Source of the DNA: a virus
Reading direction: 5' to 3' (one strand)
IMG/VR virus record: IMGVR_UViG_3300030109_000554
Span: 1 to 42,873 of that record
Length of the DNA: 42,873 bases
Position 1 is the stretch's first letter, and the number at the start of each line of letters is the position of its first letter. A program made the translations under genes and the position numbers. This document shows positions 1-42,873 of this stretch, piece by piece. The notes beneath the pieces were generated by a model. That model did not search any database and was not told the DNA's origin. It saw only the letters and a list, made by a program, of their open reading frames with translations.

Positions 1-198
1 TTTTATTTAAAATACCATACCGTTTACCTGCAAGTCTAAAGGTAGTTACTCCTTTCAGTTTACCTTTCCATCCTCGTATATACACATCTTTAAATTCTTC
101 AAAGGTTACGTTATCTCCTACGTTAATTGTTTTAGATACTGCACTGTCTATGTAAGGTTGGATAGCTATCTGCATTTTTATATGGTCATCTATAGTTA
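1..198. repeat. Left copy of the 198-bp terminal overlap
   Basis: Matches 42676-42873 with mismatches at window positions 10, 79, 83 and 164 only. It lies inside the RNR gene. It shows that the sequence closes on itself, by assembly of a circular or circularly permuted genome or by terminal redundancy. Confidence 0.95.
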
Positions 199-1630
199 AG
201 TCTTCAGTTGTTTCAGATCTAATATTATAGTTAGCATATACATAATCCTGTAGTTTAATTATAACAGGACCATCTTCTGTTATTAATGTTCTGTCTACTT
301 CATGTGTAAATACAGGTTCAATACCACTACTAATATTATCAGCCGTAAAACTTATTGTACCAGTTGGAGCAATACTTGTCAAGTGGCTATTACGAATACC
401 TTGTTTAGTTATTAACTCAATTAAATCAGTAGGAATTTTTTTAGCAAATCCACTACTAAGATACTTGTCTTGATTGTATAAAGGGAATGAACCTTTTTTT
501 ACAGCTAAGTTAGAGCTTGCTTCTATAGCTGTATACGCTAATGTTTTTCCTATCTTACGTGTAAACTTTACTGCTTGGTCTGAACCATACCTTAGATTAA
601 TTAAAGTAAGACAGTTAGCTAATCCAGTTATTCCCAATCCCATTCTTCTTTTATTTTCAGCTTCAAGTTTTTGTTTAGTTAAAGGGTAGTTAGTTCTATC
701 AATTACATTATCCATAGCTCGTACAACATGTGGTATGTCTTTTTTAAACTTATCGAAATTAAATCTACTATTAGATACATACTTAATTAAATTAAAACTA
801 CCTAACAAACAAGCACCGTAAGGTGGTAGTGGTTGTTCACCACATGGATTAGTAGCTTCAATAGTTTCACAATATTGTAAAGGATTATCGTTATTAATCC
901 TATCTATAAATAATACACCAGGTTCAGCCCACTCCCAGTTAGCTCTCATAATTTCATCCCAAAGAGCAACAGCATTTATTTCTTTATATACTTTATTGTT
1001 AAAACGTAAACAAAATGGTGTACCTTTTATAACACTTTGCATAAATTCATCAGTAATTCCTACTGATATATTAAAGTTTGTAAGCTGGTCTTGGTTTTGT
1101 TTAGCTCGTATAAACTCTTCAATATCGGGGTGGTCTACACGTAAAACTCCCATCATTGCCCCTCTTCTATGCCCTGCTGATACAATTGTCCTACACACAG
1201 CATCAAAGATGTGCATAAAAGATACAGGACCACTAGCAGAGCTATCGAGACTAACAATCCTATCACCATTAGGCCGTATCCTAGAGAAATCATAACCAAT
1301 CCCACCACCTCTTCGCATTGTTTCAGCAGCTTGTGTAGCTTTCTCCATAATGGATACCATACTGTCTGTAATAGTTCCTGATACAAAACAATTATAAGCT
1401 GTAACATCTCTTGGGCTTCCCATTGCTGATTGAACTCTACCTGCTGGCATAAACCTTTGGTTTAAAAAAATATTTTTTATCTTTGCACGATGCTCTTCGT
1501 TATCAGCCATAGCAGCAGCATTTCTATGAGCAGATTCTTCAAAGCTTTCATTAGGTAGTCTATATTTATTAGCATGTAACTCATCACAAGCTGGTACTTG
1601 TGGGCCATACTTAATGTCTGGTATCGTCAT
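1..1630 (-). CDS. nrdJ: Adenosylcobalamin-dependent (class II) ribonucleotide reductase, main part
   Basis: Reduces ribonucleotides to deoxyribonucleotides for phage DNA synthesis, presumably in the host cytoplasm. Reading starts at ATG 1630, and the frame is still open at base 1; it finishes at the other end of the window (to 42596), giving about 569 residues in total. The class II signature NPCGEQPLPPYGAC is at residues 261-274, with catalytic Cys263. A second active-site cysteine is in YNCF (Cys81). APTGTIS and SSGIEP, also typical of class II enzymes, lie further on. No small (NrdB) subunit gene is visible, as expected for a B12-dependent enzyme. The protein is shorter than many bacterial class II enzymes, and no ATP-cone is apparent. 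The start overlaps the preceding gene by 20 bases, so it is the distal part of the leftward replication operon. Confidence 0.93.
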   Translation of the reverse strand, partial: MTIPDIKYGPQVPACDELHANKYRLPNESFEESAHRNAAAMADNEEHRAKIKNIFLNQRFMPAGRVQSAMGSPRDVTAYNCFVSGTITDSMVSIMEKATQAAETMRRGGGIGYDFSRIRPNGDRIVSLDSSASGPVSFMHIFDAVCRTIVSAGHRRGAMMGVLRVDHPDIEEFIRAKQNQDQLTNFNISVGITDEFMQSVIKGTPFCLRFNNKVYKEINAVALWDEIMRANWEWAEPGVLFIDRINNDNPLQYCETIEATNPCGEQPLPPYGACLLGSFNLIKYVSNSRFNFDKFKKDIPHVVRAMDNVIDRTNYPLTKQKLEAENKRRMGLGITGLANCLTLINLRYGSDQAVKFTRKIGKTLAYTAIEASSNLAVKKGSFPLYNQDKYLSSGFAKKIPTDLIELITKQGIRNSHLTSIAPTGTISFTADNISSGIEPVFTHEVDRTLITEDGPVIIKLQDYVYANYNIRSETTEDLTIDDHIKMQIAIQPYIDSAVSKTINVGDNVTFEEFKDVYIRGWKGKLKGVTTFRLAGKRYGILNK

Positions 1631-1856
1631 CTGTGTTTCCTTTCTTTAATTTAAACCTATTAGACATTTCTTCTATTTGAATTGAATCAAGTAATTCAGA
1701 AAGAGCAGCATTTAAAATAAGAGTATGTTGTTTTTCAGGTGGTAGTTTATTTATTACTATCGCTAACTGCATCATACAATTTATTCTATTGACTAACAGA
1801 TCAGGATTGAAAAAAAACTTTGCTTCTAAGTCTATGCTTTCGTCTTGATCGTCCAT
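1611..1856 (-). CDS. Small acidic hypothetical protein
   Basis: An 81-residue protein not assigned to a family. The N-terminus is acidic (several Asp and Glu in the first twelve residues). A helical middle (residues about 20-60) is rich in Leu, Ile and Asn, and the C-terminus is polar and charged. It sits between a tiny basic gene upstream and RNR downstream, overlapping the RNR start by 20 bases and the basic gene by 56 bases, which suggests translational coupling in one operon. No cysteine cluster, membrane segment or catalytic motif is visible. The first ATG is used. It may be an accessory factor of nucleotide metabolism, but only its position hints at that. Confidence 0.7.
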   Translation of the reverse strand: MDDQDESIDLEAKFFFNPDLLVNRINCMMQLAIVINKLPPEKQHTLILNAALSELLDSIQIEEMSNRFKLKKGNTDDDTRH

Positions 1857-1956
1857 CTCTATCGTATCCTTTCTTCGATTGTACTATCCTTTGATGGTAC
1901 TTATCTGAATGTAAATCTTTAGTAATTAAACTTCTATATTTTATCTTCTTCTTCAT
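1801..1956 (-). CDS. Tiny basic protein (51 residues)
   Basis: Starts at ATG 1956, inside the end of the upstream gene, and fills the space before the next one. It encodes a Lys/Arg-rich peptide beginning MKKKIKYRS, with a central segment YHQRIVQSKKGYDRDGRSRR. This resembles the short basic proteins of many marine phages that follow a pattern like kYrxRvvxdKkxYxRk; I recall these as a DUF, but the assignment is from memory. The gene overlaps both neighbours (23 and 56 bases), as in a compact translationally coupled operon. Its function is unknown; the charge would suit nucleic acid or ribosome binding. Confidence 0.6.
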   Translation of the reverse strand: MKKKIKYRSLITKDLHSDKYHQRIVQSKKGYDRDGRSRRKHRLRSKVFFQS

Positions 1957-2122
1957 TGTCTGGCTCTTTAATAATATCTTTAAATATTTCTATATTATCA
2001 TAAACGTCTTCTATAATAAAGTCTAATACTTTTTCCATAGGAATATCAAGCAACTCTATTAATTCTGCTGGAGTATAAGTCTTTTCTATTTCTAGTCTAA
2101 GATTTTCTTCGTTAATAGACAT
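1934..2122 (-). CDS. Small acidic hypothetical protein
   Basis: A 62-residue, very acidic protein. Residues 1-50 look like two or three helices, including TPAELIELLDIPMEKVLDFI, which has the rhythm of a short helix-turn-helix. The tail is almost pure Glu/Asp. Its ATG touches the stop of the phosphoesterase gene, indicating co-translation. No named family is recognised. A small DNA-binding or DNA-mimic role is possible but is only inferred from charge and fold rhythm. Confidence 0.7.
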   Translation of the reverse strand: MSINEENLRLEIEKTYTPAELIELLDIPMEKVLDFIIEDVYDNIEIFKDIIKEPDNEEEDKI

Positions 2123-2871
2123 TAGGTATACTCCTTAGAAATAGCATTTAAAGAAATAAACTCTGGATCATAACATCCATTTAATACATGGCGTTTAACT
2201 ATAACTCCAGACCACCATAAGTTTTCACTTTGTGTGTTGTTCCAATCAGATTTAAAATCTAAGTAACACCCTGCTACTAACCCCATCATTCTTTCTCCTG
2301 CTGCATTAATAGAAGTGGATAAATCTAAAGTATGGGAGTGTCCTTGAGTTACTGACATATGTTGTTTATTTAGTAAAGCTTTTGCTGGACTTTCCCCACC
2401 TATAGGTCTACCCATAACTCCACTTGTAAAGTAATGAGCGTATGCTATTCTATCTATGATAACTGGGTCAAGAAAGTTACTTACTTTCCACCCAAAATCT
2501 TTGTATCCTAAATCTTCTACTCCTATTGTTCCATCTAGTATAGGCTCAGAAGATATAGCTCTATTAATTCTATCTTCATGGTTGCCTAGACACATATAAA
2601 ACTTAGGCTTTTTTCTTTTAGCTTTTTTAATTGGGGCAAACAATCTTTCTTGTGCATCAAGTACAGAGTCTACGTCTTTTCTATACCGTCTGCCTTCAAA
2701 ACCTTTTGTCCCTTTATCATAGGTACATAAACTAGGCATGTCTGCCATATCTCCTAAGTTAATAACAACATCAGGTTTTACATCTAGGATTAATCTACCT
2801 ATCCATTCAAACCTATCGTTACTATAATCAGGGTGAGCATGTTGATCTGGTATTATTAAATGTGTTTTCAT
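2122..2871 (-). CDS. Calcineurin-like metallophosphoesterase
   Basis: A two-metal phosphoesterase of about 249 residues. The order of metal-binding motifs is clear: PDQHAH near the N-terminus (DxH), NLGDMAD (GDxxD), CLGNHEDR (GNHE/D) and QGHSHT (GHxH). Such phage enzymes hydrolyse phosphodiesters or nucleotides; the actual substrate cannot be told from sequence. I chose ATG 2871, not 2880, because it forms an ATGA overlap with the stop of the upstream endonuclease gene and has GAAGGA at proper spacing. It lies in the DNA metabolism operon between a Holliday junction resolvase and RNR, so a role in host DNA degradation or nucleotide recycling is plausible. Confidence 0.9.
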   Translation of the reverse strand: MKTHLIIPDQHAHPDYSNDRFEWIGRLILDVKPDVVINLGDMADMPSLCTYDKGTKGFEGRRYRKDVDSVLDAQERLFAPIKKAKRKKPKFYMCLGNHEDRINRAISSEPILDGTIGVEDLGYKDFGWKVSNFLDPVIIDRIAYAHYFTSGVMGRPIGGESPAKALLNKQHMSVTQGHSHTLDLSTSINAAGERMMGLVAGCYLDFKSDWNNTQSENLWWSGVIVKRHVLNGCYDPEFISLNAISKEYT

Positions 2872-3260
2872 TTTAACCATTCCTTCGGTACTAATTTATC
2901 TGCATATACATAACCATATTTTTTACACCAATCTCCATATGTTCCTTTCGCACCTTTATAAAGTTTAGATTTAGAGTTAGAAAAAATAAAACGTATATCA
3001 AACATAGGGTATTGTTCTTTAATTAACAGATGTTTTTTTCTATCTGAAGCATCAAAGAACCCTTTTGTTTCTACAATAATACCATTAGGTAATATAAAAT
3101 CAGGAAGGTAAGTATGGTTAGTTGCTGGTCTTATATAATGTATCTTACTTTCTTTTGTTTCATATTGAAATTTAACTTTTAATTTTTTTAAATGTTCAGC
3201 TACATTAAACTCTAAAGAACTTCTATACTTTCCTTTTCTTTTAATTTTTCTATACTTCAT
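2868..3260 (-). CDS. T7 endonuclease I-like Holliday junction resolvase
   Basis: At 130 residues it is close to T7 gp3. The full catalytic set of T7 endonuclease I is present at nearly the same positions: Glu17, Glu34, Asp54, Glu64 and Lys66, the last three in YLPDFILPNG and VETKG. Family members resolve branched DNA during recombination and packaging and help degrade host DNA. The N-terminus is very basic (KYRKIKRKGKYRSS). The gene overlaps the exonuclease upstream by 11 bases and the phosphoesterase downstream by an ATGA, so it belongs to a tightly coupled nuclease block. Confidence 0.93.
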   Translation of the reverse strand: MKYRKIKRKGKYRSSLEFNVAEHLKKLKVKFQYETKESKIHYIRPATNHTYLPDFILPNGIIVETKGFFDASDRKKHLLIKEQYPMFDIRFIFSNSKSKLYKGAKGTYGDWCKKYGYVYADKLVPKEWLK

Positions 3261-4086
3261 TATGTTTTACCTCTGGTATAGTATCTTTAGGTTCTCGTTC
3301 AACATGGGTTAAGTATCTTGGTTTATCTTTGTACAAGAATAACCTTAACTTAGGCCAGCACTCCCATTTAAAATCACAGTAAGAACAATTAACTCCTAGC
3401 TTCATGTTACCACTTTTACCATCAGCAACAGGTTCGTAACACCTACCAGGTATTTCTTTTTGTTTAACAACTTTCTTTATTTCTTTTACTCGTTTTTCTA
3501 TGTTGACCATATCCATGTCTTCAACTGGCATATACGTGATTGCACCACTTTGTTTGTTAAGAGCAAGGAAACCACCCTCATTGGAGCCTTCAGTAGCATA
3601 AATATAACCAGAGATTTGAGCCATATAACCGAATGGATCATTCTCTGGTAGTGTACCATTCTTAAACTTTTGAAAAGCAAACGCAGATGCACTCTTAACA
3701 TCAACCACTTTGCCATCGATTTTGCAATCAATGTGGCCTTTAATACCTTTAATCTGTACTTCATGTTGCTCATGTGTTACCTCATGTCCTGCTTCTTTTA
3801 CTAAGTAAAGCATTAAAGCTTCTACTAAATCACCGAACATAAATTTTATTCTGGTATCAGGTAATAATGGTTCTCCTTTAGTTCCATTACACTCATACCA
3901 AAGTTGTCTGTTTGGTTTACCTATATTAGACATACGTAAGTTTGTATTTTGTTTACGATTTTCCATCTGACGTTTAATAGAATTTTTAATACTTTCCCCT
4001 AACTCTTCTAAAAATTTAGGGGTAGTTTCTTCTACCCCTTCAGTTACAAGAGTATGTATATCTTCTATAAGTGAATCAATCTTCAT
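3250..4086 (-). CDS. Cas4/RecB-like PD-(D/E)XK exonuclease with probable Fe-S cluster
   Basis: A 278-residue nuclease. Motifs run in the RecB/Cas4 order: GDLVEALM (Glu89), GHIDCKIDG (Asp120) and VDVKSAS (Asp129, Lys131). Cys66 together with three C-terminal cysteines in NCSYCDFKWEC gives the four-cysteine arrangement that holds an iron-sulphur cluster in Cas4/AddB-type nucleases. In T7-like marine phages this enzyme takes the place of the gp6 5'-3' exonuclease in recombination, host DNA breakdown and primer removal. It overlaps its upstream neighbour by ATGA and the resolvase downstream by 11 bases. Confidence 0.88.
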   Translation of the reverse strand: MKIDSLIEDIHTLVTEGVEETTPKFLEELGESIKNSIKRQMENRKQNTNLRMSNIGKPNRQLWYECNGTKGEPLLPDTRIKFMFGDLVEALMLYLVKEAGHEVTHEQHEVQIKGIKGHIDCKIDGKVVDVKSASAFAFQKFKNGTLPENDPFGYMAQISGYIYATEGSNEGGFLALNKQSGAITYMPVEDMDMVNIEKRVKEIKKVVKQKEIPGRCYEPVADGKSGNMKLGVNCSYCDFKWECWPKLRLFLYKDKPRYLTHVEREPKDTIPEVKHNEV

Positions 4087-4277
4087 TTATTTTGCCCTTT
4101 TGATTTTATATCACAAGAAGTTTCATCAAATTTAAAAACACTTTCTTGGAATAACTCAATTATTTTATCTACATCTGACCCAGATACACAACTATTTATA
4201 ATTACTTTTGCACACTGACTTTGTTTAGGGCTTACAGTATGTACATATCTGAAAGTTAACTCTACATTTTCTAACAT
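4083..4277 (-). CDS. Small hypothetical protein upstream of the exonuclease
   Basis: About 64 residues if started at ATG 4277, which has GAAAGG eight bases upstream; a GTG start at 4304 would add nine residues. No family is recognised. The protein has three cysteines and a mixed alpha/beta look, with a central CAKVIINSC segment. Its stop overlaps the exonuclease start by ATGA, so the two are probably made together. Between it and the SSB gene lies an unusual GC-rich hairpin. Confidence 0.65.
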   Translation of the reverse strand: MLENVELTFRYVHTVSPKQSQCAKVIINSCVSGSDVDKIIELFQESVFKFDETSCDIKSKGQNK

Positions 4278-4304
4278 TTGTAACCTTTCACCTAGCTTTA
4301 CCAC

Positions 4305-4369
4305 CTCTTGCTAGTCTCCAAGGACATTACGCTGCCGACCCTCGCTACCTTGGCCCAGTTTAAATTTAA
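4305..4369 (-). other. GC-rich non-coding spacer with hairpin
   Basis: Positions 4311-4357 contain 28 G or C in 47 bases, far above the surroundings. Arms 4318-4323 and 4348-4353 (CCAAGG / CCTTGG) are perfect complements around a 24-base loop. No convincing gene is present. It could be an RNA processing or stability element between the SSB and exonuclease cistrons. Confidence 0.5.
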
Positions 4370-4807
4370 TTACTCCATATCATCATCGAATAGCTCATCA
4401 TCACTGGAACTATCATCATCAAAGTCATCGCCATTGCTGTTGTATTCAACAAGTTCTTTAACTTTAATAGCAGCAATGCCAGCAAACAATCCAGGATACT
4501 TACCATCGTATGCTTGTACTTTAACATCTGCTGTAGTTCCATTACCTATTATAGAACCATCAACTAGCCCTTTAGATTTATCCATAACTTTAGGTGGGAA
4601 GTTAGACTTACAAGTCATAAACATACCACGATCATCATCTTTTGTTCTGACTCTTTCATCAAGACCTAAATTAGAGATAGCTTTAATATGTTCTTTAGTT
4701 AAGGCAGAAATATCTACTGTATATTTACCAGCTAACTCATTTTTCTTAGTTAGAAAAGGCCAGTAAAGTTGTACATCTTTAAGAATTATTGTTCCTTGTA
4801 TTGACAT
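4370..4807 (-). CDS. Single-stranded DNA-binding protein with acidic tail
   Basis: A 145-residue protein that I assign to the phage SSB group (T7 gp2.5-like in role). The first 115 residues look like an OB-fold-type beta-rich domain (opening GTIILKDVQLYWPFL). The last 25 residues are almost all Asp, Glu and Ser, ending DELFDDDME, as in SSB tails that recruit polymerase and helicase. It is the first gene after a perfect sigma-70 promoter and has an AAGGAG ribosome site, so high expression is expected. It coats exposed single strands during replication and recombination. Family naming rests on size, tail and context rather than strict motif identity. Confidence 0.85.
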   Translation of the reverse strand: MSIQGTIILKDVQLYWPFLTKKNELAGKYTVDISALTKEHIKAISNLGLDERVRTKDDDRGMFMTCKSNFPPKVMDKSKGLVDGSIIGNGTTADVKVQAYDGKYPGLFAGIAAIKVKELVEYNSNGDDFDDDSSSDDELFDDDME

Positions 4808-4837
4808 AATGTCACTCCTTTTTGTTTATCTATAAAT

Positions 4838-4866
4838 ATTATATCATTGTAAATTTATAATGTCAA
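4838..4866 (-). promoter_or_regulatory. Perfect-consensus sigma-70 promoter for the SSB-nuclease-RNR operon
   Basis: Minus-strand TTGACA (4866-4861), a 17-base spacer, then TATAAT (4843-4838), with TG one base before the -10 box (extended -10). It lies in the only gap between DNA polymerase and SSB genes and faces SSB. Confidence 0.9.
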
Positions 4867-4874
4867 ATGTTTAT

Positions 4875-6728
4875 TTAATGTGTGTCATACCAGTTCCTTC
4901 CTATTTTGTACTCTCCATCTAAAGGACAGTTAAGTTTAAAATATTTACCTGCATCAACTATAGATTGCACAATAATTTTACCTACTGTATCTGCTTGAGA
5001 TTTTAAAACTTCTACTTGGAACTCGTCATGCACAATAGCTACTTGCTTTGCATCTAACTTTAACTTTCTTATTCTTTGATGCCATAAACACATAGCGTAT
5101 TTCATTACAACTGCTTCACCTCCTTGTAAGTATGCACTTAATGCGAAGTGTTCTGATTTAATTTGAATTTTTCTTCCATCAAGTCCAACCATTCTTCCAA
5201 CTTTAGCAGATCTTCTTGCTCTAGCTTTGAGTCTAGCGAGTGCTGGTGTATTACTAAGGAAATCTTCTTTAACTTTTTTACCTCTTTTTGTATCTCCTCC
5301 AATGATTCTACCAACCTTTTCATCTCCTGCTCCAAGAAGCCATGCGTAGATAAACGTCTTTGCAATATTTCTATTTGACCATTGTTTTTCTTTTTCATTC
5401 CATTTTCCTTTGTCTATACCCATTGATTCTAAATTTTTATTATGTATATCACCATGAACTACTTCATGTGTATAAGCAGGATCATCCATATAATGTGCTA
5501 AAATTCTTAATTGAATCCCAGCTGCGTCAACACCCAATAAGACATGAGTATCAGGGTTGCTACTAATAAAACAAGCACGACACTCACTACCATATGGGGA
5601 GTTAATACCCGGTATGTTTCCCAAGTTGGGACCATTATGAGACATACGATGAGTAATAGCCCCAATGCTAAACACGTTACCATGAACTCTATTGTCATTT
5701 CCCAAAGCATCTAACCATCCTTCTATTGTTTTAGATCTAGATACACACATTGCATACTCTGCAAGAGATCGTAAAGATTGTGGAGCATTAGGTGCAAGCG
5801 TATCTAAATTCTCATCACACAACTGCCACCTATACTTTTGTTCTTCTTGAAACTCTTCTTCACTTATCGTTTTATTAAATTTCTTTTCTAATAAAGTACG
5901 ATAACCTTTAGTTCTAATTGTAGGATTCCACCAAGGATTAAGTCTTTCTACTTTCTGTTTAGGTGAGTTTAAATTAAAATCTTCCCATTCAATCCTAGAA
6001 AATGGGCCACTAACTTGAGTATAATCAGAGTCAAGAAACTTTAAACCTACCTTGGATAGCTCCCCATCTTTGGTATACCTTGGTGTAATTTCTTTTATTA
6101 ACTTAGGTTTAGATTTCATTTCTGATAGTATAGATTCTTGTAGAACATCTATTCGATTTGAAATTTTGGCAAAGAGTAAGTTAACCTTTACTATATCCAA
6201 TGCAAATCCATACTGTCTTTGATTTTCTAAATAGTATTGGGTGTAATGTTCTATCTTACTAGCGTCTTCGCTTCCTAGCTCTTTGCCCTCTAACTTTAAA
6301 GATCGTGCTACCTTGTACGTTAACTCAACATCATTGATACAATAGTCTAACATTTCATTACTGTACTCTGTAAAGTCTTTATGTATTAACTTAGGATGAT
6401 TTAAATACTTACCCCAAGCTGCTAATGAATGACCTGCTGTACGATTATACTTTTGTAGTCTAGATATTAGTAAAGTATCTCGTACTCTTGAAGGTCTAAT
6501 ACTAATACCTAAAACTTTTTTAATAACTTGTAAGTCATAAGCTATAAAGTTATGTCCTATCCATAACCTTACATCTTCTGCAAACTTAGCGAAGTCATCA
6601 AGAGTATCAGGAGTCCAGCTATGTATCTCTCCACTGTCATAGTCTTTACAAACTATACACCAGATAGAGTTAACATTAGGTAACAGTCCGTCTGCTTCAA
6701 TGTCGCAAACTACTGTACGTTGTGACAT
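4875..6728 (-). CDS. polA: Family A DNA polymerase with 3'-5' exonuclease domain
   Basis: The 617-residue replicative polymerase, T7 gp5-like. The exonuclease domain shows Asp9/Glu11 (CDIEAD), Asn60/Asp65 (GHNFIAYD) and Asp133 (INDVELTY). The polymerase domain has motif A with Asp401 (DAAGIQLR), motif B from Arg453 through Lys457 to Tyr461 (RNIAKTFIY) and motif C His567-Asp568-Glu569 (VHDEF). Two positions differ from T7: Gln406 where T7 has the steric-gate Glu480 of its motif A, and Leu465 where T7 has Tyr530. Tyr461 matches T7 Tyr526 (E. coli 762), a state often linked with lytic phages. The gene lies three bases downstream of primase-helicase. Confidence 0.96.
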   Translation of the reverse strand: MSQRTVVCDIEADGLLPNVNSIWCIVCKDYDSGEIHSWTPDTLDDFAKFAEDVRLWIGHNFIAYDLQVIKKVLGISIRPSRVRDTLLISRLQKYNRTAGHSLAAWGKYLNHPKLIHKDFTEYSNEMLDYCINDVELTYKVARSLKLEGKELGSEDASKIEHYTQYYLENQRQYGFALDIVKVNLLFAKISNRIDVLQESILSEMKSKPKLIKEITPRYTKDGELSKVGLKFLDSDYTQVSGPFSRIEWEDFNLNSPKQKVERLNPWWNPTIRTKGYRTLLEKKFNKTISEEEFQEEQKYRWQLCDENLDTLAPNAPQSLRSLAEYAMCVSRSKTIEGWLDALGNDNRVHGNVFSIGAITHRMSHNGPNLGNIPGINSPYGSECRACFISSNPDTHVLLGVDAAGIQLRILAHYMDDPAYTHEVVHGDIHNKNLESMGIDKGKWNEKEKQWSNRNIAKTFIYAWLLGAGDEKVGRIIGGDTKRGKKVKEDFLSNTPALARLKARARRSAKVGRMVGLDGRKIQIKSEHFALSAYLQGGEAVVMKYAMCLWHQRIRKLKLDAKQVAIVHDEFQVEVLKSQADTVGKIIVQSIVDAGKYFKLNCPLDGEYKIGRNWYDTH

Positions 6729-6730
6729 AT

Positions 6731-8350
6731 CTATTCCTTTTCTTCTTTGTTAAGTTCAGTTAATCTTCCTGTTAGTTTGTTAAAATAAAGTGAAGAGGTT
6801 GGTCCTGTTAAACCAGAGAACCTATTCTTTAACACACGAATGAGTGTTGTGTTCCTCTCTTGCTCGTCTTGGGCTTGTCCATTTCTCTCCAACCCAAATA
6901 CAAAATTGGCGAGTTGCCCAAGTCCCGCTGTTCCTCGTAAATCTGACAGACTCGTAATGCCCCCTTCTTCAAGAGGTTTCGTTGCCTGTCTTCTTGAGTG
7001 GGCCACAGCACACAAAACAATTCCGAGTTCAACTGCAATCGCTTTAAGTTTATGTCCGATTTCATCTAACATTTTCCTCTCATCACCAGGGTTATCCGAT
7101 ACCATAAAGCTAATGTGATCGAGTATTAAAAATTTACAATCACACCCTCGTACTAGGAATTTTATTTTATCTACGAGATAGTCTACTGAATTATCCCTAA
7201 ACCTTTCCCCTAATGTGAAGACTCTGCCTGTACCCCACGTATTTTTGTATGCTTGTTCATACTCCTCATCAGTATACGAAGCATCTGGTAAGTGAAAAGG
7301 GATACTAGCATCACATGTCATAAGTCCATGTGCAGTATCCAATGTCCCTTCCTCAAGGTAGATTACACCAAGGTTAACATCTGTTGATTTTAATACATGG
7401 TATGAGATTTCTCTAAGTACATTGGTCTTACCTATCCCTGTACCTGCTGTAATAATTATGAACTCACCTTCACGCATACCATAGGTAATATTCTGAAGAG
7501 CTTCCCAAGGGTAAGAAAAGATAGCTTCTTTAGGTTTACTCTTAATCACTTCCCATATATCCTGTCCAGATAAAATGTCATCAGGTTTATACTGTTCAGC
7601 CGCCCACCATAACCTGTTAAACTCTGCTGAATCTTTTTCCTCTAAGTATTTACCTGCATCTTTTTTATTTAACTTAATAACTTTACATTTCTTAGGGAAT
7701 AAAGATGCAACTTCCTTGGCTGCATTTTTACCTGCATCATCATTATCAAAACAAATAATAATGTTATCAAAACTATCGAGCCATTCGTAGTTTTTCTTAG
7801 CGTCCCTGTATGCAGAAGTAGCAGACCTGACTCCAACAGTAGGGTATTTACTTCCCATCATTTGGTATACTGCCATTGTATCTATCTCCCCTTCACATAT
7901 TGTAAGATACTTACCGCTACTAGAAAACTTTGATGCCCCAAAGAAAGTAGCCTTGGTTATTGGTCCTTTAACAAAGAAATCTTTAGGTTCTGTTCGTACC
8001 TTATACGCTATAATATTCCCATCTTTTGTAGTATAAGGATAGTAATGTTTTATTACTACTTTATCACGTACATCCAAGCGAACATCATAAAATTTTAATG
8101 TCTCTTTCTTTATGTTACGATCATGTAATGAACCTACCTTTGTCTCCTTTAAATCAGGTAAAGGTTCAAAGCTTCTATTTATTTGTGCTTGCATAATAGG
8201 TTTTACCTTATCAGTTGGTGGTTGTGTTAATTTATTACAAGAGAAACAAAACATATGACCATCATCAAACAGAGTGTTAGCATCTGAAGACCCACAGACA
8301 TCACATGAATATCTCCCTACCATTTTAGAAGTATTCGATTCACTCTTCAT
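6731..8350 (-). CDS. Primase-helicase (T7 gp4-like)
   Basis: A 539-residue bifunctional replication protein. Residues 16-38 form a Cys4 zinc-binding primase motif (CDVC and CFSC). A TOPRIM primase domain follows, with Glu153 (ICEGEID) and Asp202/Asp204 (CFDNDDAG). The C-terminal half is a RecA/DnaB-type hexameric helicase, with Walker A GTGIGKT at 303-309 and a Walker B FLILDH near 413. It unwinds DNA at the fork and lays primers for the polymerase encoded just downstream. The start ATG overlaps the end of a small gene upstream (8340-8483), so the two are translationally coupled. Confidence 0.96.
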   Translation of the reverse strand: MKSESNTSKMVGRYSCDVCGSSDANTLFDDGHMFCFSCNKLTQPPTDKVKPIMQAQINRSFEPLPDLKETKVGSLHDRNIKKETLKFYDVRLDVRDKVVIKHYYPYTTKDGNIIAYKVRTEPKDFFVKGPITKATFFGASKFSSSGKYLTICEGEIDTMAVYQMMGSKYPTVGVRSATSAYRDAKKNYEWLDSFDNIIICFDNDDAGKNAAKEVASLFPKKCKVIKLNKKDAGKYLEEKDSAEFNRLWWAAEQYKPDDILSGQDIWEVIKSKPKEAIFSYPWEALQNITYGMREGEFIIITAGTGIGKTNVLREISYHVLKSTDVNLGVIYLEEGTLDTAHGLMTCDASIPFHLPDASYTDEEYEQAYKNTWGTGRVFTLGERFRDNSVDYLVDKIKFLVRGCDCKFLILDHISFMVSDNPGDERKMLDEIGHKLKAIAVELGIVLCAVAHSRRQATKPLEEGGITSLSDLRGTAGLGQLANFVFGLERNGQAQDEQERNTTLIRVLKNRFSGLTGPTSSLYFNKLTGRLTELNKEEKE

Positions 8351-8483
8351 TAACTTCCTGCTCCTTCCAATTATAAAAGACAGCCTTACGTCTACGTAAT
8401 TCTGTTTCAGTTATACGTGTTTCTTTTGTTGACATTTTAGGGTAAACTTTAGCTTGACGTTTATCTAACTTTTTATAGTTCAT
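8340..8483 (-). CDS. Tiny charged protein upstream of primase-helicase
   Basis: A 47-residue ORF starting at ATG 8483, right after the stop of the upstream gene, and overlapping the helicase start by 11 bases. It is rich in Lys, Arg and Glu, with a likely helix in residues 19-45. The start is preceded by GGAGAAGTAA. No family is recognised. The tight packing on both sides is the main support that it is translated. Confidence 0.6.
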   Translation of the reverse strand: MNYKKLDKRQAKVYPKMSTKETRITETELRRRKAVFYNWKEQEVNEE

Positions 8484-8732
8484 TTACTTCTCCTCAATAT
8501 ATACTCGTAATGATTTACTATTTTTAATTGACTGCCCATACCTATGTTCTTTCCAATTAAGACCCTCTTTAAGATGCTGTCCTCTTATACGCATCTTATA
8601 TCTCTTTGTGTTAAGATATTTTTTAACAAAGAATATAAATGCCTTACCTGTATCATCATTAGGTACATCAGTAAACACATACTTAGGACAATAAGGAACT
8701 GGTTTATCTTCAACAAGTTTCATAAAGTTCAT
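8484..8732 (-). CDS. Small hypothetical protein
   Basis: An 82-residue protein not recognised as a named family. It has a central basic, aromatic stretch (VKKYLNTKRYKMRIRGQ) followed by a Lys/Arg-rich C-terminal half, which would suit nucleic acid binding. The ATG at 8732 overlaps the stop of the gene upstream (ATGA) and has an AGGAGAAAG ribosome site. It sits among small genes between the DNA modification pair and primase-helicase. Confidence 0.7.
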   Translation of the reverse strand: MNFMKLVEDKPVPYCPKYVFTDVPNDDTGKAFIFFVKKYLNTKRYKMRIRGQHLKEGLNWKEHRYGQSIKNSKSLRVYIEEK

Positions 8733-8902
8733 GTCTTTCTCCTAAAGTTTTTATTATATCCTTCAGCTTCTATATACTGGCTAACAAGTTTATCTTTGAA
8801 GTCTTGGTTTTTCTTTTTACTACCAAAACCTACCACAATTAGTTTTGATTTCAACTCATCTCGTTGAGCATCTTCAAGTTCTTGCATTATAGTTTTCTTC
8901 AT
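8729..8902 (-). CDS. Small charged hypothetical protein
   Basis: A 57-residue ORF from ATG 8902 with AAAGGAT upstream. It ends in an ATGA overlap with the next gene. The sequence is mostly charged and probably helical (opening MKKTIMQELEDAQRDELKSK), followed by a short VVGFGSKKK segment. Nothing identifies a function. It fills the gap between the PAPS-reductase-like gene and the 82-residue gene, which supports its reality. Confidence 0.62.
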   Translation of the reverse strand: MKKTIMQELEDAQRDELKSKLIVVGFGSKKKNQDFKDKLVSQYIEAEGYNKNFRRKT

Positions 8903-8917
8903 CCTTTATATTCCTTT

Positions 8918-9706
8918 CTATATTTTACATAGTTCACATGACCCTTGATCTGTATCAAACATTTCATACTTTGTACCAGTGTCTTTTTCTAATTGCTGTA
9001 TTATTTTTAAACGCTCTTGTCCAACTTTTGTATTCAACATACGTTGCTGAACCTTTTTACCTGCTAACATACAGGGATAACATCCTACCCTATCATTAGT
9101 TCCTTCATCATATAAAGGATTTCTTTTAACTCCATTATCTTTTAAATAATTAAAGACATCATCTTCAGACCAATCAACAATTGGTAAACGTACCTTAATA
9201 GTAGCTTTAAGTTTTTTATTGTAACGTCTAGGGAATACATCTTCCATATCATAAACATCTAACCCTGTTATATCCCCATACTTTTTAGCTCTCTGTCCAC
9301 TCTCTTGAGTTCTCATTCCAAACCAAAACTCATATGTAGTTTCACCATCGTAAATATTATTCTTATAAAAATCTCTTAAAGCATACTGTTTAAGGTGAGT
9401 AGTACAGAACCTACCTAATCCAAAAGGAAATCTTCCTTGTGCTTTAATTAATTCAGGTAAAGTCTCTGCCTTCTTCCCATCCTTACGTTTACCACCATGA
9501 GTTTTATAAATTTCAATACCTAATCTTTCTTTTAGGTATTCTAAATACGAATAAGTTAATGGGTGCTCCCATCCAGTGTCATTAAAGACAGCAACAATAT
9601 TTTCTTTAGGGTTATTATTAAGAGCAAGAATTAAAGAAGCTGTACTATCCTTGCCCCCACTCATAGGTACTAAAATATTATTAGTAGTTTTTATTTTCAT
9701 ATCCAT
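8918..9706 (-). CDS. PAPS reductase/DndC-like PP-loop protein
   Basis: About 262 residues from ATG 9706. The PP-loop PMSGGKDST (residues 14-22) binds ATP or an adenylylated substrate in the PAPS reductase / ATP-pyrophosphatase superfamily. CTTHLKQYALRDF, GCYPCMLAGK and a C-terminal CELC supply conserved cysteines that could hold a cluster or carry sulphur, as in DndC-type and sulphur-transfer enzymes. True sulphate assimilation is unlikely in a phage. ATG 9706 is preferred over an upstream start because it forms a TAATG overlap with the methyltransferase stop and has AAAGGATT upstream. This coupling suggests that the two proteins act together on DNA or on a nucleotide; that is inference. Confidence 0.85.
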   Translation of the reverse strand: MDMKIKTTNNILVPMSGGKDSTASLILALNNNPKENIVAVFNDTGWEHPLTYSYLEYLKERLGIEIYKTHGGKRKDGKKAETLPELIKAQGRFPFGLGRFCTTHLKQYALRDFYKNNIYDGETTYEFWFGMRTQESGQRAKKYGDITGLDVYDMEDVFPRRYNKKLKATIKVRLPIVDWSEDDVFNYLKDNGVKRNPLYDEGTNDRVGCYPCMLAGKKVQQRMLNTKVGQERLKIIQQLEKDTGTKYEMFDTDQGSCELCKI

Positions 9707-10611
9707 TATAATAATCCTTTCAAGATATGCTCTATTACTGCACAAGTCATACCATTACCTAACATCTTATACCTTTGGGTATTGCTTACACCTTCAGTAT
9801 AATTATCAGGTAAGGTTTGTAGTCTTTCACATTCGATGGGTGTAAGCTTTCTCCATGTTGTATTGTTTGCTAATACTTTAGGTTCACGATGCCCACCCTG
9901 CATGGTTGTTAAGGTAGGAGCTTTACCTTCAGGATGATACACTCTCTTGATTGAGTCATGACCCTTAAGATTAGCATCACCTACATGACATAGCCCTTCA
10001 TTACTAAAGACTAACTGTCTCCTATGCTTTTCAAAGTATGACTTTAGATTGCCACCCTTGAAGTAGTTAGCATCTATGCAGTGAGACTTATTCCTATCAG
10101 AGAAACCATTCTCAAGGATATCCTGTAAGACAACACCTCTGTCTTCAGGTTGTGTCACTGGTATGTTAGTCCAATACAATCTCTTCCTATTCTGGGCAGA
10201 GACTAAAGAACTATTGATTTCAATAGGTTGTACCCCAAGATATCTACTAATAACATCTTGGTGTTCTTGTTTCATACGAACATTCTCAAAGAGAAACCAT
10301 GTTGGTTTTACTTTTTCAAATAGTTTGTACCATTCAAAAAATAACTTAGACCTTGGGTCATCAAACGCTAGTTGTTTACCAGCAAATGAAAAACCTTGGC
10401 AAGGTGATCCTGCTATCATAAGATCTATGTTATTGGGTGGGTACTGATCGGTTATATCACCACACTGTACTATATCAGGGTGGTTCTTTAATGCTATTGA
10501 GATTGCAGGTTTATCTATCTCATTAGCATAGTACCTACTCACTGGAATACCAAGATTTTTAAGAGCTTGATATCCTGTACCACACCCATCGAAACCAGAG
10601 TGTATTCTCAT
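9706..10611 (-). CDS. DNA (cytosine-5) methyltransferase
   Basis: A 301-residue C5 methyltransferase. Motif I is GFDGCGTGYQAL near the N-terminus. The catalytic Cys is in SPCQGFSF (about residue 71), motif VI is FENVR (about 108-112) and AQNRKRLYW follows (139-147). The C-terminus has RYKMLGNGMTCAVI, the motif X/IX region. The divergent motif I and NRKRLYWTN resemble DNMT3-like phage enzymes. It methylates cytosine in an unknown target, most simply to evade host restriction. I start it at ATG 10611, just after the stop of the preceding gene, with AAAAGG upstream. It is the second gene after a sigma-70 promoter and is coupled by TAATG to the PP-loop protein. Confidence 0.93.
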   Translation of the reverse strand: MRIHSGFDGCGTGYQALKNLGIPVSRYYANEIDKPAISIALKNHPDIVQCGDITDQYPPNNIDLMIAGSPCQGFSFAGKQLAFDDPRSKLFFEWYKLFEKVKPTWFLFENVRMKQEHQDVISRYLGVQPIEINSSLVSAQNRKRLYWTNIPVTQPEDRGVVLQDILENGFSDRNKSHCIDANYFKGGNLKSYFEKHRRQLVFSNEGLCHVGDANLKGHDSIKRVYHPEGKAPTLTTMQGGHREPKVLANNTTWRKLTPIECERLQTLPDNYTEGVSNTQRYKMLGNGMTCAVIEHILKGLL

Positions 10612-10613
10612 AG

Positions 10614-10811
10614 TCAATCCTTTTCATCTGCTGTATCAATAAAAGGAATCAAGTAAGAACCATCTTGGATTTCATTACCTTTTTGATACTGTAAGAAATC
10701 ATCTCCTAATGATTTATTCATACAATCTGAACATGGTTCAGGTTTTTTTGTAGTTTTATTTATTATTATTTCTCTTGTTAATAATAAACTATTACAAATA
10801 TAACATCTCAT
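10614..10811 (-). CDS. Small zinc-ribbon-like protein
   Basis: A 65-residue protein whose first 31 residues hold two CxxC pairs (CYIC and CSDC), a likely zinc knuckle. The rest is acidic and ends TADEKD. It is the first gene of the operon leading into the methyltransferase and DNA replication genes, behind a strong promoter and a TAGGAG ribosome site. Its role is unknown; a small regulator or host-takeover protein would suit the position. Confidence 0.75.
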   Translation of the reverse strand: MRCYICNSLLLTREIIINKTTKKPEPCSDCMNKSLGDDFLQYQKGNEIQDGSYLIPFIDTADEKD

Positions 10812-10832
10812 ATTTATAACTCCTATAACTAT

Positions 10833-10862
10833 ATAGTATCATAGCCAACTCAACCTTGTCAA
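10833..10862 (-). promoter_or_regulatory. Sigma-70 promoter for the methyltransferase-replication operon
   Basis: Minus-strand TTGACA (10862-10857), 18-base spacer, TACTAT (10838-10833), with TGA directly before the -10 box as in the other promoters of this genome. Confidence 0.85.
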
Positions 10863-10865
10863 CTA

Positions 10866-11147
10866 TTAATTTAAATTAATTAATTTATACTTACCTTGTT
10901 TAAGGTTAGCTTCAGTTTCTTTTTTCTTTTCATTCAGAAAAATATTTCTATACTTTCCTGTTGTCTTACTATAATCCCAGTAAGTAGGATCTAAATAGGT
11001 ATCTGTTAAGACACCACTAACATATTTTTTCTTACCAACTAATACATCATACGATTGAAACCATTCATAATATGTATTATTCTCTGCAACTTGAGTGATT
11101 TCAAACTGCCATTCACCCATCCTTCTAACTTTTATTGGTGCTACCAT
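10866..11147 (-). CDS. Small hypothetical protein
   Basis: A 93-residue protein from ATG 11147 with AAAGGAG six bases upstream; a longer TTG reading back to 11183 has no ribosome site and is unlikely. It is beta-rich at first (VAPIKVRRMGEWQFEITQ), then aromatic (many Tyr and Trp), and ends in a basic Lys-rich tail. No family is recognised. It ends just before the promoter at 10833-10862, so it closes the upstream block of early microprotein genes. Confidence 0.7.
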   Translation of the reverse strand: MVAPIKVRRMGEWQFEITQVAENNTYYEWFQSYDVLVGKKKYVSGVLTDTYLDPTYWDYSKTTGKYRNIFLNEKKKETEANLKQGKYKLINLN

Positions 11148-11195
11148 AGCTATCTCCTTTGTACCTACTATATGTTGTGTCAAGTATTATTTTTA

Positions 11196-11414
11196 TCATG
11201 GTATTTCATGGTGAACATGAAGATAATTAACCTTATCTTCTAAAGATTTTATATGTTCTTCTTGTACTTTTCTTAACTCTTTGTACAATGCAATTAAATC
11301 ACCATAATCTTTTATACGTTTAGATAAATACACTCGTTGCTCTTCCAATTCACGAATGTTTCTCTCCAACTCTATAATTTTATTTTTCATGATAATAACG
11401 TCTTTTTGTCTCAT
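11196..11414 (-). CDS. Small coiled-coil protein
   Basis: A 72-residue, highly charged protein with Leu/Ile heptads from about residue 9 to 65 (for example IIELERNIRELEEQRVYLSK), so nearly all of it is predicted coiled coil. It starts at ATG 11414 with AAGGAG upstream. Homo- or hetero-oligomerisation is likely, perhaps to inhibit or scaffold a host protein. It lies in the early microprotein cluster. No family is recognised. Confidence 0.72.
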   Translation of the reverse strand: MRQKDVIIMKNKIIELERNIRELEEQRVYLSKRIKDYGDLIALYKELRKVQEEHIKSLEDKVNYLHVHHEIP

Positions 11415-11426
11415 TGTATTCTCCTT

Positions 11427-11510
11427 TCACCATACTATACAAATTAATAAAAAAATAACACACATAAAAAATCCTGTCAAGATTTCTTTTAGTAACTCAC
11501 TCATTTTCAT
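11427..11510 (-). CDS. 27-residue membrane micropeptide
   Basis: ATG 11510 overlaps the stop of the upstream zinc-ribbon gene (ATGA), and GGGGAGG lies just upstream. The peptide has a short charged start (MKMSELLKE) and then a single hydrophobic segment of about 17 residues rich in Phe, Ile, Leu and Cys, ending in Trp. It would insert in the inner membrane. It is one of three such tiny membrane peptides within 500 bases. Confidence 0.55.
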   Translation of the reverse strand: MKMSELLKEILTGFFMCVIFLLICIVW

Positions 11511-11662
11511 TCGTCCTCCCCTTCACACATTGATTTATCTACCTTCCCAAGACTAGCATAACAATAATCACAGTAGATTTCATAGTACCCATTACGATCG
11601 ACACGCTCCATAATACCAGTGCCATCGCAATAATCGCAGTCAACTTCAATATACTCACACAT
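11507..11662 (-). CDS. 51-residue zinc-ribbon microprotein
   Basis: From ATG 11662 with AAAGGAGTGTGT upstream. Two cysteine pairs, CDYC near residue 9 and CDYC near residue 31, are separated by about 18 residues with a glycine-containing loop (CDGTG), the layout of a small zinc ribbon. The tail is acidic. The stop overlaps the next start. It is probably a nucleic-acid or protein-binding host-takeover factor; no family is named. Confidence 0.68.
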   Translation of the reverse strand: MCEYIEVDCDYCDGTGIMERVDRNGYYEIYCDYCYASLGKVDKSMCEGEDE

Positions 11663-11677
11663 TATACACACTCCTTT

Positions 11678-11755
11678 CTATTTAAATGGTGGATACGATG
11701 CCCATAAAAAAACTACTACTATAACAACATATAATAGTATAATAATTACATCCAT
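11678..11755 (-). CDS. 25-residue membrane micropeptide
   Basis: From ATG 11755 with GAGAGGAGTGTGTT upstream. It is a run of Ile, Val and Leu forming one transmembrane segment, ending ASYPPFK. It sits in a tandemly duplicated unit with the peptide at 11829-11912: both have the same GGAGTGTGT leader and a similar hydrophobic core followed by a Pro/aromatic end, so they may be paralogues. Confidence 0.52.
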   Translation of the reverse strand: MDVIIILLYVVIVVVFLWASYPPFK

Positions 11756-11825
11756 AACACACTCCTCTCATTACTCATACCTTTTTCTGAATAGCTCAAT
11801 AGTATCAACTACTTAACCTTCCGAA
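11753..11825. repeat. Duplicated leader, copy 1
   Basis: Resembles 11910-11984 at an offset of about 159 bases. An identical 20-mer (ctttttctgaatagctcaat) lies at 11781-11800, and a shared tcaactactta follows. The copy holds the ribosome site and upstream leader of the 25-residue membrane peptide. Confidence 0.8.
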
Positions 11826-11828
11826 AAA

Positions 11829-11912
11829 TTACCACCAACGCCAAGGCATAGTGATAACGATTACAACCAACAACCATACAATTATAGCTGTTGTTAATAA
11901 TATTTCTAACAT
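11829..11912 (-). CDS. 27-residue membrane micropeptide
   Basis: From ATG 11912 with GAAGGAGTGTGTGTT upstream. A single hydrophobic segment (about residues 2-22, Ile/Val/Leu) is followed by MPWRWW. It is probably an inner-membrane peptide and a likely paralogue of the peptide at 11678-11755, with which it shares a duplicated leader. Confidence 0.52.
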   Translation of the reverse strand: MLEILLTTAIIVWLLVVIVITMPWRWW

Positions 11913-11984
11913 AACACACACTCCTTCCATTACTGGGATCTTTTTCTGAATAGCTCAATCAATTCAACTACTTAGCTTCCCAAG
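11910..11984. repeat. Duplicated leader, copy 2
   Basis: Second copy of the leader at 11753-11825, with the same 20-mer at 11940-11959. It runs into the last codons of the 55-residue gene (stop at 11968-11970). Copy 1 keeps a decayed trace of the same codons, so the duplication included the end of that gene. Confidence 0.8.
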
Positions 11985-12135
11985 ATTGCATATCATGGGC
12001 AACTAATTCACAAATAGTATCCAACATCTCTTGCCCTGCTGGTGTTTCAGCTAACTCCATAGGACTTCTACCTGTTTTGTTATGCTTTTCCATAAGGAAA
12101 TCGTGCATCCGCAAACGCTCATCCAGTGTAGGCAT
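11968..12135 (-). CDS. Small hypothetical protein
   Basis: A 55-residue protein from ATG 12135 with GGAAGGAG upstream. It is mostly helical and mildly acidic (opening MPTLDERLRMHDFL), with a middle TGRSPMELAETPAGQEML. No family is recognised. Its last codons form part of the duplicated block that also lies ahead of the membrane micropeptides. Confidence 0.65.
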   Translation of the reverse strand: MPTLDERLRMHDFLMEKHNKTGRSPMELAETPAGQEMLDTICELVAHDMQSWEAK

Positions 12136-12193
12136 AGTTTACTCCTTCCATTTAGTTTACAGTTTAAACAAACGTGTCACACACTCATTCAAA

Positions 12194-12700
12194 TTAATTA
12201 ATTGTTACATGGGGTGCAGTACTTTTGAAGTAATTCTTCATCTTTAATACTGCTTCCATAGCGTGTTCATCACCCTTTGATTTTGTTTCATCACTATGAA
12301 ACTTTATTACTTTTGCAATCTTTTTGAAAAAATCATCTGCATCGAAATGAGTTATTGATTGATCTTTTGCTACCTTGTCCCAGAAACAATTCTTGATTGC
12401 TTCCGCTACGTTAGCAACAACACCATCATCACGCTTTACTCTAATAAGTTTTTTATCTTGCAGAGAGTACATTTGATCTGTGTACAATTCAACCCATGAA
12501 GCAAACGCTTTTTGTCCTACTTCTGCTTTACCTTTACCTAAAGCATTTAAAACATCATTCAAACAACCATGATCCCCATGATCGTTGTAATGTTGGATAG
12601 CAAAACATGACGCTATCCAAATGTTATTCTTACCAGATGTAATTTGTTTTACACCTGTTGCTAATACTTTTTGGAATTCACTTACATTTTTTATTTTCAC
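12194..12700 (-). CDS. Hypothetical protein of the early region
   Basis: A 168-residue protein starting at GTG 12700 with AAGGAG upstream. It is mixed and soluble. Residues 25-60 contain an aromatic, His-rich segment (CFAIQHYNDHGDHGC) followed by NALGKGKAEVGQKAFASWV. The C-terminal half is charged and helical. I do not recognise a named family, although proteins of this kind recur in marine T7-like phages near the start of the early arm. It follows a 300-base gene-free stretch and probably heads the microprotein operon. Confidence 0.8.
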   Translation of the reverse strand: MKIKNVSEFQKVLATGVKQITSGKNNIWIASCFAIQHYNDHGDHGCLNDVLNALGKGKAEVGQKAFASWVELYTDQMYSLQDKKLIRVKRDDGVVANVAEAIKNCFWDKVAKDQSITHFDADDFFKKIAKVIKFHSDETKSKGDEHAMEAVLKMKNYFKSTAPHVTIN

Positions 12701-13012
12701 GTTACATACTCCTTATTTTTAGAGAGTGTGCAACACGCTTGTTAAAACTGTAATATGGGAATATATAAACATAATGCTAGAATTCACGTTCAATATTTGT
12801 CACACCTCACCCATCGTAAAATACAGCAGGGTAATTCCTACAAACTAAACGCTTCATCATTCATTAGCGAGAGCAAAGAAAACGCACTTGTTGCATTCCA
12901 AGCACACTGGTTGCGTCCCAAACACGTTACAGGTTGCTAATCTGCTCTGCTCTGTCTCTCATTGCTTGGTTTAAAACACACCAGCATTATGTTATTTACT
13001 TCTAATTGATAG
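12701..13012. other. Gene-free stretch upstream of the 168-residue gene
   Basis: I see no convincing gene. It is richer in GC than the control region beyond it. It holds a repeat at a 20-base offset (12890-12905 and 12910-12925, GTTGCRTYCCAARCAC, 13 of 16 identical) and a weak minus-strand promoter candidate (TTGAAC at 12793-12788, 18-base spacer, TTTATA). It may contain a leader or a small RNA. Confidence 0.4.
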
Positions 13013-13049
13013 AAAAAACCTATCTCAATAGACTGCTTAACAGTCTATT
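13013..13049 (-). terminator. Intrinsic terminator after the 73-residue gene
   Basis: A perfect 9-bp stem (AATAGACTG / CAGTCTATT, 13027-13035 and 13041-13049) with a 5-base loop overlaps the stop codon. On the minus strand a run of six T follows at 13018-13013. Confidence 0.75.
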
Positions 13050-13269
13050 AAGCTACCTTTTTTCTAGGTGAAAGGTAAGCTTTCCACTCCCATTTAAGAG
13101 AACTCGCTTTAATTGAGAATGGGTCAATATTTCCAGAACATCTAATAAGACTTTTTTTCTGGTCAAAAGTATTCTCTCTTTTTTCTAAAACAACACCATT
13201 TAGAACTACTGCACCATTTTTCTTCAATTGACGCAATTGTTGCCTCTCTCTACGGCCTAATCTAGCCAT
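13048..13269 (-). CDS. Small basic protein with its own promoter and terminator
   Basis: A 73-residue protein from ATG 13269 with GAAAGG upstream. The first 18 residues are very basic and helical (ARLGRRERQQLRQLKKNG). A beta-like middle follows (AVVLNGVVLEKRENTF), and the end is basic (SPRKKVA). It is the first gene left of the control region, with a promoter at 13334-13362 and a hairpin terminator at its stop, so it forms a single-gene transcript. That fits an immediate-early regulator that binds nucleic acid or RNA polymerase. The role is inferred from position and charge; no family is recognised. Confidence 0.78.
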   Translation of the reverse strand: MARLGRRERQQLRQLKKNGAVVLNGVVLEKRENTFDQKKSLIRCSGNIDPFSIKASSLKWEWKAYLSPRKKVA

Positions 13270-13333
13270 GATAAAAACCTTTCTTTAGTTTAGGTAAGCG
13301 TTATAGAACACGCTTTAACCATTCAATATAATA

Positions 13334-13362
13334 ACTATAAACTAAGTAAATTTATAAATCAA
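13334..13362 (-). promoter_or_regulatory. Leftward sigma-70 promoter at the control region
   Basis: Minus-strand TTGATT (13362-13357), 17-base spacer, TATAGT (13339-13334). It faces the 73-residue gene, with a leader of about 58 bases. Confidence 0.65.
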
Positions 13363-13391
13363 GTAAAAAAAGCATTATTTTAAAACTTTAT

Positions 13392-13419
13392 ATCTATTAA
13401 ATTATAAAGGTTAATAGAT
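13392..13419. promoter_or_regulatory. 9-bp inverted repeat, candidate activator or operator site
   Basis: ATCTATTAA at 13392-13400 and its exact complement TTAATAGAT at 13411-13419, with a 10-base spacer. It lies 110-135 bases upstream of the first sigma-54-like site, a usual place for an enhancer-binding activator. Confidence 0.55.
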
Positions 13420-13498
13420 TATAACTATCAAAATATTACATTGGTTTTTTTGATAGATAAAATTTATCAAAACCAGGGGTTTAATAGATTATAACTAT
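13411..13498. repeat. 18-bp direct repeat, two copies 70 bases apart
   Basis: TTAATAGATTATAACTAT occurs identically at 13411-13428 and 13481-13498. Each copy contains ATAG-N7-CTAT. Between them is a hairpin-like dyad (13443-13474: GG-T-run-GATA ... TATCAAAACC). These are likely protein-binding sites. Confidence 0.7.
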
Positions 13499-13527
13499 GA
13501 TTGATAATTATGATTAATGAAAGGTTA

Positions 13528-13543
13528 TGGCATGATTATTGCA
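13528..13543 (+). promoter_or_regulatory. Sigma-54-like promoter element 1
   Basis: TGGCATGATTATTGCA matches the -24/-12 consensus TGGCAY-N5-TTGCA with exact GG-GC spacing. First of four in tandem, all pointing to the late arm. Confidence 0.7.
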
Positions 13544-13554
13544 TGGGTAAAACT

Positions 13555-13570
13555 TGGCATGATAATTGCA
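13555..13570 (+). promoter_or_regulatory. Sigma-54-like promoter element 2
   Basis: TGGCATGATAATTGCA, 27 bases downstream of element 1. It has the same spacing, with all invariant bases present. Confidence 0.7.
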
Positions 13571-13582
13571 TAGATGTATAGT

Positions 13583-13598
13583 TGGCATAGTTCTTGCA
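13583..13598 (+). promoter_or_regulatory. Sigma-54-like promoter element 3
   Basis: TGGCATAGTTCTTGCA, 28 bases downstream of element 2. It has the same spacing, with all invariant bases present. Confidence 0.7.
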
Positions 13599-13621
13599 TA
13601 TCAATAACTTAGGGTAGTGGT

Positions 13622-13637
13622 TGGCATGGTTCTTGCA
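13622..13637 (+). promoter_or_regulatory. Sigma-54-like promoter element 4
   Basis: TGGCATGGTTCTTGCA, 39 bases downstream of element 3. Transcription from here would start near 13648 and give a leader of about 290 bases that contains the CTAT/ATAG array and a hairpin. Confidence 0.7.
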
Positions 13638-13670
13638 TGAGATGTATAGAAACAAGGTGATAGTTTAAAT

Positions 13671-13790
13671 CTATGGAGCAATAGAGTTTGTCTATGAGAG
13701 ACTTTGATAGATTTGTACTATGTCTAAATAGATTTTGCCTATGACAATGCGTGATAGTCATAACCTATGGAGTAATAGACAGGGACTATC
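13671..13790. repeat. 47-bp imperfect tandem array of CTAT/ATAG dyads
   Basis: Units begin at 13671, 13718 and 13765 (the last partial). CTAT-N6-ATAG occurs in all three units, and CTAT-N11-ATAG occurs in the first two, at 13692 and 13739. Units 1 and 2 share CTATG, AATAGA, TTTG, CTATGA and TGATAG at fixed positions (29 of 47 bases identical). Unit 3 repeats the opening CTATGGAGYAATAGA. It could be an operator array, an iteron-type origin or a leader RNA element. Confidence 0.75.
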
Positions 13791-13791
13791 A

Positions 13792-13821
13792 AGGGGTGTA
13801 GCCCCTCCCCTGCTCTTTTTT
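13792..13821 (+). terminator. Hairpin with T-run in the late leader (possible attenuator)
   Basis: AGGGG-TGTAG-CCCCT (13792-13806), then CCCCTGCTC and a run of T at 13816-13821. It lies between the sigma-54-like promoters and the sigma-70 promoter, so it could stop upstream transcripts. Confidence 0.5.
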
Positions 13822-13874
13822 CAAGTAACAAAAAATTATCTCATAGAAATTCTATAGATCGGGGGTTATATAGA

Positions 13875-13903
13875 TTGACTTAGTTTGTAAAATATGATAT
13901 AAT
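13875..13903 (+). promoter_or_regulatory. Rightward sigma-70 promoter of the late arm
   Basis: TTGACT (13875-13880), 17-base spacer, TATAAT (13898-13903), with TG one base before the -10 box. The first late gene starts 37 bases downstream. Confidence 0.88.
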
Positions 13904-13939
13904 AACTATAGAATGTTTTAACAGAAAGGTATCATCACT

Positions 13940-14350
13940 ATGAGGTTACTTAGTATTCTTATTATTCTTATTACTTCTTTAACTATTACATCTGTTCAAT
14001 CTAAACAGTTACATCATAATGTAACACAATATATGTATACAGGTATAATAATTATGTCTTGTAATAATTTAAAATCAGTACAAAAGATTGCAGCAGCTGA
14101 TAAAGTCTCTATACAACTTGCTAGAAATATTTTACAACAAGAAATAATAAAAGGTAACTGCGGCTTACATAGACCTCCACTATTAGTTCATTTAGAAAAA
14201 AAAATAGAAAGTTATAAGGATCATGCTAACTCTTCAGTTAGTATATGGAAGTTAGCTTCTTCTACTATGTGGAGTATTTTTGAAGATGGTAGAGTTTTAG
14301 AAAGCCCAATTAACCCTGTTCCAAAACAAACTAAAGGAGTAGAAGCATGA
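13940..14350 (+). CDS. Secreted or periplasmic protein, first gene of the late arm
   Basis: A 136-residue protein with a typical signal peptide: MRLL, then a hydrophobic core of Ile/Leu/Thr, with a likely cut near residue 21 (VQS-K). The mature part has two or three cysteines (MSCNN, GNCGL) that could form a disulphide, and helical charged stretches. AGAAAGG lies upstream. No family is recognised. It is the first gene after the main rightward promoter, so it would be made as soon as that promoter fires. An envelope-acting role such as superinfection exclusion or lysis timing is a guess. It overlaps the next gene by ATGA. Confidence 0.8.
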   Translation: MRLLSILIILITSLTITSVQSKQLHHNVTQYMYTGIIIMSCNNLKSVQKIAAADKVSIQLARNILQQEIIKGNCGLHRPPLLVHLEKKIESYKDHANSSVSIWKLASSTMWSIFEDGRVLESPINPVPKQTKGVEA

Positions 14351-14505
14351 GAAAATATAGTTCTTTTTGGAGAACACCTTTTATTCTTTGGTTAACCAAG
14401 CAGGTTGGATACTTTGATTCTTGGCTATGGAGAAAAAGCTGGACAAAAGAAACCCCAGCATTAAACAACAAAGCATGGGGTAAATCTACAATAGATATGG
14501 AGTAA
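14347..14505 (+). CDS. Small Trp-rich hypothetical protein
   Basis: A 52-residue ORF whose ATG overlaps the previous stop (ATGA), following AAAGGAG. It is unusually rich in Trp (seven) and in Lys/Phe, for example RKYSSFWRTPFILWLTKQVG. The first 35 residues could lie along a membrane. No family is recognised. It is probably co-translated with the secreted protein upstream. Confidence 0.65.
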   Translation: MRKYSSFWRTPFILWLTKQVGYFDSWLWRKSWTKETPALNNKAWGKSTIDME

Positions 14506-14510
14506 GTTAA

Positions 14511-14759
14511 GTGGCTGTAGAACGTGCAGGAGAAAAGTTTTCTGGGTATAATAAACCTAAAAACTCTAGAAAGGGTGGCAAAAAATTTGCTGTGTTAGCT
14601 AAAGAAGGAAGCACAATTAAACTAATTAGGTTTGGTGATGCTAACATGACAATTAAAAAGAATAACCCTAAACGTAGAAAAAGCTTTAGAGCAAGACATA
14701 AATGTGATACAGCTAAGTCTAAACTTACTGCAAGATACTGGAGTTGTAAAAAATGGTAA
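14511..14759 (+). CDS. Small basic conserved phage protein (DUF6321-like)
   Basis: An 82-residue, very basic protein starting at GTG 14511; no ATG is available in frame. The segment RFGDANMTIKKNNPKRRKSF, followed by RARHKCDT and YWSCKKW, matches a pattern I remember from many marine phages as DUF6321, always near the terminase or structural genes. The two cysteines may bind metal or form a disulphide. Its role is unknown; the high Lys/Arg content suits DNA or head association. It overlaps the terminase small subunit gene by seven bases. Confidence 0.78.
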   Translation: MAVERAGEKFSGYNKPKNSRKGGKKFAVLAKEGSTIKLIRFGDANMTIKKNNPKRRKSFRARHKCDTAKSKLTARYWSCKKW

Positions 14760-15277
14760 CAGGACCATACAAAGATAAAATGGGTAGGTATAGAACTCAA
14801 TCGTTGTTCCATGAGTTTAGTTATATGAGGAAACCAAATGATGATTTCAATCCACTATATACTCTTAAAAATATACAAACATCTGACCTTCCATGTCTTA
14901 AAGATATTTACATGGATTCGAATGATCCTACAGAATATAATTTTGCTATCAAAGCGTTTAATAGCTGGGATCAATGGCAAAAGATTAAAAATAATAATGC
15001 ACTTAAACCGTATCTTAAAGGGTGGCAGGAAGAATTAGAAATTAAAATACGGTCTAAAGCTATGTCTTCTATCGTTAATGAAGCTGTATCAGGCAAGTCT
15101 TCTTTTAATGCAGCAAAGTTTTTAGCAACTGGAGAGTGGAAAAGGCAACACTCCAGAGGGCGGCCATCAAAAATTGAAATAGAAAAGGAGAAAAAAATAC
15201 AAGCTAAACTAGCCGAAGAGTTTGATTCTGATGCAGAAAGAATAGGTTTACAACTAGTTAACACAGGAGATAAATAA
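14753..15277 (+). CDS. terS: Terminase small subunit
   Basis: A 174-residue protein assigned by position two genes before the large terminase and by its C-terminal pattern. The pattern is a helical region (KGWQEELEIKIRSKAM) and then FLATGEWKRQHSRGRPSKIE, where the GRPSK-type basic turn is common in small terminases of marine T7-like phages, with a charged helix to the end. It would recognise phage DNA and load it onto the motor. It is coupled by TAATG to a tiny Lys-rich protein downstream. Confidence 0.78.
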   Translation: MVTGPYKDKMGRYRTQSLFHEFSYMRKPNDDFNPLYTLKNIQTSDLPCLKDIYMDSNDPTEYNFAIKAFNSWDQWQKIKNNNALKPYLKGWQEELEIKIRSKAMSSIVNEAVSGKSSFNAAKFLATGEWKRQHSRGRPSKIEIEKEKKIQAKLAEEFDSDAERIGLQLVNTGDK

Positions 15278-15399
15278 TGCCAGGTAAAAACGGAAAAATC
15301 GATAAGAACGCATACGGTAAAAAAGGTAAAATGTCTATGATGGCTAACGCTAAAAAGAAAGCTAAAAAGAAAAAGAAACCAATGAGCAAGTATGCTTAA
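15277..15399 (+). CDS. 40-residue Lys-rich microprotein
   Basis: From ATG 15277 in a TAATG overlap with the terminase small subunit stop, ending just before the large subunit. More than a third of the residues are Lys, with a run NAKKKAKKKKKP near the end. It is probably a DNA-binding or virion-associated basic peptide. Similar short Lys-rich proteins occur at 40873-41377. No family is named. Confidence 0.65.
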   Translation: MPGKNGKIDKNAYGKKGKMSMMANAKKKAKKKKKPMSKYA

Positions 15400-15401
15400 C
15401 T

Positions 15402-16949
15402 GTGTCTTCTTCTGAAATTAAAATAGCTGCTGAGAGTGACCTAGTTACCTTTATAAAACTAGTGTCACCTCAGACAGTATTAGGTTCTATACATACGGAG
15501 CTTTGCAGATGGTGGGTACGACAGGAAGCAAAGTCCCACCAGCTTGTCTTACTCCCTAGAGATCACCAGAAGTCCAGAATGATTGCATACCGGGTTGCAT
15601 GGCATTTAACTAACCACCCTGACCATCGTGTACTTTATATTTCAAGTACATCTAATCTAGCAGAAAAACAATTAAAGTTTATAAAAGATATCCTTACCTC
15701 TAAGATTTACAGAAGGTACTGGCCTGATATGGTCTTACCCGAAGAAGGTAAAAGGGCTAAGTGGACAAACACAGAAATAGAACTGGACCATCCACTCCGG
15801 GCCATTGAAGGTGTTAGAGATCCTTCAATCTTTACAGCAGGGTTAACAACAAGTATTACTGGACTACATTGTGATGTAGCTGTTCTTGATGATGTGGTTG
15901 TTATGGAAAACGCATACACAAACGAAGGACGCAATAAAGTTATTAGTCAATATTCTTTATTGTCTTCTATCGAAGGCGGTGAAGCACAAGAATGGATTGT
16001 TGGTACACGTTACCACCCTAAAGATTTATATAACAGTTTAATTGAAATGCAAGAAGAAGTGTACGACAAAGAAGGAAATGTTGTAGACTATGAACCTGTT
16101 TATGAAAAGTTTGAAAGACAAACAGAGGATAATGGTGATGGAACAGGAGAGTTTTTGTGGCCTAGACAACAACGTAGTGATGGTAAGTGGTTTGGGTTTG
16201 ATAGAAAAATACTGGCTAAGAAACGTGCCAAGTATTTAGATAAGGTACAGTTCCAATCACAGTACTATAACAATCCTAACTCTTTAGATGGGTCAAGGAT
16301 TAATTATGATTTATTTCAGTACTATGATAAAAAATACTTGACAAGTAAGGGTGGAATGTGGTATCATAAAGATAAGAGGTTAAATGTATTTGCTGCGGTG
16401 GATTTTGCATATTCACTAAAGAAACGCTCAGACTACACAGCAATAGTAGTTATCGGTGTTAATGCAGATGGTAACTATTATGTTTTGGCTATCGAGAGAT
16501 TTCAAACTGAAAAGATATCAGAATACTTTGAACACATCCTTAGACTACATCAGTATTGGGGATTTAGAAAATTAAGGGCAGAGATAACAGCAGCACAAAA
16601 AGCAATAGTACAAGAATTAAAAGATTCTTACATACGTCCTTATGGTCTTGCTTTATCTATAGATGAGCATAGTCCTACTCGACACTTAGGCTCTAAAGAA
16701 GAAAGGATCGGTGCGGTACTTGATCCTAGATATGAAAATTTATCAATCTGGCATTACCAAGGAGGTAACTGTCAATTGTTAGAAGATGAATTAATACAGG
16801 TACATCCTCCACACGATGATATAAAAGATGCGTTATCTTCTGCTATAGAGATTGCTAAGATACCAACAGCATCAGGAGTATTATCTCGGAAAGGAAATAA
16901 CATTGTATATCATTCTAGATTTGGAGGGGTAGCATCAAGATATGGCTAG
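15402..16949 (+). CDS. terL: Terminase large subunit (DNA packaging ATPase-nuclease)
   Basis: A 515-residue packaging motor, T7 gp19-like. The ATPase has a Walker A-like LPRDHQKSR near residue 51, a coupling YISST and Walker B VAVLDDVVV near residue 165. The nuclease domain follows with AAVDFAYSLKKRSDYTA (an acidic RNase H-like residue near 310), an acidic RAEIT and a final HDDIKDALSSA. It cuts concatemers and pumps DNA into the prohead. The start is GTG 15402; no ATG with a ribosome site is nearby, so coupling to the upstream tiny gene is likely. It overlaps the next gene by eight bases. Confidence 0.93.
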   Translation: MSSSEIKIAAESDLVTFIKLVSPQTVLGSIHTELCRWWVRQEAKSHQLVLLPRDHQKSRMIAYRVAWHLTNHPDHRVLYISSTSNLAEKQLKFIKDILTSKIYRRYWPDMVLPEEGKRAKWTNTEIELDHPLRAIEGVRDPSIFTAGLTTSITGLHCDVAVLDDVVVMENAYTNEGRNKVISQYSLLSSIEGGEAQEWIVGTRYHPKDLYNSLIEMQEEVYDKEGNVVDYEPVYEKFERQTEDNGDGTGEFLWPRQQRSDGKWFGFDRKILAKKRAKYLDKVQFQSQYYNNPNSLDGSRINYDLFQYYDKKYLTSKGGMWYHKDKRLNVFAAVDFAYSLKKRSDYTAIVVIGVNADGNYYVLAIERFQTEKISEYFEHILRLHQYWGFRKLRAEITAAQKAIVQELKDSYIRPYGLALSIDEHSPTRHLGSKEERIGAVLDPRYENLSIWHYQGGNCQLLEDELIQVHPPHDDIKDALSSAIEIAKIPTASGVLSRKGNNIVYHSRFGGVASRYG

Positions 16950-17697
16950 TAGATTTTCACTTGTAAACAGAGGGTATGACGTAGAAAAAGTTGGCCCAAG
17001 TACAACAAATAGGTATTTACGTCCACCAAGAAGAGTAGGGGAAATTACTCCTACAACAAATCTTAGGGATGAAAAAAATGCTAAAGGACCATTAGCTAAA
17101 GTTAAACTAACTCCTCAAGTACAGACAGGGGATGACACTGGAATAAAATCAACATCAGTAAATACTGATCCTAGTTATATGACAGCTACACAATTAAGTC
17201 GATCAATGGATCAAAGTAGAGCAGCAAAAGATTTCACAAGTTTTGTTGATCCAACTACACCAATGGGTATGGTTGTTGCAGCGGTAGTTCCTGGTGCTGG
17301 GGTAGCTTCTGCAATAAACTATAGTGCATCTAAACAGATTTCTGCGGTACAAGCTGAAGCACAAAATAGACTAACAGCAATAGACAAAGCAATGAGAACA
17401 GAAGAAGAGATGGCTAAAAATACAGATGTACAAACATTAATTTCTTTAGGAGCAAGAAGAGGTGTTGTTTCTGAACAAAGAGCAAGATCAATTAATAAAG
17501 CAACTGAAGCTAAAGCTTTTGTTACTGCATCAAAGGAAACAATAAGTGGAGGTAAAAATACACCGACATTAATAGGTTCATCAGGAAATGATAGATTAAG
17601 AAGAGAAAAAAATAAAAATCAAGAACAACAGTTAGGAGGTGGTAACGATTATAGTTCTGCTCTTGCTGAAGACTCTCCTACTTTTGGAGTATTTTAA
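16942..17697 (+). CDS. Hypothetical protein between terminase and portal
   Basis: A 251-residue protein. The N-terminal 90 residues look disordered and basic (NRYLRPPRRVGE). A short hydrophobic stretch near 107-125 (MGMVVAAVVPGAGVASAI) could be a membrane or core helix. It is followed by a long Ala/Glu/Gln-rich helix (residues 125-190) and a Gly/Asn-rich tail. No family is recognised. Being tightly packed between terminase and portal, it is probably a virion or assembly protein. It overlaps terminase by eight bases. Confidence 0.78.
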   Translation: MASRFSLVNRGYDVEKVGPSTTNRYLRPPRRVGEITPTTNLRDEKNAKGPLAKVKLTPQVQTGDDTGIKSTSVNTDPSYMTATQLSRSMDQSRAAKDFTSFVDPTTPMGMVVAAVVPGAGVASAINYSASKQISAVQAEAQNRLTAIDKAMRTEEEMAKNTDVQTLISLGARRGVVSEQRARSINKATEAKAFVTASKETISGGKNTPTLIGSSGNDRLRREKNKNQEQQLGGGNDYSSALAEDSPTFGVF

Positions 17698-19497
17698 ATG
17701 GCTGGTAGAACTTTAGATTTTGAAGAATACCTTGGAACTCCTGACAGTTTAGCTAAAGCTATTGTTACACGTTACCGTGACTACGATAGATATAGGAACA
17801 CTTGGACTGAAGAAAAGAAAGAGTTACGTAATTATCTTTTTGCTACAGATACAAGTAAAACAACTAACTCTTCTTTGCCTTGGAAAAACTCTACAACAAT
17901 TCCTAAGTTAACACAGATCAGGGATAACTTACATGCTAACTATATGGCTGCATTATTTCCTAATGATGAATGGATGTTATGGGAAGGAGATGATGAAGAC
18001 TCTGAAGCAGAAGCAAAAAGAAAAGTAATTACAGCTTATATGAAAAATAAATTACGACAAAGTAATTTTATTAATGATGTAAGTAGACTTGTATATGATT
18101 TTATTGATTACGGTAATGTATTTGCGACTACAGAATACATTAATGAAATTAGAGAAGATGAAGAGACAGGAGAAATTTACCCTGGTTATGTTGGGCCAAA
18201 GATTTCTAGAGTATCTCCTTATGATATAGTTATTAATCCAACAGCAGAAAGTTTTGAGTTAACACCTAAGATTATAAGATCTATTAAATCTTTAGGAGAA
18301 GTTGCAGCAGATATAAAGGATCATCCTGAACACGGATACCTAGAAAAAGTATTTGAAAAAATTACTAACATTCGTAAAGCTGTAGCTGGTTTAACATCTA
18401 ATGATATACATAAAACTGATGGCTATCAAATAGATGGTTTTGGGAGTATACTAGACTATTATCAATCAGGCTATGTAGAGTTAATTGAACTACATGGAGA
18501 TATCTTTGATATAGCTACAAGTACTTTACTTAAAAACCATATCATAACTATAGTAGATCGTACCCATGTTATTCGTAAAATACCTAATCCATCTTGGAGA
18601 GGTAACTCTATACGCCATGCAGGTTGGAGGTTACGTCCTGATAACTTAATGGCTATGGGGCCACTGGATAATCTTGTAGGTATGCAGTATAGAATAGATC
18701 ACTTAGAAAATTTAAAAGCTGATGTCTTTGATCTTATAGCACATCCTGTAGTAAAAGTCAAAGGATTTGTAGAAGATTTTAATTATGGACCAGGTGAAAA
18801 AATTTATGTTGGTGAAGATGGTGATGTAGAATTTATGCGTCCAGATACTACGGCTCTTAATGCTGATATGCAAATACAACTTCTAGAAAATAAAATGGAA
18901 GAAATGGCTGGTGCTCCTAGACAAGCAATGGGTATAAGAACACCCGGGGAAAAGACTGCATTTGAAGTACAGACATTAGACAATGCAGCATCAAGAGTAT
19001 TCCAAAATAAAGTTGCATACTTTGAAAGAAACTTTCTTGAACCTTTGTTAAATGATATGCTTGAGTTAGCTAGACGTAACATGGATATAAGTGATATTGT
19101 TAGAATTGTTGATGATGAATATGGTGTAGCTTTATTTGAAACAATAACTCCAGAAGACTTAGCAGCTAGAGGTAAGATTAGACCTATGGGAGCTAGGCAC
19201 TTTGCTTCTAAAGCTAATCAGTTTCAAAATGTACTTAACTTATTAAACTCTGCTGTAGGACAAGATCCTTCAGTTAATGTACATATCTCTGGAGTACAGG
19301 TAGCTAAAGTAGTAGAAGAACTTTTAAACATAGAAAAGTTTCAACTTGTTCAACCAAATATTAGAATAGCTGAACAATTAGAAACACAACAATTATTAAA
19401 CGCAGGGCAATCACAATTACAACAAGAACAAGCAGCTTCTCAAGAAGCTTTTGAAGAAGAAGAAATAACTGGACAAGCTTTAGAAACTATGGTATAA
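17698..19497 (+). CDS. Portal (head-tail connector) protein
   Basis: A 599-residue portal protein, T7 gp8-like in role, forming the dodecameric gate for DNA. It is recognised from length, position after terminase, the middle region (LGMQ-like MQYRIDHLENLKADVFDLIA, GPGEKIYVGEDGDV, PRQAMGIRTPGEKTA with the conserved GE-T/A turn) and a Gln/Glu-rich C-terminal helix that sits inside the head. The start ATG follows the previous stop directly (TAAATG). It is the most conserved structural gene of the arm together with terminase. Confidence 0.9.
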   Translation: MAGRTLDFEEYLGTPDSLAKAIVTRYRDYDRYRNTWTEEKKELRNYLFATDTSKTTNSSLPWKNSTTIPKLTQIRDNLHANYMAALFPNDEWMLWEGDDEDSEAEAKRKVITAYMKNKLRQSNFINDVSRLVYDFIDYGNVFATTEYINEIREDEETGEIYPGYVGPKISRVSPYDIVINPTAESFELTPKIIRSIKSLGEVAADIKDHPEHGYLEKVFEKITNIRKAVAGLTSNDIHKTDGYQIDGFGSILDYYQSGYVELIELHGDIFDIATSTLLKNHIITIVDRTHVIRKIPNPSWRGNSIRHAGWRLRPDNLMAMGPLDNLVGMQYRIDHLENLKADVFDLIAHPVVKVKGFVEDFNYGPGEKIYVGEDGDVEFMRPDTTALNADMQIQLLENKMEEMAGAPRQAMGIRTPGEKTAFEVQTLDNAASRVFQNKVAYFERNFLEPLLNDMLELARRNMDISDIVRIVDDEYGVALFETITPEDLAARGKIRPMGARHFASKANQFQNVLNLLNSAVGQDPSVNVHISGVQVAKVVEELLNIEKFQLVQPNIRIAEQLETQQLLNAGQSQLQQEQAASQEAFEEEEITGQALETMV

Positions 19498-19506
19498 TAG
19501 TATTAT

Positions 19507-19779
19507 ATGAGTAACATTAATTCAAAATGGTATTCTCATTTTAAAGATGAGAAAGATAGAAAAGATTTTGAAGGTTATATTAGAAATTCTATAAATCTTT
19601 TAGAAAGGTTAACAGACATTGTTAATCAAAAGATTGTAGAACTAGAGTGTCCAAGTGCTGAAGATTATAAAACAGCGTCTTGGGCATTTAAACAAGCGGA
19701 TCGCATAGGACAACTACGTGCGTACCGTGAAATCTTAAAGTTGACAGACTTAAAGAAAGGGATACGACCAAATGGCTGA
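19507..19779 (+). CDS. Small helical protein between portal and scaffold
   Basis: A 90-residue, helical and charged protein (SINLLERLTDIVNQKIVEL, ASWAFKQADRIGQLRAYREI). No named family is recognised, but a gene of this size at this site is common in marine podoviruses. It overlaps the scaffold gene by eight bases. It may act as a connector or assembly adaptor. The middle ATG at 19507 is used; the ribosome site is weak. Confidence 0.78.
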   Translation: MSNINSKWYSHFKDEKDRKDFEGYIRNSINLLERLTDIVNQKIVELECPSAEDYKTASWAFKQADRIGQLRAYREILKLTDLKKGIRPNG

Positions 19780-20542
19780 AGAAAATATCTTTAAAGAAAA
19801 CGAAACTTCACAACCACAACAAGAGGAATCTAAACCAGTTATCAGTAATGAACACTTAACTACGTTAGTAGGGGAGGGAAAGAAGTACGAAAATAATGAA
19901 TCTTTAGCTAAAGCGTATTCTAATGCTGACGACTTTATAGGACAACTAAAAACTGAGAATCAGGAACTTCGGTCAGAGCTTGACAAAAGATTAAATGCTG
20001 AAGATGTACTCTCGGAAATTAAGAGAGAACGTGAGGAAACATTAAAAGCAAATCAAATTTCTAGGGAGAACACCACTCCTAAGTTAGATGAAGAAGCTTT
20101 ATCCAAGCTTATCTCTAGTACTTTAGATGAAAAAGAAAATCAAAAGGAAGCTACAGCTAACTTAACTAAAGTTGATAGTCAAATGAAAAAACTCTATGGT
20201 GCAGAAAAAGCCAAAGAGGTTCTTGAAACAAAAGCTCAAGAATTAAATTTGTCTGTTGATTTCCTAGCTGGGGTAGCTGCTAAAAGTCCTAATGCTTTTT
20301 TTAATACTCTAGGTATATCTCAAAAATCGGAAACGACAATTCCGACTACAACAGTTAGTACGACAAATACTCAAGCTGTTAAAGAAGTAAATGCTGGTTC
20401 AATACTTGCTGAAGGAACTTGGGAATCTTTTGAAGCATTACGTAAAAGTAATCCTAGAAAATACTTTAGTCCTGAAGTACAGAATCAGATGTTTAAAATG
20501 AGAAAAGAGAAAGGCCCGGAAGGGTTTTATAATTCTAACTAA
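19772..20542 (+). CDS. Capsid scaffold protein
   Basis: A 256-residue, acidic, Glu/Lys-rich protein. The coiled-coil region at about 58-95 (FIGQLKTENQELRSELDKRL), low-complexity linkers (TTTVSTTNT) and a C-terminal charged region (FKMRKEKGPEGFY) are typical of phage scaffolds, which chaperone the capsid and leave the prohead. It lies immediately upstream of the major capsid gene. Assignment rests on composition and order. Confidence 0.83.
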   Translation: MAEENIFKENETSQPQQEESKPVISNEHLTTLVGEGKKYENNESLAKAYSNADDFIGQLKTENQELRSELDKRLNAEDVLSEIKREREETLKANQISRENTTPKLDEEALSKLISSTLDEKENQKEATANLTKVDSQMKKLYGAEKAKEVLETKAQELNLSVDFLAGVAAKSPNAFFNTLGISQKSETTIPTTTVSTTNTQAVKEVNAGSILAEGTWESFEALRKSNPRKYFSPEVQNQMFKMRKEKGPEGFYNSN

Positions 20543-20557
20543 TAGGAGTAACTTTAA

Positions 20558-21496
20558 ATGGCGATGATTACAGGAAACTCAGAACATCTGATACGTTCTG
20601 AAGTATGGTCAAGCCAATTGAAAGAAGTGCTTGAAGATGAACTTCAGGCACAACAGTACGTCAATTGGATGTCCGAATTTCCCGATGGTACAACTTTTAC
20701 AATACCTTCGATTGGTCAAGCACAGGTTGATGACTACGTAGAAGATACGGCAGTTAAATATCGTGCTCTTGATACTGGTGAATTCCAATTTACAATCGAT
20801 CAGTACAAGTCTTCGGGTCATTATATTACAAATAAAAACAAACAAGATTCATTTTGGATGAACCAACTTGTATCAGCTTTTGTTCCTAAACAGGCTAGAG
20901 CAATTCTAGAAGCTGTAGAAACAAAGATACTTGCACTAGAGTCTGAACAAACTTCAGCAGACCTAAACAATATTAACGGTGCTCCACATCGTTTTGTTGC
21001 TTCAGGTACGAATGAAGTGTTTACTGTGGCTGACTTTGCAAAGGCACGTTATTCTCTTAAAAAAGCTAACGTACCTGACACAGATCTTATTGCTATTGTT
21101 GATCCTTCGGTAGAGTATACGATTAATACTTTAACGAATATTTCTAACATTAGTAATAACCCACGTTGGGAAGGCATTGTAAGTTCAGGAATTGCTACAG
21201 GTATGAAGTTTATTAGTAACGTATATGGCTTTGATGTATATACCAGTAACTATTTAGCAGACGCAAATGAGACAGTTGACTCAGTTACGACTGCTGCTGG
21301 TAAAGCTAATATGTTCTTTTCAGCTTCGCCAGATGTCCTACCATTTGTAGGTGCTTGGAGACAGATGCCTCAAGTAGACTCAGAGTATAACAAAGACTTC
21401 CAAAGGGAAGAGTATGTTACTACTGCTCGGTATGGCGTAAAACTGTATCGTCCTGAAAATCTTGTTTGTGTTCTTAGTGACACAGACCAAGTTTAA
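20558..21496 (+). CDS. Major capsid protein
   Basis: A 312-residue protein, expected to have the HK97 fold. It follows the scaffold with a TAGGAG ribosome site and has a codon choice suggesting high expression (many tac, gac and cgt codons compared with neighbours). An N-terminal arm is followed by a beta-rich SIGQAQVDDYVEDTA region, a long helix (KQARAILEAVETKIL), DLIAIVDPSVEYTI and FDVYTSNYLADANE, and it ends with KLYRPENLVCVLSD. It is close in layout to capsids of marine podoviruses. It forms the icosahedral shell. Confidence 0.9.
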   Translation: MAMITGNSEHLIRSEVWSSQLKEVLEDELQAQQYVNWMSEFPDGTTFTIPSIGQAQVDDYVEDTAVKYRALDTGEFQFTIDQYKSSGHYITNKNKQDSFWMNQLVSAFVPKQARAILEAVETKILALESEQTSADLNNINGAPHRFVASGTNEVFTVADFAKARYSLKKANVPDTDLIAIVDPSVEYTINTLTNISNISNNPRWEGIVSSGIATGMKFISNVYGFDVYTSNYLADANETVDSVTTAAGKANMFFSASPDVLPFVGAWRQMPQVDSEYNKDFQREEYVTTARYGVKLYRPENLVCVLSDTDQV

Positions 21497-21510
21497 GGGA
21501 GGGATATAAC

Positions 21511-22032
21511 ATGTCTGCAAATGAATTTTACACAAACAGTGATGGTCTTAATATCCGATTTGGATTAGAGAAAGGAGCTGCTGTAAAACAAGGACACCTA
21601 TCTACAATGGGTGATGAAAAACAAGCAGTATTTACTATTACTGGTACTGCTCTTACTACTGGTGATGTTCCACTTGAAACTCATCCAACTGTGGGTATTC
21701 CTGATGGAGCACATATCATCTCAGCTACGTTGTATGTGACTGAGGCTTTTACGTCTGGTGGTTCTGCCACTTTGACTATCGGTCTTATGAACGATGATGG
21801 AGATGGTACGTTTTCAGCAAATGATGCTGATGGTATTGATGCAACAATAGCTAAGACTGCTATTGATGCTATCGGAGATCATGTAGCATGTGATGGTGCA
21901 TTAGTTGGATCAGCTGCCGCAGCGATAGCAGGAACAAGTGACCGACCAGTGTATGTATCAGCTAAGTATGGTACGGCTGCTTTTACTGCTGGTGTAGCCG
22001 ACCTTGTAATTAAGTACAGAGATCAAAACTAA
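21511..22032 (+). CDS. Probable capsid decoration or head-fibre protein
   Basis: A 173-residue, beta-rich, Ala/Thr/Gly-rich protein with no charged coiled coil; segments such as GTALTTGDVPLETHPTVGIP look like a beta-sandwich. It lies directly after the capsid gene with an AGGGAGG ribosome site. It is followed by a strong hairpin, so it and the capsid are probably on the same abundant transcript. Small beta-rich proteins at this site usually decorate the head. No named family. Confidence 0.7.
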   Translation: MSANEFYTNSDGLNIRFGLEKGAAVKQGHLSTMGDEKQAVFTITGTALTTGDVPLETHPTVGIPDGAHIISATLYVTEAFTSGGSATLTIGLMNDDGDGTFSANDADGIDATIAKTAIDAIGDHVACDGALVGSAAAAIAGTSDRPVYVSAKYGTAAFTAGVADLVIKYRDQN

Positions 22033-22048
22033 CTTAATTACATAAGTG

Positions 22049-22096
22049 AGGGAGAGTTTTTCTATAACTCTCCCTTACCTTCTTTAACTTTTTCTG
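22049..22096 (+). terminator. Strong hairpin after the capsid genes
   Basis: A perfect 10-bp stem AGGGAGAGTT / AACTCTCCCT (22049-22058 and 22066-22075) with a 7-base loop, followed by a T-rich but broken tract. It is probably a partial terminator or mRNA stabiliser that raises capsid over tail gene output. Confidence 0.65.
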
Positions 22097-22106
22097 GAAG
22101 AGTATA

Positions 22107-22607
22107 ATGACTGTAAACCATAAAGATTTAACAGGGGCAGCCTTACATGAATCAAAAGGTGTAGCTACAGCTTCTGCAAATACTGTGTATGTTGCTAATG
22201 GTTCTGGATCTGGTACGTGGGAAAAAGTTGATAAAGATGCAGTCAATACTTCCAGTATTAAAGATCTTAATAAAATTTATTTAACTTATACAATACCTGA
22301 TATTTCAACAGCAGGTTCTCATTTTGTTGTTACTCCAATTGCAGGAGATATAGCTAAAATTCATTCAACAATTAACAACGCTATTACATCTGCTAACTGT
22401 GGGTTAACTTTTGAAATTGCTGGAACTGCTGTAACTAACGGAGCTATAACAATAGCTCATTCTGGATCTGCTGCTGGTACAGTAGATACTGCTACTCCAA
22501 GTGGTCAAAAAACTTTAACAGCAGGACAAGCAATAGAAATTATTACGGATGGAGCAAGCTCTACATCTTGTAGAGGTACAATAACTTTTGAATTGGATGT
22601 GAGCTAA
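22107..22607 (+). CDS. Beta-rich structural protein (head or tail fibre)
   Basis: A 166-residue, Thr/Ser/Ala/Gly-rich protein with many predicted strands. The first 35 residues (ALHESKGVATASANTVYVANG) resemble the N-terminal adaptor seen in phage fibres, and the rest looks like a single beta-sandwich. It starts with GGAAGAG upstream just beyond the hairpin and is coupled to the next gene by TAATG. No enzyme motif is present. It is probably a head fibre or decoration protein. Confidence 0.68.
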   Translation: MTVNHKDLTGAALHESKGVATASANTVYVANGSGSGTWEKVDKDAVNTSSIKDLNKIYLTYTIPDISTAGSHFVVTPIAGDIAKIHSTINNAITSANCGLTFEIAGTAVTNGAITIAHSGSAAGTVDTATPSGQKTLTAGQAIEIITDGASSTSCRGTITFELDVS

Positions 22608-23692
22608 TGCCAAAATTAACAACTACTGATCTTACCTCATTATCTTCTAACGAAACTTCTTCTGTTAATACTCTTAATGCAAACTTTGCATTAGTAGAAA
22701 CTGCAATGGAAAATACTCTTAGCAGGGATGGTACTGCTACAAATACCATGACTGCTAGTTTAGATATGAATAGTAACAAAATACTTAATGTTGCTGCTGG
22801 AACAGCTGCCGCAGATGGAGTAAATCTTTCACAGTTAACATCTGCTACTGGACAAGTTCCAGGTTTAAGTATGACTATGGAAACAACTACAACAGACTCA
22901 GATCAAGGTAATGGAAAAGTTTGGTTTAATGCAGCTGTTGCTTCAGCTACAATTTTATACATGGATGATGTAGATACAAACTCTGCTAACATAGCTACCT
23001 TTGTACAAACATGGGATAACTCTACTACTACTGCAAGCAGGGGTTATATATGGGTAATACAAAAAGCATCAGCAGTAAACTATGCTGTATTTGAAATAGA
23101 TGGTGCAGTTACAGATGCTAGTGGGTATACTAAAATACCTGTAAATTATATGATTGGAGCAGGTACTTTAGCTGATGGAGATCCAGTAACAGTTAATTTT
23201 ATTAGAACAGGTGACAAAGGGGGTACAGGAGATACAGGGTCTACTGGTGCTACTGGTTCTGGTGAGGGAATTGAATTAGCTTTTGAATCAACAACTACAG
23301 ATACCGACCAAGGTGCAGGTAAAGTTTTTTTAAATCATGGAACACCTTCTTCAGCTACAGTTGTTTATATAGATGATGTTGATAGTAATGCTGCTAATAT
23401 AAATAGTTATGTAGATTCTTTTGATGATTCTACAAGTACTGTTAAAGGAAGAATTGTAATTAAAAAACAATTAGCCCCAGAAAATTATCATATGTTTAAT
23501 GTTACTGGTTCAGTTACTTCTGCATCTACATATTCTAAAGTAGCTGTTACTCATGTTTTAAGTGTAGGAACTATTTCAGATGGTGATGCAGTACATTTAT
23601 CTTTTTCTAGAACAGGGGATAAAGGCAATACTGGTAATGATGGTGACGTAACTGAAGCAACAGCGGTAGCTTTAGCAATAGCTTTAGGTTAA
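22607..23692 (+). CDS. Tail fibre-like protein with duplicated domain and collagen-like linkers
   Basis: A 361-residue protein. Residues 10-80 resemble phage fibre anchors (TLNANFALVETAMENTLSR, DMNSNKILNVA). Two homologous domains follow, at about 87-203 and 221-340. Both begin with TTTDxDQGxGKV, contain a DDVDxNxAN segment and end RTGDKG. Each is followed by Gly-x-y repeats (GGTGDTGSTGATGSGEG and GNTGNDGDV), which form collagen-like triple helices. It is probably a trimeric host-recognition fibre. The internal duplication suggests modular growth of the fibre. TAATG coupling lies upstream. Confidence 0.78.
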   Translation: MPKLTTTDLTSLSSNETSSVNTLNANFALVETAMENTLSRDGTATNTMTASLDMNSNKILNVAAGTAAADGVNLSQLTSATGQVPGLSMTMETTTTDSDQGNGKVWFNAAVASATILYMDDVDTNSANIATFVQTWDNSTTTASRGYIWVIQKASAVNYAVFEIDGAVTDASGYTKIPVNYMIGAGTLADGDPVTVNFIRTGDKGGTGDTGSTGATGSGEGIELAFESTTTDTDQGAGKVFLNHGTPSSATVVYIDDVDSNAANINSYVDSFDDSTSTVKGRIVIKKQLAPENYHMFNVTGSVTSASTYSKVAVTHVLSVGTISDGDAVHLSFSRTGDKGNTGNDGDVTEATAVALAIALG

Positions 23693-23726
23693 TTAATAAT
23701 GGGGGAAGTATCCCAAAGGAGAAATC

Positions 23727-24077
23727 ATGGCGAATACATTTAAGGTAGCAACAAGAGCATCAGTAGACCACAGTTCAGCGGATACTATTTATACAGTACC
23801 CGGTAGTACAACAACTGTAATACTGGGGATGACAATCTGTAATCGACATAGTGCGGCAACAGACATTGATGTAATTTTGGTGTCGGATACAGCAGGAGGT
23901 AATCCGAATACTAACGCTAATGTATATCTTTTAAAAGATACAGAAATTCCTGCAAAGTCTACGCTAGAGGTTTTTGCTGGGCAGAAGATAGTATTGCAGA
24001 CGACTGATAGCATAACGGCTCAAGCTGCTGCCAATGACTATATTGATATTTCACTCAGCTTTATGGAGATAACATAA
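23727..24077 (+). CDS. Small beta-sandwich structural protein
   Basis: A 116-residue, beta-rich protein (ILGMTICNRHSAATDIDVIL, EIPAKSTLEVFAGQKIVLQT). Similar small proteins are common beside fibre genes in marine phages and look like virion components with an immunoglobulin-like or carbohydrate-binding fold. No named family is certain. It starts after AAAGGAG and is coupled by TAATG to the next fibre gene. Confidence 0.72.
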   Translation: MANTFKVATRASVDHSSADTIYTVPGSTTTVILGMTICNRHSAATDIDVILVSDTAGGNPNTNANVYLLKDTEIPAKSTLEVFAGQKIVLQTTDSITAQAAANDYIDISLSFMEIT

Positions 24078-24907
24078 TGCCTTTCCTTGGATCACAGCCA
24101 GCAGAGACTGCTTTATCAACAGGTAATCTTGGAGATGATATTGTTACAGAAGCTAAAATTAATTTAATCTCAACATCTAGTGTTCCATCAATGGAAGCAA
24201 AGGGCGATGGTTCAAGTGATGGGTATATTCAATTAAATTGTAGCCAAAATAGTCATGGTATTAAACTTAAGTCACCGCCTCATAGTGCTGCTCAAAGCTA
24301 TACATTAACATACCCTTCTTCTGTTGTTGACGGTGGATTTATGAAAACAGATAGTAGTGGTAATTTAAGTTTTGCTGTTGTTGGAGGTGCATGGAATTTG
24401 ATTGGCACCGCCGAGGCTAGTTCTTCAGCATCCCTTACTATAACAGGTATTTCAAGTACATATGACGCATATGCTATTGGTTTTTCTGACATAAGGCCAG
24501 CAACTAATGCAGTATACGCTTGGTTACGTTTAGGCGATTCTTCGGGAGTTGATTCTGGTGCAAGCGATTATAAATGGCAAAGTGTCAATACCCAAGGAGG
24601 AACTGTGACCGCTACCGCTGATGCTTCGGAAGATGAAATTATGTTAAATGGACACACAAGTGTAACTCATGGGACTGCCACTGGTGAAGGTTTTATAGGG
24701 ATGTATTATCTAATGACACCTTCCGATGCTACAATGTACCCATCACTTATTGGGTATGGGGGTTCCTTCGATGGCACTAACCCTTTTCCGACAATGATTA
24801 CTGCACAAAGGCTGTCTGTAATTACTTGTGATCGAGTGCAATTTTTATTTAGTAGTGGGAATGTAGCTTCTGGAAGAATGTCTGTTTGGGGTATAGCCCA
24901 TACTTAA
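24077..24907 (+). CDS. Tail fibre or receptor-binding protein 1 (MPFLG type)
   Basis: A 276-residue protein. The N-terminus (MPFLGSQPAETALSTGNLGDD, then VTEAKI) shares its pattern with the protein at 25235-25876 and acts in marine phages as a virion anchor. The middle repeats short polar strands. The C-terminal domain from about 105 is beta-rich (WNLIGTAEASSSASLTITGI ... RMSVWGIAHT), like receptor-binding tips. It probably binds the host surface. Confidence 0.72.
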   Translation: MPFLGSQPAETALSTGNLGDDIVTEAKINLISTSSVPSMEAKGDGSSDGYIQLNCSQNSHGIKLKSPPHSAAQSYTLTYPSSVVDGGFMKTDSSGNLSFAVVGGAWNLIGTAEASSSASLTITGISSTYDAYAIGFSDIRPATNAVYAWLRLGDSSGVDSGASDYKWQSVNTQGGTVTATADASEDEIMLNGHTSVTHGTATGEGFIGMYYLMTPSDATMYPSLIGYGGSFDGTNPFPTMITAQRLSVITCDRVQFLFSSGNVASGRMSVWGIAHT

Positions 24908-24932
24908 TAAAATAGTATAAGGATAATATACA

Positions 24933-25223
24933 ATGGCAAGATATCATACAACTCAAGCTGGTAATGTAGCCTTTTCATCAGAGGAAGAAACTGCAAGGGA
25001 TGCAGAAGAAAAAGCTTGGGCAGATGGAAAAGAAGCAAGAGATTGGTTAGCTATCCGTAATAAAAGAAATGCTTTGTTAGCAGAAACTGACTGGTGGGCT
25101 AACAGTGACTTAACGATGTCGGATGCCCGAAAGAAATATAGAACAGATCTAAGAGATCTTCCTTCAACAGTATCTGACCCTTCAAAATGGGAAGATATAA
25201 CTTGGCCTACGAAACCTAGTTAG
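24933..25223 (+). CDS. Phage tail assembly chaperone-like protein
   Basis: A 96-residue protein with the C-terminal signature RNALLAETDWWANSD, then YRTDLRDLPSTV and WPTKPS. This is typical of the small tail-fibre assembly chaperones (I recall Pfam Phage_tail_APC). The N-terminal half is charged (EEETARDAEEKAWADG). It stands between two fibre genes, so it probably helps fold or trimerise them. Confidence 0.78.
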   Translation: MARYHTTQAGNVAFSSEEETARDAEEKAWADGKEARDWLAIRNKRNALLAETDWWANSDLTMSDARKKYRTDLRDLPSTVSDPSKWEDITWPTKPS

Positions 25224-25234
25224 GAGAATAAAAT

Positions 25235-25876
25235 ATGCCATTTTTAGGAGTACAGCCATCAAGAGGTTTAGTAGGTACGGCTGGTATTGATGCATTAGCC
25301 GTTACAACAGCAAAGGTTGCAGATGATGCCATAACAGAAGCTAAAATGGCTGGAGGATTACACACGATCTGGATTCCAGCACAAGCTATGACTGTAAGTG
25401 TTAATGCTCCTTCTGCTGCTATTGCTTCAGTTGATTCTGGATCAGCAAATATTACTGTTCCTGTTCTTGATTTTGATGGGGGTTCATCAGATGAAGTAGC
25501 TACTTTTAATGTTTCTTTCCCCAAGTCTTGGAACGCTTCAACTGTTACAGCTAGATTTTTCTGGACTAACTCAAACTCTAATTCTGGTAATGTTGTTTGG
25601 GGTATTCAAGGATTGTGTGTTGTAGATAGTGGAGCATTAGATACTGCTATGGGTACTGCTGTTACTGTACAAGATGCCAATATTACAACTGCTGGTGATT
25701 TAATGGTGTCGGCTACAACAGGCAACATTACTTTATCTGGGGCTAGTGATGATGGTGTTACATTTTTTAATGTTTTTAGAGATGCTTCCGATACATCGAA
25801 TGATACTTACGCTTCAGATGCAAGACTAGTGGGGGTTCAGCTTTTTTATACTACTGATACAGGTGGAGATACTTAA
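25235..25876 (+). CDS. Tail fibre or receptor-binding protein 2 (MPFLG type)
   Basis: A 213-residue protein with the MPFLGVQPSRG opening and an AVTTAKVADDAITEAKM anchor repeat, related to the protein at 24077-24907. The remaining 150 residues are a different beta-rich domain (SANITVPVLDFDGGSSDEVA, VVWGIQGLCVVDS). AGGAG lies upstream. It is probably a second fibre or accessory binding protein using the same docking site. It ends with TAATG coupling to a Gly-rich adhesin. Confidence 0.72.
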   Translation: MPFLGVQPSRGLVGTAGIDALAVTTAKVADDAITEAKMAGGLHTIWIPAQAMTVSVNAPSAAIASVDSGSANITVPVLDFDGGSSDEVATFNVSFPKSWNASTVTARFFWTNSNSNSGNVVWGIQGLCVVDSGALDTAMGTAVTVQDANITTAGDLMVSATTGNITLSGASDDGVTFFNVFRDASDTSNDTYASDARLVGVQLFYTTDTGGDT

Positions 25877-26799
25877 TGCTTGGAGTAAACCAACTCTCAG
25901 GATTTGGTGGTGGAGGACAACCCCCGACAGATTATAATGAGGCTACTGGTGGTGATACAGTAGCGACAGATGGTGATTTCAAAGTACACACATTTACGAG
26001 TTCTGGCACATTTAATCTAACCTCTGTAGGCACAGTAAACTCTGATATACAACTACTTCTCGTTGGTGGTGGTGGCTCTGGTGGAAAGGCTCATCAGTCT
26101 GGTGGAGGAGGTGGTGGAGCTATGATGGAGAAATCAGGTCACACTCCAACAAAAGGAGCATATTCTATTGTTGTGGGTGCTGGTGGTTCTGGCCTTGGTA
26201 CTGCATCCAGTTCCACTGAGCAGGCTGGATCAGACGGCTCTAATTCAACTGGATTCTCAATTACTTCCATAGGTGGCGGTGGAGGAGGTGGACAAAGCGG
26301 GGCATTAAATGGCCGAAATGGAGGGTCAGGCGGTGGTGGCCAGCTTACCGGCAGTGGGGGTAGTTCCACAGCTTCAGACAATGGTGGTGCATCCCATTAT
26401 GGAAATGATGGTGGCAATGGGTTTCAAAGCCATCCAGATTATGCTGGTGGTGGAGGAGGTGGTGCAGGTGCAGCAGGTAGCAACGCTTCAGCAGGTAGTG
26501 GCGGTAATGGTGGTGATGGTGGCAATGGTAGAGCAAATTCAATTACAGGTAGCAGTGTAACATACGCTGGTGGAGGTGGTGGTGCTCCCTACAATTCAGG
26601 TTCTGTTGGCTCTGGAGGTTCAGGGGGCGGTGGAGACTCAGGAGATCACAATGCTGCTGGTCAAGTAAATGGAACTGCTAATACTGGTGGCGGTGGTGGT
26701 GGAGATGAAGGTTATTACAATCAAGCTAATTCTTCCAGATTTATTGGAGGCAATGGTGGTTCAGGAATTGTAATAATTAGATACAGGTTCCAAGCATAA
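25876..26799 (+). CDS. Glycine-rich adhesin-like tail protein
   Basis: A 307-residue protein. A domain containing QLLLVGGGGSGG starts near residue 56; long runs of Gly (four to six) with Asn, Ser and Ala follow up to about 290, and the end is IVIIRYRF. This Gly-rich class is known in phage tail tips and adhesins, where a polyglycine-II sandwich binds host receptors. Base use is GGT/GGA-rich and makes this the richest GC block of the arm. TAATG overlaps are at both ends. Confidence 0.78.
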   Translation: MLGVNQLSGFGGGGQPPTDYNEATGGDTVATDGDFKVHTFTSSGTFNLTSVGTVNSDIQLLLVGGGGSGGKAHQSGGGGGGAMMEKSGHTPTKGAYSIVVGAGGSGLGTASSSTEQAGSDGSNSTGFSITSIGGGGGGGQSGALNGRNGGSGGGGQLTGSGGSSTASDNGGASHYGNDGGNGFQSHPDYAGGGGGGAGAAGSNASAGSGGNGGDGGNGRANSITGSSVTYAGGGGGAPYNSGSVGSGGSGGGGDSGDHNAAGQVNGTANTGGGGGGDEGYYNQANSSRFIGGNGGSGIVIIRYRFQA

Positions 26800-27173
26800 T
26801 GGCACATTTTGCAGAGCTAGACGATAATAATGTTGTACTAAGAGTTATTGTTGTCTCCAATAATGATGTAACAGATTTGTCTACAGAATCAGAAGGATAC
26901 GTTGCGAACTTAGTTGGGTCAGGTACTTGGAAACAAACTAGTTACAGTCATAGTTTTCGTGGTAAATACGCATCTATTGGAGATACTTATGATGCAAATA
27001 AAGACGCATTTATTTCTCCGCAACCTTACGCATCTTGGACATTAAATTCAGATAATTTATGGCAAGCACCAATCACTATTCCTAGTGACCATTCTCCACC
27101 AGAAAAAACTTACGTTTGGAACGAGAGTGCTTATCAAGAAGACAACTCAACTGGATGGGTTAAAAATGAGTAA
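26799..27173 (+). CDS. Conserved marine phage structural protein
   Basis: A 124-residue protein opening MAHFAELDDNNVVLRVIVVSN and containing WKQTSYSHSFRGKYASIGDTYD and PYPSWTL-like PQPYASWTL. I recognise this as a frequent protein in marine phages, beside tail fibre genes and of unknown function, probably a virion or assembly component. It is coupled by TAATG to the Gly-rich protein. Confidence 0.8.
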   Translation: MAHFAELDDNNVVLRVIVVSNNDVTDLSTESEGYVANLVGSGTWKQTSYSHSFRGKYASIGDTYDANKDAFISPQPYASWTLNSDNLWQAPITIPSDHSPPEKTYVWNESAYQEDNSTGWVKNE

Positions 27174-27179
27174 TAATAA

Positions 27180-27737
27180 ATGGTAATAACAGAAACATTA
27201 GTTGGTATACAATTAGTTAAGAGTGCTGTAACAGGTATTAAGGAAGTAATACATACTTGCCAAGATATACATGAGATTAGCCATCACATAGACAATGTGT
27301 TTAGTGGTCAAGAACACATTGATAAAAAGATTGCTGAAAAAAAAAAGAAAACAAAATCAGGTATTGCTGGTAAGTGGCAAACATTTATAGGATCTAAATT
27401 AGGTGAACAAGAAGGTGATGGTACAAGTATACAAGAAATAGCTGCTGAAATTATAGAAAAGAAACAAGCACAAAAAGAAATACGTAATATGTCCTTGATG
27501 CTTAATAAACGCTTTGGAGCAGATACATGGACTACAATTATAAAAACAAGACAGGAACGTATTAAAGAAAGAGATGAACGATTAAAACAACAAGCACAAG
27601 AAGCTAAAGAAATTGCTTGGGAAAATAAAAAGAAATGGAAAAAAATAATAGAAGAGTCTGGTAAGTTTGGTATTATTATAGTTGTAGTATTAGGTATGTA
27701 TTTTTATATTAGTTACGCTTGCAAAGGGTGTATCTAA
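27180..27737 (+). CDS. Membrane-anchored helical protein
   Basis: A 185-residue protein. The middle is a long charged helix rich in Lys, Glu and Gln (residues 65-155). A single transmembrane segment follows at about 160-178 (FGIIIVVVLGMYFYISYA), with a C-terminal CKGCI. Proteins of this layout recur before the tail tube genes in marine podoviruses. The role is unknown; it may act in virion assembly at the membrane or as a lysis helper. The next gene follows directly. Confidence 0.75.
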   Translation: MVITETLVGIQLVKSAVTGIKEVIHTCQDIHEISHHIDNVFSGQEHIDKKIAEKKKKTKSGIAGKWQTFIGSKLGEQEGDGTSIQEIAAEIIEKKQAQKEIRNMSLMLNKRFGADTWTTIIKTRQERIKERDERLKQQAQEAKEIAWENKKKWKKIIEESGKFGIIIVVVLGMYFYISYACKGCI

Positions 27738-28088
27738 ATGGAGTTAGGTAGTCGAGAAGCTATTCAGTTTTTATTTGTTGTTGCTACATTAGCAGGGTCA
27801 TTTCAAATGGTCAAGTCTAATTTAGCAAGAGTAATGAAAGACCTTGAACATTTAAAAAAAGAATTGGAAAATATTAATATGCGTATAGATAATGTAGAGT
27901 CTGCTTCTGCTGTTATACATCACCAAGTAAAAGTTTTAGGTAGTATTTTATCTCCAGATAATTTAGAAAAACATAACAGGGAATTACAAGACTTACAAGC
28001 TCGTACTGATGTTAATACTAGAGACATACAGGCAATAAGTAAAATGCACAACGGTTCACACCCACATATAGGAAAAGGTAATGCCTAA
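27738..28088 (+). CDS. Small membrane-associated coiled-coil protein
   Basis: A 116-residue protein. A short hydrophobic stretch at 10-24 (IQFLFVVATLAGSFQM) is followed by a coiled coil from about 30-105 (LEHLKKELENINMRIDNVES). This organisation resembles Rz-type spanin or phage membrane assembly factors, but no named family can be assigned. It overlaps the tail tubular protein A gene by eight bases. Confidence 0.72.
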   Translation: MELGSREAIQFLFVVATLAGSFQMVKSNLARVMKDLEHLKKELENINMRIDNVESASAVIHHQVKVLGSILSPDNLEKHNRELQDLQARTDVNTRDIQAISKMHNGSHPHIGKGNA

Positions 28089-28854
28089 ACTAACACTACT
28101 TGACATGGTACAAAGAACACTATCATCTATGGATAGTGATACGGTTAATAGTTTTGATGATACAATTGAATCAGAACAAGTAGCTTATATTATACGAGAT
28201 GTTTATTTTGATTTAATTAATAATATTGAAATACCTGAACATAGAAAACTTGTTACGTTAACTGCACTAGGAGTTACAGCTACTCCTACTCATATGAAAA
28301 TTCCTGATGGAGTAAAAAGATTAGAAGAGGTTCGGTATAATGTTATTAAGTCTGGAGGATCTGATAAAGACTATAGTATAATTAGTTATGTTGAGCCTCA
28401 AGTATTTTTACAAAGAACTTTATCTAGATCTTCTTCAGATAGTGATGTTGTTTCTGTTACTATTGATGGAGGAGAAGTACTAATACGAAAAGATAAAGCT
28501 CCAGAATTTTATACAAGTTTTGATGATGAGTTTTTAATATTTGATTCATACGATAGTGATGTAGACAGTACCTTACAATCAAGTAAGTTTATTGTATGGG
28601 CTATACAAGAACCAACATTTACTATGGCTAATACTTTTACTCCAGATCTTGATGTAAATGTATTTCCTTTATTATTAAATGAAGTAAAATCTGTTGCACA
28701 CGTAGAGTTAAACCAACAAGCTAACCCTAAAGCAGAACAGATGGCATTAAAACAAAAAATACGTTGGCAAAGTGATAGACATAATGTATCTGAATCTGCA
28801 TATAACAGTTATGGAAGGAGTAACTATGGAAGAGCAAATCGTAGACGAGCTTAA
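28081..28854 (+). CDS. Tail tubular protein A (T7 gp11-like)
   Basis: A 257-residue protein recognised from the pattern MPKLTLLDMVQRTLSSMDSD, RDVYFDLINNIEIPEHRK and PDGVKRLEEVRYNV, with C-terminal PLLLNEVKSVAHVELNQQAN. This is shared by gp11-type adaptor proteins that join portal and tail nozzle. It lies immediately before TTPB with one small gene between. The C-terminus is basic and Tyr/Asn-rich. Confidence 0.88.
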   Translation: MPKLTLLDMVQRTLSSMDSDTVNSFDDTIESEQVAYIIRDVYFDLINNIEIPEHRKLVTLTALGVTATPTHMKIPDGVKRLEEVRYNVIKSGGSDKDYSIISYVEPQVFLQRTLSRSSSDSDVVSVTIDGGEVLIRKDKAPEFYTSFDDEFLIFDSYDSDVDSTLQSSKFIVWAIQEPTFTMANTFTPDLDVNVFPLLLNEVKSVAHVELNQQANPKAEQMALKQKIRWQSDRHNVSESAYNSYGRSNYGRANRRRA

Positions 28855-29107
28855 TTGGGTAACACCTAAAGGAAAAAAACTACAAGTAAAAAGAAAAAAC
28901 CCTTATGGATTTATGCACTTTTATTTTAAAGAAGGGGGTCAACTTCCTGAAGAATTAACTGGAAGGTATACAAGTTTTAAAGAAGTACGAGCAGCAGGAA
29001 ATAGTTATATAAGTAAACAACCATCTGTATCTTACGATATTAATAAACCTAGACCAGAGTTAAAGTATAAAACAAATGCCAAGAAACAACAGTCTAAAAG
29101 TATATAA
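28826..29107 (+). CDS. Small hypothetical protein between tail tubular genes
   Basis: About 93 residues from ATG 28826, which has AAGGAGTAACT upstream; earlier in-frame ATGs back to 28772 lie inside the gp11 gene without ribosome sites. It is basic with aromatics (KRKNPYGFMHFYFKEGG). It overlaps both neighbours (29 and 32 bases). No family is recognised; co-production with the tail tube suggests a structural or assembly role. Confidence 0.72.
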   Translation: MEEQIVDELNWVTPKGKKLQVKRKNPYGFMHFYFKEGGQLPEELTGRYTSFKEVRAAGNSYISKQPSVSYDINKPRPELKYKTNAKKQQSKSI

Positions 29108-31313
29108 TAGTTTTGTAGGTGGTCTTGTAACAGAGTCTACTCCTTTAACATTTCCTGAAAACGGTGTATCGGATGCTTTAAACTGCATCTTTGATAAAAA
29201 AGGAGATGTAAGGAGAAGACTTGGTATTGATTATGAGTCCTCTGCTACTCTTACTTCTAAAAGTTTAGCTGAAAGTAAATGGCAAACTCAAGCTGTAGGT
29301 TGTTTTGAGTGGGATGAAGTAGGCGGTGATGGGGATAAAAAGTTTTTAGTAGTACAAGTAGATACTTATTTATATTACTATGATCTTGGAAGTACACCTG
29401 TATCTGGTAATCTTAAAAGTTTCAGCACAAACTTAGCTTCATTTGCTGCACCAGCAGCATCTGATGTAGGTTCAGAGTTAGTTAGTGTAGCTTTTGGTAA
29501 AGGGTTTCTTTTTGTTACTTCTAAAAAACTAAAACCTTTTTATGTTACTTATAATGCTAGTGGAGATTCTATAACTAATACTGAAATTGGTTTAAAAATT
29601 AGAGATTTTGATGGAACAACAGAAAGTCCTGCTCTTGATATCGATGAAGAACCTACTAGTTTAAGTACTTCACATAACTATAACCTTAGAAACCAAGGAT
29701 GGGTTAGTCCAGGTGGGACTGTTGCTAATCCTATAACTACTTATTACTCTAGTCAAAGTAAATACCCTGGAAATAATAAACAATGGTGGGTAGCTAAAGA
29801 CAGTAGTGATAACTTTGACCCTGCTGAACTTACTAAAATCTTTTTTGGTAATACATTAGCACCTAGAGGGCATTTTATTCTTGATCCTTTTAATAAAGAC
29901 AGGTCTAGTGTTTCTGGGGTAGCAGGTATATCTGTAGAAACAACAACAACTCGTCCTGAATCTGTTGCTTTTTTTGCTGGTAGAGCTTTCTTTGGTGGTC
30001 CTCCACAAGAAACAATGTCTGGTCATATTTTCTTTAGCCAAATTATAGAAGATGAATCTAAAATAGGACGATGTTACCAAGAAGCTGATCCTACTTCAGA
30101 AAAAATTAGTGATCTTATAGCTACTGATGGGGGAGTTATTATTATTCCTGAAGCTGGTAACATTAAAGCACTAAAAGTAACTGGAGAATCCCTTCTTGTT
30201 TTTGCAGATAATGGTGTATGGGAAGTATCTGGTAGTGCTGGAGGAGGGTTTTCTCCTACTGATTATGCTGTTTCCAATGTATCTTCTGTTGGTTTAATAG
30301 GTAAAGGAACTATTGTTGATGTTGAAGGTACTCCTGTTTGGTGGAGTGATAGGGGTATTTATAGTATAGGCCGTAATGAAGTTACAGACCGTATCGAAGC
30401 ACAATCATTATCAGAAAAAACTTTACAGACTTACTATGATACTACAGTTCCTAATGTTTCTAAGCTTTATGCTCAAGGATCGTATGATGCAGTAACTAGA
30501 CGTATTACTTGGATGTTTAATTCTGCTGGTAATGATACTAACTATCGTTATAAATTTAATAGAGCTTTAGTTTTTGATACAACAGCAGGAGCTTTTTATC
30601 CTTGGGCAGTAGGAGAGTTAGTAAGTAATGCTCCTTATATCTTTGGTATATTTACATTACCTTCTATTTCTACAGTATCCCAAACTGATACAGTTATTCA
30701 AGCATCTGATGGTGAGACTGTAATACGGCAGAGTGATTCAGAAGTAGTTGTTGCTGATGTAGAAGTACTAAGAGGTGGTACAACAACAACTGCTTTTATA
30801 TGTGCAATACCCGGAACTAATTTATCTGAGTGGACATTTGCTCAAGTTAACAACGATGACTTTGTAGATTGGAAAACAAAAGATGGTACAGGTATTAGTT
30901 TTGATAGTTATTTTGAAACTGGTTATTTACTTGAAGGTAATGTAACAAACTTTAGAAGAGCACCACATGTTTTAGTTTATACTAAAAGAACAGAGACAGG
31001 GTATGTAAGTGATGGATCAGGTGGGTATGATTTACAAAACCCAAGTAGTTGTTACTTACAAGCTAAGTGGGATTTTTCAGATCATAGTAATTCTTCTAAG
31101 TTTTCTAGATCACAAGATGTCTATAGAATATTAAAAACATATGATAAAACTCCAACGTCTTTAGATTTTAATAGTGGTTTTCCTGTTACAATAACACGTA
31201 ATAAAGTAAGAGGTAAAGGCAGAGCATTGTCTTTAAGGTTTGAATCTAAATCAGGGTTTGACTTTGATATCTATGGTTGGGCTATAGAGTTTTCAGATAA
31301 CGCAAGGGTATAG
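29076..31313 (+). CDS. Tail tubular protein B (T7 gp12-like nozzle)
   Basis: A 745-residue tail nozzle protein. The opening SLKVYNSFVGGLVTESTPL, followed by DALNCIFDKKGDVRRRLGID, is the hallmark of gp12-type proteins. The middle has many beta segments, GDGVW-like DNGVWEVSGS and WWSDRGIYSI. The C-terminal part is beta-rich and ends in an ordered SLRFESKSGFDFDIYGWAIE. It forms the hexameric nozzle below gp11, through which DNA leaves. It starts within the end of the small gene upstream. Confidence 0.92.
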   Translation: MPRNNSLKVYNSFVGGLVTESTPLTFPENGVSDALNCIFDKKGDVRRRLGIDYESSATLTSKSLAESKWQTQAVGCFEWDEVGGDGDKKFLVVQVDTYLYYYDLGSTPVSGNLKSFSTNLASFAAPAASDVGSELVSVAFGKGFLFVTSKKLKPFYVTYNASGDSITNTEIGLKIRDFDGTTESPALDIDEEPTSLSTSHNYNLRNQGWVSPGGTVANPITTYYSSQSKYPGNNKQWWVAKDSSDNFDPAELTKIFFGNTLAPRGHFILDPFNKDRSSVSGVAGISVETTTTRPESVAFFAGRAFFGGPPQETMSGHIFFSQIIEDESKIGRCYQEADPTSEKISDLIATDGGVIIIPEAGNIKALKVTGESLLVFADNGVWEVSGSAGGGFSPTDYAVSNVSSVGLIGKGTIVDVEGTPVWWSDRGIYSIGRNEVTDRIEAQSLSEKTLQTYYDTTVPNVSKLYAQGSYDAVTRRITWMFNSAGNDTNYRYKFNRALVFDTTAGAFYPWAVGELVSNAPYIFGIFTLPSISTVSQTDTVIQASDGETVIRQSDSEVVVADVEVLRGGTTTTAFICAIPGTNLSEWTFAQVNNDDFVDWKTKDGTGISFDSYFETGYLLEGNVTNFRRAPHVLVYTKRTETGYVSDGSGGYDLQNPSSCYLQAKWDFSDHSNSSKFSRSQDVYRILKTYDKTPTSLDFNSGFPVTITRNKVRGKGRALSLRFESKSGFDFDIYGWAIEFSDNARV

Positions 31314-31315
31314 TT

Positions 31316-31807
31316 ATGTTTAGTAGTATACTAGGTATTATAGGAATTGGTCTTGGGGCTATTGGATTATTTGGAAGCTATAAAGCTGGTAAAGATCGTA
31401 CTGAAGCATTAGATAGGCAAGCAGCAGAACAAAATAAAGTTAGAGAACTTGAATTACAAAAAGCACAAATACGAGAAAGACGGGAAAGATTTAATTTAGT
31501 ACGTGAAGCAAGGATTAAAAGAGCTACAGCGATTGCTAATGCTACTGTTCAAAATGCTCAAGGTTCTGTTAGAGGTGGGTTTGGTTCTATTATATCACAA
31601 CAAAGTTCTGGACTGCAATATTTAAATCAAGCAGCATCTTTAACTGGACAACAAAATATATTTTATGGAAGAGCAGCTATGTTTGCTTCTAGAGCTAGGG
31701 ATGCAGGAACTAGGTTAAATACATGGAATGCTGTAGGTAAAGTAGGGGGTAGTATATTTACCAATAGAAGTCAATTTAGTGATATGTACCAGACTATATT
31801 TAGTTAA
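31316..31807 (+). CDS. Internal virion protein B (T7 gp14-like)
   Basis: A 163-residue protein beginning with a hydrophobic glycine-rich segment (residues 2-22, SILGIIGIGLGAIGLFG), which inserts in the outer membrane in T7 gp14. A charged helix (residues 30-75, Arg/Glu/Ala-rich) and a Gln/Ser-rich C-terminus follow. Size, order and composition match gp14. On infection, gp14 of T7 forms the outer pore of the DNA ejection channel. Confidence 0.8.
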   Translation: MFSSILGIIGIGLGAIGLFGSYKAGKDRTEALDRQAAEQNKVRELELQKAQIRERRERFNLVREARIKRATAIANATVQNAQGSVRGGFGSIISQQSSGLQYLNQAASLTGQQNIFYGRAAMFASRARDAGTRLNTWNAVGKVGGSIFTNRSQFSDMYQTIFS

Positions 31808-31834
31808 TAATTTTAATTATAGAAGATATAATAA

Positions 31835-34800
31835 ATGGAATATGTAGAAACATTTGAAGAGTTACAGCCTAAAGAAGAAGGTTTAGATCTTGGAGGAACA
31901 AGCATAGATGCTTTTGAATCTGAGTTTGTTCCTTTAGAAATAGGACAGCAACAACAACCTATTCCTGTTGCAGAAATGGAAGCTACTATTTCTTCTTTAG
32001 CTGCTCAAAGACTAGGTAATTTAACTCCTGATGAAGCTAAAGAAAAGTTTGGGGCATACTATGAGCTTGCTTTATTTGGTAAAGAGATGGAAATAAAAAC
32101 TGATCTTTTAAATTTAAAGTTTGAAAGGGATTCGATAATTTCAGGAAATATTTTATCTGAAGCTGCTAATAAAGGAGATATTGATTTAACTAAAATGGTT
32201 ACAGAATATACGTATGATTCTGAAACTGACGCATTTAGTTTACCTTACCAAGAAGTAGGTGAGCTATTAGTAGAAAATGCTGCCCAACATTCTGATGGAA
32301 AAGAAAGGTTAATTAAAGATTCTACAATAGTAGATACATCAGTTAACGAAATACCAGCACCAACTTTATCAGAAGTATTTAGTGATATGGCTGCAACTAA
32401 ATTAGCTTTATCCCATGCTATTCGTAAAAGAGCATCAAAATTAGGACTACATTCTCTTGGGGATATAACTAAAATGTTTATTCCTTTTTATGTAGCTAAT
32501 GGATTTTCTCAAAGAATTAAAACTAAAGATGACCAGTTTTCTGATTGGTGGGTAGGCGAAGATATCCAACAACAAATATATAAATTTCAAGGAATGTCTG
32601 TTAAAGAACAATTAAAAACTTTAAAAGATTTAGAAAACTTTTTTGATAATAAAGCACAGTTTAAAACTGAAGGTTTAGAAGGGCTAGAAGGTTGGGCTGA
32701 AGGGCAAGGCAATGATGTAATGGCTTTAATATATCTTAGCTACCTTTCAGACTATACAACTTTTGATTATGCTATAGAAAATGTAGGGCAAGCTGCTGAT
32801 ACATTGTTTGTAGGAGCAGCTATTAGACCTCTTCTTAAAGCATTTCAAATACCAAAAATAGCTAGAAAAATAAGTAATTTATTTTTAGATGATAAACTAT
32901 CAACTGCATCAATCCCTTTAGGTAATCGAGCAGATGCAGCAGATCAAGTAGTAAATGTAACTCAAGCTGTAAAAAAAGGAGAGGTTGTTGTTGATGCTAA
33001 GGCAACAGAAGAAGCAGCAGATTTAATTCTTAATGGTACTGTTCGTCCAACTGCTCCACAAGGGTTAGGAAACACAGCAGGAGTTTCAGGAACAGTTATT
33101 AAAAAAGCTAAAGAAATAGAAGCAATGGCTCAAAATCTTGTAGACATTGACCAAGTTGATGCAATAGCTGATGCAGAAAAAATAGCAAATACTTATGAAG
33201 CAAAAGTAGTTTCTGAATTAAATGATGCTAATAAAACTCCTATTGATATTACCCTTGAAGGAGCAGTATATAAAAATGTAATACCAGGAAAATCTATAGC
33301 TAAAGCTAAATCGACAGAATTAAAAGATGAAGTGACAGATACTTTAAAAGGAATTACATATACAACACACTATGGAAATAAAAAGGGTGAAGGTTTTATT
33401 AACGAAGGTATAGCTAAAGCGTATGCTAAAAATTTAAAAATAGAAGGGGCTACAATAACTTCAATAGAAGATCAAGGAGCACACTTTATAAAAATAGTTA
33501 AACCTATCGATGATGCTTCAGACTTTATTACTCCATATAAAGATATGAAAAAAATTAGTGGGTTTAGAAGTGTAATTGGAACTCCTAGTGGCTACGTAGA
33601 TAATGCTTCTAGAATATCAGGTTTAAAAACTCTTAGGATAAAAGAACAAGGACTTGCTGAAGGTAAAAAACTTGTTAAGTTTGTAGATAAACTATGGCCT
33701 TGGGAAAGAAAACCATTAGCAGAAGTCTTAGAACAAGGTAGAAATTTACAAAAGTGGTATAGCCCTTCTGAATTAAAACATAGTTATAATTTAAACGATA
33801 ATCAAATTTTAGCGTATGAAGCTGTACGTAGAATGGATGATATTCTTTGGGTAATATCAAATGGAGCTTTGTATTCTCGTTTACAAAGAGCAGGATTTAA
33901 ATCTATAACAGTTTTAAACAAGGGTGCAACAGATATAGGTCTTCCACGTACATTTAATGGAATAGTTGAGACTAATAAAATTTCAAACCCTAGAGGTAAA
34001 ACTATTTATGATGTCACAACTAATAAATACTTAGATGAAATGTCTCCTACCCAATTAGATGAACTAAAAGAACAAGGTTATGTTTTTGTTTCTTTAGGTG
34101 GGGTTGAGTATACTGATACTATTAAACCTATACAATATATTATAGGTAGTGCGTCAGATCTTAAAGTAAACCCTCTTAATATAAAACAACTTCCTTATGT
34201 TCCAGGTGGGCGAATTGAATACACTGGATCTCATTTTGTTAAGCAAGGACGTATAGGTAGAACAGAAGCAGGTATTCCTATTGTATTAAAGTCTAGAACA
34301 TTTACTAATGGTACATTTGAAGAGGCTATAGAACTTGCAGATTCTATGAATGCTGGTAGATTAGTAGCTTTAGAGTCTCAAGGAAATAAAGCAACTAAAG
34401 GAACAGGTACTTTAGATACAAAAATGAGTGAAGCTACAAAAGGAAGGTATAATACTGTTGATGAATTTATAGAAGAAGTAGGTGATAAAAATTTAAATAT
34501 GCCTTTTGAAGCAGTTAAAGATGGACAAGAATTATCTTCTATAAGAAAAGCAATATCTGAAGATAGTATAATTATTTATGATGCAGAAAGTATTAAAGAA
34601 GCTAATACAGTACAGAATTTAATTAATAGAACAGTATGGGAATCAAAAAGAAGACGAGGAAAAAGACTTGCTGGAATTGATACAGAGTTTGCTCCTGTTT
34701 TAAACCCTATAGAATCTGCAACTAAATCTCTTGATAAAGCTTTAGAGATAATGTCTAAAGATAAATGGAAAGCTAGGCATATAGAACAATTTGTTCTTAC

Positions 34801-36646
34801 TTATAGAAGTATTCTTAAAGGAACAGAAGCATCAAGTAACAAAACAAACTTTGCACATTTTGTAGAGCCTGAGTTTATTGACTTTGCTAAAGCTACCCAA
34901 GCTGAAAGAGAATTAATAAATCAAGCTAAAGGACATAGGCAATATATAACATCTGTTTTAAATATGAAAACGTCTGATGAAAAATGGTTAAGTGAAACAT
35001 TTATTTATCCGTTAGCAAATACTTTTAATAAAGTATCTAAAAAAATTGGTTTACCAATTAAACATGAAACATTTGAAAATGTAGCTAATGCTGATCCTAT
35101 TAGATTTATGAGAGCAGCAGCATATCAGGTAAACATGGGCTTATACAATCTAAGACAACCTTTAGTACAGATACAGGCAAGTTTTTTAGCTACAGCAGCC
35201 GACCCTGTTAATGGAATAAGAGCCGCAGCTTTAGCTTTACCTATGCGATTTATGTTAATGAGTGAAAATTCACAAACATTAGCATGGCTTGCAAAAGGAG
35301 CAGGTAAATTTGTAGGACTTAAATCAGAAGAAGTAACAGAGTTATTCCAGATTCTTCAAAAGTCTGGTACATGGCGTATGCAATCAGGAACATTAGTTGA
35401 ACAAGCTACAGAAAGAGGGGTAGCGTCTTCTAAAGTAGCACAAAGATTTTTAGATTATGGGGAGATTCCCTTTTTAGAAACAGAACGTATAAATAAAATT
35501 ACTGCTACGATGTCTGCTGCTTTACGTTGGAGAAAAGCTAACCCTAAAGCTAAAGTTACAGAAGAAGCAATAGATAGTATTGTCGATAGATCTGAAACTC
35601 TTTTACTTAATATGAATAGGGTAGATAGATCAGGCTATCAAAAAGGTCTTATGTCTGTTCCTACACAGTTTTGGAGTTATCAAGCTAGGGCAGTAGAAGC
35701 TATTGTGTTTAATACAGATTTTACACCAATGGAAAGATTTAGAATGGCTGTTGCTCAACTAGGAATGTATGGGGTAGGTGGAACACTTAGCTCAAGACAT
35801 GGTATGCGATGGGCAGATGTAGCTAATGAAATGTATCAGGAAAAATTTGGAGAACCTTTACCAGAATTTGTTTATGATACTATCCGAGGTGGTGCTATTG
35901 AAGCTTTATTAGCATCATTAGATATTGATGTAGCTTTACATCATAGGGCTGGATTAGGTTTATTAGATACTGGGTTTGGAGAAGTAGCTAAACAACTTGC
36001 TACAGGAGATTTTAAAGAAATTTTAAAAATAGATGCAGCAGGTATTACTGTAATATCTAAAGTTGCTTCAGGTATAGCAGACCTTATTAGAGTAACAAAC
36101 CCTGCTGATGTTGAGTTTCTTTCTAAAGCACAGTGGGAGCTTTATATGTCAGTTTCTAAAGATACTTTACGTAGCGTTGTCTCAACATGGGGCACTGCTG
36201 AAAAAGCTTTTTTTGCTTTACAAACAGGAAAGTACTTAGATAAACAAGGTTATACTCTTAATGGAGAAGTTAGTACTATAGAAGCATGGGCACAGTTATT
36301 TGGATTTGAAAAACCAGAAAAAGTAAATCAAGAAACTATGCGAGAAGTAGTAAGAATACATGGTAGACAACAATTTAGAAAAAAAGTAGTTGAACAATTA
36401 GCTAGAGAATTAAATATATGGAATGAGTTATCTACAGACAATATTGAAAAAGCTAAAAATCAATGGGAAAGATTTTCAACTTTACGTAAAGGTTTCTTAG
36501 GAGTTTTTCCTGAACATGAACGTATGGATTTACATAATCAAGTATTAAACAAAGTAACAAAAGGAAATCAAAAATCTTTTGGAAGACTTATTTTAAAATA
36601 CAATCGAATATTTAACACTGAAACACAAACTAAAGTAGAAGAGTAG
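31835..36646 (+). CDS. Large internal virion protein (T7 gp16-like)
   Basis: A 1603-residue protein, by far the largest, in the place of T7 gp16 (the largest core protein). The first 60 residues are acidic and Gln-rich. The mid part has helices with LNDANKT and TVQNLINRTV-type repeats. The C-terminal 500 residues (AAAYQVNMGLYNLRQPL, FWSYQARAVEAIVFN, LGMYGVGGTLSS) resemble gp16-like core proteins of other marine podoviruses. I see no lytic transglycosylase or other peptidoglycan-cleaving motif at the N-terminus, unlike T7 gp16. That job is probably done by the GH24-LysM protein two genes on. Its expected role is ejectosome formation in the inner membrane. Confidence 0.8.
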   Translation: MEYVETFEELQPKEEGLDLGGTSIDAFESEFVPLEIGQQQQPIPVAEMEATISSLAAQRLGNLTPDEAKEKFGAYYELALFGKEMEIKTDLLNLKFERDSIISGNILSEAANKGDIDLTKMVTEYTYDSETDAFSLPYQEVGELLVENAAQHSDGKERLIKDSTIVDTSVNEIPAPTLSEVFSDMAATKLALSHAIRKRASKLGLHSLGDITKMFIPFYVANGFSQRIKTKDDQFSDWWVGEDIQQQIYKFQGMSVKEQLKTLKDLENFFDNKAQFKTEGLEGLEGWAEGQGNDVMALIYLSYLSDYTTFDYAIENVGQAADTLFVGAAIRPLLKAFQIPKIARKISNLFLDDKLSTASIPLGNRADAADQVVNVTQAVKKGEVVVDAKATEEAADLILNGTVRPTAPQGLGNTAGVSGTVIKKAKEIEAMAQNLVDIDQVDAIADAEKIANTYEAKVVSELNDANKTPIDITLEGAVYKNVIPGKSIAKAKSTELKDEVTDTLKGITYTTHYGNKKGEGFINEGIAKAYAKNLKIEGATITSIEDQGAHFIKIVKPIDDASDFITPYKDMKKISGFRSVIGTPSGYVDNASRISGLKTLRIKEQGLAEGKKLVKFVDKLWPWERKPLAEVLEQGRNLQKWYSPSELKHSYNLNDNQILAYEAVRRMDDILWVISNGALYSRLQRAGFKSITVLNKGATDIGLPRTFNGIVETNKISNPRGKTIYDVTTNKYLDEMSPTQLDELKEQGYVFVSLGGVEYTDTIKPIQYIIGSASDLKVNPLNIKQLPYVPGGRIEYTGSHFVKQGRIGRTEAGIPIVLKSRTFTNGTFEEAIELADSMNAGRLVALESQGNKATKGTGTLDTKMSEATKGRYNTVDEFIEEVGDKNLNMPFEAVKDGQELSSIRKAISEDSIIIYDAESIKEANTVQNLINRTVWESKRRRGKRLAGIDTEFAPVLNPIESATKSLDKALEIMSKDKWKARHIEQFVLTYRSILKGTEASSNKTNFAHFVEPEFIDFAKATQAERELINQAKGHRQYITSVLNMKTSDEKWLSETFIYPLANTFNKVSKKIGLPIKHETFENVANADPIRFMRAAAYQVNMGLYNLRQPLVQIQASFLATAADPVNGIRAAALALPMRFMLMSENSQTLAWLAKGAGKFVGLKSEEVTELFQILQKSGTWRMQSGTLVEQATERGVASSKVAQRFLDYGEIPFLETERINKITATMSAALRWRKANPKAKVTEEAIDSIVDRSETLLLNMNRVDRSGYQKGLMSVPTQFWSYQARAVEAIVFNTDFTPMERFRMAVAQLGMYGVGGTLSSRHGMRWADVANEMYQEKFGEPLPEFVYDTIRGGAIEALLASLDIDVALHHRAGLGLLDTGFGEVAKQLATGDFKEILKIDAAGITVISKVASGIADLIRVTNPADVEFLSKAQWELYMSVSKDTLRSVVSTWGTAEKAFFALQTGKYLDKQGYTLNGEVSTIEAWAQLFGFEKPEKVNQETMREVVRIHGRQQFRKKVVEQLARELNIWNELSTDNIEKAKNQWERFSTLRKGFLGVFPEHERMDLHNQVLNKVTKGNQKSFGRLILKYNRIFNTETQTKVEE

Positions 36647-36655
36647 GATAAGGAT

Positions 36656-38515
36656 ATGGCTATTAAAGAAGCAGGATTTTTCGGTACAAGTGCAGTAGTA
36701 AGTGAGCCTACTTCAAGAGTTAAGGCTTTACCTTTTAGTACAAACACTGAAGCTGAAACAACAACAGCTAACTTAATAACTGGTGGTTTTGGAATAGCTA
36801 CCCAAATAGGTACTATGGCACAAGACTATTTAGTAAATAAAACTACTGAAGAGTTTAGTAAAAATATTTCTGATATTGCTATAGAAAAATCTGATGCAGA
36901 AATTAAAGCAATGGCTGCAGAAAAATTTCCTAATCGTAATTTAACAAATAAATTACCTAGTACACTTAGATTTTTATTAGCTGGTAAAGCAAAAGCTACA
37001 GCATTAGCACAACATGCTGGTAATAAAACAATGAAAGCAGCAATAGTAAAAGAAAGTAATGATATTCTAGGAGTTAATCCTGTCCAAGCTTTTATGTCTG
37101 CTGAAGCACAAGCACAACGAACTACACAAGCTGCTGCTGTAAAATCTTTACAAGATAAATACAAAGAAGCTCTTAAATTTATAACTCCAGTGTTAACAAA
37201 TGGAACTCCAGATGTAGCAGCAACAGTAAAAGAGTATGAAACAATGCAAGGAATGATTGGGGGATTAGGTCCAATAGGTAAAAGTATACCTAAAAATTCT
37301 GGAACACAAGGTGGGCAAATAAGATCAGCCGTATTAGATCAATTAAAATCTGCACGAAATATTGTTACTAAAACTTATTCAAAAAATTTACTTAGATTAA
37401 TAACTTCACTTGGGGAAACTGAACCAAATAGCCCACAAAGAGTTGTTATAGCTAGACAAATACGTGATATGAACAGAGGTATTACAGCAGGAATTTATAG
37501 AAATTTAAATTCTGAAGCACAAGGTGGTGGTTTAAAGTATAATATTAATCCAAGTGAGTTAGCTTTTATTAGGGCTGATATAGATAATATGATGACTTCA
37601 TTCTCAGGAACTACATCTTGGGAAGATGTTAAAGTAGGAAAAGAATTAAAACAAATTGTAGCCTTTGAAGAAAACTTACTTAAAGCTGAAATATTTAACA
37701 CTCCTCTTTTAAGATCAATACATAAATTAAAACAATCTGGTGTAGATGGAGCAGCTATGGGGTTTTTATTAAACGGATTACCCGAATTTAAATCATTTTT
37801 ATTAAATGCTCAAAACCAAGAAGGAGAAAGTGGTAAGAAAGCTGGTGCTAAAGTATTTGAATTGTTTGCAACTGATAAAAAAATTTCATTTGATAACCCA
37901 GTAGAAATAGCTTTGTTTGAACAAACAGGTACAGCATTATTAAAAAATTTTAGTAATGCTACTGCTCCTCAAAAAGTAAATATAGTAAAAGCAGTATCTA
38001 GTGTTTTAAATAATAATTCTAGATCAGAAGAGGATAAAGAAAAACTAATAACTCATTTAAACAATTTAGATATTCCTAGTAAATTAGGAACTTTATATAA
38101 TAAAGCTGAAAATAAAGAAGAACTTAGAACTGCTATAGTAGCTATTAATACTGTAGCTCAAAATAAATTAACCAAATCACTTAAAAACGCAAGTGAATTT
38201 TTTGAACAAGACAAAAATTCGTTAAGCTCTGGTTTTAAATTAAACTCAGAGACAAATGAAATTGAAGTAATTAGTGAAAATAGAGATGCTAATTATGGAA
38301 TTAGAGTTCAACAAGCTAAAGCATTTAATAAAACAATAGGATCTATAAGTCAACTTAATTCTATTATTACAGATAATACTAGTGTAGATCAAGCTAAAAA
38401 AGTAATAATAGAAAAAATAATTAAACCATATTTTAAAACAGAAGAAAATAAAAGTAAAGATAAATCAAATCAAAATCAAAAAAATATAAAACGTACAATA
38501 GACTTAACAAAGTAA
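36656..38515 (+). CDS. Internal virion protein (T7 gp15-like)
   Basis: A 619-residue, mostly helical, Ala/Lys-rich protein. It has few aromatic residues and many short Gln/Asn stretches; the end is low-complexity and Lys/Asn-rich (NKSKDKSNQNQKNIKRTI). It fills the slot of T7 gp15, the periplasmic tube of the ejection channel, although the order 14-16-15 differs from T7. AAGGA lies upstream. The assignment is from size, composition and position. Confidence 0.7.
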   Translation: MAIKEAGFFGTSAVVSEPTSRVKALPFSTNTEAETTTANLITGGFGIATQIGTMAQDYLVNKTTEEFSKNISDIAIEKSDAEIKAMAAEKFPNRNLTNKLPSTLRFLLAGKAKATALAQHAGNKTMKAAIVKESNDILGVNPVQAFMSAEAQAQRTTQAAAVKSLQDKYKEALKFITPVLTNGTPDVAATVKEYETMQGMIGGLGPIGKSIPKNSGTQGGQIRSAVLDQLKSARNIVTKTYSKNLLRLITSLGETEPNSPQRVVIARQIRDMNRGITAGIYRNLNSEAQGGGLKYNINPSELAFIRADIDNMMTSFSGTTSWEDVKVGKELKQIVAFEENLLKAEIFNTPLLRSIHKLKQSGVDGAAMGFLLNGLPEFKSFLLNAQNQEGESGKKAGAKVFELFATDKKISFDNPVEIALFEQTGTALLKNFSNATAPQKVNIVKAVSSVLNNNSRSEEDKEKLITHLNNLDIPSKLGTLYNKAENKEELRTAIVAINTVAQNKLTKSLKNASEFFEQDKNSLSSGFKLNSETNEIEVISENRDANYGIRVQQAKAFNKTIGSISQLNSIITDNTSVDQAKKVIIEKIIKPYFKTEENKSKDKSNQNQKNIKRTIDLTK

Positions 38516-38527
38516 GTGGTACTTAAT

Positions 38528-40231
38528 ATGCAAGAAGATTTTACAGAAGTAGTAGAAATTACTAATGATACTCATGGGACTTTTGATGTTATTGTCCCTC
38601 TTGGTATGGAAGACAATGATATTAAAGAACGTCTGAAAAGTCTTGACCTTAATACTTTACTAGGTATCCCTGAAGATAAAAAGAAAGAGCTTGGGAAAAC
38701 AGATTGGGGGAAAATACAAGAATGGGAAAACTCTAGTTACGCTGGACTACGTAATGATAGGTGGTTCTCCCATGATGTATCGGCTAGTGAAACTTCTATT
38801 GCTTATGGACATAAATTAACTGCCGATGAACTTAGTAGTGGTATAATTAATATTAATGGTAAAGATGTTAACTGGAAAAAAGGTTTAACAAGACAACAGG
38901 GTAATGATCTTTTAATACAAGATGCAGAATGGGCACAACAGATAGCATTAGCATCATTAATTAAAGCTGATTTACATACTAACCCTAATGCAGTAGCTTC
39001 TTTAACTTCTGTAATATATAATGTGGGTTCAGGTAATTGGGGAAAGAGTGAAGCCAAAAAAGCTCTTGAAGCAGGACATATCGAAGACTTTATGCACGAA
39101 GCATTTGATGCAGAAGAAGGGTTTGTAAAAGTAAATGGTAAAGTCTCAAGAGGTTTGGTACGTAGACGCAGAGAAGAAGCACAGTTATTTTCTGAAGGTT
39201 ACGAAGATAAACCTGAGTCTTTTAAAAACAAAATAAGTGAGGTAGTAGCTGCACTTAACCCTGTTAGTACTGCCCAAGCATCGACATTAAAACCAGAAGA
39301 TAAAATGTTTGTGCCACCCCAAAGTTCTGACATATATACTGTAGTATCAGGAGATACTTTATCTCAAATAGCTAAAGATAATAACACTACTGTTTCTGCT
39401 TTACAAGAACTTAACCCACAAATTAAAGATGTAAATAAAATTGGGATAGGAGATAAAATTAATTTAAATACACAACAACCTGAAGAAAGTTCTTTACTGT
39501 CTAAATTTAATCCTATAGGATCAGCACAAGCTAATATCCCATCATTTAAAAAAGCAACAACAGTTTCAATTAAAGATTTAAAATCAAATAATATTCCTAA
39601 TCCTGTTATTCCGCATGACCCAATACAAATATTAAATCTTAATAATAAAGCATATGAAACACAAGATGGTACTTCTATATATGGAGCAGATATTCAAGGA
39701 GCTTTCGGTGGTAAAGATGAAAATTTAAATTATGATTTACCTAAGATGATGATGTGGGGAGCATTAACAGCAATGGGATTTGATGTAGAAATTGATAATT
39801 CTGATTTAGACCCTAGAACTCTTGCAGCAGGTAGTGAAGCATTAGGTTCTAAAAGATCTATTAAAAATTATAACCAGTTTAGCTCTGCTATTGCAAAAGA
39901 ACAAGTAAAGGTATATAATGCTGACCCTAATATGATTACACAATATGCTATCGCAGCTTTTAATCTTTTAAAAGCTCCGGGTAAACTGTATGATTACATG
40001 AAAGATAATAAAGCTACCGCAGCATTTGTTTTAGGACGAGTTAATATTGATGAAAAAGGTAATGCTGTTAATGAACGATGGAATTGGAACTATCAAAATA
40101 AAATGGCTGGAGCTGCAACACCTTTTACAGCAGGACGAGCTTTTTTAGGAACCTTTATGCCTAAAAGTGGTGAAGGACCAGTAATGAATATTAATCTTTT
40201 TGATTTTGACGAAGGTAAAGATTCCAAATAA
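38528..40231 (+). CDS. Virion peptidoglycan hydrolase: GH24 muramidase plus LysM
   Basis: About 567 residues from ATG 38528; a GTG at 38516 would add four. Residues about 60-220 look like a GH24 (T4 lysozyme-type) domain: WENSSYAGL with a likely catalytic Glu near 67, TSIAYGHKLT, SLTSVIYNVGSGNW and GLVRRRREEAQLF. A LysM domain follows at about 275-320 (YTVVSGDTLSQIAKDN ... IGIGDKINL), which binds peptidoglycan. The remaining 250 residues are unassigned. Being last of the internal protein block, it is probably packaged and opens a local hole in the wall during entry, replacing the transglycosylase of T7 gp16. The active-site loop is longer than in T4 lysozyme. Confidence 0.82.
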   Translation: MQEDFTEVVEITNDTHGTFDVIVPLGMEDNDIKERLKSLDLNTLLGIPEDKKKELGKTDWGKIQEWENSSYAGLRNDRWFSHDVSASETSIAYGHKLTADELSSGIININGKDVNWKKGLTRQQGNDLLIQDAEWAQQIALASLIKADLHTNPNAVASLTSVIYNVGSGNWGKSEAKKALEAGHIEDFMHEAFDAEEGFVKVNGKVSRGLVRRRREEAQLFSEGYEDKPESFKNKISEVVAALNPVSTAQASTLKPEDKMFVPPQSSDIYTVVSGDTLSQIAKDNNTTVSALQELNPQIKDVNKIGIGDKINLNTQQPEESSLLSKFNPIGSAQANIPSFKKATTVSIKDLKSNNIPNPVIPHDPIQILNLNNKAYETQDGTSIYGADIQGAFGGKDENLNYDLPKMMMWGALTAMGFDVEIDNSDLDPRTLAAGSEALGSKRSIKNYNQFSSAIAKEQVKVYNADPNMITQYAIAAFNLLKAPGKLYDYMKDNKATAAFVLGRVNIDEKGNAVNERWNWNYQNKMAGAATPFTAGRAFLGTFMPKSGEGPVMNINLFDFDEGKDSK

Positions 40232-40361
40232 AAAGAAATAAAATTAAACTAGGGGTAATTATAATAAATAAAATTACATTAATCATTTCATAAGAAATAT
40301 TTAATATTGCTGCTAACCAGTATAAAAATAAAACAGATTCTTTAAAAATATAATCAACCAT
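40191..40361 (-). CDS. 56-residue antisense membrane microprotein
   Basis: Read on the minus strand from ATG 40361 with AAAAGGGGG just upstream. The first 10 residues are polar (MVDYIFKES). Two hydrophobic segments follow, at about 10-24 (VLFLYWLAAILNIS) and 28-45 (INVILFIIITPSLILFLF), with a basic/polar end. It is probably a two-pass inner-membrane peptide, perhaps an antiholin or pinholin-like factor given its place beside the holin. It has its own near-consensus promoter, yet all surrounding genes are on the plus strand, and its last 41 bases overlap the end of the muramidase gene. Confidence 0.6.
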   Translation of the reverse strand: MVDYIFKESVLFLYWLAAILNISYEMINVILFIIITPSLILFLFIWNLYLRQNQKD

Positions 40362-40388
40362 AGTACCCCCTTTTAAAGTATATACTAT

Positions 40389-40417
40389 ATAATATCATAC
40401 CAAATTATAATTGTCAA
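40389..40417 (-). promoter_or_regulatory. Sigma-70 promoter for the antisense membrane microprotein
   Basis: Minus-strand TTGACA (40417-40412), 17-base spacer, TATTAT (40394-40389), with TGA just before the -10 box. It gives a leader of about 20 bases before ATG 40361. Confidence 0.83.
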
Positions 40418-40435
40418 CTTAAACAGGAGTAAAAA

Positions 40436-40873
40436 ATGTTATCGTTATTAGGAAGTGTCTTAGGTTTTGGCACATCTATTATCCCTAAAGTATTAGGATA
40501 CTTTGAAGAGAAGCGAGATCAGAAGCATGAGCTTGAGATGATGGATAAACAACTCCAGCATCAGCTACAGTTAGGCAACCAGAAGATGCAGCTTATGGAG
40601 ATTGATGCTTCTATCAGGGAAGTAGAAAGCTTACACAAAGAACATGCTAAGATTACAATGAAGTCTAGTAGATGGGTAGTTAATCTTTCATCTTCAGTTA
40701 GACCATTAATAACATACCTGTTATTCTTTGAGTTTATGATACTAACATTCCTATTAGCTTTTGGTCACATTGATAACGGTATGTTTGCTCTTGTATGGTC
40801 ATCTGAAATCTCAAGCGTCTGGTCTGCTGTCGTTTGTTTTTGGTTTGGTCAACGTACATTTGGTAAGAGATAA
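40436..40873 (+). CDS. Holin (three-TM, GTA-holin-like)
   Basis: A 145-residue protein with an amphipathic N-terminus (residues 1-22) and a charged Gln/Lys/Glu coiled coil (25-70). Two strong membrane segments follow, at about 90-110 (PLITYLLFFEFMILTFLLAF) and 117-138 (MFALVWSSEISSVWSAVVCF), ending WFGQRTFGKR. This is the layout and C-terminal motif of the GTA/phage three-TM holin family. It would make the membrane lesion that releases the endolysin encoded downstream. CAGGAG lies upstream. It shares its left flank with the antisense promoter. Confidence 0.8.
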   Translation: MLSLLGSVLGFGTSIIPKVLGYFEEKRDQKHELEMMDKQLQHQLQLGNQKMQLMEIDASIREVESLHKEHAKITMKSSRWVVNLSSSVRPLITYLLFFEFMILTFLLAFGHIDNGMFALVWSSEISSVWSAVVCFWFGQRTFGKR

Positions 40874-41031
40874 TGGCAGCTAAAAAATCTAAAACAAAAA
40901 AAGATGCGTGTTATCATAAAGTAAAATCACGTTATACAAAATGGCCTTCTGCGTATGCATCAGGTGCTCTAGTTAAATGTCGTAAAGTAGGTGCAGCTAA
41001 CTGGGGAAACAAAACAAAGGGTAAAAAATAA
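40873..41031 (+). CDS. 52-residue basic protein (DUF5872-like)
   Basis: From ATG 40873, overlapping the holin stop (TAATG). It starts MAAKKSKTKKDACYHKVKSRY, then WPSAYASGALVKCRKVG, and ends in Lys/Gly. The CYHKVKSRY...PSAYASGALVKCRKVG pattern is one I recall as DUF5872, found in many marine phages and large viruses. Its function is unknown; basic charge plus two cysteines suggests nucleic acid binding. It is first of three small basic genes between holin and endolysin. Confidence 0.78.
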   Translation: MAAKKSKTKKDACYHKVKSRYTKWPSAYASGALVKCRKVGAANWGNKTKGKK

Positions 41032-41168
41032 TGGCAAGTAAAAAATCTTTTAAACCTCACATGATGTACTCTAAATCAGGTCAAAGTAAAATGACTAAAA
41101 CTTATGCAGAACATTTAGCATTAAAGAAAAAAGGATGGGGTCACTCTAAACCTAAAAAGAAAAAGTAA
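41031..41168 (+). CDS. 45-residue Lys-rich protein
   Basis: From ATG 41031, overlapping the previous stop (TAATG). A third of its residues are Lys, with an aromatic Met/Tyr/His segment (KPHMMYSKSGQS) and a K-rich end (KPKKKKK). No family is recognised. Coupled to both neighbours, it is the middle member of the basic microprotein trio. Confidence 0.7.
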   Translation: MASKKSFKPHMMYSKSGQSKMTKTYAEHLALKKKGWGHSKPKKKK

Positions 41169-41377
41169 TGGCTAAAAAAGAAACTTTAAATAAATGGTTT
41201 TCTCGTAACAAAGGTAAAGGCTGGGTAGATTGTAAAACAGGTAAACCTTGTGGACGTAAGTCAGCTAAAAATTCTAAACGTCCTTACCCTGCATGTAGAC
41301 CAACTAAGGCTCAATGTACTTCAGCATCTAAAAAGAAAAAGGGGCCAAGCAGAATTAGTTGGAAGAAAAAGAAATGA
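41168..41377 (+). CDS. 69-residue Cys/Lys-rich protein (DUF5872-like)
   Basis: From ATG 41168 (TAATG overlap). WVDCKTGKPCGRKSAKN, RPYPACRPTKAQC and a Lys-rich tail form a four-cysteine basic module resembling the second type of DUF5872 protein in marine phages. Its stop overlaps the endolysin start by ATGA. It may bind zinc and DNA; whether it enters the virion is unknown. Confidence 0.78.
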   Translation: MAKKETLNKWFSRNKGKGWVDCKTGKPCGRKSAKNSKRPYPACRPTKAQCTSASKKKKGPSRISWKKKK

Positions 41378-41817
41378 AGATAGCAACACCTGGATTGGAG
41401 ATCATAAAGTATTACGAAGGATGGTCATCATCAGTCTACCAATGCCCTGCTGGAAGATGGACACAGGGGTGGGGTAGTACGTGGGATCATCAAGGCAATC
41501 CTATCACCTCTAATAACCCTGACATTGATGAGATCACAGGCGAGTCGTATCTCAGACGAGAAATATTACACGTTGAGAAAGCAATTGGACAACTTGTTAA
41601 AGCGGAGTTAACACAGAATATGTTTGACTCAATCTGTTCTTTTTGCTACAACTGTGGTACCGGGGCATTTCAAAGATCAACTATGAGAATGAAGTTGAAT
41701 AGAGGAGACTACCTTGGTGCTTCAGATGAGTTTAAAAGATGGTGTCGAAGCGGAGGAAGAATCCTAAAAGGATTAGTATTACGTAGAGAAAAAGAAAAGG
41801 AGTTATTTTTATTATGA
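41374..41817 (+). CDS. GH24 endolysin (lysozyme)
   Basis: A 147-residue muramidase that degrades peptidoglycan at the end of infection. The catalytic set is Glu-8-Cys-5-Thr: EGWSSSVYQCPAGRWTQGWG, where T4 lysozyme has Glu-8-Asp-5-Thr. The Cys variant is known among phage endolysins. The pattern FDSICSFCYNCGTGAFQRST and the C-terminal GLVLRREKEKELF also match the family. ATG 41374 is chosen because it forms an ATGA overlap with the upstream stop; a TTG at 41359 is unlikely. There is no N-terminal signal or membrane anchor, so it depends on the holin. Confidence 0.92.
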   Translation: MKIATPGLEIIKYYEGWSSSVYQCPAGRWTQGWGSTWDHQGNPITSNNPDIDEITGESYLRREILHVEKAIGQLVKAELTQNMFDSICSFCYNCGTGAFQRSTMRMKLNRGDYLGASDEFKRWCRSGGRILKGLVLRREKEKELFLL

Positions 41818-41921
41818 AAGATGATATTTGTCCTAAGTGTGGTAAAGAAGGTTGCATGTGTGATCCCGATACTTGTGATTGTGAGCCAATAAACAGGGAA
41901 GACTTAGAAAGTGACCCTTAA
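41814..41921 (+). CDS. 35-residue Cys-rich protein
   Basis: Starts in an ATGA overlap with the endolysin stop. It has CPKCGKEGCMCDPDTCDCEP, six cysteines in under 20 residues, then an acidic tail. It is a likely metal-binding knuckle. It is the last gene of the right arm, before the terminator. No family is named. Confidence 0.62.
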   Translation: MKDDICPKCGKEGCMCDPDTCDCEPINREDLESDP

Positions 41922-41983
41922 ATAAGCTCTGTGAATTAAGGTAATGTACTTTTATAGGGCAGTAGTCCCGAAATTTAACAACC

Positions 41984-42028
41984 CCTCTCTATGGGCTTTA
42001 AAATGGCTCACAGAGAGGTTTTGTTTTT
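41984..42028 (+). terminator. Terminator at the meeting of the two arms
   Basis: Stem CCTCTCT / AGAGAGG (41984-41990 and 42012-42018), extended inward by TGGGC / GCTCA after one mismatch, then TTTTGTTTTT (42019-42028). It ends the late transcript. Confidence 0.88.
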
Positions 42029-42032
42029 AGCA

Positions 42033-42239
42033 CTACATTTTAGGTATAGAATAGTAATCGAGCAGTACTTTTAACTTATCTCTTGCATGTGCTATAGCAT
42101 TTACTTGTTCATCTACTGTTTCCGTTAGTGTTGAATGATCGCCAACACCAACAGGACTATCTAAATAAATTTGTATCTTAGCTTTAGCTACTTCTATGTC
42201 AGCTTTATAGACTTCACGTAACGCATTAAGCAGTAACAT
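42033..42239 (-). CDS. Small helical protein, last gene of the left arm
   Basis: A 68-residue protein, mostly two helices (LREVYKADIEVAKAKIQIYL and DEQVNAIAHARDKLKVLLDYY) joined by SPVGVGDHSTLTETV. Small proteins of this pattern recur in marine phages with no known role. The previous gene stop lies one base upstream of its ATG, so it is co-translated with the DUF3310 protein. It ends five bases from the convergent terminator. Confidence 0.72.
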   Translation of the reverse strand: MLLLNALREVYKADIEVAKAKIQIYLDSPVGVGDHSTLTETVDEQVNAIAHARDKLKVLLDYYSIPKM

Positions 42240-42512
42240 TTATTTCACTCCTTTATTTACTGTGGTTAATAAAGTATTTAAATACCATTGTGCTTTTTCT
42301 AAATCTTGTATTGGATTTCCTTTGTAGTTATATCTCCAAAGATACTTTAATGTATTTCCTTTTAAGTATCCTTGGTATTCTTTATCTGTCATACTAGCTT
42401 GTATAGCTTCTATACATTCTACTCCATGTTTATTATAATGAACTGGGTTATTTACTAAGTCTTCTTTAGATTTAGCTTTAGCTTCAAACTCTTTTATATC
42501 TTGTAGTTTCAT
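42240..42512 (-). CDS. DUF3310 protein (SaV-like, possible nucleotide kinase)
   Basis: A 90-residue protein with the clear DUF3310 signature: VNNPVHYNKHGVECIEAIQ, then GYLKGNTLKYLWRYNYKGNP and DLEKAQWYLNTLL. This domain is common in phages and is often labelled nucleotide kinase-like, though its reaction is not firmly known. It follows RNR and a 24-residue membrane peptide, which fits nucleotide metabolism. AGGAG lies upstream. Confidence 0.9.
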   Translation of the reverse strand: MKLQDIKEFEAKAKSKEDLVNNPVHYNKHGVECIEAIQASMTDKEYQGYLKGNTLKYLWRYNYKGNPIQDLEKAQWYLNTLLTTVNKGVK

Positions 42513-42521
42513 AAATATCTC

Positions 42522-42596
42522 CTATATAAATTTTAATAAATGTATTCCGATAACAAATAAATTAACTGCCCCATAAACAATTAAAATTGTAGTCAT
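42522..42596 (-). CDS. 24-residue membrane micropeptide coupled to RNR
   Basis: ATG 42596 forms a TAATG overlap with the RNR stop. The peptide MTTILIVYGAVNLFVIGIHLL... is one transmembrane segment. It has no ribosome site of its own, so it depends on coupling. The DUF3310 gene follows. It could localise something at the membrane, or be a chance short reading; I lean to the former because tiny membrane peptides recur in this genome. Confidence 0.45.
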   Translation of the reverse strand: MTTILIVYGAVNLFVIGIHLLKFI

Positions 42597-42873
42597 TAAC
42601 TGCACTCCTTTTGTCCTGTTTCTGGATCAATAAAACATGCTGACCCATCATGTTCTTCTTTAATTGCTGGCTCACTTTTATTTAGAATACCATACCGTTT
42701 ACCTGCAAGTCTAAAGGTAGTTACTCCTTTCAGTTTACCTTTCCATCCTCGTACATATACATCTTTAAATTCTTCAAAGGTTACGTTATCTCCTACGTTA
42801 ATTGTTTTAGATACTGCACTGTCTATGTAAGGTTGGATGGCTATCTGCATTTTTATATGGTCATCTATAGTTA
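42596..42873 (-). CDS. nrdJ: Ribonucleotide reductase, C-terminal part
   Basis: Continues the RNR gene that runs off base 1. Codons at 42676-42873 repeat those at 1-198 with one changed residue (Ile to Val in VYxRGW), and the unique part from 42675 gives the C-terminus. The end carries CFIDPETGQKEC, a cysteine pair that probably takes part in re-reducing the active site by thioredoxin or a similar donor. The stop (TAA at 42598-42596) overlaps the start of a membrane micropeptide. Confidence 0.93.
   Translation of the reverse strand, partial: TIDDHIKMQIAIQPYIDSAVSKTINVGDNVTFEEFKDVYVRGWKGKLKGVTTFRLAGKRYGILNKSEPAIKEEHDGSACFIDPETGQKECS
42676..42873. repeat. Right copy of the 198-bp terminal overlap
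   Basis: Equivalent to 1-198, with four base differences (at 42685, 42754, 42758 and 42839). See the left copy. Confidence 0.95.

Follow-up and report, generated by a model that had tools for sequence, protein, structure and literature searches.

Three predicted membrane micropeptide genes lie in a leftward block of small genes

The window analyzed here is a stretch of 42,873 bases from a virus of bacteria (IMG/VR record IMGVR_UViG_3300030109_000554). Its leftward genes include those for a family A DNA polymerase, a primase-helicase, a cytosine-5 methylase and a protein with a PAPS-reductase domain, and its rightward genes include a terminase, a head-tail adaptor/portal-type protein and holin-like and endolysin genes. 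In a DNA search of phage records, the nearest annotated terminases were those of Lentibacter, Roseobacter and Celeribacter phages, at ~65–68% DNA identity. Sequences matching the end and the start of the window (positions 42873 and 1) adjoin, in that order, in the contig of a sister phage (3300030098_001704), so the ends of the record are probably not genome ends.

On the minus strand of the leftward unit, in a block of 33% GC, we found three very short ORFs, each of which is predicted to encode a single-helix membrane micropeptide: MP1 (11829–11912; 27 aa, MLEILLTTAIIVWLLVVIVITMPWRWW), MP2 (11678–11755; 25 aa, MDVIIILLYVVIVVVFLWASYPPFK) and MP3 (11427–11510; 27 aa, MKMSELLKEILTGFFMCVIFLLICIVW). 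The best 17-residue Kyte-Doolittle means of their hydrophobic cores are 3.18, 3.35 and 3.06, and their Shine-Dalgarno (SD) motifs are AAGGAG, AGGAG and GGAGG, respectively. A first-pass annotation had described these ORFs as little more than one membrane helix each, with strong ribosome sites, and the ORFs proved to be where it had placed them and to fit that description. The few charges, read by the positive-inside rule, hint that the C-terminus of MP1 and MP2, and the N-terminus of MP3, may lie inside.

Between MP2 and MP3 lies a gene for a 51-aa zinc-ribbon product (11507–11662, minus strand) with a weak match to Lar_restr_allev (E=1.5e-4, under the curated cut-off). This gene has the leader GGAGTGTGT in common with MP1 and MP2, as the first-pass annotation had also reported. 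MP3 is preceded by GGGGAGG, and its start codon and the stop codon of the zinc-ribbon gene share bases (ATGA), a start/stop arrangement that is common in real operons. On the other side of MP1 is a 55-aa gene with its own SD (11968–12135, minus strand). The micropeptides are probably early genes, judging from their place in the leftward unit, where the methylase, primase-helicase and DNA polymerase genes come after them.

Two further features lie nearby. At 8918–10611 (minus strand), the C5-cytosine methylase adjoins the PAPS-reductase-domain protein, which matches SspD, BrxP and DndC models; the two may form a DNA-modification or counter-defence pair. At 13528–13638 (plus strand), a divergent intergenic region holds four tandem copies of TGGCAYRNNNNTTGCAT (0 expected, from 100 shuffles), a sequence consistent with a sigma-54 promoter (-24/-12 pattern). 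All four copies are kept in the sister phage, and one to four copies occur, in either orientation, in 25 of 111 phage loci.

The ORFs exceed chance expectation

At strict thresholds (SD>=5 and TM>=3.0), the minus strand of 10801–13400 contains 3 qualifying ORFs, against 0.00 in 400 dinucleotide shuffles; across the whole window there are 3, against none in 40 shuffles. Because dinucleotide shuffles lose codon structure, we took as a second yardstick a similar filter applied to 101 phage stretches (1.04 Mb; partly overlapping, and including the window). This filter returned 18 such ORFs, and 89 of the 101 stretches had none. The window accounts for four of the 18, namely MP1–MP3 and an ORF at 42522–42596.

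The ORF at 42522–42596 (minus strand; 24 aa, MTTILIVYGAVNLFVIGIHLLKFI) is a fourth membrane micropeptide candidate and is in frame in the sister phage, with conservative changes only. A 46-aa ORF at 1153–1293 (minus strand), with one strongly hydrophobic stretch, is likewise kept there.

MP1 is intact in a sister phage from which MP2 and MP3 are missing

The terminase of the sister phage is 95% identical to that of the window. MP1 is in frame in the sister, has the same length of 27 aa and is identical at 25 of 27 residues. A rate test would need more than these five nucleotide changes (three synonymous, I>V and R>H), and the similarity might also stem from recent exchange between the lineages of window and sister. 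MP1 is kept about as well as the zinc-ribbon gene (92% identity over 48 residues of the product) and better than the neighboring 168-aa and 72-aa products (62% and 69% identity). A frame-disrupting change in a close relative, which the first-pass annotation had named as evidence against these genes, was thus not found.

The same annotation had proposed looking for the pattern in sister genomes, and here the outcome was divided: MP1 is present in frame, whereas both MP2 and MP3 are lacking in their entirety, which appears to reflect gene turnover rather than frame decay. At the place of MP2 the sister has a different membrane ORF, of 40 aa, again behind GAGGAGTGTG. The 55-aa gene has no match in the sister loci, and the 72-aa gene is present without MP3.

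The sister locus also carries an insert of ~200 nt (L084, 4656–4860), flanked by MP1 and the 40-aa membrane ORF. Its folding is far better than that of shuffles (z -3.82), with a 12-bp closing stem followed by a T run, and it had no match in Rfam or in phage records.

Apparent separate exchange of leaders and ORFs

The window has four occurrences of GGAGTGTG where 0.50 would be expected, and three of the four are the starts of MP1, MP2 and the zinc-ribbon gene; the sequence is in excess in the sister as well. MP1 and MP2 are each preceded by a copy of a 66-nt leader repeat (family D1, minus strand; 11916–11981 before MP1 and 11757–11822 before MP2), and the two copies are 80% identical. In its 5' part, the copy before MP1 coincides with the end of the 55-aa gene (GGGAAGCTAAGTAG). 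The copy before MP2, located after the stop codon of MP1, carries GGAAGGTTAAGTAG; this resembles a leftover from the end of that gene, as expected from a duplicated or exchanged segment.

The sister has neither the 55-aa gene nor the leader copy that precedes MP1 in the window; its MP1 is behind the leader that serves the 55-aa gene in the window, with the junction around AATGGAAGGAGT. Since MP1 and MP2 share the 66-nt copies and the leader of MP1 differs in the sister, leaders and ORFs appear to have been exchanged separately. The comparison, based on two genomes, suggests recombination between short stretches of ribosome-site homology. In the leader copies we found no promoter-like site, and their folding was not notably better than that of shuffles (z 0.13 and -1.53). 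Matches to the leader core GAGCTATTCAGAAAAAG in three other loci (L089, L090 and L092) were set aside as chance, with no matching leader or micropeptide beside them.

More distant relatives carry peptides of similar design in the equivalent block

At least five more distant relatives (L005, L038, L006, L103 and L009) have other membrane ORFs of 24–40 aa in the equivalent leftward block. A 28-aa peptide, MSN[NK]REKFLD[VF]IKLLILCIMLVTASIVW, is found in L005 and L038, and L103 has it in frame and one codon shorter. L006 encodes a 24-aa peptide (MNTDLEFIKLLILVGMFVTACLLY) akin to that of L005; its ORF is in ATGA overlap with one for a 33-aa peptide, and a 40-aa homologue of the latter is present in L103. 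A 28-aa membrane peptide occurs in L009 and two further contigs, and longer hydrophobic proteins (64–66 aa) occur in the leftward block of L018 and L108.

The likeness of the L005 and L006 peptides was above all 300 shuffles. For pairs that involve the window's peptides, the corresponding counts against 300 shuffles were 1 (MP1/L005), 2 (MP3/L005), 1 (MP3/L009) and 5 (MP1/MP2); because 36 pairs were compared, any likeness of MP1–MP3 to peptides of the relatives is only suggestive. As the links to MP1 and MP3 are weak, we do not claim common descent. The kind of gene (one helix, 24–40 aa, its own ribosome site, in the leftward block) thus seems to be kept more than its sequence.

Searches for homologues gave little beyond these relatives. 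The MP1–MP3 cluster had no match in the DNA search of phage records, and tblastn with MP1 and the L005 peptide found none in the same records. By degenerate DNA pattern, MP1 was found only in the sister, while for MP2 and MP3 the sole hit was a 747-bp fragment that is identical to the window and lends them no independent support. The exact peptide pattern of MP1 was absent from 84,980 bacterial and archaeal genomes. Among PHROGs, the strongest hit for any of MP1–MP3 was to a family of unknown function (E=0.025), and Pfam and PADLOC gave nothing meaningful. The two peptides searched against PDB had no match.

The evidence favors genuine micropeptide genes over other readings

Four other readings of the ORFs, and a fifth in which the leaders are the promoter early stem-loops (PeSLs) considered below, all rank below genuine micropeptide genes. 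Chance ORFs might be expected in AT-rich DNA, given the 33% GC of the block and T-rich codons that favor hydrophobic residues, and the lack of MP2 and MP3 in the sister fits this reading. However, none of the 400 shuffles reached even one ORF at the strict thresholds, 89 of 101 phage stretches had no such ORF and MP1 is intact in the sister, which makes chance very improbable. Alternatively, the ORFs could be translated as leader or coupling ORFs that set the expression of the next gene, with a peptide that itself does little. They are indeed very short and close to downstream genes (the zinc-ribbon gene after MP2, the 72-aa gene after MP3), and the start of MP3 overlaps the zinc-ribbon stop. 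Yet each downstream gene has a strong SD of its own, the 72-aa gene is present in the sister without MP3, and coupling does not need the hydrophobicity that recurs in all three peptides and in those of relatives; we consider this reading improbable.

The single hydrophobic helix of each peptide would also suit lysis proteins of the holin, antiholin or pinholin type, and for MP3 there is a match to Phage_holin_3_3, though a sub-threshold one (E=0.066; 13.8 bits, where the cut-off is 28.4). But the micropeptides are on the opposite strand, together with replication genes, and the holin-like and endolysin genes (40436–40873 and 41359–41817) are in the rightward unit. With neither a family match nor a place in a lysis cassette, a lysis role is quite unlikely. 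Type I toxins, which are checked by an antisense RNA, resemble MP1–MP3 in size and hydrophobicity, and two of the ORFs are behind the 66-nt repeat. We found no promoter-like site on the plus strand of 11379–13005, no notable folding of the leader copies relative to shuffles and no match in Rfam, and we give toxin-antitoxin pairs very little credence.

By comparison, the genuine membrane micropeptide genes proposed by the first-pass annotation are borne out by ORFs beyond chance, an MP1 that is intact in the sister and membrane micropeptides in the same block of relatives. We consider it very likely that MP1 is coding and likely that MP2 and MP3 are too. On balance, MP1–MP3 are probably fast-turnover accessory genes for single-pass micropeptides that would insert into the inner membrane and may act on a host membrane protein.

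A model for micropeptide turnover and function

We propose that the leftward block is a hypervariable set of small accessory genes, ahead of the methylase and replication genes and probably expressed early, in which individual peptides would be gained, lost and replaced across related phages. The common leaders would be the short homologies at which gene cassettes recombine. If translated, each peptide would insert into the host inner membrane and there bind or perturb a host membrane protein; competing phages would then be excluded, or a membrane-linked defence or host function blunted. The first-pass annotation had suggested that the peptides could block superinfection, depolarise the cell or modulate host transporters; the searches gave no homologue with a known function. 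A part in superinfection exclusion, or some other effect on the host membrane, would be plausible, and an exclusion or anti-host role as such is a tentative suggestion that we hold to be rather doubtful. A still more speculative idea, and an unlikely one, is that this is a dedicated locus where the lineage keeps swapping single-helix membrane effectors through leader cassettes, so as to track shifting host membrane targets or rival phages.

Genes of this size routinely escape annotation. Here one design is found again and again in the same block of related phages while the sequences change, a pattern that points to selection for a membrane function, and such short peptides are cheap to assay for superinfection exclusion or host-membrane effects. 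The locus also offers an example of small-gene turnover at common ribosome-site leaders.

Comparison with known systems

Several bacterial regulators (KdpF, CydX, AcrZ and MgtS) are single-helix peptides of ~30–50 aa that bind a larger membrane complex. MP1–MP3 are likewise predicted to be small one-helix peptides; they differ in having no Pfam match and, for the two searched, no PDB match. Small phage genes missed by annotation have been found by conservation (Fremin, Bhatt, Kyrpides 2022, Cell Rep 39:110984, as cited in PMC10695390), and as far as that work is described there, those genes are, like MP1–MP3, too short for ordinary annotation.

The leaders have parallels as well. In cluster K mycobacteriophages, start-associated sequences (SAS/ESAS) are short conserved sequences with a ribosome site that precede several unrelated small genes (PMC3203893), much as MP1, MP2 and the zinc-ribbon gene are behind one short ribosome-site sequence. 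SAS, however, is of the GGGATAGGAGCCC type and found at many starts, whereas here GGAGTGTG is found at three starts of the window, in one cluster of three genes, and the 17-bp inverted repeat of ESAS is absent from the leaders. PeSLs of T4-type phages, as summarized in PMC4503421 (citing Arbiol 2010 and Comeau 2014), are repeated non-coding leaders thought to shuffle small genes. Repeated leaders and small-gene shuffling are seen here too, but the early promoter and stem-loop by which PeSLs are recognized in that summary were not found. Because they have no promoter or stem-loop and differ in sequence, we call the leaders similar to PeSLs and SAS and not members of either. Small phage membrane ORFs and common start leaders are both already known, and the MP1–MP3 locus is no new system but a clear and testable instance of them.

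Follow-up and report, generated by a model that had tools for sequence, protein, structure and literature searches.

A duplicated Shine-Dalgarno leader in the early operon of an uncultured marine phage, and a 12-nt repeat at the boundaries of a single-gene difference

Introduction

Two consecutive micropeptide genes of an uncultured marine phage are preceded by related leader sequences, which raises the question of what a repeat between such small genes is and how it came to stand there. The phage is represented by the IMG/VR virus record IMGVR_UViG_3300030109_000554, whose 42,873 bases were analysed as one stretch, referred to here as the window. The original prediction left the choice between recent gene birth by duplication and a conserved RNA element controlling both genes. 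The literature searched for the present analysis held nothing on this phage or its leader.

Results

The phage and its early operon

Megablast of window 15.4-40.2 kb found no close named relative, and a distant search with window 9-14 kb returned 23 records (among the 20 listed, the 18 annotated ones all matched in DNA methyltransferase genes). The primase/helicase matched marine T7-like phages with a best identity of 43.9% among the 20 best of 2836 matches, and homologues of g105, a small early protein of 93-105 aa, were mostly from pelagiphages (15 of 18 records). Given these two sets of matches, the phage is probably a T7-like marine podovirus, and its host can reasonably be guessed to be Pelagibacter-like. 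No tRNA or tmRNA gene was found in L001 or in the sister contig L005 described below.

The early genes lie on the minus strand in the order 168-aa gene, g55, M1, M2, CxxC gene, M4, 72-aa gene, g105. The 168-aa gene (12194..12700, minus strand; phrog_1448, function unknown) is the conserved upstream flank of the locus; its protein was found in one IMG/VR contig, and neither in genome contigs nor in named phages. It is flanked by a 41-nt inverted repeat of 80% complementarity (window 12157-12197 and 12713-12753), a 30-nt part of which is found in the sister contig on the other side of the 168-aa gene and in inverse orientation.

A leader repeated before two micropeptide genes

A repeat search located the leader at 11916-11981 (copy A, minus strand) and 11757-11822 (copy B, minus strand), as two stretches of 66 nt that are 80% identical and spaced by 159 nt; gapped BLAST aligned them over 69 columns at 81% identity. 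The 19-mer TTTTTCTGAATAGCTCAAT occurs twice, and still only at the same two places when 3 mismatches are allowed, against 0.05 occurrences expected in shuffles. The longest identical run between the copies is 20 nt, a length which by itself is not unusual given 13 mismatches in 66 positions (P = 0.07). The mismatches of the ungapped alignment are clustered, with 9 of 12 neighbour distances at 2 nt or less (P = 0.001), and form four clusters, the first three mismatches being partly due to a 1-nt indel.

Both copies reach the start codon of a minus-strand ORF, copy A that of M1 (11912-11829), a hydrophobic micropeptide of 27 aa, and copy B that of M2 (11755-11678), a hydrophobic micropeptide of 25 aa, and the similarity between the copies stops at these start codons. 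Each copy ends in the Shine-Dalgarno stretch AGGAGTGTG, with 8 nt from AGGAG to ATG for M1 and 6 nt for M2. At its other end, copy A contains the last codons of g55 (11968..12135, minus strand), a 55-aa ORF of unknown function, and copy B begins 3-6 nt past the stop codon of M1, the exact distance varying between the gapped and the ungapped alignment. The 3′ end of g55 reads GGGAAGCTAAGTAG in copy A and has the changed form CGGAAGGTTAAGTAG in copy B. The duplication of the leader with its identical 20-mer, its position before two micropeptide genes, and the decayed version of the end of the 55-residue gene had all been proposed originally, and all three stand. A scan limited to sigma-70-like promoters and terminator-like structures found neither inside the leader copies.

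The AGGAGTGTG stretch occurs three times in the window (11667-11675, 11758-11766 and 11917-11925; 0.18 expected), each time before one of consecutive small genes. The third copy (minus strand) precedes the ATG of the CxxC gene (11507..11671, minus strand), which is conserved in the sister contig and measures 54 aa as listed from GTG or 51 aa from the ATG after AGGAGTGTG; its product is Lar-like, with a score under the Pfam cut-off. Next lies M4 (11427..11510, minus strand), a third hydrophobic micropeptide of 27 aa, at a 97-nt gap of the alignment with the sister contig. The AGGAG-ATG spacing in the AGGAGTGTG genes and their sister counterparts is 6, 8 or 10 nt, differing partly by GT steps. 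M1 and M2 are probable membrane peptides, and the small ORFs would be expressed, as suggested by their Shine-Dalgarno sequences and, for M1, by conservation in the sister contig.

A sister phage lacks g55 and both leader copies

One sister contig in IMG/VR covered the whole locus (42,221 bases; represented among the fetched loci as L003, L005 and L026), and about 27 kb of it were compared with the window. Aligned blocks extended over most of these 27 kb, mostly at 86-98% identity, with about 91% in the longest. A second, near-identical contig (L002), the only one found in IMG/VR with the exact 19-mer, shared 227 nt of this region with the window at 100% identity; it includes copy B only and ends inside M1, and is therefore uninformative on copy A.

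In the sister contig, M1 (25 of 27 residues identical) directly follows the 168-aa gene, g55 is missing, and a profile of copies A and B found nothing at E <= 5. The absence of both leader copies together with a neighbouring gene makes the repeat look like seam DNA. The junction itself could be read from the alignments: the two alignments between the window and L005 overlap by the 12 nt AATGGAAGGAGT on the L005 side, and 209 nt separate them in the window. There, g55 and leader copy A form a unit of 221 nt bracketed by two exact copies of AATGGAAGGAGT, of which the upstream one (12141..12152, minus strand) is the Shine-Dalgarno sequence of g55 and the downstream one (11920..11931, minus strand) that of M1. 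The leader of M1 in the sister is a chimera: its left part corresponds to the g55 leader, its right part to the M1 leader, and it contains one additional GT. An identity of 12 nt was found in 0 of 300 random pairs of gene starts of the window and in about 1 of 300 random positions, and the alignment score at the repeat was reached by 1 of 300 random gene-start pairs. The chimeric junction at AATGGAAGGAGT thus indicates that g55 and leader copy A are gained or lost together. The reading that needs a single step is that recombination between the 12-mers removed g55 from the sister, and gain of g55 in the window lineage is an admissible alternative direction.

A second boundary lies just past M1. 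Conservation with the sister ends at 11824, and leader copy B starts within about 2 nt of that position. Beyond it, the sister contains an unrelated stretch and then another hydrophobic peptide in place of M2, whose Shine-Dalgarno sequence has 16 nt in common with that of M2. The sister also carries an extra 54-aa ORF before g105. Elsewhere, window 8917-9687, which includes most of a gene with a PAPS-reductase domain (PF01507), had no BLAST match in the sister contig, where 232 unrelated nt lie in its place between well conserved flanks.

Searches for further relatives

The leader had few relatives in the collections searched. The A/B profile, run over the fetched loci, recovered the window itself and the near-identical contig only, the next locus being L088 at E 4.3, and the search of named phages produced a single match, with an E value of 0.8. 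In genome contigs, three records (an archaeal MAG, a Providencia plasmid and a Clostridium) fitted a gapped pattern that fixes 19 bases; these were taken as chance because only 8-18 of 42 bases outside the pattern matched, against 33 of 42 between copies A and B. For g55, no relative was found by a pattern-seeded IMG/VR search, tblastn of named phages, PHROGs or Pfam, and for M1 the only relatives were in the two contigs already known. Two contig fragments with close terminases (G003, 25,005 bases; G004, 23,034 bases) gave no match.

Most small-gene indels surveyed begin at Shine-Dalgarno-preceded starts

Differences of the same kind were surveyed among loci of at least 4000 bases, minus 16 locus ids that repeated the window or the same contigs. 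An event was recorded where two alignments overlapped by 5-40 nt in one contig and lay 60-600 nt apart in the other. Twenty rows were obtained, of which 7 were redundant, one was dropped and 12 were kept. In 11 of the 12 non-redundant small-gene indels, the extra segment began within 20 nt of a start codon preceded by a Shine-Dalgarno sequence, with an ORF covering at least 40% of the segment, while 1.3 random segments of the same lengths would be expected at such starts. The single miss was L005 4094-4322, the other indel of the window/L005 pair, whose start is not at a Shine-Dalgarno-preceded gene. The dropped row (L033/window, 34-nt overlap) falls inside a 361-aa ORF at 22607-23692; if it is included as a miss, the count becomes 11 of 13. 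Similarity at the boundaries exceeded that of random positions in 5 of 12 events at P < 0.02 and in 6 of 12 at P < 0.05, and that of random gene starts in 4 of 12 at P <= 0.03; microhomology is partly built into these figures, since the events were picked for an overlap of at least 5 nt.

Other explanations for the repeated leader

The second of the two original accounts, an RNA element, would make the 20-nt core and an upstream arm a hairpin (AAGUAGUU / GAGCUAUU, with a variable loop) that stands before both micropeptide Shine-Dalgarno sequences and controls translation or mRNA processing. The arms are identical in both copies and the centre of the loop differs at 4 nt, an outer pair has changed from C-G to U-G (a one-sided change), and the clustering of the A/B mismatches fits such a structure. 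The consensus hairpin was also better than 96.3% of 1000 column shuffles (P = 0.037). However, single leader copies folded no better than shuffles (z 0.14, -1.33, -0.82 and -0.51), the sister contig has M1 without the hairpin leader, and Rfam had no hit at gathering scores in either the window or L005, nor any at E <= 1 in 11600-12200. The comparison covers two copies, as the searches found no diverged third sequence. Counted in favour of the idea is a different hairpin in L111, a contig with a g105 homologue: it is present in three intergenic copies whose stems, by eye, show paired changes, and two of the copies stand immediately in front of a Shine-Dalgarno sequence. Taken together, we regard an RNA element at the leader as unlikely.

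The L111 hairpin, CAGGG(N)TAGAAATA(N)CCC with a GAAA loop, lies at 1455-1474, 1689-1710 and 2143-2162 (plus strand), and was found in none of 125 other loci. An intergenic part of this phage small-gene operon contains a sequence resembling a type III hammerhead ribozyme (1710-1764, plus strand; 32.9 bits, E 8.4e-5), which falls short of the gathering score of 48.5. Its core, as seen by eye, comprises CTGAAGAG, CGAAAC, a GTC at the cleavage site and three stems, and the region together with the neighbouring hairpin has a fold z of -5.2. A joint scan of seven loci at E <= 0.1 did not list it, possibly owing to stricter filters.

A combined account would let the Shine-Dalgarno leaders of these marine phages act as distributed recombination seams, or homology arms, that deal out micropeptide genes one by one, with the 20-nt core as a start-associated RNA element keeping newcomers under the same translational control; we consider this conjunction quite improbable.

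Each leader might instead be what is left of the 3′ end of a gene that was once duplicated and has since been lost, as copies A and B share, in the same frame, a TAA-bounded stretch of 13 codons (VVELIELFRKRSQ / VVDTIELFRKRYE), in which 5 codons have changed, one of them synonymously and two conservatively (E/D, Q/E). Yet a degenerate pattern for this coding C-terminus retrieved the near-identical contig only from IMG/VR, a looser motif occurred in the fetched loci at three other places (L030, L060 and L081) in otherwise different sequences, and copy B contains no ATG, GTG or TTG within the 13 codons. We consider such a vanished gene improbable.

Gene birth, in which a 159-nt unit of leader and M1 was duplicated in tandem and the second peptide gene then diverged to M2, agrees with the spacing and order of the parts. 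M1 and M2 are also both short, hydrophobic and weakly similar (P = 0.018 for protein and 0.027 for DNA, in residue and base shuffles), but a common hydrophobic bias may account for this weak resemblance. The similarity of the repeat itself stops at the ATG, while the leader keeps 80%. The sister, moreover, has M1 without the leader, and the 20% divergence between copies A and B exceeds that between the two phages (about 9% in the longest blocks). By that yardstick, the duplication would not be recent, although 66 nt make a poor clock. The recent gene birth proposed originally is therefore not supported, since the sister has M1 but not the leader and the two copies have diverged more than the phages, and we give gene birth by this route the lowest credence of the accounts set out here. 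Chance or AT-richness as the source of the repeat was rejected by the repeat identity and the 19-mer shuffles, the two blocks being clearly related to each other.

Discussion

The explanation that accounts best for these observations, and to which we give slightly better than even credence, is that the leader is seam DNA between one-gene cassettes of the early minus-strand operon. Each small gene would carry its own Shine-Dalgarno leader, and since these leaders resemble one another, they could serve as short homologies for the insertion, deletion or swap of single small genes. Recombination or replication slippage across such repeats would have made the differences between the window and the sister, and the A/B repeat would make M1 removable likewise. 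The present job of the leader may be to provide a strong Shine-Dalgarno sequence for each micropeptide gene.

Several observations count in favour of seams: the three AGGAGTGTG stretches, the exact 12-mers bracketing g55 and copy A, the 11 of 12 indels at Shine-Dalgarno starts, and a phage endonuclease I encoded in the window (PF05367, E = 2e-55), an enzyme that resolves junctions in T7. We also counted for seams a hydrophobic micropeptide gene (MITFTITYGAIMLL...) that lies before the g105 homologue in L111 (2778-2876) and directly after it in L113 (4198-4302). Against them, seams at gene boundaries would be expected as well if breaks were random and only whole-gene insertions survived, and the model explains the Shine-Dalgarno part of the leader but not directly the 20-nt upstream core and the clustered mismatches. 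It also counts against seams that boundary similarity stood out from random positions in only 5 of 12 indels at P < 0.02, that the other window/L005 indel starts elsewhere than at a Shine-Dalgarno-preceded gene, and that a single sister contig spans the complete locus. Because the surveyed events were chosen by overlap and whole-gene insertions may be those that survive, the seam is an observed feature of the locus, to which the repeats are only presumed to have contributed causally.

Phage module boundaries are known to match gene boundaries, and short conserved boundary sequences are one of two models of mosaicism, while the second model combines random illegitimate recombination with later selection (PMC3233612). 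Like such boundary sequences, the two AATGGAAGGAGT copies mark exactly where g55 and leader copy A are present or absent, and the junction in L005 is chimeric. What differs is that the boundary sequence here is the Shine-Dalgarno leader of single, very small genes, and targeting by it looks the same as later selection.

The Start-Associated Sequences of Cluster K mycobacteriophages (SAS and ESAS), described as having no known function, are another parallel (PMC3203893). SAS is a 13-bp sequence, scanned as GGGATAGGAGCCC, with 11-19 copies per genome and conservation across phages, and about half of the SAS copies carry an upstream extension, ESAS, made of two 17-bp inverted repeats (PMC3203893). 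The likeness is that a short repeat of Shine-Dalgarno type lies directly upstream of phage start codons, as all three AGGAGTGTG copies do, and that an upstream extension is present on part of the copies. In contrast to SAS, AGGAGTGTG is a different sequence with three clustered copies, against 11-19 per genome for SAS, and the extended leader has two copies, was not found in L005 in spite of M1 where SAS is conserved before the same genes, and forms a weak short hairpin in place of the 17-bp inverted repeats of ESAS.

T4-type phages reportedly have PeSL mobile regulatory cassettes, the subject of papers by Arbiol (2010) and Comeau (2014), in which repeated intergenic elements are said to shuffle small genes. 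PeSLs are said to be composite promoter-terminator motifs, made of an early promoter and a terminator stem-loop. Measured against this definition, the leader copies differ, as the scan showed neither a sigma-70-like promoter nor a terminator-like match within them.

In its anatomy, the locus fits mosaicism by boundary sequences, with targeting unproved, and it is an instance of known phage mosaicism, ordinary in kind. It shows clearly how a phage early operon gains or loses one gene of the smallest class (about 25-55 codons), with the junction repeat still visible. It bears on whether boundary sequences target mosaicism to gene boundaries or selection alone acts afterwards, and it suggests that Shine-Dalgarno repeats be scored at one-gene indels in many closely related phages.
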